A stretch of 27,815 nucleotides of DNA from a virus: IMG/VR virus record IMGVR_UViG_3300030202_000272, positions 1 to 27,815 of that record; one strand, written 5' to 3'. Shown piece after piece: positions 1-27,815 of the stretch. The notes under the pieces were generated by a model. That model ran no database searches and was not told the origin of the DNA. It was given only the letters and a program-made list of their open reading frames with translations. The position numbers were made by a program, and so were the translations under genes. The number at the start of each line of letters is the position of its first letter. Position 1 is the first letter of the stretch.

Positions 1-789
1 GGTTCTATCTGCCTCAAATGCTTGTTGAGCTTGAGCAAATGCAGCTTGATCTCCTCTGGCTTGTATATCTTGTAACTGCTGGCCTAAATTTCTTTCTCTT
101 TCTGCCTGAAGGACTCCTTCTCTATATCCACCAAATCCTCCAGCAGCAGCAGCTTGCTGACCTATTTCTGCTGCTTGCGTATCAGATGCTCTTTTCGCTT
201 CTCTTTTTTGCACATCTGTAACTAATTGCTGATAAGGGTTCATGTAACTTTGAATTGTTGCAGGATCAGCTATAGTCCCAGCTTGAAATCCAGGCCCAAA
301 ATTAGCTTGACCAGTGTATTGAGCTTGGACGTCTCCTGCCGTGTAACTCGGATCAAATTGACCAGCTTGATAGCCAGCAGTCCTTTGATCAGCAGTAAAT
401 CCTTGAGCCAAGTCACCAGCCGTATAATCTGACGTTACATCGCCAGCGGTATAACCAGAAAATTGCGCCTGAGGAGTAAAGCCTTGAGCTATATTCATCC
501 CTAGATTAGAAGGCTGAAACCCAATCTGTGTAGCTATATCGCTAGCGGACCTGATTTGTTGTGGAGCGCCAGCACCAGCCATCTCTGCAATACCCTGCAT
601 GGCAGTGGTTTCAAAAGGATTAAATTCAGCCAGCCTTTGACCCGGAAAAGCCTCGTATGGACGAGTGCTTTCATATACGGTCCTGCCAAGCATCTCCTCA
701 TAAAAAGGCCTAGCATACTCAGGCAGATTAGTCTGAGTTACTGTGCTTTCGGTTTCCTGTACACCACCGCCACCACCGCCTTTACTCAT
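1..789 (-). CDS. Probable virion/ejection protein, 3' end off window
   Basis: The frame is open from an ATG at 789 to the left edge (263 residues visible), so the C-terminus is missing. It opens with MSK followed by a glycine run, then a motif reading LPEYARPFYEEMLGR, which I remember near the start of many marine phage structural proteins. Residues of about 100-185 carry short degenerate repeats around YTAGD and GFxAG. The last visible part is Ala/Gln/Arg-rich and helical, with GGFGGYREGV. The start overlaps the upstream stop by 8 nt (ATGAGTAA). Its place directly after two probable ejection proteins suggests a virion or internal core role. That role is inferred from position, not from a recognised domain. 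The plus-strand ORFs here are shadows of this gene. Confidence 0.8.
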   Translation of the reverse strand, partial: MSKGGGGGGVQETESTVTQTNLPEYARPFYEEMLGRTVYESTRPYEAFPGQRLAEFNPFETTAMQGIAEMAGAGAPQQIRSASDIATQIGFQPSNLGMNIAQGFTPQAQFSGYTAGDVTSDYTAGDLAQGFTADQRTAGYQAGQFDPSYTAGDVQAQYTGQANFGPGFQAGTIADPATIQSYMNPYQQLVTDVQKREAKRASDTQAAEIGQQAAAAGGFGGYREGVLQAERERNLGQQLQDIQARGDQAAFAQAQQAFEADRT

Positions 790-1297
790 CTCTTAGACTC
801 CTTTCATATACAACATATGATCTTTCAAACTCATCTTGTTGCAACCACTTCCAAAAACCCATTCTGGCGGTTGCCTCTATACCATCACAATTATTATCTC
901 TGGCCCAGTCAGTTAGCTTTTCTAACATTTCCCAAACCCAAAACTTAAATTTGTCTCCACCTAAAAATTGAATAGCCAACATCTTTTTGCCCGGATAGGC
1001 TATAAGCTCTGTGGTGCCAACGCCATCTATGTTGTTGTCTTTATCAAAAGCAAGCCACAACTGTTGATTATTGTTTTCTAGAGAATAGTAAAGAGCTTCC
1101 ATTTCCCATCTGCCTTTTGATCTCGCAACAGCTTTTGCTAAATGAGGCTCTATGTCTTTCCAAAGGGTTTTTACAAAGTTGCTAGGAACTAAAGTAATGG
1201 TGTGGGTAATATCCCTAGGTGCGTTCTTTTTAGTTACCTTAGGCTCCCTAGATATGTCTCTAATACGAGTGTGATCAAATGTAAGTAGGTTGCTCAC
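782..1297 (-). CDS. GNAT-like protein, possible internal virion protein
   Basis: A 171-residue protein with a GTG start, 3 nt after the upstream stop. The middle and C-terminal part looks like the acetyltransferase (GNAT) fold: LWLAFDKDNNIDGVGTTE gives a strand-turn-strand, followed by KKMLAIQFLGG, a helix WVWEMLEKLTDWARDN, and GIEATARMGFWKWL. Proteins of this type sit beside ejection genes in marine podovirus-like genomes that I remember. A clear acetyl-CoA loop (Q/RxxGxG/A) is not visible. It may therefore be a structural derivative of the fold rather than an active enzyme. Its context, between a 634-aa membrane-active protein and another virion protein, argues for an internal virion role. 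The alternative is a host-modifying acetyltransferase. Confidence 0.6.
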   Translation of the reverse strand: MSNLLTFDHTRIRDISREPKVTKKNAPRDITHTITLVPSNFVKTLWKDIEPHLAKAVARSKGRWEMEALYYSLENNNQQLWLAFDKDNNIDGVGTTELIAYPGKKMLAIQFLGGDKFKFWVWEMLEKLTDWARDNNCDGIEATARMGFWKWLQQDEFERSYVVYERSLRDE

Positions 1298-1300
1298 GCT

Positions 1301-3205
1301 TTATCTGGCTCCTAAAGGCTCTGGTTGCTCCATGGTGCCTGTTTTTTCCATTCTGATGGCATCAATCATCTGGTCAAACCTTTCGGCTCCTGCGTCCGTA
1401 GAGCCATCTCCAGTAGCAGAAACAACATCTGCTGGTATTATGTACTCACCGGGTGAAACAGCTACACGCTGCTGATCCCCAATCATTCCCGGAACCTGAT
1501 CATCCATGCCTCCGCCCTCTCCTTCGATCAAACCCTCTGTTTGAGCGCCGGGAACAACAGAACGCAAAGCTTGGTTCCTTAGCATTTGGAAAGCCTCAGT
1601 TCCATACTCATCAATAAATCTACTAATTACGACCTCTGCATCTTCTTCTGGCAATCTGCCAAGAACAGCCATGATCGTTTGATTTATTAACGGATCTACT
1701 GAGGTGCTTCCTCCAGCAGCCATAGGCCTCGCTTCAAAGTCATATATGTCCGTGTAATCAGTAGTTCTTGCAGCAGGATCTCTGGATATAAACTGCTCAA
1801 CACCCTCTGTAGTTAAATCAGCTTGAAACTGATCTAACATTCCATCTGTGAGGATACCTCTTCCAGCAAGCTCTCCTAAACCAAAGCGTAAGTTTTCAAA
1901 GAAATCATCAGGCACATCGCCGGGATCAAACCTTGGGCCAGCATCAGGGTCATATGGCTCTGTTTCCTTAGTTTTTTCTCTGAAGTACATTATTTCTGGA
2001 TCTATTCCGGGCCTGTAGCCTTTTAATTCTTCTGGAGATATAACCTCTGGACCTCTTAACTGAGCTTGTCTCATAGCAGCGGCCGCAGGACCAAGCCTTA
2101 CTGCTGAAGAAGCAGCAGATCCAAATGGCATATTTGCCATCAAATCCTCGAACCTTTGATAATTAGCTGTTTCTTCTTGAGCCTTACTTTCCTCTTTTTC
2201 TTTTTGTTCTGTTTTTACTTTCCTTCCCATTCTCATGCCCATAGGCTGTTGCATGCCTAGCATTTGTGCTTCTGCTAGAGATCTTTGATAATTCTGAGGG
2301 TTTAGAGACACAACTCCACCACCCTGATATCCAGCTCCAGACATATCCAAACCATAGTCAGCACCAATCTGCGCTAAAGAACCAGACAATATACCTTCGT
2401 ATTTTTCTTTATCTCTTCTCTTTTCTTCTTCTAATCTTCTTCCTAACGCCTCCGACTGCTCTTGCATGTCTATCTGACCTTGAAGACCAGAGCCAACAGC
2501 TACAGGAATTAGTGTTGATTTGTCTAGTGCGCTAGACCCTAAAGCTTTCAAACCTTCTTTTGATCCAAGGACATTCCTTATACCAACATCTTTAGCAGCT
2601 TCCATCGCAGCAGTTTCTGCTGCCTTTGCTGTTGCTTGTTGAGATATTAAATCTTGAAGGGGTTGGTTTGACTTAAACGCTTCTTGCAGAGTCTGAGTGC
2701 CACCCTGCTCTACTGCTTGTAGTGCAGCTTGCTTTTGAGCAGCTTCAACTGCGCTTGTTGCTGCTGATGCAGCCTCTGCCGCCTCAGGAACTCCAGCCAC
2801 TGCTTCTTTCGCAGCCCCAAGAGCAGATCCTACCCCATATCCGGTAAGGCCAGATACAAGTCCTTTTTTGAGGTCTCCCGTTAATGCTGTTGTAGCGAGA
2901 CCAGATCCTATTGCGCCAGCCAGAGCGGCATTACCACCCAAAGCTGTCAACGCACCAATACCTGTGGCTGTTCCTAGGCCAGTCAAAGCTGCTGGAGCCG
3001 CCATACTTGCAAGCATAGGAATTAAAAAAGCAAAAGCTTCAGGCTGACCAGTCACAGGGTTAGTGGTAAGACCGCCTGGGGTCAAAGACGCTATACCCTC
3101 TACCTCGATAGGGTTCATGTGAACAAGCATGCTGTCGCCATATCTGCCGTAGCTAGCTAATTCTTCTGCTTTGCCTTGCAAAGGAGCTTGCTGATTATAA
3201 TTCAT
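1301..3205 (-). CDS. Putative DNA-ejection/internal virion protein, 634 aa
   Basis: No catalytic domain is recognised. Residues of about 57-135 form a long Gly/Ala-rich hydrophobic stretch (AFAFLIPMLASMAAPAAL and following), able to enter membranes. An Ala/Gln/Glu-rich helical region follows at about 135-210, then a charged coiled coil near 245-275. A Met/Gly-rich section and an acidic C-terminal half follow. Near the C-terminus, VAVSPGEYIIPADVVSATG is a motif I remember in many marine phage virion proteins. Membrane-active and helical segments, plus position downstream of the tail hub, fit an ejection protein forming a channel through the cell envelope, functionally like P22 gp7/gp16/gp20 or T7 gp14-gp16. 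It starts on a TAATG junction with the upstream gene. Confidence 0.65.
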   Translation of the reverse strand: MNYNQQAPLQGKAEELASYGRYGDSMLVHMNPIEVEGIASLTPGGLTTNPVTGQPEAFAFLIPMLASMAAPAALTGLGTATGIGALTALGGNAALAGAIGSGLATTALTGDLKKGLVSGLTGYGVGSALGAAKEAVAGVPEAAEAASAATSAVEAAQKQAALQAVEQGGTQTLQEAFKSNQPLQDLISQQATAKAAETAAMEAAKDVGIRNVLGSKEGLKALGSSALDKSTLIPVAVGSGLQGQIDMQEQSEALGRRLEEEKRRDKEKYEGILSGSLAQIGADYGLDMSGAGYQGGGVVSLNPQNYQRSLAEAQMLGMQQPMGMRMGRKVKTEQKEKEESKAQEETANYQRFEDLMANMPFGSAASSAVRLGPAAAAMRQAQLRGPEVISPEELKGYRPGIDPEIMYFREKTKETEPYDPDAGPRFDPGDVPDDFFENLRFGLGELAGRGILTDGMLDQFQADLTTEGVEQFISRDPAARTTDYTDIYDFEARPMAAGGSTSVDPLINQTIMAVLGRLPEEDAEVVISRFIDEYGTEAFQMLRNQALRSVVPGAQTEGLIEGEGGGMDDQVPGMIGDQQRVAVSPGEYIIPADVVSATGDGSTDAGAERFDQMIDAIRMEKTGTMEQPEPLGAR

Positions 3206-3534
3206 TAACTTGTCTCCACCCCGAATAGGTTAAAACTAACATTTGCTGCACTTGCATAGACCTTCACTACGTCTGTTTGAGCAAGGCATATGCCTATTAC
3301 TACTGTTCTACTTGTCGTTGCAGCCAGATCTTCATCAAAAAATATAAACTGTTTGTCATCCGCTCCAGCACCAGCAACGTGAATGCTCACCCGAAACGTA
3401 ATACCAGAGCCGCCTCTATTGCAGATCACAAGTGAGCTGACAGTTGTTTGTGTCAGATTGGGAACCGTGTAAAGAGTAGTGGTCGTGGTTGCTGATACAT
3501 CAGCTTGACCTAAAACCTTTATTACGTCTGTCAC
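3205..3534 (-). CDS. Small beta-rich structural protein
   Basis: A 109-residue protein made almost wholly of alternating Thr/Val/Ile/Ser strands with no charged helix, which suggests a beta-sandwich virion component. It carries the short motifs SSLVICNRGGSGITFRVS and DVVKVYASAANVSFNLFG. The second resembles C-terminal strands of small phage head or tail decoration proteins that I recall from marine genomes. It overlaps the upstream gene by ATGA and the downstream gene by one base (TAATG), so it is probably translated with its neighbours. It could decorate the tail hub or a fibre. No enzymatic motif is visible. Confidence 0.6.
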   Translation of the reverse strand: MTDVIKVLGQADVSATTTTTLYTVPNLTQTTVSSLVICNRGGSGITFRVSIHVAGAGADDKQFIFFDEDLAATTSRTVVIGICLAQTDVVKVYASAANVSFNLFGVETS

Positions 3535-3731
3535 GAAGCACCCATAAGGAGAAACTGGAACCTTCTCATAGCCAAAGATCCCTCTTTGTCTCCTTGCGTT
3601 TTGGCTAATATCACATCGTTTTCTATCTGATCCATAGCCAATTCTATCGTTCTTCTGTTTATTGCCTCTGCCCTAGCATCATATTCTGGAGTTGGAACAG
3701 GTAACGGCGTTGTTCTTGTTTGTGTGCTCAT
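3531..3731 (-). CDS. Conserved small protein next to the tail hub
   Basis: A 66-residue protein with a Pro/Thr-rich N-terminus (residues 5-17), then one amphipathic helix and the C-terminal motif RRFQFLLMGAS. It is linked by ATGA overlaps on both sides to the gp10-like hub gene and the 109-aa beta-rich gene. I remember small proteins with this ending directly after gp10-like genes in marine phages, but know no function. A small assembly factor or minor tail component is the simplest idea. Confidence 0.6.
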   Translation of the reverse strand: MSTQTRTTPLPVPTPEYDARAEAINRRTIELAMDQIENDVILAKTQGDKEGSLAMRRFQFLLMGAS

Positions 3732-5578
3732 CTTCTTCCATCCGGCCTAATATCAAACCTCAAATCACCCAGCCTCCAGCCATAACCAAGGCCGCTGCTT
3801 TCTACTCTTACTATAGGATGCCTAGCTCTTGCTCTTACATGGCTCTGTGTTGAGCTGTTAGTGATTGTAGACGTAGACAAAGTGCTTGAAGACTGCAACG
3901 GGAAATCCTTACCTTTTAGCGTCATAGATATTGATGCGTCACCAGTAGCGCCACTAAACGCAAAGTCAGGTATTATCCTACTAATTAGCATAAACCTTTC
4001 GCCATCCTGTATTTCTAGGTCTCCGCTTTCCACAAAAGCCGTCATAGCAGATCCATCGTCATCAAATCCGTTCTCATGGTAATACAGGTAATTATTGTTA
4101 CTTGTGGTAACAACAGATGTAGCCATAGGAAAGTTTTGCGTTCCAACGCCTTGCCAAGCTGCCCTTTCTAATGTTCCAACAGACCAGAGATTCTCAGCAT
4201 AGTTGTAGCTAACGTAATTAGTTATTTCTGTGTTCCCTTCACCTACCGGATAGAACCACATAACTTCTGAGAATGCGTTGTTTTCTGCCGCAAAAACTTT
4301 AAATGCCTGACTAAGATTAATATTAGAAAACACAAACTCTTTCACAGAGCAAGGCAGGGGCTGGACAGATCCGTTATAAACGTAAAATCCACCCTTATCC
4401 ATAAAGTAAACAGATCCTCGCGCATTTACCGCAGCATTAGGGCTAATCATTGATATATCAGTGCTTACTGTCTGTATCTGGAATGTAAAAGGCGCTCCAA
4501 CAAACCTCATCGAGTGAAGACTTACATCTGTGAAAACCAGTATTTCTTGTCTTCCCTGAACGGCTCCAATTATCTGTGAACCAGAGTTTATCCTGATACC
4601 TCCAGCAGTATTCGTTGCTGTGGGAGTCCAGTCAGTGGCGTTACCTTGATCAGAAAATCTAATAAACAAAGGATCTATTTGGCTTGATCCAATAGGGTTA
4701 ACGCCGAAAGCTATGACATGCTGATCTATATCACTGGTCATAACCTGTAACGCAATGGTTGGCTGATCCGATCCGCTCAGACTAGTAATATTTACCGCCC
4801 TCGCCCCAGTGCCTGATGATTCGTCCCAGAAAAATATGCCACCGCCTCTGGCATTAAACAATAAATCTTCACCAAAATTATCTTGGCTAAACAAACGAAG
4901 CTGTCCAGCAGCCGATATGCTGCTAGCACTGCCCCATGCAGACATACCCCAAGCTCCAGCACCCCAGCCAGTGCCTTCCAAGAAGTCATTTAACCCTGTA
5001 TTAATCTGATAAGCACCAACTGTAGAACTACCACCATTGCCCGTATCACTACTATTCGCTGTTACTGTAGTGCCGCTCGTGTCCTTAGCTGTAAACTCGT
5101 AAGTATTTACCGTTGGTACAGCAGTAATTTGATATTCTTGATTCAAAACAGCGGCGGTTACGTTGCCGCCTAAAGAAGCTGCGCTAGAGAATGTAACAAA
5201 ATCATTTACTACAGCTCCATGAGATGTGTCTGTAGCAGTGATTGTGCTTGATCCGTCAGTAGCAGCAAATGTTACATCACCAGCGGATGTTGTTGACCTA
5301 ATCGGAGTTACATCGTTAAAGCTGTTCCCCTCAACAACATAAAACTTTAGATTAGTTCCAAGACCTATGTATCTAATGGACTCTAATGAAGCCCAGTCAT
5401 GTATTGAACGACAAACTCCTAAAAACGATGTTTCAGAATATTTAACCCAGCCACCTATCTTTTCTGGTCTTCCTTGTCTAAACCTTATTTTGTCTGCGTC
5501 GAACCACCCAGCGTCAGCAGAATATTCTGTGCCTTCTTTGTTTACACCGGGAGCAAACTTGACTTTGTTAAGAGGCAT
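3728..5578 (-). CDS. P22 gp10-like tail hub / DNA stabilisation protein
   Basis: A 616-residue protein of beta-propeller character: repeated strands with aromatic/Gly turns such as IFFWDESSG, ILVFTDVSLHSMRF, GSVYFMDKGGFYVYNG and ENLWSVGTLERAAW. These are typical of gp10-type tail hub proteins, which plug the portal-adaptor channel and hold packaged DNA. Residues of about 95-190 look like an inserted Thr/Ser/Val-rich domain (TYEFTAKDTSGTTV). The C-terminus GWRLGDLRFDIRPDGRR is a signature I remember in marine homologues. It starts 3 nt after the upstream stop. Family assignment rests on pattern memory; P22 gp10 itself is shorter (about 470 aa), and the inserted domain may account for the difference. 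Confidence 0.72.
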   Translation of the reverse strand: MPLNKVKFAPGVNKEGTEYSADAGWFDADKIRFRQGRPEKIGGWVKYSETSFLGVCRSIHDWASLESIRYIGLGTNLKFYVVEGNSFNDVTPIRSTTSAGDVTFAATDGSSTITATDTSHGAVVNDFVTFSSAASLGGNVTAAVLNQEYQITAVPTVNTYEFTAKDTSGTTVTANSSDTGNGGSSTVGAYQINTGLNDFLEGTGWGAGAWGMSAWGSASSISAAGQLRLFSQDNFGEDLLFNARGGGIFFWDESSGTGARAVNITSLSGSDQPTIALQVMTSDIDQHVIAFGVNPIGSSQIDPLFIRFSDQGNATDWTPTATNTAGGIRINSGSQIIGAVQGRQEILVFTDVSLHSMRFVGAPFTFQIQTVSTDISMISPNAAVNARGSVYFMDKGGFYVYNGSVQPLPCSVKEFVFSNINLSQAFKVFAAENNAFSEVMWFYPVGEGNTEITNYVSYNYAENLWSVGTLERAAWQGVGTQNFPMATSVVTTSNNNYLYYHENGFDDDGSAMTAFVESGDLEIQDGERFMLISRIIPDFAFSGATGDASISMTLKGKDFPLQSSSTLSTSTITNSSTQSHVRARARHPIVRVESSGLGYGWRLGDLRFDIRPDGRR

Positions 5579-5580
5579 GC

Positions 5581-7086
5581 TTAACGCCTACCCCCAGCAC
5601 CTCTTCTGCCTCTCCTCTTCTTGGGCTGCTGCTTTTTCCTTGTCTTAGGTTTTTTCTCTATTTTTTGAGTTTTTGGCTTTGGAGGTGTTTTTGGTTTTTC
5701 TGCTCTGAAAAGCGCACCTAGTGCTCCAGGCTCTAAAGCGCCAAGTGCTTGCGCTGGACTAAGCGGTGGAGCGACTGGTGGTGGAGCGACTGGTGGCGGC
5801 GGCGGTGGTGGCATTGGCGGCCTAACCACAGGTGGTGGTGGAGGCGGGATCATTCCCGCATTTATGGCTGTATTAATTGGCCCTCTAGTAAGAACACCGG
5901 GAGTGGCTGCCGCAACTTGAATAGGTGATATCGCTGGCTCTGCCATCACCTCTCCTCTTCTAGGCATCAAAGATTCTATTCCTGAGTCAGGAACAAATTG
6001 TGTCCCTATACCTGGTGGTATACCAGAACTAATTGGGACTAAAGGACCAGGGTCAGTCGGAGGTCTTGCTGGCCCCATAGTTGATCCAGAAAACAGTCCT
6101 GCTGGAGTAGAAGCGTTGGTTTCTGCTAAAGCCTCTTCATAACCCGGATCACCCGGACGCAAAATAGATTTACCCGGCATTCCTGTCCCAGCCTCAGTAA
6201 CAGAAGCTTCTGCTGCTTCAACATTCACTGGAGGCACAAACGGTATAAAATCCCCACCCGGCATCATTGAAGGCTCACCCGGATTAATTACAGTGCCTGT
6301 TGATGGGAGAACACCGCCCGGACCACCTTTGTCTCCACCAATGCCGGTTGATGGCCTTATAGATGCGGCAATCTCCTCTCTAGTAGGGATAGCAATCTCA
6401 CCAGAAGCAATCTTAGCAGCAGCTTCAGCAGCAGCCTCTGCGTCAGCTTCGGCCTTGAGCTTGGCATCCATTTCTGCCTTAATGGCTTTTTGTTCTGCAA
6501 TTTTTTCTGCCTCAGCAGCAGCAGCTTCTGCATCAGCTTTAGCCTTTGCCTCCGCTTCCGCAGCGGCGGCTTGTTCTTGTGCAATTCTTTCTGCTTCAGC
6601 GGCAGCAGCAGCTTGTTCAGCGGCTATCCTAGCAGCCTCTTGTTCTTGAGCTATTCTTGCAGCTTCGGCAGCAGCAGCCTGTTCAGCAGCTATACGATCT
6701 GCTTCTGCTTTTGCAGCAGCTTCAGCAGCGGCCTTTTGAGCAGCAGCTTGAGCCTCTGCCTGTCTTAATAATTCTGCCTGATTCGCTCTGTAATCAGATG
6801 CTGCTTGAGTTACATCACTAGCAGTGAATGTTTGAAACGCACCTCCTGTAAACGGATTGGTTCCTGCAAGAGCATTTGTTGATACAGGCATTTGTGGGGT
6901 TAAAAAAGCGCCAGCTTGAGGGGCCATCATTGGATTCATTCCACCAAGAAGAGATCCTATACCAGACGGAACGCCATAATTAGGATTCCTGGATAAAGCT
7001 GGCATGCCCTGCATTTGTCCGTACCCAAAAGGAACTGGTGCAGGAGTGAAATTAGGGAGAGGGTTATTAGGATCTCCGTTTGCCAT
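5581..7086 (-). CDS. TolA-like Ala-rich, Pro-rich low-complexity protein
   Basis: A 501-residue protein in four parts. Residues 1-90 are Gly/Pro/Asn/Met-rich. Residues of about 95-240 are a long Ala/Glu/Lys/Gln helix with repeats of IAAEQAAAAEA and AERIAQEQ type, like the rod of TolA. Residues of about 245-415 are Gly/Pro-rich and disordered, followed by polyproline runs at about 418-450. The last 40 residues are Lys/Arg-rich (KKPKTRKKQQPKKRRG). It starts on ATG after a GGGAGG Shine-Dalgarno inside the lysozyme C-terminus and is followed by the tail hub gene. A virion or ejection role is inferred from position; no family is recognised. The antisense and alternate-frame ORFs here are by-products of GCN-rich codons. 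Confidence 0.7.
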   Translation of the reverse strand: MANGDPNNPLPNFTPAPVPFGYGQMQGMPALSRNPNYGVPSGIGSLLGGMNPMMAPQAGAFLTPQMPVSTNALAGTNPFTGGAFQTFTASDVTQAASDYRANQAELLRQAEAQAAAQKAAAEAAAKAEADRIAAEQAAAAEAARIAQEQEAARIAAEQAAAAAEAERIAQEQAAAAEAEAKAKADAEAAAAEAEKIAEQKAIKAEMDAKLKAEADAEAAAEAAAKIASGEIAIPTREEIAASIRPSTGIGGDKGGPGGVLPSTGTVINPGEPSMMPGGDFIPFVPPVNVEAAEASVTEAGTGMPGKSILRPGDPGYEEALAETNASTPAGLFSGSTMGPARPPTDPGPLVPISSGIPPGIGTQFVPDSGIESLMPRRGEVMAEPAISPIQVAAATPGVLTRGPINTAINAGMIPPPPPPVVRPPMPPPPPPPVAPPPVAPPLSPAQALGALEPGALGALFRAEKPKTPPKPKTQKIEKKPKTRKKQQPKKRRGRRGAGGRR

Positions 7087-7530
7087 CTACACATCCTCCC
7101 AAGGCTTGCCCTCGAAAAGCAAAGCCTCTGCTTCCCTTCTTCTTATAAGACCATCCAATACTTTACCGCCAGCCATATTCCAGCGTTTTATCTGTTCTGG
7201 AACACCTTGATAATTGCCATCATTCAAAACTTTTAGCAAAGTGCTAGAAGATAAAGATCCCCAACCCAAGTTAAATGTCCAAGCAACCAGCGCATCGAAC
7301 TGATTCTGACTAAGATCAACTTCAACTAGTCTAGAAACTGCACCCTCAAAGCTTTCCAGATCATCCTTTAAATACTGCTCTGCTTCCTCAGAAGTGCATG
7401 TATCACCTTCTTTTACATCCTTTGTATGACCATAACCTATCGTGTGAACGCCACCAGAGCACACATATGATGAAAGCTCGCAGCCCTCAAACTTTTTTAT
7501 TAAAGCTATGCCTTCTTCGCTAGTTTTCAT
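7087..7530 (-). CDS. Endolysin: GH24 (T4-type) lysozyme
   Basis: A muramidase that cuts the MurNAc-GlcNAc bond of peptidoglycan at the end of infection. The 147-residue form starting at ATG 7530 aligns with the family from its first residues, and AAGGA sits 7-8 nt upstream. The longer reading from GTG 7626 adds 32 residues without family character. The catalytic pattern is clear: Glu15 (KKFEG), Cys24 (YVCSGG) and Thr30 (HTIGYGHT). The spacing of 9 and 6 residues matches Glu11-Asp20-Thr26 of T4 lysozyme, with Cys replacing Asp as in some phage endolysins. FNLGWGSL and RWNMAGGKVLDGLIRRREAE complete the fold. No signal peptide is visible, so release depends on the holin upstream. Confidence 0.92.
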   Translation of the reverse strand: MKTSEEGIALIKKFEGCELSSYVCSGGVHTIGYGHTKDVKEGDTCTSEEAEQYLKDDLESFEGAVSRLVEVDLSQNQFDALVAWTFNLGWGSLSSSTLLKVLNDGNYQGVPEQIKRWNMAGGKVLDGLIRRREAEALLFEGKPWEDV

Positions 7531-7622
7531 TTGTGTTTCCTTCTTTTCTGGAACCGCTGTAAATATGTTTATTTGTGGAATACAGAATAATTTAGTTAAT
7601 CTTCTGTAGCCGCTCCACATGC

Positions 7623-8006
7623 TCACTTTTCTCTACTAACACCTTTAACCTTCTCATAGCTCCTCATCGCACCGATACCCAACATGCCCATCATTACAGG
7701 CACAAGAAGAGTAGTGTCCACCTCAGGCACATCAATCCATATGCCTAAAATGTTTGCTACGATTACATTGTAAAAAAGACCCAACGCACACACCCAACCG
7801 ATACAGGGACGCCACCCGGACACAAACACACTGTGATGCGCTGCCTCTACCTTATTTACCTCTAACTGACCCTTGGCGAGTTCTTGAGCGTGTCGCTCTG
7901 CCATCGTCGCAATCTCATGCGCCAGGGCGTTTTTCTGGTCTTTATCCTCTATTACCTTATCTAATATCTTAGTAGCTGGCTCTATTAATGAATTAAGTAT
8001 GCTCAT
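7623..8006 (-). CDS. Holin, 3-TM (GTA holin) family
   Basis: A 127-residue holin, counted from ATG 8006. It begins MSILNSLIEPATKILDKVIEDKD, an amphipathic helix followed by a charged helix, then FVSGWRPCIGWVCALGLFYN, VIVANILGIW, and a last hydrophobic segment LLVPVMMGMLGIGAMRSYEK. This order and the GWRP...GW and G.G..R.YEK signatures fit the 3TM phage/GTA holin family (Pfam GTA_holin_3TM, from memory). Its role is to make inner-membrane holes for the lysozyme encoded next. The GTG at 8090 in the same frame would add 28 residues. The family pattern and the ATGA junction with the micro-ORF upstream both point to 8006 instead. Confidence 0.88.
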   Translation of the reverse strand: MSILNSLIEPATKILDKVIEDKDQKNALAHEIATMAERHAQELAKGQLEVNKVEAAHHSVFVSGWRPCIGWVCALGLFYNVIVANILGIWIDVPEVDTTLLVPVMMGMLGIGAMRSYEKVKGVSREK

Positions 8007-8080
8007 ATTAGTGACGCTGTTAACTGTGAAACCAACAATAACAAACAAAACAAAGAAATAGCGCACACAATAAGCATCAT
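8003..8080 (-). CDS. 25-aa hydrophobic micro-ORF coupled to holin
   Basis: ATG-ATG at 8080/8077 opens a 25-codon frame that stops in the TGA of the ATGA overlap with the holin start. The peptide begins MMLIVCAISLFCLLLL and is hydrophobic almost throughout, long enough to cross the membrane once. AGGA stands 5 nt before the second ATG, with one further base between it and the first. It could be a true membrane micropeptide tuning holin timing, or a leader whose translation drives holin synthesis. The same bases in another frame give the N-terminal extension of the longer holin reading, so the two explanations compete. No homologue is known to me. Confidence 0.5.
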   Translation of the reverse strand: MMLIVCAISLFCLLLLVSQLTASLI

Positions 8081-8103
8081 TCCTGGCCACTTAGAGTTCA
8101 CTA

Positions 8104-8328
8104 TTACACCGTAACCAATATATGCTGCCCCGTTACCTTAGGGGTTGTGTGACTAAGCTGACCACTTTTATATGTGTACACCTTGGCATCGTACACTGTG
8201 GTAATGATCTCTTGTTTTGCGTTTGTCTCCCTGCCTTGCATACGCTCCATATCTATTTTTTGGATCTGATGCTTAGGCACTGGCTGCACAGCGTTCACGC
8301 TGTTTGGAAATGGTGGTATTTCACTCAT
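8104..8328 (-). CDS. Small hypothetical protein, 74 aa
   Basis: A soluble-looking 74-residue protein beginning MSEIPPFPNSVNAV. It has a Pro-rich start, a charged middle (KIDMERMQGRE) and a beta-rich C-terminus (TTVYDAKVYTYKSGQ, then HILVTV). The start overlaps the upstream gene by 8 nt (ATGAGTGA). I do not recognise the family. Its position between a probable exported protein and the holin suggests membership of the lysis block, but nothing in the sequence shows a lysis role. Confidence 0.55.
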   Translation of the reverse strand: MSEIPPFPNSVNAVQPVPKHQIQKIDMERMQGRETNAKQEIITTVYDAKVYTYKSGQLSHTTPKVTGQHILVTV

Positions 8329-8581
8329 CTTCTTTCTTCCTGACCGGATCTCTAAATATATATTTACCTTTTCCAGCTTCTGCTGAAGGGATTAAACGCA
8401 CCTCACAATACCCGTCAAACTTGTTGGTCTTACTGCGTAACCAGTTATGAGTATGAACACTTTGATGAACCAGCGCATCACGATATTCTAGGCAGCTAGT
8501 TAGTTCTTGAAAATATAGCTCTGTGCCAGTTGGCACTCCACCAGGCGTAAGCAACACTAATACGAAGATCATCAGCGTCAT
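8321..8581 (-). CDS. Small exported or membrane-anchored protein, 86 aa
   Basis: The start chosen is ATG 8581, which forms an ATGA overlap with the stop of the upstream ORF. The in-frame ATG at 8641 would add 20 polar residues that overlie the upstream ORF. From 8581 the protein opens MTLMIFVLVLLTPGG, a signal-peptide-like or anchor segment, followed by a soluble domain with Cys residues in TSCLEYRDAL and DGYCEVRLIP, which could form a disulphide in the periplasm. The last residues are charged (DPVRKKEDE). No lipobox is visible, so it is not an obvious outer-membrane spanin. The role is unknown; the lysis-region context is suggestive only. Confidence 0.6.
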   Translation of the reverse strand: MTLMIFVLVLLTPGGVPTGTELYFQELTSCLEYRDALVHQSVHTHNWLRSKTNKFDGYCEVRLIPSAEAGKGKYIFRDPVRKKEDE

Positions 8582-8862
8582 AGTCTGCGCTTCTTCTTCA
8601 AGGCCTGGGTTCTTTCTGCTTGAGGCGCAACAAGCTCCCATGTCAACACATCTACATCAACTTGGTGGGCAGTGCCTAACACTCTTGGCATTGAGTTTCT
8701 CACGTAGATCATTGCCCCATACCCGCACTGTTGATGATTAAACTTTAACCAATCCTTTGCGACCTCATGGCGTTTTGCCGGTGGGTTTACAAGCTTGAGT
8801 TTGTTCCACTCTCTAAGATCGCAGAACCGATCAGGATTCTCTGGGTCGTAGTCTAATCTTAT
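8578..8862 (-). CDS. ORF lacking a normal start: ATA start or -1 frameshift product
   Basis: This frame ends at TGA 8580-8578, overlapping the next start by ATGA. It reads as a convincing protein: RLDYDPENPDRFCDLREW, NPPAKRHEVAKDWL, QQCGYGAMIYVRNSMPR, VDVLTWELVAPQAERT, ending in KKKRRL. There is no ATG, GTG or TTG from the upstream in-frame TGA (9033-9031) until the Met in GYGAMIY, which would remove half the protein. Two readings are possible. One is initiation at ATA 8862, which overlaps the upstream TAA as ATAA and gives 94 aa. The other is a -1 frameshift in the upstream gene at 9015-9021, giving a 195-aa fusion. The coordinates given are the ATA reading. I do not recognise the family. 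Confidence 0.6.
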   Translation of the reverse strand: MRLDYDPENPDRFCDLREWNKLKLVNPPAKRHEVAKDWLKFNHQQCGYGAMIYVRNSMPRVLGTAHQVDVDVLTWELVAPQAERTQALKKKRRL

Positions 8863-9164
8863 TGCTTTTGAAGCATTATCTGAATCAGTTGCGCCAGCTT
8901 CTCGTCTGTCGCCTTCAGTGTTTCCTGCTGCTGACTCAGGCTGTCCACCACCGCCTTTATCTGCGTCTGATTGACTGCTGACAGTTGGCCGTTGGCTACT
9001 GCCTGTTCCGCTGTCTTTTTTACAGCTTGCTCAATCCTTTGAACCTCTGCATCTGTAGCCTCTGCTCTTGCTTGCATAGATCCCCATGCAATAGCTCCAG
9101 ACAATGCGGCGGCAGCTATTGGCAACGCCCATGTCGGAACTTTTATAGTGTTTGCATCACTCAT
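8859..9164 (-). CDS. Membrane-anchored coiled-coil protein, possible frameshift donor
   Basis: A 101-residue protein with one N-terminal membrane segment (WALPIAAAALSGAIAWG, residues of about 12-28). It is followed by a long coiled-coil-like helix rich in Gln, Glu, Lys and Ala, through to LAQLIQIMLQKQ. The topology resembles inner-membrane spanins (Rz-like), and it lies in the lysis region, but the match is topological only. AGGAG precedes the ATG. At codons 48-50 the sequence GTA AAA AAG contains the slippery heptamer A AAA AAG in the zero frame, and the -1 frame stays open to 8578. The gene may therefore yield both the 101-aa product and a 195-aa product sharing its first 50 residues. Confidence 0.7.
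   Translation of the reverse strand: MSDANTIKVPTWALPIAAAALSGAIAWGSMQARAEATDAEVQRIEQAVKKTAEQAVANGQLSAVNQTQIKAVVDSLSQQQETLKATDEKLAQLIQIMLQKQ
8980..9040 (-). promoter_or_regulatory. Candidate programmed -1 frameshift signal
   Basis: Read on the minus strand, three elements stand in order: an SD-like AAAGGA (9040-9035), a 13-nt spacer, and the heptamer A AAA AAG (9021-9015) in the zero frame of the 101-aa gene. GACAG at 9015-9011 can pair with CTGTC at 8984-8980, enclosing a smaller GGC-AGTA-GCC hairpin. The -1 frame has a TGA at 9033-9031 and then no stop until 8580. The layout resembles dnaX-type frameshifting, where an upstream SD and a downstream stem stimulate slippage. Here the outer stem starts at the heptamer itself, closer than usual. 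Confidence 0.5.
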
Positions 9165-9165
9165 A

Positions 9166-9354
9166 CTAAGCTCCTAAAAACTGGGGAACCAAAAGACTCC
9201 CTATAATTAAAATAATAACGCCCCACAACATTCGCTCGATACGATCAAACCTTCTTGATCCATCAGCTAATCTTTCTTCAATTCTTTCATAGCGAAGAGC
9301 ACACTCTCTTTCATGTGTGTTTATCTCTTGCAAAGCTTCTTCTGCCTTATCCAC
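9166..9354 (-). CDS. Small coiled-coil protein with C-terminal membrane anchor
   Basis: A 62-residue protein with a GTG start, 2 nt after the upstream stop. Residues 1-42 are highly charged and helical (EINTHERECALRYERIEERL, then RRFDRIERM). Residues of about 43-60 are a membrane anchor (LWGVIILIIGSLLVPQF). Small phage proteins of this pattern are often found beside holins, and it resembles haemolysin XhlA-type proteins in layout only. Together with the 55-aa and 101-aa neighbours it forms a run of single-TM proteins upstream of the holin-lysozyme pair. Confidence 0.65.
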   Translation of the reverse strand: MDKAEEALQEINTHERECALRYERIEERLADGSRRFDRIERMLWGVIILIIGSLLVPQFLGA

Positions 9355-9356
9355 TA

Positions 9357-9524
9357 CTAGGCTTTATCTTTTGCTTTGCCAATAGTTAAGGACATATATT
9401 CTATTACTGGGTATATGTATTTACCCATAAACGCATCGTCTTTAGGAGTTGGCGTAGCAGCCGTCACTGCACTCGCTATAGTGACAATCGTAGTAACAAG
9501 AGTCCATATTTCCATTAGATCCAT
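9357..9524 (-). CDS. 55-aa membrane protein
   Basis: This short ORF starts at ATG 9524 on a TAATG junction with the upstream gene and ends at tandem TAG stops. It begins MDLMEIWTLVTTIVTIASAV, one membrane segment, then TAATPTPKDDAFMGKYIYPV and a helical C-terminus with IGKAKDKA. Phage genomes carry small proteins of this form (membrane segment, TPTPxDD motif, second amphipathic helix) near holins, as I remember. No function is known to me. The exact one-base overlap upstream and close spacing to the next GTG start support it as real. Confidence 0.68.
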   Translation of the reverse strand: MDLMEIWTLVTTIVTIASAVTAATPTPKDDAFMGKYIYPVIEYMSLTIGKAKDKA

Positions 9525-9781
9525 TACTGCACAACCTCTTTTTCTTCTTCAACAGCTTTAACAGAGTTCTTGAGATCCATTTCTCTTTTAGCAATCGCGA
9601 GTTGAAGGTCATGGGCATCCTCCTGCAAACCAGCTATCTGATTCATCGTGTTTTCAAATCTTGCTTTGAGATTCTGTAGCCTAACAATCTGTCGGTGTTC
9701 TTCTGGCTTGAGGTCTTCTATCTTGTATTCTTCGCCAAAGATGGTTACTACAGGTGTTTCTTCAGTGCTTTGTTCCGTCAT
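9524..9781 (-). CDS. Small coiled-coil protein, DUF6447-like
   Basis: An 85-residue acidic protein. The first 30 residues give VVTIFGEEYKIEDLKPEE, a beta-hairpin followed by a helix. The rest is a coiled coil rich in Gln, Asn, Glu and Ala (NTMNQIAGLQEDAHDLQL). The arrangement matches small phage proteins of the DUF6447 type as I remember them; I could not verify this. The start overlaps the oxygenase gene by 20 nt, with GGAGA 8 nt upstream. A role is unknown. Confidence 0.65.
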   Translation of the reverse strand: MTEQSTEETPVVTIFGEEYKIEDLKPEEHRQIVRLQNLKARFENTMNQIAGLQEDAHDLQLAIAKREMDLKNSVKAVEEEKEVVQ

Positions 9782-10472
9782 CTGCTATTCTCCAAACATT
9801 TAAATTAGCTGCTACTGTTCTTCGCTCTCCGTCCCCCTTGAATGGGTACACACTATGTTGTAACCAGGAAGGAAACATAAAAAACTTACCAACTTCGGGT
9901 TTCATAATCACCATCTGAGGTGGGCGTAATCGCTCTGTATCCATCAACGAACCTTGTCCGTATTGAAATGTGATACATCCATCCGAATGACCGCTAGAAT
10001 TATACAACCCATATTCGCTTGTGCCAGAGGTCGGCTGATCTAATATCTGTTGTGGCACTTTAGTCCAGCACGTACAACTGATACCCATAAGAGTTTTGGT
10101 GCCGTGATCATGCACCGGGTTGTAATCACCCGCATAACTATGCACAGACCAGCACTCATCGGTTTCTACAATGCGGTTTTCGTTGAAGGGGTTAACCGTA
10201 GAACCGGCAAAGTTTTTAACGTAATCAGCACCCATACATTGAATTAGCTCGTTGAACTCTTGAATCTTTGGATGCGTGTGATCCATTGTCAGTTGTTCGC
10301 CGTTGCCGATCTGACCAACCAACGTGCCAGCATGAGATACCCGGTCTTCTTGATTTAGAAGATCATCCAAGTACTCGTTGAGATCGTTGACCATCTCATC
10401 AGACAGCATCGCCTCCATCAGAAATACCGATGGTAATGAGTGCATTTTATATTCTTGTCTGACTTCGGGCAT
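9762..10472 (-). CDS. 2OG-Fe(II) oxygenase (2OG-FeII_Oxy_5 type)
   Basis: A 236-residue protein with the double-stranded beta-helix signature of 2-oxoglutarate/Fe(II) dioxygenases. ETDECWSVHSYAGDYNPVHD leads to His121-Asp122-His123, the proximal metal motif. GKFFMFPSWLQHSVYPF gives distal His206, and GERRTVAANLNV gives Arg217/218 as the candidate 2OG carboxylate ligand. The layout resembles Pfam 2OG-FeII_Oxy_5, common in marine phages. The substrate is not shown. Because the gene is among virion genes, just after the tail fibre, protein hydroxylation is plausible, but a host or nucleic-acid target is possible. A strong SD (GAGGAGA) precedes the ATG. TISCTCW-like Cys at 133 and 135 are additional to the core motif. 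Confidence 0.85.
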   Translation of the reverse strand: MPEVRQEYKMHSLPSVFLMEAMLSDEMVNDLNEYLDDLLNQEDRVSHAGTLVGQIGNGEQLTMDHTHPKIQEFNELIQCMGADYVKNFAGSTVNPFNENRIVETDECWSVHSYAGDYNPVHDHGTKTLMGISCTCWTKVPQQILDQPTSGTSEYGLYNSSGHSDGCITFQYGQGSLMDTERLRPPQMVIMKPEVGKFFMFPSWLQHSVYPFKGDGERRTVAANLNVWRIADDGTKH

Positions 10473-10482
10473 TAGTGTCTCC

Positions 10483-10548
10483 TCACCACAAATGACTGAA
10501 AACTATTATCGGCAATATCACTAATACTACCAATAACAATTCTACCAT
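10483..10548 (-). CDS. 21-aa hydrophobic micro-ORF
   Basis: ATG 10548 follows the TAG of the 88-aa gene directly. The 21-residue peptide starts MVELLLVVLVILPIIVF and ends HLW, enough for one membrane helix. It stops 10 nt before the oxygenase ATG, and the oxygenase SD (GAGGAGA) overlaps its end. No SD of its own is clear, so it would depend on translational coupling. It fills the only gap in this block otherwise free of a gene. Real membrane micropeptide, leader peptide and chance are all possible. Confidence 0.4.
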   Translation of the reverse strand: MVELLLVVLVILPIIVFSHLW

Positions 10549-10815
10549 CTATGCGCTTGGATCGTAGTCTTCTGCTTTCTTTATCGCAGCGTCAATCGCA
10601 GTGAAGTCTTCTGACCCCCAATCGCCTAACGCTTTCTGATAAGACATATATCCAGCACTACGCATAACACGTTCTTTTTTTTCCTCTTTGGTCATGTCCT
10701 TGCAGAACTCATCATCGTCATCAAGACAATTATCAATTACGGAAATACTTCCGGTCATCGCTGCGAATGCTGCTGCTTTCTCTTCGTCTGTGCGTTCTAC
10801 TGCTTCCTCTGCCAT
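10549..10815 (-). CDS. Acidic protein after tail fibre, possible chaperone
   Basis: An 88-residue acidic protein. It opens with MAEEAVERTDEEKAAAFAAM, has an Asp-rich loop between two Cys (NCLDDDDEFCKD), then KEERVMRSAGYMSYQKALG and an end of GSEDFTAIDAAIKKAEDY. It starts 3 nt after the fibre gene; AGGAGG in the last codons of the fibre gene acts as SD. I remember similar small acidic proteins directly after marine phage fibre genes. Fibre assembly chaperone is a guess from position; no domain shows it. Confidence 0.6.
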   Translation of the reverse strand: MAEEAVERTDEEKAAAFAAMTGSISVIDNCLDDDDEFCKDMTKEEKKERVMRSAGYMSYQKALGDWGSEDFTAIDAAIKKAEDYDPSA

Positions 10816-10818
10816 TTT

Positions 10819-13800
10819 CTATCCTCCTGATTTGAGTGTTTCTATTTCAGCCGAAAGTTCTTGGATTGCTTTGACTAGCATGGGGATAAGGGCTGTCTCT
10901 GCGATTTCTTGTGAACTATCGGGTCTTTCGTCCCAAAGTTTAAAACCATCAGCTATCCCCGAAGCAGCGTCAATAGCAGTTTTTACTTCTTGAGCTATAA
11001 AACCGTGTTGGGTTTTGTCTGACTTATAGACCTCAGATGAACCCTCTTCATATGCTCTGAACGTATCTGGTAATTCGCCTTTGGTTTTGTAGTTAAAGGT
11101 TCGTGGCTTTAGTGCATTTATAAAAGACAATCCAACAGTAGAGTCTGTTATATCTTTTTTATACCTTTCATCAGAAACAGTAGCCCAACTAGCAACGCCA
11201 TGCGCTGCTCTAATATCACTACTACCATTTCCTAAAGTAGTAAAATCTGCTGCTCCTGATACGTTGTAGCCAAGTACAATAGCGTTATCAGAACTATTCG
11301 CTGACGTATCAGAAAAAGCTCCCACTATGACGTTGTTTGATCCAGTGGATAAATTTATATCGTGTGATCCAGCATCATGCCCTATCAAAGTATTACTACG
11401 TCCAGTGGTGACACCAACTCCTGCTTGATCGCCAACAGCCACGTTATACATTTCTTGTGCGGTAGCTGGGTTCTGCACAGCTAAAGAACTATTACCGATA
11501 GCGATGGATTTACTACCAATTTGATTACCTTCTAAAGCAGACAAACCCATAGCTACATTGTTGCTACCCGTTGTGGTTAAGTATCCCGCAAGACCGCCTA
11601 CAAAATTATTACGAATACCCGTGGATATAGTAAATCCTGCTGCATACCCCACACTTACATTGTAAGTATCAGTAGCCGTAGTAAAGTTTTGATTAAATAA
11701 TGCAGTACGCCCAACAGCTACTGACCTACTACCTAGCGTATCACTACCTAATGCGTCCTCTCCTACTGCCACATTGTGGTCTGCATCAGTAAGGGCGTCT
11801 CCTGCAAGACCTCCTACGATGGTGTTGAAGACCCCCGTGGTAATATTTCTCGCAGCAGAGGCACCCACGCCTACATTGTAAGCATTTGTTGTAGTGGTAT
11901 GGTTGAGATTTTGGAGCGCAAGATTTCCGACAGCAGTGTTCTGAGCACTTTTTGTGCTTTCAGAAAATGAGGCATAACCCACTGCCACGTTACCTTCAGC
12001 AGTAGTTAAGGCATCCCCACATTGAGCGCCGATCAGGGTATTGTTAAGTCCCGTGGTAATTTCTTTACCAGCGTGATACCCCACGGCTACATTGTATGTA
12101 TGGGTTGATGTAGCGGGGTTTTGATCTTGTAGAGCTAATCGTCCTATCGCTACAGCACCACTACCAATTGTGTTGTTTTGTAAGGCTAGTGAACCAACAA
12201 CCGTGTTGTCATCACCTGTGGTATTGCTTTCTGCTGCTTGCCTACCAATGGCTGTAAGACCATCACCGCCCGTGTTGTCTGTCCCTGCTTTGAAACCTAC
12301 TACTGTATTTTGACTTGCTCCATCTGCTTGAGCAGACAAGGCTAAATACCCAACCGCCGTATTTTGACTAGATGTTGTTAGAGCATCTCCCGCGAGTCCA
12401 CCTATGAGCGTGTTTGAGTCTCCCGTGGTGACTGACACACCAGCTTGATGCCCAACCGCCACATTATAAACATCAGTGGCCGTTGAGAAGTTTTGGGTAG
12501 CTAAAGCTTGCACACCTATCGCAACGCTTTTGCTTCCTAACGTGTCTGTTCCTAAAGCGTTAGTTCCTAAAACTACGTTATGATCAGCATCCGTCAATTC
12601 ATCGCCAGCAGCATATCCGATGAGGGTGTTTAGAATACCCGTAGTAATTTGCTCGCCAGCCTGATACCCCACCGCAACATTGTGAGTAGATGTTTGCGTA
12701 GTAAAGTTTTGATTAAAGAGAGCACCCGTGCCTATCGCAACAGAGTCACTACCCTGAGTGTCACTTGACAAGGCATTCATACCCACCGCCGTGTTTTCAT
12801 CAGCGTCAGTAAGTGCGTCTCCAGCACCTGATCCGATTAACACGTTGCTGATCCCCGTGGAGACAAACAGACCAGCGTTAAACCCAACCGCCGTGTTGTG
12901 AGAATCTGTAGCAGTGCTAAAGTTTTGAGATCCTAATGCTTGATTACCTACCGCAGTGCTTTTGCTTCCTAGCGTGTCGGCCGGTAGAGCGTTGGTTCCC
13001 ACTGCGACATTAAAATCCGCATCGGTTAAGTTAGCACCAGCACCATATCCAATTAGAGCGTTCTGTGTTCCTGTAGTAACATCTAAACCTGCGTTATAAC
13101 CGACTGCTACGTTGTACGAGATAGTAGATGTAGAGAAGTTTTGAGTCGCTAAAGCTCCCTGCCCAATAGCAGTTGTCTGATATCCCGCAGTGTCAGCACC
13201 TAAAGCACTAGCACCAACGGCTACGTTATTATTGGAAGCTTGTAGTGCATCTCCAGCAAGTCCACCTATGAGGGTGTTTGATGTCCCCGTGGTGACTGAA
13301 CCACCTGCGTTGAACCCTGCTGCCACGTTATAAGAATCAGTATTTGTAGTGAAATTTTGACTTCCTAGTGCAGCATAACCAAGGGCAACAGACAGATCGC
13401 CTTTCGTATCTGATCCTAAAGCATTACGCCCAAGAGCCGTGTTTCCTTCTCCAGTATTTAACGCATCTCCAGCACCACCACCGATGAGGGTGTTAAGAGT
13501 TCCCGTAGTGACTTGTTGACCAGCAAAATAACCAACGGCTACATTGAAAGTATTAGTAGCGGTTGTAAAATTTTGACTTTGTAAAGCATTTGCCCCAACA
13601 GCAACAGATTGACCACCTTTTGTATCAGACAATAACGCCGCTTTACCGATTGCTACGTTATGTGATGCTGTATCTAAAGCCTGTAACGCCGTGTAACCCA
13701 ACGCAGTATTTTCATCCCCGGTTGTGATTGCTGTGCCAGCATTCGTTCCAACCAAGACGTTATAATTACCACCCGATTGAATACTGTCACCGGCAGTAGC

Positions 13801-14442
13801 TCCTATACGAACATTATCTGTGCCAGCGGATGCAGTGATAATATCTGCGCCATCAGCGAATGTTACGTCTGCCGCAAAATTAGCAGTGCCGTCTACGTCA
13901 ATAACATCTAGGTTAGCTGTCCCATTGACATCAATAGAACCTTCAAGATCTATGTCGCCATTTACTGTGAGATCATCAGTTAAGGTCAGGTCATCTTCTA
14001 CAGTAAGATCAACTACATTTAGGTGAGCAAACGCATCAACCATCGCAGCACCAGAACCAGCACCGTCTGAGTAGATAGCTTTGGTCTGACCATTAGGAAT
14101 CGTGATACTCGCACCAGAACCTTGGCTGATAACTATGTTTTGAGAGCCACTCGTTGCGTTCTCAATGAACCAGAGCTTAGAGACTGTGTTAGGTCCAATC
14201 GTGATTGTGCAAGCAGAGTCGAGTGTGCCTGTATATTTTAGGAATATGGCCCTACCCGCATCAGCAGATCCGTCTGCTATAGTTGTGGTATGCGTATCAG
14301 CGTTAGTCGTAATCGCTTCTGTGCCAAAACCAAAAGCATCCGCAATAAGTTGTAAATTTGTATTTGTACTATTTCCCCAGGTTCCTGCCTCGTCACCTGT
14401 GGCAATTTCTTTTAAGCGTAAATCATTAGTATAAACAGCCAT
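10819..14442 (-). CDS. Tail fibre with beta-roll repeats and S74 self-cleaving chaperone
   Basis: A 1207-residue receptor-binding candidate. Residues 1-140 form an N-terminal virion-attachment part (LRLKEIATGDEAGTWGNSTN, seen widely in marine phage fibres). Residues of about 143-200 are short beta-helix repeats (LTVEDDLTLTDDLTVNGDI). Residues of about 210-1058 carry tandem beta-roll units resembling YadA/Hep-Hag heads. Residues 1090-1207 are a peptidase S74 intramolecular chaperone: SDERYKKDI gives Ser1090 and Lys1095, the same five-residue spacing as Ser911/Lys916 of endosialidase NF, with HGFIAQEVK and a C-terminal helix. Cleavage before Ser1090 after trimer folding is expected. One of the largest genes here, starting 3 nt after a 43-aa ORF. 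Confidence 0.88.
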   Translation of the reverse strand: MAVYTNDLRLKEIATGDEAGTWGNSTNTNLQLIADAFGFGTEAITTNADTHTTTIADGSADAGRAIFLKYTGTLDSACTITIGPNTVSKLWFIENATSGSQNIVISQGSGASITIPNGQTKAIYSDGAGSGAAMVDAFAHLNVVDLTVEDDLTLTDDLTVNGDIDLEGSIDVNGTANLDVIDVDGTANFAADVTFADGADIITASAGTDNVRIGATAGDSIQSGGNYNVLVGTNAGTAITTGDENTALGYTALQALDTASHNVAIGKAALLSDTKGGQSVAVGANALQSQNFTTATNTFNVAVGYFAGQQVTTGTLNTLIGGGAGDALNTGEGNTALGRNALGSDTKGDLSVALGYAALGSQNFTTNTDSYNVAAGFNAGGSVTTGTSNTLIGGLAGDALQASNNNVAVGASALGADTAGYQTTAIGQGALATQNFSTSTISYNVAVGYNAGLDVTTGTQNALIGYGAGANLTDADFNVAVGTNALPADTLGSKSTAVGNQALGSQNFSTATDSHNTAVGFNAGLFVSTGISNVLIGSGAGDALTDADENTAVGMNALSSDTQGSDSVAIGTGALFNQNFTTQTSTHNVAVGYQAGEQITTGILNTLIGYAAGDELTDADHNVVLGTNALGTDTLGSKSVAIGVQALATQNFSTATDVYNVAVGHQAGVSVTTGDSNTLIGGLAGDALTTSSQNTAVGYLALSAQADGASQNTVVGFKAGTDNTGGDGLTAIGRQAAESNTTGDDNTVVGSLALQNNTIGSGAVAIGRLALQDQNPATSTHTYNVAVGYHAGKEITTGLNNTLIGAQCGDALTTAEGNVAVGYASFSESTKSAQNTAVGNLALQNLNHTTTTNAYNVGVGASAARNITTGVFNTIVGGLAGDALTDADHNVAVGEDALGSDTLGSRSVAVGRTALFNQNFTTATDTYNVSVGYAAGFTISTGIRNNFVGGLAGYLTTTGSNNVAMGLSALEGNQIGSKSIAIGNSSLAVQNPATAQEMYNVAVGDQAGVGVTTGRSNTLIGHDAGSHDINLSTGSNNVIVGAFSDTSANSSDNAIVLGYNVSGAADFTTLGNGSSDIRAAHGVASWATVSDERYKKDITDSTVGLSFINALKPRTFNYKTKGELPDTFRAYEEGSSEVYKSDKTQHGFIAQEVKTAIDAASGIADGFKLWDERPDSSQEIAETALIPMLVKAIQELSAEIETLKSGG
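11269..13815 (-). repeat. Ten-copy protein super-repeat in tail fibre
   Basis: The coding sequence repeats about every 210 nt. Each super-repeat of roughly 70 residues contains four turns: NVAVGYxAGxxVTTG, NTLIGGxAGDALTxAD, NVAVGxxALGSDTxGS and SVAVGxxALxxQNFTTxTxxY. Ten copies of the fourth turn can be counted (QNF, with QNP or LNH in some), with one irregular stretch of shorter turns between copies six and seven. Codons differ between copies, so these are old protein repeats rather than fresh DNA duplications. They are not CRISPR-like. Confidence 0.85.
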
Positions 14443-14445
14443 AAG

Positions 14446-14577
14446 TTACCTTTTCCTAGTTTTAGCTTTAGGTTTTTTCATAGAAGACAGATGCTTTTTC
14501 AAAGTGTCAGCTTGCTTCTTGTGAGTCTTAGATGCTTTCTCTAACCCTTTAATTACTTTCTTTACTTTGCGAACCAT
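14446..14577 (-). CDS. 43-aa lysine-rich protein
   Basis: ATG 14577 overlaps the upstream TGA by one base (TGATG), and TAA ends at 14446, 3 nt before the fibre ATG. The peptide begins MVRKVKKVIKGLEKASKTHK and ends KKPKAKTRKR, with an amphipathic helix between. It belongs in character with the other small basic proteins of this operon. It is too short for domain recognition; the coupling on both sides is the main support. Confidence 0.65.
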   Translation of the reverse strand: MVRKVKKVIKGLEKASKTHKKQADTLKKHLSSMKKPKAKTRKR

Positions 14578-15470
14578 CAGGCTACCTCTTTCCAATCCGG
14601 TGTTTGTGTATCACTAACTGATGTCCAGCTAGGTGTTTGTGCGTCATCAACATCAACCCAGTTAGGAGTCTGTGAATCATCAACAAGACCCCATACATTT
14701 ACGAATCCAATTTGTCCTGTGCCGCTGACTCCAGTTGGCTCGACGTTTGCGTCTGGGATGATTGAAACAACCCCGACTGCTCCATTCCCCTGTACACCCG
14801 TGACATCAATCGTTTGAGATGTACTAGTAGTGACTGAACCAACAGCACCAGTCCCTTCCACGCCAGTAGGGGTAATTGATGCGCCAGCAGTAACGGATAC
14901 CGAACCGACTGAATTAGTAGCACTAACCCCAGTAACAGGAGCGTTGGCCCCAGCAGTAGCAGTGACAGAACCCACACCACCAGTTGCTGAAACACCTGTG
15001 GTAGTGACGTTAGCCGCACCCGCGACTGTAACGCTGCCAGCGGCTGAAGTGCCAGCAACACCAGTAGGACTGACATCCGCAGCGGCGGTAACAGAAACTG
15101 ATCCCACAGATCCTGTTGCAGATACGCCGGTGACTGAGGTGGTCGCTTCCGCGATGACCGATACAGACCCGATAGCACCCGTACCCTCGACACCAGTTGG
15201 CGTAACGTTAGCTGTTCCCGTAGCAGATACAGATCCAACAGACCCTGTCGCAGATACTCCTGTAACTGGCGCATTGGCTCCCGCCGCAACCGTGACCGAT
15301 CCGACAGCAGATGTTCCTGCCACGCCTGTGACAGATAGCGTTGCCGTCCCAGTGACCGTAACCGAACCGATTGATCCAGTTGCAGATACACCTGTGACAG
15401 TGACTGGGACATCTTCATTCCACGGGCCTTCGCCCCAAGTGCCTCTGCCCCATCCATTAACAATCGCCAC
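14577..15470 (-). CDS. Repeat protein, probable fibre or decoration protein
   Basis: A 297-residue protein. The N-terminus is GWGRGTWGEGPWNEDV, a Trp/Gly-rich motif I remember at the start of marine phage structural proteins. Residues of about 22-258 hold eleven repeats of about 21-23 residues built on TGVSATGSVGSVSV, entirely small beta-formers, lacking Cys and nearly lacking charge. The C-terminus has three 11-residue repeats of DxQTPxW type. It lies directly upstream of the tail fibre gene, so a tail or head fibre is likely. The repeats make two other frames open (a 257-codon one on the same strand and a 307-codon one on the plus strand), both taken as shadows. Confidence 0.72.
   Translation of the reverse strand: MAIVNGWGRGTWGEGPWNEDVPVTVTGVSATGSIGSVTVTGTATLSVTGVAGTSAVGSVTVAAGANAPVTGVSATGSVGSVSATGTANVTPTGVEGTGAIGSVSVIAEATTSVTGVSATGSVGSVSVTAAADVSPTGVAGTSAAGSVTVAGAANVTTTGVSATGGVGSVTATAGANAPVTGVSATNSVGSVSVTAGASITPTGVEGTGAVGSVTTSTSQTIDVTGVQGNGAVGVVSIIPDANVEPTGVSGTGQIGFVNVWGLVDDSQTPNWVDVDDAQTPSWTSVSDTQTPDWKEVA
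14697..15407 (-). repeat. Eleven tandem ~66-nt coding repeats
   Basis: Repeat units encode TGV-(S/A/E)-(A/G)-T-(G/S)-x-(V/A/I)-GSV-(S/T)-V followed by 7-10 variable residues. Two subtypes alternate loosely, one with TGVSATGSVG and one with TGVAGTSAVG or TGVEGTGAIG. Synonymous differences between copies are frequent. The last two units are degenerate (TGVQGNGAVGVVS and TGVSGTGQIGFVN). Confidence 0.8.
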
Positions 15471-15473
15471 ACT

Positions 15474-15728
15474 CTACTTCCTGTGTCTAGCGGTCTTCTT
15501 CGCTATCTTTTTGGGCTGCTTGGAGTGCTGCTTTCCTTTCTTTGTGTCTGCTCTTTTCTTTCTGGATGTAGCAGCATATTCCGCATCTGATAAAGCCTGT
15601 CTAGCCTTCTTCGGGAGATACCTTTCACCTGTCGCCTTTTTTCCTTGTGTTGACGGCTTGCCTGACTTGGTACCCCAATCTTGCTTAGTCCACTTCTTTA
15701 GAGACTTTTGTGATTTTTTTAAAGCCAT
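15474..15728 (-). CDS. Lysine-rich conserved small protein
   Basis: An 84-residue, strongly basic protein. It carries KKWTKQDWGTKSGKPSTQ, GERYLPKKARQALSDAEYAA and a Lys/Arg tail ending in KKTARHRK. I recall this pattern (KKWTKQ, TKSGKPS, ERYLP, LSDAEYAAT) in many marine phages and large DNA viruses, function unknown. The lack of Cys/His motifs speaks against a zinc finger. It joins the upstream gene by a one-base overlap. A DNA- or RNA-associated virion component is possible from charge alone. Confidence 0.68.
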   Translation of the reverse strand: MALKKSQKSLKKWTKQDWGTKSGKPSTQGKKATGERYLPKKARQALSDAEYAATSRKKRADTKKGKQHSKQPKKIAKKTARHRK

Positions 15729-16009
15729 TACTTGCCTTGTTTTTTCCTTATAGCTTCTTTGCCCTTCCTGGCTATTTCTGCTTGCTTAGGTTTCTTTGCA
15801 ACTTTTGCTCTCTGCTCTAGAACAGTCAATATTTGTATCTTCCTAGCGAAAGGCTTTTTAATTCTTTTGACTTTAGCAACCGTATCTCTTGCATCCTGCA
15901 CAGTAGCAAACTTTATAGGGACTGTATCTTTAGGGTTCTCGTCTGTATACAACCTCCTACCGGAACCTTTTGGCTTCTTGCCCGTACCAACTTTCGGGTC
16001 TTTAGGCAT
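15728..16009 (-). CDS. Lysine-rich conserved small protein
   Basis: A 93-residue basic protein. It opens MPKDPKVGTGKKPKGSGRRL, then YTDENPKDTVPIKFATVQDA, a short ordered helix around ARKIQILTVLEQRAK, and a Lys-rich tail. I remember VGTGKKPKGSGRRLYTDENP in several marine phages as an unnamed family. One-base overlaps (TAATG) join both neighbours. The conserved RRLYTDENP core suggests a folded binding surface rather than only a charged tail. Confidence 0.68.
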   Translation of the reverse strand: MPKDPKVGTGKKPKGSGRRLYTDENPKDTVPIKFATVQDARDTVAKVKRIKKPFARKIQILTVLEQRAKVAKKPKQAEIARKGKEAIRKKQGK

Positions 16010-16272
16010 TAGCTCTTATATCCACCACCAGCTTTTTTGTACTGAGAAGCTAACATTTGAGCTTTTCTAGCACTCCACTGACCCGGCTTTCCACCCTTTC
16101 CACCAGCTTTAATTTTGTTAAAAAGTTTCTTTCTCATCCCAGGCTTAGTGTAATTTCCAGCCTCGTTGACGCGAGACTTGGGCTTTTTAGTCTTGCCGCC
16201 CTTCTTCATAACAACAGGTTTTTTTACAACTTTTTTAACAACCCGCTTAACTGGCTTTTTAGCTGCTGGCAT
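16009..16272 (-). CDS. Lysine-rich protein with histone-like N-terminus
   Basis: An 87-residue basic protein. Start ATG 16272 is preferred, with AAGGA 9 nt upstream; the in-frame TTG at 16281 would overlap the SD. The N-terminus (KKPVKRVVKKVVKKPVV) looks like a histone H1 tail. The C-terminal half has SRVNEAGNYTKPGMRKKLF, IKAGGKGGKPGQWSARKAQM and a Gly-rich end. This half is a conserved block I have seen in other viruses and phages, without known function. It is next to two further basic genes. Confidence 0.68.
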   Translation of the reverse strand: MPAAKKPVKRVVKKVVKKPVVMKKGGKTKKPKSRVNEAGNYTKPGMRKKLFNKIKAGGKGGKPGQWSARKAQMLASQYKKAGGGYKS

Positions 16273-16273
16273 A

Positions 16274-16702
16274 CTAGGCAATCCTTATAATCGCATTAGA
16301 AGCATCTGCTGTTGGGAACTGAACCGTAAAGTCTCCAGCGGTGCTGGTCTTATCTCCACCAAACGCCAACGCACACACTGCTTTGTTAGAAGCACTGCTG
16401 TTATAGATTAGTGCTCCATTCGCCGTAATTGTTGCGCTGGAAAAGGTAAGATCTGAGAAGTCGCATAGAGCAGTCGTTCCAGATGTCGTAGGAGTTACTG
16501 AGGTCAGGTTTGAACCCCCACTTGTATAGCCTGTGCCACTAACTTCGTTGGTTGTAGCAAATGCCGTGGTGCTTGCGCCTAAAGATGCACTGCTCGTAAA
16601 CAACGCAAGTTTAAAAGTGTTACCCGTGGTAGCAGTAAAGTTGTGAGTTCCAACAAGTATTTCCTGCTTAAACGAGGTACACATAGCTGTCGATATAGCC
16701 AC
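16274..16702 (-). CDS. Beta-rich virion structural protein
   Basis: A 142-residue protein beginning MAISTAMCTSFKQEILVGTH, a start I remember in phage structural proteins. The rest is Thr/Ser/Ala-rich beta strands (TFKLALFTSSASLG, LTFSSATITANGALIYN) ending in FPTADASNAIIRIA. This suggests a small jelly-roll or immunoglobulin-like virion protein. A one-base overlap joins it to the gene upstream. It may be a minor head or tail component; no enzyme motif is seen. Confidence 0.65.
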   Translation of the reverse strand: MAISTAMCTSFKQEILVGTHNFTATTGNTFKLALFTSSASLGASTTAFATTNEVSGTGYTSGGSNLTSVTPTTSGTTALCDFSDLTFSSATITANGALIYNSSASNKAVCALAFGGDKTSTAGDFTVQFPTADASNAIIRIA

Positions 16703-16992
16703 TATAGTCTCCTTATAATATTAGCCATCTCTTGTTGGCCTTGTTTCTCTAACTCCGCTATCAAGGTTGTGCGGTCACTCTTGATTGCCTCTTTCATGTA
16801 ATATGAAATCTGTTCCAGAACCGCATCCTTAAATGCCTCTGCTTGTTGGGCAATAATTGGATGACAATTACCGCCTATGCTTACTATTCTTTTTGTTGCT
16901 TGTTCTGCCCAAAAATCTGGGTCATGGCCTATATTCTCAGTCGTAGCAACGCTTACAGCTCCAACCTCAAAAGATGAAAAACCAGACATCAT
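16702..16992 (-). CDS. Conserved hypothetical protein, 96 aa
   Basis: A mostly helical 96-residue protein. Two adjacent ATGs (16992 and 16989) overlap the upstream TGA, and either may be used. VGAVSVATTENIGHDPDFWA is followed by ATKRIVSIGGNCHPIIAQQA, and long helices follow to IIRRL. I remember the DPDFWAEQAT and GG(N)xHPxIxxQA motifs in marine phage genomes in this same position, but not a function. It may be a minor virion or assembly protein. Confidence 0.62.
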   Translation of the reverse strand: MMSGFSSFEVGAVSVATTENIGHDPDFWAEQATKRIVSIGGNCHPIIAQQAEAFKDAVLEQISYYMKEAIKSDRTTLIAELEKQGQQEMANIIRRL

Positions 16993-17627
16993 CTAGCCAC
17001 CCTAACAGCGCCAGCTCGATAGCTGTCCGTGGTGTTGTACCCTTCACCAAGAACTCTTAAATCGTTCAGTGCTGACTCGTACCTAGCGTTGTAAGCTTGC
17101 ATCATGTCAGGCTCACTCTTCAAAAATGTTGAAGCCTCGACTAAACATCCATACAAAAGCGCACTTTCTGCGTTTGTACCCAGCCAACTCGTACCACTAG
17201 AAGCAACAGTTATTGACTCTGGCTTGTAAAAATAATGCAGCTCACTCGTTAAATTACCATTTGGAGTTGGACCTAATATAAAAGTGTTAGCATCAAACAA
17301 ACTGTAATATTTGGGTATGCCAGTCGTAGAGGAAGAAGGATATGCCTCTCTTATAAAGTTTACGTCTTTTTGTATCAGGTATTCATAACCACTGTTGTCT
17401 ATAGCTATAGAATAAACAGCCAAAAAATCAGAAGGCGTAGATAAATATTCGTTCCCGCTTGTAGTTGTGCCAGTTACGTTTTTTCTAAAATCAGGAAGTT
17501 GTACAGACTTTAATATCCTGTTTTCTGCTTGTGTAATTATTAACGATAAATTATTTACGAAAGTTGTTTCTGTATTTTCTGTGTAGTCCTGTATGGCTGT
17601 CTTTAAAGTAGTAAATGTAAATGCCAT
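16989..17627 (-). CDS. Head-tail adaptor-like protein
   Basis: A 212-residue helical-plus-beta protein. It begins MAFTFTTLKTAIQDYTENTE and continues FVNNLSLIITQAENRILKSV. A beta region (EYLSTPSDFLAVYSIAID, ELHYFYKPESI) follows, then a helical end (LYGCLVEASTFLKSEPDM). This order is like phage adaptor proteins of the T7 gp11 or SU10 adaptor class that sit under the portal. The assignment is from overall pattern and position. Overlaps are ATG/stop-coupled on both sides. Confidence 0.62.
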   Translation of the reverse strand: MAFTFTTLKTAIQDYTENTETTFVNNLSLIITQAENRILKSVQLPDFRKNVTGTTTSGNEYLSTPSDFLAVYSIAIDNSGYEYLIQKDVNFIREAYPSSSTTGIPKYYSLFDANTFILGPTPNGNLTSELHYFYKPESITVASSGTSWLGTNAESALLYGCLVEASTFLKSEPDMMQAYNARYESALNDLRVLGEGYNTTDSYRAGAVRVAR

Positions 17628-17941
17628 CAGCTTATAACCACCCTTGCTATACCGACTTGACCCTGCATAAAAACCGCATCGTTACCCACAGGATCGAACC
17701 CTGACAACGCTCTGCTTGCCTCAAGAGCCTGATCAGGCCTAGGATTTCTCAAAGCCTGAGGGTCATTCACCTTAACCCTTCCAAGCTGCAACTGAGGCTG
17801 ATCAGGACTTAAAACGTCCTTACCGACAAGCAAACCAGTTGGTCTACCATTCTTTATCTGTGGCTTGAGATCTTTTAGTGGGTATCTAAATCCGGTTAGA
17901 TCACAGAAACCATAAGCATGTTTGCCACTCGCATAACTCAA
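17627..17941 (-). CDS. Conserved small structural-region protein
   Basis: A 104-residue protein with GFCDLTGFRYPLKDLKPQ, RPTGLLVGKDVLSPDQPQ and NDPQALRNPRPDQAL. I remember this pattern as a frequent marine phage protein between two adaptor genes, with no named function. The single CDLTGF motif has a lone Cys, so it is not a complete metal-binding knuckle. ATGA overlap with the upstream gene and TAATG-like overlap downstream suggest stoichiometric translation with the adaptors. Confidence 0.65.
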   Translation of the reverse strand: MSYASGKHAYGFCDLTGFRYPLKDLKPQIKNGRPTGLLVGKDVLSPDQPQLQLGRVKVNDPQALRNPRPDQALEASRALSGFDPVGNDAVFMQGQVGIARVVIS

Positions 17942-18630
17942 AATCTATATCCTCCAGGTGCAACAAACAAAGAAGCCTTCTCTCTTGCTGAATCAGCAGC
18001 CATTCTCCACTGCTCTTCGTAGTCAGCTTTCAAAGACTCCATTCTGCCAGCAGCGGCTGGGAACTTTAAACTTAGCTGGAACGCCAAACCTGATATCAGA
18101 CAAGGCAGAAATCTTGCTGGAACATCCATGTTGTTACTTGCAGGAGTGCCAGAATCTTCTATCCTTTCCATGTAGTAGTAACCAAAAATATAAGTCTCTT
18201 GGTCATCCGGTGTAGGCCACAAGTTTATCGTTATATTATCTGGGGTTCTCTCGACATAGTACTCTAAAGGTTTTGACCTGGTTAGCTTGTTAGATAAATG
18301 AGAATACTGACTGACAGATATCCTGCTCATACTCTGATCAAACTGTTTATCAGTATCTCCAGAGTCGGTCCTCAAAAAGCCTTCTACAATATCAAATATC
18401 TTTCCATCTAAAGCGTATGTGTTTGTTCCAGCAGTCAACGTCTGTGTGCCAAACTTAACAGTCCAAAGGTTTAACCCTCTGTTCTGCCACTCAAGCATTA
18501 AAAGATCTATGCTTCTTCTGGCAGTCTTGTAGTCATATCCGCTACGCAGCTCCAACCCAGCCCTGGCAAAAGCTTCCTCCATTGCATCAGAAAGATCTAG
18601 ATTAAAAGCATGTGTTCCGCTTGTAGCCAT
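17938..18630 (-). CDS. Head-tail connector/adaptor-like protein (P22 gp4-like position)
   Basis: A 230-residue protein. It begins with LDLSDAMEEAFARAGLEL, then YDYKTARRSIDLLMLEWQNR, GLNLWTVKFGTQTLTAG and a beta section (EYYVERTPDNITINLWPT, YIFGYYYMERI). A helical end follows with ADYEEQWRMAADSAREKA. The ARRSIDLLMLEW helix and the strand pattern match adaptor proteins that bind below the portal (P22 gp4 or T7 gp11 role). I recall close relatives in marine podovirus-like genomes. P22 gp4 is smaller at 166 aa, and no lytic site is visible. Confidence 0.68.
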   Translation of the reverse strand: MATSGTHAFNLDLSDAMEEAFARAGLELRSGYDYKTARRSIDLLMLEWQNRGLNLWTVKFGTQTLTAGTNTYALDGKIFDIVEGFLRTDSGDTDKQFDQSMSRISVSQYSHLSNKLTRSKPLEYYVERTPDNITINLWPTPDDQETYIFGYYYMERIEDSGTPASNNMDVPARFLPCLISGLAFQLSLKFPAAAGRMESLKADYEEQWRMAADSAREKASLFVAPGGYRF

Positions 18631-18836
18631 TATCTCTTCCTTCTTTTCTTAGAAAGCCCAGCTTCAGACAGTGCTATTGCTATAGCTTGCTTTTTGTTTT
18701 TAACCTTTTTGCCAGAGCCGCCAGACTTCAACTTGCCTGATTTAAACTCTTTCATAACCTTTTTTACTTTAGCTTGCTTGCGCTTTGCTGGCCCAGATGA
18801 TGTTTGCTTTTTTTGTTGCGCTCTGCTGATAGCCAT
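18630..18836 (-). CDS. Lysine-rich protein, DUF6496-like
   Basis: A 68-residue, strongly basic protein. It contains KVKKVMKEFKSGKLKSGG followed by KKVKNKKQAIAIALSEAGLS and a terminal KKRRKR. The block 'VM.EFK.GKL.SG...V....QAIAIALSEAG' matches my memory of the DUF6496 family. That family is also found in bacteria, with unknown function. One-base overlaps connect it to both neighbours. Confidence 0.72.
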   Translation of the reverse strand: MAISRAQQKKQTSSGPAKRKQAKVKKVMKEFKSGKLKSGGSGKKVKNKKQAIAIALSEAGLSKKRRKR

Positions 18837-19168
18837 CAGGACTTACCAAACTTTTGTTTTTGAGATTTAGGTGGAGACTTCTTGCTTCCACCTTTGCCAG
18901 CCCAAAAAACCTTGTTTGCCCAATAGGCTGCACTGGTAGGCCCCTTTTTTATATTCTTGGCATGTCTGGCCTTGAAGCTCTTACGAGCCTCTGCGCTATA
19001 GTTGTGGCCCATCTTTTGATCGCCAAAACGAATAATCTTCATTTTGCTGCCATCTCTAACAGCAACTACAGCCTTCTTTGTTGGATGCTTAGGGGTTCTT
19101 TTTGGTTTATTAAGACCAGATAGACCAACCTTTTTTAATCTGTTTTTCTCTGCGTCTGTTAAACTCAT
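18836..19168 (-). CDS. Lysine-rich conserved phage protein, 110 aa
   Basis: A 110-residue basic protein. It includes SGLNKPKRTPKHPTKKAVV, KMKIIRFGDQKMGHNYSAEA, RKSFKARHAKNIKKG and SAAYWANKVFWAGKG. The FGDQ...SFKARHAKNI...AAYWANKV core is a widespread virus/phage block that I recognise from T4-like cyanophages and other marine phages. It is functionally uncharacterised as far as I know. The start overlaps the upstream gene by ATGA. His and Arg in ARHAKN might coordinate phosphate, but that is speculation. Confidence 0.75.
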   Translation of the reverse strand: MSLTDAEKNRLKKVGLSGLNKPKRTPKHPTKKAVVAVRDGSKMKIIRFGDQKMGHNYSAEARKSFKARHAKNIKKGPTSAAYWANKVFWAGKGGSKKSPPKSQKQKFGKS

Positions 19169-19389
19169 TTTTTCCTAGCCCTGTTTTTAGACCTAGACTC
19201 AACGCGAAGGTTGCTCCTTCTGTTGTTGCGGGTGTTCCCATCTTTGTGGTGGACATCTTTCTTATCCCCCTTGGAAACAGCCCCAGAAGAAGCCATTTTC
19301 CTTCTAGCCGCATTTCTGCCAGCCCGTCTTTTTTTCTCTTCTGGCTTCGAGTGGAACTTCTTGTATTCTCTTTTATAGTTCCTAGCCAT
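19165..19389 (-). CDS. Basic HNH-like mini-protein, degenerate
   Basis: A 74-residue very basic protein. The middle reads KKDVHHKDGNTRNNRRSNL. This has the first two parts of the HNH/beta-beta-alpha-metal pattern (HH..GN..NN...NL), and the final ligand His is replaced by residues in RVESRSKNRARKK. No Cys pairs are present. Active nicking is therefore doubtful; nucleic-acid binding is still possible. The N-terminal half is a basic helix (KREYKKFHSKPEEKKRRAGR). A similar minimal HNH-like protein appears in other marine phages in my memory. Confidence 0.68.
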   Translation of the reverse strand: MARNYKREYKKFHSKPEEKKRRAGRNAARRKMASSGAVSKGDKKDVHHKDGNTRNNRRSNLRVESRSKNRARKK

Positions 19390-19394
19390 AGAGA

Positions 19395-19613
19395 TTATTT
19401 TTTGGGCGCTGCCTTTTTGGGTGCAGCTTTCTTAGCTGGAGCTTTCTTCTCTTCTGGGGCAATGTCTTTCAACGCAGCCTCAGCGTCTGCCTTAACAAAC
19501 ACATCACCAGAAATAGCGACATACTCACCATCTTCGTTTTTACTACCAATCTGATAAGCATCTTCGCCAGTTTTGCCGAATACTCCACTAACAAATATTT
19601 CAAGCTTTGCCAT
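19395..19613 (-). CDS. Small protein with Lys/Ala/Pro histone-like tail
   Basis: A 72-residue protein. Residues 1-45 fold as short strands (LEIFVSGVFGKTGEDAYQIG, YVAISGDVFVKADAEAAL). Residues of about 52-72 are a KAPAKKAAPKKAAPKK tail resembling histone H1 tails. A one-base overlap (TAATG) joins it to the gene upstream. A tail of this type would bind DNA or an acidic partner non-specifically. Family and role are unknown. Confidence 0.65.
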   Translation of the reverse strand: MAKLEIFVSGVFGKTGEDAYQIGSKNEDGEYVAISGDVFVKADAEAALKDIAPEEKKAPAKKAAPKKAAPKK

Positions 19614-20017
19614 TAGTACACCTTCCTAACTTGCATGATTATGTTGTACACATCACCATTGGAGTGACCTATCGTGGTAAATAAAACATCACCAGTGGTT
19701 CCGCTTGGCTTAGAGTCAGGTATACCTGTGAAATCAGAGAAATCCAAAGTATCTGACCAATCGGCATTCAATTGCCACGCCATAACGTCCGTAGAGGCAT
19801 CAAACAAAATCCTTACACTCATACCTATAGTTGAGTAGTAAATTTTTTGAATTGTAACTCCAGTGCATGATGCACCAGTCATGGGGTCTTTTGACAAAGC
19901 AGAAACATCAATCTTTGCAACAGCGGATTCACCAGTACCGTCACTTACATTTGTAAACCTAAAGATAGCTGTTGAAGGGCCATCCTGTATGGTTTGTGTA
20001 GTTACTGCATCAGCCAT
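19613..20017 (-). CDS. Beta-rich virion structural protein
   Basis: A 134-residue protein composed of beta strands: STAIFRFTNVSDGTGESAVA, KIDVSALSKDPMTGASC, GVTIQKIYYSTIGMSVRIL and NGDVYNIIMQVRKVY. It is adjacent to another structural candidate and near the capsid gene. I recall this kind of protein (AKIDVSAL...YYSTxGMxVxLLF) in marine phage head-tail blocks. A head or neck protein is most likely. It starts 12 nt after the upstream stop with GGAGT as SD. Confidence 0.68.
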   Translation of the reverse strand: MADAVTTQTIQDGPSTAIFRFTNVSDGTGESAVAKIDVSALSKDPMTGASCTGVTIQKIYYSTIGMSVRILFDASTDVMAWQLNADWSDTLDFSDFTGIPDSKPSGTTGDVLFTTIGHSNGDVYNIIMQVRKVY

Positions 20018-20028
20018 GATTCACTCCT

Positions 20029-20649
20029 TTAGGATGCTGCGTCAAACCCTGTAATTTCAATTAAGAAACGTCCAGCGGTATAAGTTGCATCGCCAGTGCC
20101 TTGGCTAACCAGGTACAAATACTGATCAGCAGCTATATCTCCACCAGCAACAACAGTGCCAGCAGAAGCCGCTCCAGCGTTGATTATTTGAGTTTCTGTT
20201 AAATCACCAATAGCGGTATCGTTAACACCCGTTCCTTCTGTAGCAGAGAACAGGTCAATATCTGTGCTGCCTCCAGCAGGAGTCTCAACACAAGTCATCG
20301 TTACGCCAAATACTGTGCCTTGGTTTGCTGTGGTAACCCTACCGATAAACGCAACGCCATCACCGTCTTTACCGATAATGTCTCCCGCAGTACCACCGTC
20401 CTTCAAGCCTGTCAGGTCAATCATAATGGTTGACTTAACAATGTTTACGTTGGTGTCTACATCGCTTTTCAGTCGAGTAACCTGAGTAACATAAACAGCG
20501 GCAGTGCCTTCAATACCAGCACTCGCGGTTGCTTCTGTTGCCCACTTGTCACCAGAGGTGACTGTTATAGCGCCAGTCGTAGCGTTCTTAGAGACTTGTT
20601 GAAAACCATTCTCTGAACGGACTGGACCCGAAAAAGTAGTTTTAGCCAT
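20029..20649 (-). CDS. Structural protein, possible head decoration
   Basis: A 206-residue protein beginning MAKTTFSGPVRSENGFQ, which I remember as a frequent start of marine phage structural genes. The rest is beta-rich with few Cys (VYVTQVTRLKSDVDTNVNIV, STIMIDLTGLKDGG, YLYLVSQGTGDATYTAGRF). It is the first gene after the capsid terminator, with its own strong SD (AGGAG, 6 nt before ATG). A decoration or neck role is inferred from composition and position. Confidence 0.7.
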   Translation of the reverse strand: MAKTTFSGPVRSENGFQQVSKNATTGAITVTSGDKWATEATASAGIEGTAAVYVTQVTRLKSDVDTNVNIVKSTIMIDLTGLKDGGTAGDIIGKDGDGVAFIGRVTTANQGTVFGVTMTCVETPAGGSTDIDLFSATEGTGVNDTAIGDLTETQIINAGAASAGTVVAGGDIAADQYLYLVSQGTGDATYTAGRFLIEITGFDAAS

Positions 20650-20677
20650 GCTTTTCTCCTGTCTTGGCTAGTGTCTA

Positions 20678-20693
20678 TGTTCCATGTGAAACA
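20678..20693. promoter_or_regulatory. parS-like palindromic site
   Basis: The plus strand reads TGTTCCATGTGAAACA in the gap between the capsid terminator and the next gene. The chromosomal parS consensus TGTTTCACGTGAAACA (from memory) matches at 14 of 16 positions. A variant of the TGTTCCACGTGAAACA form, which I associate with alphaproteobacteria, matches at 15. The right half GTGAAACA is exact. It could bind host ParB, act as an operator for the downstream gene, or be chance. It does not overlap coding sequence. Confidence 0.4.
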
Positions 20694-20703
20694 CAGTCAG
20701 GAT

Positions 20704-20739
20704 AAAAAAAAGAGCTACCCCAGATTTCTGAGGTAGCCC
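20704..20739 (-). terminator. Strong rho-independent terminator after major capsid gene
   Basis: In the minus-strand RNA, GGGCUACCUCAG pairs with CUGGGGUAGCUC through a 4-base AAAU loop: a 12-bp stem with two G-U wobbles. Eight U residues follow (T run read from 20711 down to 20704). On the plus strand the wobbles become A-C mismatches, so the signal is built for minus-strand transcription. It begins about 11 nt after the capsid stop. Confidence 0.93.
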
Positions 20740-20750
20740 TGTTAATGGAA

Positions 20751-21659
20751 CTAGCTTGTTCCTGGCGAACCATATATTGACAATGGATCACTTACTCCAA
20801 ACGAGTAACGCTCACGAGCTTTATATCTCACGTTACCAGTATCGAAGTCACCATCCATGCTGGTTTCCAGCGCAGTTCTCTCGAAGTGCTTCATACCGTT
20901 AGGTATGTCAGTCCTCAAGAAGAAAGCATTGGTATCAGTCAGGTAGTGGTTGACCGCATATCCGCCGGGGATTGCTCCCATGTTACGGATTGCGTTGATG
21001 TCGTTGTCAGCCGTAGAAACCCTTTGTGCGGTCTCTAACAGTCTTTCTGCCGTAAACATCAAAGCGGGAGGAACGATCAACGAAGTTGGTCGAGCAGCAA
21101 TCAAAAGACCACGCTCATCCGTGAAGGCTGCAATCTCGATGATTGCGTTCTCCAAAGACGTTTCGTTCAAATCCGCAGCCGTAGACGGACGGTTTGCATT
21201 CGTGCCGCCATTTACAAGCGGGTGAGATGCGTTAAACAATGTCACACCATCTCCAGATTGGAATGTGGTGAAACCGTTGTTTAAGAGGTTAGCCGCTTTG
21301 ACTTGCTTAGTGTAAGCCATCGCTCTGGCAAGAGCTTTGGTATAACGTGCAGACAATGAGTCATACAAATTATCTTCCATCGCTTCTTCCGTAATCGCAA
21401 ATCCCATCGCAATGGTTTCGTGATTATATCTTGCCGTGAAGGTCTCTTGAGCTGAATCATAAGTGATTGCAGAACCTTCGTTTTTAACAGGCGCTGCCCC
21501 AAATCCCGACAGTTTTACCTCTTCTTCAAAGCTACGATCAGAGCTTTCTGTCTCATAAATGAGAGTGTGCTCATCTTCGTACTTTTCATACTCCAAACCA
21601 AATAAGGCGTTAAGCCCAGGCAGGAGTTCTTTAAGCATTTGCGCTCTAGAAATTGCCAT
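20751..21659 (-). CDS. Major capsid protein, Mu gpT-like (HK97 fold)
   Basis: A 302-residue protein close in length to Mu gpT (about 305). It begins MAISRAQMLKELLPGLNALF, then the extended-arm region (YEDEHTLIYETESSDRSFEE). The body has FTARYNHETIAMGFAITEEA, AMEDNLYDSLSARYTKALAR and AYTKQVKAANLLNNGF. Next come LFNASHPLVNGGTNANRPS and ARPTSLIVPPALMFTAERLL. It ends with strands KARERYSFGVSDPLSIYGS. These motifs, especially SHPL...N and LIVPPAL, are typical of the gpT-like head subunit family. It assembles the capsid shell on the scaffold encoded upstream. GGGGG precedes the ATG, and a strong terminator follows. Confidence 0.92.
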   Translation of the reverse strand: MAISRAQMLKELLPGLNALFGLEYEKYEDEHTLIYETESSDRSFEEEVKLSGFGAAPVKNEGSAITYDSAQETFTARYNHETIAMGFAITEEAMEDNLYDSLSARYTKALARAMAYTKQVKAANLLNNGFTTFQSGDGVTLFNASHPLVNGGTNANRPSTAADLNETSLENAIIEIAAFTDERGLLIAARPTSLIVPPALMFTAERLLETAQRVSTADNDINAIRNMGAIPGGYAVNHYLTDTNAFFLRTDIPNGMKHFERTALETSMDGDFDTGNVRYKARERYSFGVSDPLSIYGSPGTS

Positions 21660-21672
21660 TTCTTAATCCCCC

Positions 21673-22248
21673 TTATACGCCAGTGGTGTTTGTGTACTGG
21701 TGGCCCACGTTAAAGAAAACGAGAGCATCAGTAAACGCATCACCAACTGTGCTGCTTGGCCCCTCAACGAACTCGATGATTCGCATTGGAAGCGTGTTAG
21801 TCGTAGCGCCAGTGTCTCCTAGGGAGTTCTTGCTACGTCCGATTGAAGTAGAACCGCCAGTCTGTACAACAGCAATGTTATTACCTAGCTCTGTCTGAGA
21901 CAAAACGCCAGATGACTGCATCTGCATGACCACATTAGGGTCATCCACAACATAAGCCATTATGTCGCTAGCAGCAGTGCTTGCTGGGAACTGTTGGTTG
22001 AAAGTTAACTGACTCGTGCTTGGGTCAGTATAGGAGCACCCAACGAATACACCTACTGGTGTAAGCGAAGAAGTACCCGTGTCTTTTTCTACTGTGCCTG
22101 TGCTAACAAGCTTGACGAAATCGCCGTAGAAAATGCCGGTGCCGTAACCAGACGCTATTTTAATGTGACGAACTTTACCTGTGTAAGAGCCACTAGCACT
22201 TAGCGTATTAACTGGTTCTGCACCCATAGGGGTTGCAACGGTTGCCAT
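21673..22248 (-). CDS. Probable capsid decoration/structural protein
   Basis: A 191-residue protein beginning MATVATPMGAEPVNTLSASG, then GKVRHIKIASGYGTGIFYGD, FVKLVSTGTVEKDTGTSSL and PVGVFVGCSYTDPSTSQLTF. It ends NVGHQYTNTTGV. The SGYGTGIFYGDFVKL and VGVFxGCSYTD patterns occur directly upstream of capsid genes in marine phages I remember. Gene order (scaffold, unknown, this gene, capsid) and beta-rich composition suggest a decoration or stabilising protein. The SD is very strong (AAGGAGG), with a small hairpin before it. Confidence 0.7.
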   Translation of the reverse strand: MATVATPMGAEPVNTLSASGSYTGKVRHIKIASGYGTGIFYGDFVKLVSTGTVEKDTGTSSLTPVGVFVGCSYTDPSTSQLTFNQQFPASTAASDIMAYVVDDPNVVMQMQSSGVLSQTELGNNIAVVQTGGSTSIGRSKNSLGDTGATTNTLPMRIIEFVEGPSSTVGDAFTDALVFFNVGHQYTNTTGV

Positions 22249-22253
22249 ATCGG

Positions 22254-22274
22254 CCTCCTTTAGTTAACAACTAA
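22254..22274 (-). promoter_or_regulatory. Perfect SD with upstream hairpin
   Basis: In the minus RNA, TTAGTT-GTT-AACTAA (22274-22260) is a 6-bp hairpin with a 3-base loop. It runs directly into AAGGAGG (22260-22254), five bases before the ATG at 22248. The stem abuts the SD without hiding it. It could stabilise or tune translation of this abundant structural protein. It lies in the 40-nt gap after the 151-aa gene. Confidence 0.5.
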
Positions 22275-22288
22275 CCCCTTGCCAGAGA

Positions 22289-22744
22289 TTAGTCCTTGCC
22301 AAATGAAGATACCCGTGAGCGTCTCTCTGGTTCTAGGAGAGGCATACGGGGATCGTTTTCGCGCATGAAGTTATTGTCTACAGACATCATCTGGTTTTCA
22401 GCTATCTCACCAAAGTGTTTTTCTCTAGCTTTCATCTTGCCTTCTGGGGCCTTGCATAAAAGCAGTCCTCCGACTTCGATGTTGCCTTCAAATTGACTGC
22501 CCATGTCTGAAGCTAGCTTTAGCTCAGGATGGTCTTCTGCTCTCACAGGCTCCCAACCCTCTCTAAACATTCTTGAAACATGTGCATTGTCAGATTCACC
22601 TTGAAGCTTTGTCTTAACCCACCTAAAAACGTAACCGTCTTGAGGTTCCGGGTCAGGCAAAATAGATGCTGGAATCCATGAATCATCAGGTCTAGCAAAC
22701 TCTTCTCGCGTTTCCGAGTTTCTTGGTGTGCGCTCTTCAGTCAT
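22289..22744 (-). CDS. Conserved protein between scaffold and capsid genes
   Basis: A 151-residue charged protein. The start is ATG 22744, forming TGATG with the scaffold stop and preceded by AAGGAG. The listed TTG at 22747 is less likely. Motifs are DDSWIPASILPDPEPQDGYV, FRWVKTKLQGESDNAHVSRM, REGWEPVRAEDHPEL and GGLLLCKAPEGKMKAREKHF. I remember proteins of this type (GYVFRWVR....D..N...R.REGWE) in marine phage head modules between scaffold and capsid. No enzymatic motif is seen. It may be a head-assembly or minor capsid protein. Confidence 0.7.
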   Translation of the reverse strand: MTEERTPRNSETREEFARPDDSWIPASILPDPEPQDGYVFRWVKTKLQGESDNAHVSRMFREGWEPVRAEDHPELKLASDMGSQFEGNIEVGGLLLCKAPEGKMKAREKHFGEIAENQMMSVDNNFMRENDPRMPLLEPERRSRVSSFGKD

Positions 22745-23778
22745 CAATTTCTCTCCTTTAAGAGTTGTTTTGCGTACTGTTCATTGGTAAGTCCAAGTCG
22801 CTTGGCGAGAGCGATCTGGCTGGGCGCTAGCCGTACTTTGCGCGGTTTGGCTCCATTATTTCTTGTTTGGGGAGCCACCACCGACGAGGGCTGACTGACA
22901 GTCACGGGTGCGTTACGCCCATATGTATCGCTTTCATCCTGCCAATCAAATTCTGGAAATCTTTGTCTTAGCGCAGTATCAACCGCAGCAAAATATTCTG
23001 GGCTGTTTGGTGCAACTCCTTGCTTCATAAGCCTAGAGTGCGCTCCATACGCTAAACTAGTCATCTCTTCGTAACCTTCCTGCATAAACCAGGGATTCTT
23101 TTCAGACCATTTCTGCGCCTCTGGATGAACCGTAACCTGTTGTTGCGGCTGCTGAGGCTGCTGCTGGAACTGATCTTGAGCTGGCTGCTGCGCTTGCGGT
23201 TGTTGTTGAGCTGTTCTGGCAAGGTTGTTCTCATACTTTTCTGCCTCTGACAGTTCTGTCTGAGCCTTGATGAGCTTTTCCTGTGCCGCTACGACATTAT
23301 CAGTGTCGCCTTCTTCGTAAGCCTTTCGATACATTTCTTTTGCAGTATCGTAGCTTAACTTGGCCTTATCTTTTATTTGGCCTATAAGAGCAGTTTCTCC
23401 CCTGTTTATCAGGGATTCATACTCTTTATTCTTCTCTGTTACTTGCTGTGCATATCTCACAGCCTCTTCGCGCATCTTTTCCGCCTCTTCCCTGCGTCTG
23501 CGCTCTTCATGCTGATCATAACGAAGCTTGTTTATGCGCTTCTGAACTTTTTCGCTATAGCTAGAAAGCTCTTCTTCGCTTATGTCTTCGCTGACAGTTT
23601 CGTTTTTTGGTGGCCTTCTGTCTTCCTCAGGCCTGTCATCAACAAGCTCTATCTCAAAATCAGAGTCTTGACCGCTATCTGGTTGAGAGTCATTTGAACC
23701 TATTGTTGTTTTTACGCCAAAAAACTTATCTTCGGATGAGGTTTCCTCGAACTCCATTGTTTCTTGTGCTTCACTCAT
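22744..23778 (-). CDS. Scaffolding protein
   Basis: A 344-residue, highly charged protein. An acidic N-terminal 70 residues (SQPDSGQDSDFEIELVDDRP) precede a long coiled coil at about 73-190 (RINKLRYDQHEERRRREEAE). A Gln/Pro-rich linker follows at 191-216, then QKWSEKNPWFMQEGYEEMTS. The basic C-terminal helices PRKVRLAPSQIALAKRLGL form the likely capsid-binding end. Composition, length and position between portal and capsid are classical for scaffold. It guides capsid assembly and then leaves or is degraded. It overlaps GroES by ATGA. Confidence 0.82.
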   Translation of the reverse strand: MSEAQETMEFEETSSEDKFFGVKTTIGSNDSQPDSGQDSDFEIELVDDRPEEDRRPPKNETVSEDISEEELSSYSEKVQKRINKLRYDQHEERRRREEAEKMREEAVRYAQQVTEKNKEYESLINRGETALIGQIKDKAKLSYDTAKEMYRKAYEEGDTDNVVAAQEKLIKAQTELSEAEKYENNLARTAQQQPQAQQPAQDQFQQQPQQPQQQVTVHPEAQKWSEKNPWFMQEGYEEMTSLAYGAHSRLMKQGVAPNSPEYFAAVDTALRQRFPEFDWQDESDTYGRNAPVTVSQPSSVVAPQTRNNGAKPRKVRLAPSQIALAKRLGLTNEQYAKQLLKERN

Positions 23779-24173
23779 ACCTTAACTATCCCCCTTGGAT
23801 CTTCAACGACTGCTTCTACGCTATCGTCGTTTATTAAACGAAACTCTTTGCCGTGAACCTTGAACCGGGTTCCCGAATAAGATCTCATTAATATCCAATC
23901 GCCCTCTTTGCATGACGGCCCAGAAGGGAATCGCTGTGGGTCTTTGTAACAGTCTGGCCCTAATTCTATGACCATACCCACAATAGAACCTATTTCTTCA
24001 TTGTGCAGCGTTTCAGTGGCTTTTAATATGCCGCCTTCCGTCTTTGCCTCAGGCTCTGGCAAAGCTATGAGGATTTTATAGCCCTTTGGTGTGGGCAGTT
24101 GCTTTGCCTTCCTGGAATTGTCATCCTGATCTTCAGGTAACTCTTCCGTCTTTTGTGCTAATGATTGACTCAT
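23775..24173 (-). CDS. GroES-like co-chaperonin (Cpn10)
   Basis: A 132-residue protein with a 36-residue N-terminal extension before the GroES fold. The start is ATG 24173 because AGGAG lies 6 nt upstream; the GTG at 24188 overlaps that SD. The domain begins KGYKILIALPEPEAKTEGGI. Next comes the mobile-loop region LKATETLHNEEIGSIVGMVI, which should contact GroEL, then CKEGDWILMRSYSGTRFKVH and FRLINDDSVEAVVED. It probably caps host GroEL to fold capsid protein, as T4 gp31 does. No GroEL gene is present, so a host partner is needed. It lies immediately before the scaffold. Confidence 0.87.
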   Translation of the reverse strand: MSQSLAQKTEELPEDQDDNSRKAKQLPTPKGYKILIALPEPEAKTEGGILKATETLHNEEIGSIVGMVIELGPDCYKDPQRFPSGPSCKEGDWILMRSYSGTRFKVHGKEFRLINDDSVEAVVEDPRGIVKV

Positions 24174-24190
24174 TAGTTTCTCCTGCACTG

Positions 24191-24212
24191 GAAAAAAGCG
24201 TCCAGAGTCGCT
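24191..24212 (-). terminator. Weak terminator-like hairpin
   Basis: In the minus RNA, AGCGAC and GACGCU can form a 6-bp stem with one A-A mismatch around a 4-base loop, followed by U residues (24197-24192). It lies in the 47-nt gap before the GroES ATG. The stem is short, so at most partial termination is expected. Confidence 0.3.
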
Positions 24213-24220
24213 TGCACCGC

Positions 24221-24433
24221 TTATGCGGAGTAATCTTTTTCTAGCTTTTCCTTCATATCCAAAAGCTCACGCTCTGCTAGAGCAAGTCCTTCTATGATTC
24301 CGCAGCACTTACTATAGTCTGCGTAATCTTTACATGCTCCACCGCACAGATGATCACTATAGTCGTTCATCTTCTCGCGTATAGCTTTCTTCAAATAATC
24401 GAAACTATTTACTGATGATACACTATTCATCAA
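24221..24433 (-). CDS. Small Cys-containing protein after portal
   Basis: A 70-residue helical protein. It contains YLKKAIREKMNDYSDHLCGG, then ACKDYADYSKCCGIIEGLAL and AERELLDMKEKLEKD. Three or four Cys lie close together, though not in a standard zinc-knuckle order. I remember a family of this kind (REKMNDxADHLxxGxCxDYxxYxxxxGxIEGLALAEREL) immediately after the portal in marine phages. Function unknown; a portal-assembly or head-closure role is a guess. It overlaps the portal gene's end by 11 nt. Confidence 0.68.
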   Translation of the reverse strand: MMNSVSSVNSFDYLKKAIREKMNDYSDHLCGGACKDYADYSKCCGIIEGLALAERELLDMKEKLEKDYSA

Positions 24434-26900
24434 GCATGTCTTTAGCTATTTCCTGTCCAATTCTAAAGCCCTCTATCTGATCCTTAGAGGCTATTTTTCT
24501 TTCTTCTAACTGCTGCTTGGAATTATCCTGAGCTATATCCACGGCTATCTTGGCTTGGGCGATACGCTCTTGTTGATTCATTCTCTCTCTTTGTAGTTGA
24601 GAGTTATCAACTGCTTTCTGCATATCTAGCTGTATCTTAGCCATATCTTTTTGAGCTTTAGCCTGAGCTTCTAACTCTTTGATTTGCAACTCTTTTTGCT
24701 GCATTTGTATTACAGGATCTTGCATCTGCTGCTGATTTATCTGCTGTTGAGCTTCTCTTTGATTCTTTCCTAACAACTGCTCTGCCGCCGCTGCGACCAA
24801 TCTTGATATCCTCAGCTCGATGTCTTCTGGCAAAGGTTCTCCTGGTGGAGGTAGTTGTACGCCAAGCTCTTTCTCTATCTCCATTCTGTACTTGAATGCC
24901 AGATGTTCTTGTATGTGGGCTGCCATTGCGTTGAATGCCTTCTGTGCATTCGGACTCTTGCTCATAATCTCTAGTATCTTTGGATCTTGAACAAAAGACA
25001 TGTGTACTTTTATGTGTGCATCGTGATCCTGGTAGATATAAGCCCTGATTGGCTTGCCGTTTAACAGCTCCATGTTCTCTGAGACCGGATCTGTCGGCGG
25101 TATCTCGTCTTCTAGGGGTACGATCTTGTCTGCATCCCGTATATTGAGTATTTCCAGCATCTGCCTGTGCAAAAGCTGCATGTCATACATCTCTGGAGCC
25201 TGTGCAGCTAGCTGTAGAGCCGCCTGATACTGCATAATCCTCTGCGCCATCGTCCCAGCGTTAGGATCACTAACAGGAACTATGTCAACTCGTTCATCAA
25301 AGTCCTGAGAAGTCATTTCTTGACCGTCTTCCTCGTAAGGATAGGCCTCTGGACCAAAATCACGCACAATATTCGACAAAAGACGCAGTTCATCCCTCAT
25401 AGATGAGTGTAATCGCGCCTGAACGGCGCTCATAACCTTCATTGACCGCTCTAATATCGCTAAAGTTGTGCCAACAGGCGCTTCTGCGTTCATATCTGCC
25501 GCTTTTACGTCAGCAGCAGAGGCAAAACGCCGCCCTTCTTCCACAATATCGCCCAAAAGTTGATATAAAACAGTGCTAGGCTCTTTGTAAGGCAAGAAAC
25601 TGATGTTATCTCTTATCGCACCACCCGGAACGTCCACATCTCTGAACTCTCCGGGCATGATTGGGGTGTCATCACCCTTAATTCTTAGTCCTCTTGCCTT
25701 CAAACCGCCCGGAAGGTTGGCTAATGTTCCCGCATCGACTAGTTGTCTAAGCAAAGAGGTCGCTGATTTGGCTAATCCACCAATCATGTGGATCAATCCG
25801 AACCCGTAGAACCCTAAACCTGGCATATATTGGTAGTGAACGAAGTGTTGGCGCTTCATTTTACGCTCATCGTTCTCATACCAGTTGCGCCTGATGGCTA
25901 AAACCTCTCTTGAGCCAAGATCTATGCTTACGACATAGGGTAACTGCACCCCTGTTGGCTCTCCGTTCTGCACATCCTCGAATCCGATAAGGTCTAAATC
26001 GACCATCATCTCTAAAATAGTGTGTCTATTGTCCGAATCGTAGGTGGCGTTATCGCCTGTCAGCTCGTTATACTTGTCTTTTATCCTGTCAGTGGAGGAA
26101 TAATCGCCAGATCCACCGCTAGAAACATCAACATCTGTATAAAAACCAGCAACTTGCAGCTTTCTTATCTCGTTGCTGCTCTTCTTCATCACATGCGTAG
26201 CTCTTTCGCACGTTGCTAGGTCCGATGCGCCGTAACTGACAACAAAATCTTCTGCTGGGACAAACATACTGCATGGTCTACCCATGCTTGGATCGTAATA
26301 CACCTTACGAAATGCAGATCCAGCAAGAGGGAGAGAGAACAACATGCGCTCTGTCTCCGTTCTGTACTCTGTCATTTTCTCAGTCAGCAGGTAATTTAGA
26401 TAATCTTCTACCCTATTTGCCTGTTTTTCTTTTTCGTCAGTTATTTTTCCAACGATACTGGTCTTTACAGGACCGGATGCAGGGAATAGTTCCTGTATCG
26501 CTTGTGACTGAAAGCGTATGACTGATTCTGTAAGCAGTGGATGGAACACTCCACAGGCTCCATCCCAAGGCATAGTGCGATCTTCATGCTTGAGACCTAG
26601 TAGATCCAACCCCTCTATGTAGGATCTTTCCCAATCAGCACGACTCTCTTTGTCAGAGTGATACGCAGATACAAGATCACTAGCAATGACGTTTAGCTCT
26701 TTGTCTTCAACAAACTCAGCCAGGTTTGCATCATGCGGTATTTGACCGCCAAACATATCCTGTTCGTCAAAATCGAATATAGTCTCCCCACCTGCCTCTA
26801 CTGAAACGGACTCTGGGTTAACTATTTCGATCTCTACAGCGCCCTCTGATTCATCACCAGGTTGCGCCATAGGCGTTGCTAGCGTCCTATCGACAGCCAT
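24423..26900 (-). CDS. Portal protein, P22-like, with long helical C-terminus
   Basis: The 825-residue head-to-tail connector, through which DNA enters and leaves. The N-terminal 60 residues are acidic. Residues of about 80-500 hold portal core motifs: YHSDKESRADWERSYIEGLD, HPLLTESVIRFQSQAIQELF, FVHYQYMPGLGFYGFGLIHM and a stem region. NAEAPVGTTLAILERSMKVM, VQARLHSSMRDELRLLSNIV follow. The C-terminal 110 residues are a Gln-rich helix (QQQINQQQMQDPVIQMQQKE), like the barrel of P22 portal, and the whole is longer than P22 gp1 (725). Assignment by pattern. It starts directly after the TAG of the upstream gene. Confidence 0.82.
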   Translation of the reverse strand: MAVDRTLATPMAQPGDESEGAVEIEIVNPESVSVEAGGETIFDFDEQDMFGGQIPHDANLAEFVEDKELNVIASDLVSAYHSDKESRADWERSYIEGLDLLGLKHEDRTMPWDGACGVFHPLLTESVIRFQSQAIQELFPASGPVKTSIVGKITDEKEKQANRVEDYLNYLLTEKMTEYRTETERMLFSLPLAGSAFRKVYYDPSMGRPCSMFVPAEDFVVSYGASDLATCERATHVMKKSSNEIRKLQVAGFYTDVDVSSGGSGDYSSTDRIKDKYNELTGDNATYDSDNRHTILEMMVDLDLIGFEDVQNGEPTGVQLPYVVSIDLGSREVLAIRRNWYENDERKMKRQHFVHYQYMPGLGFYGFGLIHMIGGLAKSATSLLRQLVDAGTLANLPGGLKARGLRIKGDDTPIMPGEFRDVDVPGGAIRDNISFLPYKEPSTVLYQLLGDIVEEGRRFASAADVKAADMNAEAPVGTTLAILERSMKVMSAVQARLHSSMRDELRLLSNIVRDFGPEAYPYEEDGQEMTSQDFDERVDIVPVSDPNAGTMAQRIMQYQAALQLAAQAPEMYDMQLLHRQMLEILNIRDADKIVPLEDEIPPTDPVSENMELLNGKPIRAYIYQDHDAHIKVHMSFVQDPKILEIMSKSPNAQKAFNAMAAHIQEHLAFKYRMEIEKELGVQLPPPGEPLPEDIELRISRLVAAAAEQLLGKNQREAQQQINQQQMQDPVIQMQQKELQIKELEAQAKAQKDMAKIQLDMQKAVDNSQLQRERMNQQERIAQAKIAVDIAQDNSKQQLEERKIASKDQIEGFRIGQEIAKDMLDE

Positions 26901-27125
26901 CTATCCGTTCTTCCTAAACATCTGAGGCCTAGCAGCACCCGAACCTCTGGCTATTGTCACTTTGCCACCTCCAGACATTCCATAATCTTTCTTTAACTGC
27001 TTCTTGGTTTCTTTTTCAAGATCAAACCTTTCTGTCATGCTTTTTAGCTTTTGTTCTGCCCTATCAGCAGATTTTCTAGTTCTATTAAGCCTTTTGACTT
27101 GATCCTTACGGAGCTTAGATTCCAC
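26901..27125 (-). CDS. Small basic protein before portal
   Basis: A 74-residue basic helical protein with a GTG start, overlapping the upstream gene by 11 nt. KRLNRTRKSADRAEQKLKSM and RFDLEKETKKQLKKDYGMSG are followed by a Gly-rich end with SGGGKVTIARGSGAARPQMF. The Gly-rich, Arg-containing tail resembles the ends of other small proteins in this operon. The family is not recognised. Its place before the portal suggests a packaging or head role. Confidence 0.62.
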   Translation of the reverse strand: MESKLRKDQVKRLNRTRKSADRAEQKLKSMTERFDLEKETKKQLKKDYGMSGGGKVTIARGSGAARPQMFRKNG

Positions 27126-27363
27126 CGCCCTTTCCGCCTTTGGTAGACATCTTGGACTTCATAACCTTGCCGCCCTTGAAGTAGCCCTTGGATTTAGGAA
27201 CTGCGCCTCCAGCAGCCATCTTGCCTTCTCCGTCAGCAGCAAAAAACGGAACCATCTTTCCGTCTTTCTCAACCATTTCTAACTTACCGCCGCCTTTATA
27301 ACCTGGAGGCATTTTCTTTTTGCCGCCCATAGCCCCACCTTTTGTGGACATTTTAGACTTCAT
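27115..27363 (-). CDS. Gly/Lys/Met-rich small protein with end-to-end repeat
   Basis: An 82-residue protein rich in Gly, Lys and Met. The start MKSKMSTKGG recurs exactly near the C-terminus at about residues 68-77, but with different codons. The middle holds PPGYKGGGKLEMVEKDGKMV and the terminus is Gly-rich. AGGAG lies 6 nt before ATG 27363; an internal ATG at 27351 is a less likely start. It overlaps the upstream stop by 11 nt. Function unknown; repeats and charge suggest flexible nucleic-acid or protein contact. Confidence 0.62.
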   Translation of the reverse strand: MKSKMSTKGGAMGGKKKMPPGYKGGGKLEMVEKDGKMVPFFAADGEGKMAAGGAVPKSKGYFKGGKVMKSKMSTKGGKGGGI

Positions 27364-27802
27364 CTGAATCTCCTACATATAAGTTATCGAACACCTGATT
27401 CACATCTAACGTGTAATCCAGATCTGATTTGCTGTAATGAATATGTTGCGAAGGCCTGAAGTCAGGCGCTCCTTCGCCTGTTTCAAACCACGCTGGATGA
27501 GTTACCCTAACACGGTTGTTTGGCAAAGCCACAATATTCCCGGTCCAGCGCCCTGCGTCTAACAGCTCCATAACATGAGACTGTTTATGCTGTGCTGGAT
27601 CGTCTGCTATCTCATTGTCTGTGTAGTCTACCGTGAAATAGTATTTCGCCGGGTAGAACGCCCCATCTATCTTAGCAAGCCAAGGACACGGGGTTGCCCT
27701 GTCTAGGACATAGACACTGTGCGTCCTTGAGCTGCAATCCCACGGTTGTGCAGCCCATACAGGCATAGGCTCAGGCCATTCTTCAAACGGCGTATCGCCC
27801 AC
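27353..27802 (-). CDS. Conserved hypothetical protein, possibly 5'-partial
   Basis: A 149-residue protein in the reading from GTG 27802. No stop lies between this codon and the window edge, so the true start may be outside. Motifs are VWAAQPWDCSSRTHSVYVLD, CPWLAKIDGAFYPAKYYFTV, DYTDNEIADDP and NRVRVTHPAWF. It is rich in Trp and Tyr with two or three Cys, and looks like a compact beta-fold. I remember similar unannotated proteins near terminase/portal in marine phages. A packaging or capsid role is inferred from position only. An AGGA sits just before the GTG, but close. Confidence 0.6.
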   Translation of the reverse strand: MGDTPFEEWPEPMPVWAAQPWDCSSRTHSVYVLDRATPCPWLAKIDGAFYPAKYYFTVDYTDNEIADDPAQHKQSHVMELLDAGRWTGNIVALPNNRVRVTHPAWFETGEGAPDFRPSQHIHYSKSDLDYTLDVNQVFDNLYVGDSDEV

Positions 27803-27815
27803 TAATCCTGTTATC

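Follow-up and report, generated by a model that had tools for sequence, protein, structure and literature searches.

Lysis region of the window and the small gene before the holin

The window, by which the whole analysed stretch, a virus record of 27,815 bases, is meant, encodes a portal protein nearest to those of Pelagibacter phages HTVC027P and HTVC023P (41–43% identity); judging by such pelagiphage-type relatives, the phages considered here are probably marine. On the minus strand, genes 9166–9354, 8859–9164, 8321–8641 and 8104–8328 are followed by a small frame, a holin gene (7623–8006) and a lysozyme gene (7087–7626). The holin, which starts with ATG, is assigned to GTA_holin_3TM (PF11351, Pfam 3.2e-16; phrog_3427, PHROGs 2e-35), and the endolysin to the phage lysozymes (PF00959, Pfam 2.9e-48). 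The lysozyme frame (start region at window 7530–7626) opens with a GTG that shares a GTGA with the holin stop, but many of the 80 relatives listed align only from about residue 25–36, so that either translation begins further in or the first codons represent a lineage-specific extension. The gene directly upstream of the small frame (8104–8328, minus strand) encodes a conserved 74-aa protein of unknown function with no Pfam or PHROGs match; it has a relative in 40 loci and, by gene order, marks the slot that an EF-hand-like gene occupies in related phages. Two further minus-strand genes upstream of the lysis genes gave weak library rows only: the product of 9166–9354 has a C-terminal hydrophobic stretch, and that of 8859–9164, just upstream of the lysis genes, has an N-terminal hydrophobic stretch with a long helical-looking remainder and, by eye, could be spanin-like. 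Upstream of the lysis region, a putative 2OG-Fe(II) oxygenase (PF13759, 1.5e-14) is encoded at 9762–10472 (minus strand).

A sequence-only reading of the window had described a hydrophobic 25-aa micro-ORF at 8003–8080 that ends in the TGA of an ATGA, with the ATG used by the holin. On the minus strand, ATG is present at 8080–8078 and again at 8077–8075, and the TGA (8005–8003) overlaps the holin ATG (8006–8004) in an ATGA junction (8003–8006). The frame, its hydrophobicity and the overlap hold; the start and the length do not, and the gene is described here as 32 codons at 8003–8101 on the minus strand. The frame is open upstream to a GTG at 8101, two bases past the TAA of the 8104–8328 gene, and among the seven other records with a stand-alone frame the codon at this place is ATG in six (L003, L004, L162, L198, L203 and L088) and GTG in one (L002). 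The motif K-W-P-G, within the residues coded by 8101–8080, is conserved; the internal Met pair is Met-Leu in L088 and has no Met in any of the eight aligned nested relatives described below. Because the start place and K-W-P-G are conserved and the internal Met pair is not, the product is most likely the 32-aa peptide MNSKWPGMMLIVCAISLFCLLLLVSQLTASLI.

This peptide is nearly all hydrophobic, with a best 19-residue Kyte–Doolittle mean of 2.72, and AlphaFold2 modelling predicts a single helix at residues 6–31 (mean pLDDT 86.5), which gives the peptide the at least one transmembrane helix expected of a holin or antiholin. We read the product as a predicted single-pass membrane protein, the stand-alone form of a family that is nested elsewhere. 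The start codon shared by position with six relatives as ATG, the purifying selection in this frame and the homology to a nested +1 frame make it almost certain that the small frame is a real conserved coding gene. In line with the expectation that annotation would miss it, the window peptide has no Pfam or PHROGs family match; no match to the 32-aa peptide was found by tblastn in 50,697 annotated phage records.

The sequence-only reading had also placed the holin start at ATG 8006, and the related loci agree. The holin relatives are the best 80 of 590, a list that is not exhaustive: it includes three stand-alone records and misses three others whose holins are 98–99% identical. Among 78 of these 80 loci (L047 and L065 were left out), many have a stop in the holin frame only a few codons upstream of the Met, and the sequence there varies between phages. 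Shine–Dalgarno motifs do not clearly separate holins coupled to a preceding gene from uncoupled ones: strict motifs precede 10 of 32 coupled versus 9 of 18 uncoupled holins, and loose motifs 18 of 32 versus 9 of 18. This count covers 75 of the 80 loci, collapsed to 50 distinct ones, after removal of L018, L050 and L056 (short upstream sequence) and of L047 and L065 (holin cut).

Stand-alone relatives and homology to a nested frame

The stand-alone frame is present in eight records, namely the window and the contigs behind L002, L003, L004, L162, L198, L203 and L088, which contain six distinct gene sequences; five of these share every base from codon 11 onwards, and the L002 gene sequence equals that of the window. 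Since the peptide or its neighbours served to find these records, the presence of the frame in them is no test in itself; scans by pattern and by alignment for further stand-alone members yielded six records each. The conserved hydrophobic peptide with an ATGA junction, proposed in the sequence-only reading as a thing to look for in relatives, is found in seven of the eight, where the gene ends in ATGA on a holin 98–100% identical to that of the window; the eighth, L088, keeps the peptide without the junction, its small gene ending in TAG and the holin match (61%) beginning about 320 bases further. Over 29 codons, the window and L088 differ in the small frame by 10 synonymous and 9 nonsynonymous changes (dN/dS 0.26), a within-group estimate of selection that draws largely on L088 as the most diverged stand-alone relative of the window.

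A tblastn search with the peptide against the fetched loci matched many of these loci in the +1 frame of a longer gene. In related phages, this gene of 106 codons, encoding an EF-hand-like protein with two helices, occupies by gene order the slot of the small gene, after the homologue of 8104–8328. The 106-residue host protein matches PF00036 at 0.0012, below the cut-off of that family, and phrog_27150, of unknown function, at 1.8e-11; its AlphaFold2 model is weak (mean pLDDT 69.5). Relatives at 33–43% identity, labelled hypothetical, occur in fifteen of the 50,697 annotated phage records. Relatives with 73% identity (L289, L290) were also seen on contigs of two metagenome-assembled genomes labelled Sphingobacteriales and Rickettsiales, which may be phage contigs binned with bacteria. 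The small gene shares the slot of this host gene, which carries the nested frame, but is coded in the other frame.

Comparison over 25 codons with the nested frame of locus L246 revealed 30 nucleotide differences, distributed 10/1/19 over the nested codon positions, and 20 of the 25 residues agree; the nested frame gives a dN/dS of 0.20 and the host frame one of 8.65. When the same number of nucleotide differences was placed at random, the observed amino-acid identity to the nearest nested relative was never reached (0 of 20,000). By these comparisons, the window peptide is homologous to the product predicted from the nested +1 frame of the EF-hand-like, two-helix gene.

The alignment with L246 and L213 also outlines how the stand-alone form arose. 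The window gene opens at the start region of the host gene (ATGAAYCCTAAG in the relatives versus ATGAATGCTAAG in the window) and picks up again, in the +1 frame, at host codon 50. From the start to TGG there are 12 bases in the window and 148 in L246, a net loss of 136 bases (3 × 45 + 1) with breakpoints that cannot be fixed exactly; the distance from the TGG to the holin ATG, taken from coordinates, is 83 bases in the window versus 169. A search for the EF-hand-like gene did not find it in any of the seven stand-alone records searched, which may themselves be fragments, and found it in all three positive controls. A net 136-nt (3n + 1) deletion put the host gene's own start region ahead of the nested frame, and a second deletion took out the rest of the host gene, bringing the small-gene stop onto the holin ATG. 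The comparison shows that the nested protein was retained in the window lineage while the host protein was lost.

Selection on the nested frame in the clades of the host gene

The first set of host genes, from which 27 gapped rows and also cut or interrupted ones were dropped, comprised 139 genes, 87 of them distinct and ungapped (59 of type B and 28 of type C); 67 genes of type C and 23 of type D were compared later. In the largest group of type B, clade B1, the +1 frame is open to its stop in all 45 distinct genes, with the stop at +1 codon 78 in 40 and at codon 81 in 5; the nested start is TTG in 44 of the 45, and a GGAG lies ten bases ahead of it in all 45. Ten nucleotides is a long spacing for such a site, and TTG is a weak start. 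In codon-resampled genes, the frame was open in 8.5%, any start codon was present in 19% and GGAG in 19%, so the conserved nested start, stop and ribosome-binding site are those expected of an overlapping gene. In eight B1 genes, host residue 32 is Thr and not Gln; its codon is ACG, and the GGAG is kept. L216 (on the same contig as L081), the only B1 gene without TTG, has an open frame back to an ATG at +1 codon 25, where the clade C genes also carry their ATG, which suggests a start switch between the clades.

Host-frame variation in B1 falls where the nested frame lies. Third-position changes per codon are 8.36, 8.5 and 5.5 in codons 2–12, 13–24 and 25–36, then 3.67, 2.64 and 1.44 in codons 37–48, 49–62 and 63–78, and afterwards 9.0 and 8.86, and first-position changes, which correspond to the nested-frame wobble, reach 3.19 in codons 63–78. 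Counted along minimum-spanning-tree edges, codons 37–78 have 101 synonymous third-position changes versus 266 expected, and the codons outside 555 versus 390, an inside-to-outside ratio of host-frame synonymous change of 0.27; codons 63–78 alone have 17 versus 114 expected. The lowest of all 42-codon windows in B1 begins precisely with the nested start codon, codon 37. Since B1 was first chosen by the motif of the nested frame itself, which is partly circular, the ratio was recalculated without codons 60–70 (0.35) and by pooling all 59 B genes (0.41), and the genes were clustered on the codons outside the region only (k = 5); this clustering recovered B1 as exactly one cluster of 45 and separated a cluster of 7 genes in which 4 are open and the ratio is 1.2.

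The sister clade C, taken at first as a negative control, was reassigned as it carries the signal. All 67 genes have an ATG at +1 codon 25 and a common nested stop, with the frame open between them in 66. The ratio is 0.43, so that reduced host-frame synonymous change, as expected over an overlapping gene, is found in both B1 and C; in clade C it is strongest in codons 49–66 (30 synonymous changes versus 116 expected), milder from there to codon 78 and near normal in codons 25–48. The nested frame of this clade (L293–L372 and other loci) spans codons 25–81 in the +1 frame of the EF-hand-like gene, with the ATG at codon 25, before which no clear ribosome-binding site is seen, as a putative start in view of the near-normal change in codons 25–48. 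Clade D is without signal (ratio 1.02, 2 of 23 open), and clade B2 has little, not being perfectly flat (ratio 0.76, nominal p 0.023, 4 of 14 open). The comparison of the clades excludes 3 gapped and 12 partial rows as well as 3 of the 70 C genes, which were removed by an 85% identity limit.

Two other causes of the low synonymous change were considered. RNA folding does not explain it, five B1 stretches folding no better than shuffled sequences (z 0.25 to 2.79). The fraction of changes that are synonymous rises in the nested region not only in the +1 frame (0.36, expected 0.27) but also in one antisense frame (0.34, expected 0.23), and the two readings are separated by openness only; the antisense frame that shares the wobble position is uninterrupted in no more than 4 of 45 B1 genes, which excludes an antisense gene of this kind. 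We hold with high confidence that the +1 frame in the relatives is a nested gene with a predicted product.

The nested homologues end inside the host gene, and where the host gene is adjacent to the holin, it forms its own ATGA or similar junction with it. Among the 45 B1 loci, the holin follows the host gene directly in 18, a nuclease-like gene in 14 and another stretch in 4, within about 400 bases downstream in all these 36; the remaining 9 have no match to this holin within the stretch fetched. The intervening gene (in L005, L012, L028, L205 and others) is staphylococcal-nuclease-like (PF00565, 6.3e-12 for L205), and in several such loci an ATGA joins its stop to the holin start. The holin seems to be coupled to whichever gene precedes it.

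Possible function, alternative readings and known embedded genes

A genuine small membrane-protein gene, freed from its host gene, with a part in lysis and coupled to the holin, is the best overall explanation of the locus and, in our judgement, a reasonably probable one. Ribosomes finishing the 74-aa gene would restart at GTG 8101 and make the peptide, and termination–reinitiation at the ATGA would pass them on to the holin, the two proteins being made together. The peptide would insert as one helix with the N terminus in the cytoplasm, an orientation proposed because the nested forms are lysine-rich at the N terminus. A part in the lysis programme is proposed because the small gene precedes the holin and the lysozyme; from this position, we would give a lysis-related function about even chances. 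The peptide could act most likely as a small holin partner or antiholin and less likely as a second holin, and the specific assignment as antiholin or holin partner is more doubtful than a lysis-related function in general. The 'timing peptide' proposed in the sequence-only reading is a possible role of this kind. Single-helix holins, pinholins and antiholins share with the peptide their size class, a hydrophobic helix and a place near holin and lysozyme. Neither the stand-alone nor the nested peptide matched a known holin family in Pfam or PHROGs; the nested peptide had no PHROGs match at all and gave only sub-threshold, non-holin Pfam rows (NDUF_B12 at 0.022 as the best, Doppel at 0.36).

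The main alternative, unlikely as we see it, is a membrane protein with a role outside lysis, such as superinfection exclusion or protection of the infected-cell membrane, whose gene just happens to be part of the lysis operon. Proteins of this size with a single helix have many different roles, and the holin directly follows fewer than half of the nested B1 genes. For phage Fc02, overlapping genes with exclusion activity have been reported in print (PMC9936078). This alternative is countered by the holin match close downstream in 36 of the 45 B1 loci and directly after the gene in seven of the eight stand-alone records.

It is improbable that, in clades with the nested frame, translation enters the +1 frame through programmed frameshifting at the A-rich host codons 40–43 (CAA GAA GAA AAA), which would fuse the EF-hand-like part to the nested helix. 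These codons do vary little at third positions in B1 (0, 1, 5 and 1 changes), but the GGAG and the start codon are kept upstream of the A-rich stretch, and the stand-alone proteins have no EF-hand-like part.

Somewhat less probable still is a pure translational leader, also raised in the sequence-only reading, in which the act of translation through the small frame would link the holin with the upstream gene, the peptide being inert. The ATGA overlap in seven of eight stand-alone records would fit such a leader, as would the lack of GGAG, GAGG or AGGA ahead of the L002 holin start, a stretch in which L002 and the window do not differ. A leader, however, leaves the purifying selection on the amino-acid sequence unexplained, and its junction should accompany the peptide wherever that occurs; L088 keeps the peptide without any junction to the holin, and most homologues found are nested and end inside the host gene. 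That the small frame is a functionless, decaying leftover of the EF-hand-like gene, in whose slot it sits in a shorter form, is very improbable in view of the codon pattern and of the low small-frame dN/dS against both L088 and L246. Least credible of all is an N-terminal holin extension of 28 codons, for which the holin frame is open back to a GTG at 8090: conservation of this frame had been named as the finding that would overturn the micro-ORF, and it differs from L088 by 0 synonymous and 17 nonsynonymous changes, a result that favours the small frame, as does the closure of the holin frame shortly upstream of the Met in many related loci.

With the freed, lysis-associated membrane protein as the preferred reading, some known systems are close in architecture. 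The sgl genes of ssRNA phages and gene E of phage phiX174 are the sole lysis genes of phages that have neither holin nor endolysin. Gene E, like the sgl genes, is an out-of-frame embedded single-helix lysis gene. An o-spanin of the Rz1 type is recognised by a lipobox, [LVI][ASTVI][GAS]C, after the signal sequence. The window peptide has L-I-V-C and most B1 members L-G-V-C or L-S-V-C, which do not fit; a few B1 members, e.g., L226, L227 and L228 (L-S-A-C), do match the motif letter by letter, but their Cys is followed by a hydrophobic run, and identification as an o-spanin is disfavoured.

According to PMC7693330, 21 of 33 active sgl candidates are fully embedded in rep in the +1 frame, which likewise places a short membrane protein out of frame inside another gene. 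Unlike the phages with sgl genes or gene E, those studied here have a holin and a lysozyme, and the lysis activity of the small peptide is only putative. In the Rz/Rz1 spanins, too, a gene of the lysis region contains that of a small envelope protein in another frame (PMC6139136). That spanin survey reports no family with both embedded and overlapped or separated members; unlike the Rz/Rz1 families recorded there, the family of the small peptide has both nested and stand-alone members. No paper describing the nested gene was found in the open-access literature by title or by the start of the abstract.

A broader and tentative reading, which we hold with less than even confidence, is that of an unnamed family of nested single-helix lysis regulators in a large group of probably marine phages, with the two-helix membrane protein of the host gene maybe as a partner and the window carrying the freed, holin-coupled form. 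To our knowledge, lysis control in pelagiphage-like phages has been little studied, and the present analysis places a further, unannotated membrane protein among the lysis genes of phages with a portal protein closest to those of two pelagiphages. Nested genes are usually argued from the codon statistics of one frame alone; here, the same protein occurs both nested and free, so that the free form reveals selection on the protein independently of the host frame, which comes close to a natural experiment. The loss of the host gene together with the retention of the nested gene tells which of the two products was kept in the window lineage. A family that crosses the line between embedded and free makes the route between both states testable, and the window illustrates how a nested gene can become independent of the gene that hosts it.
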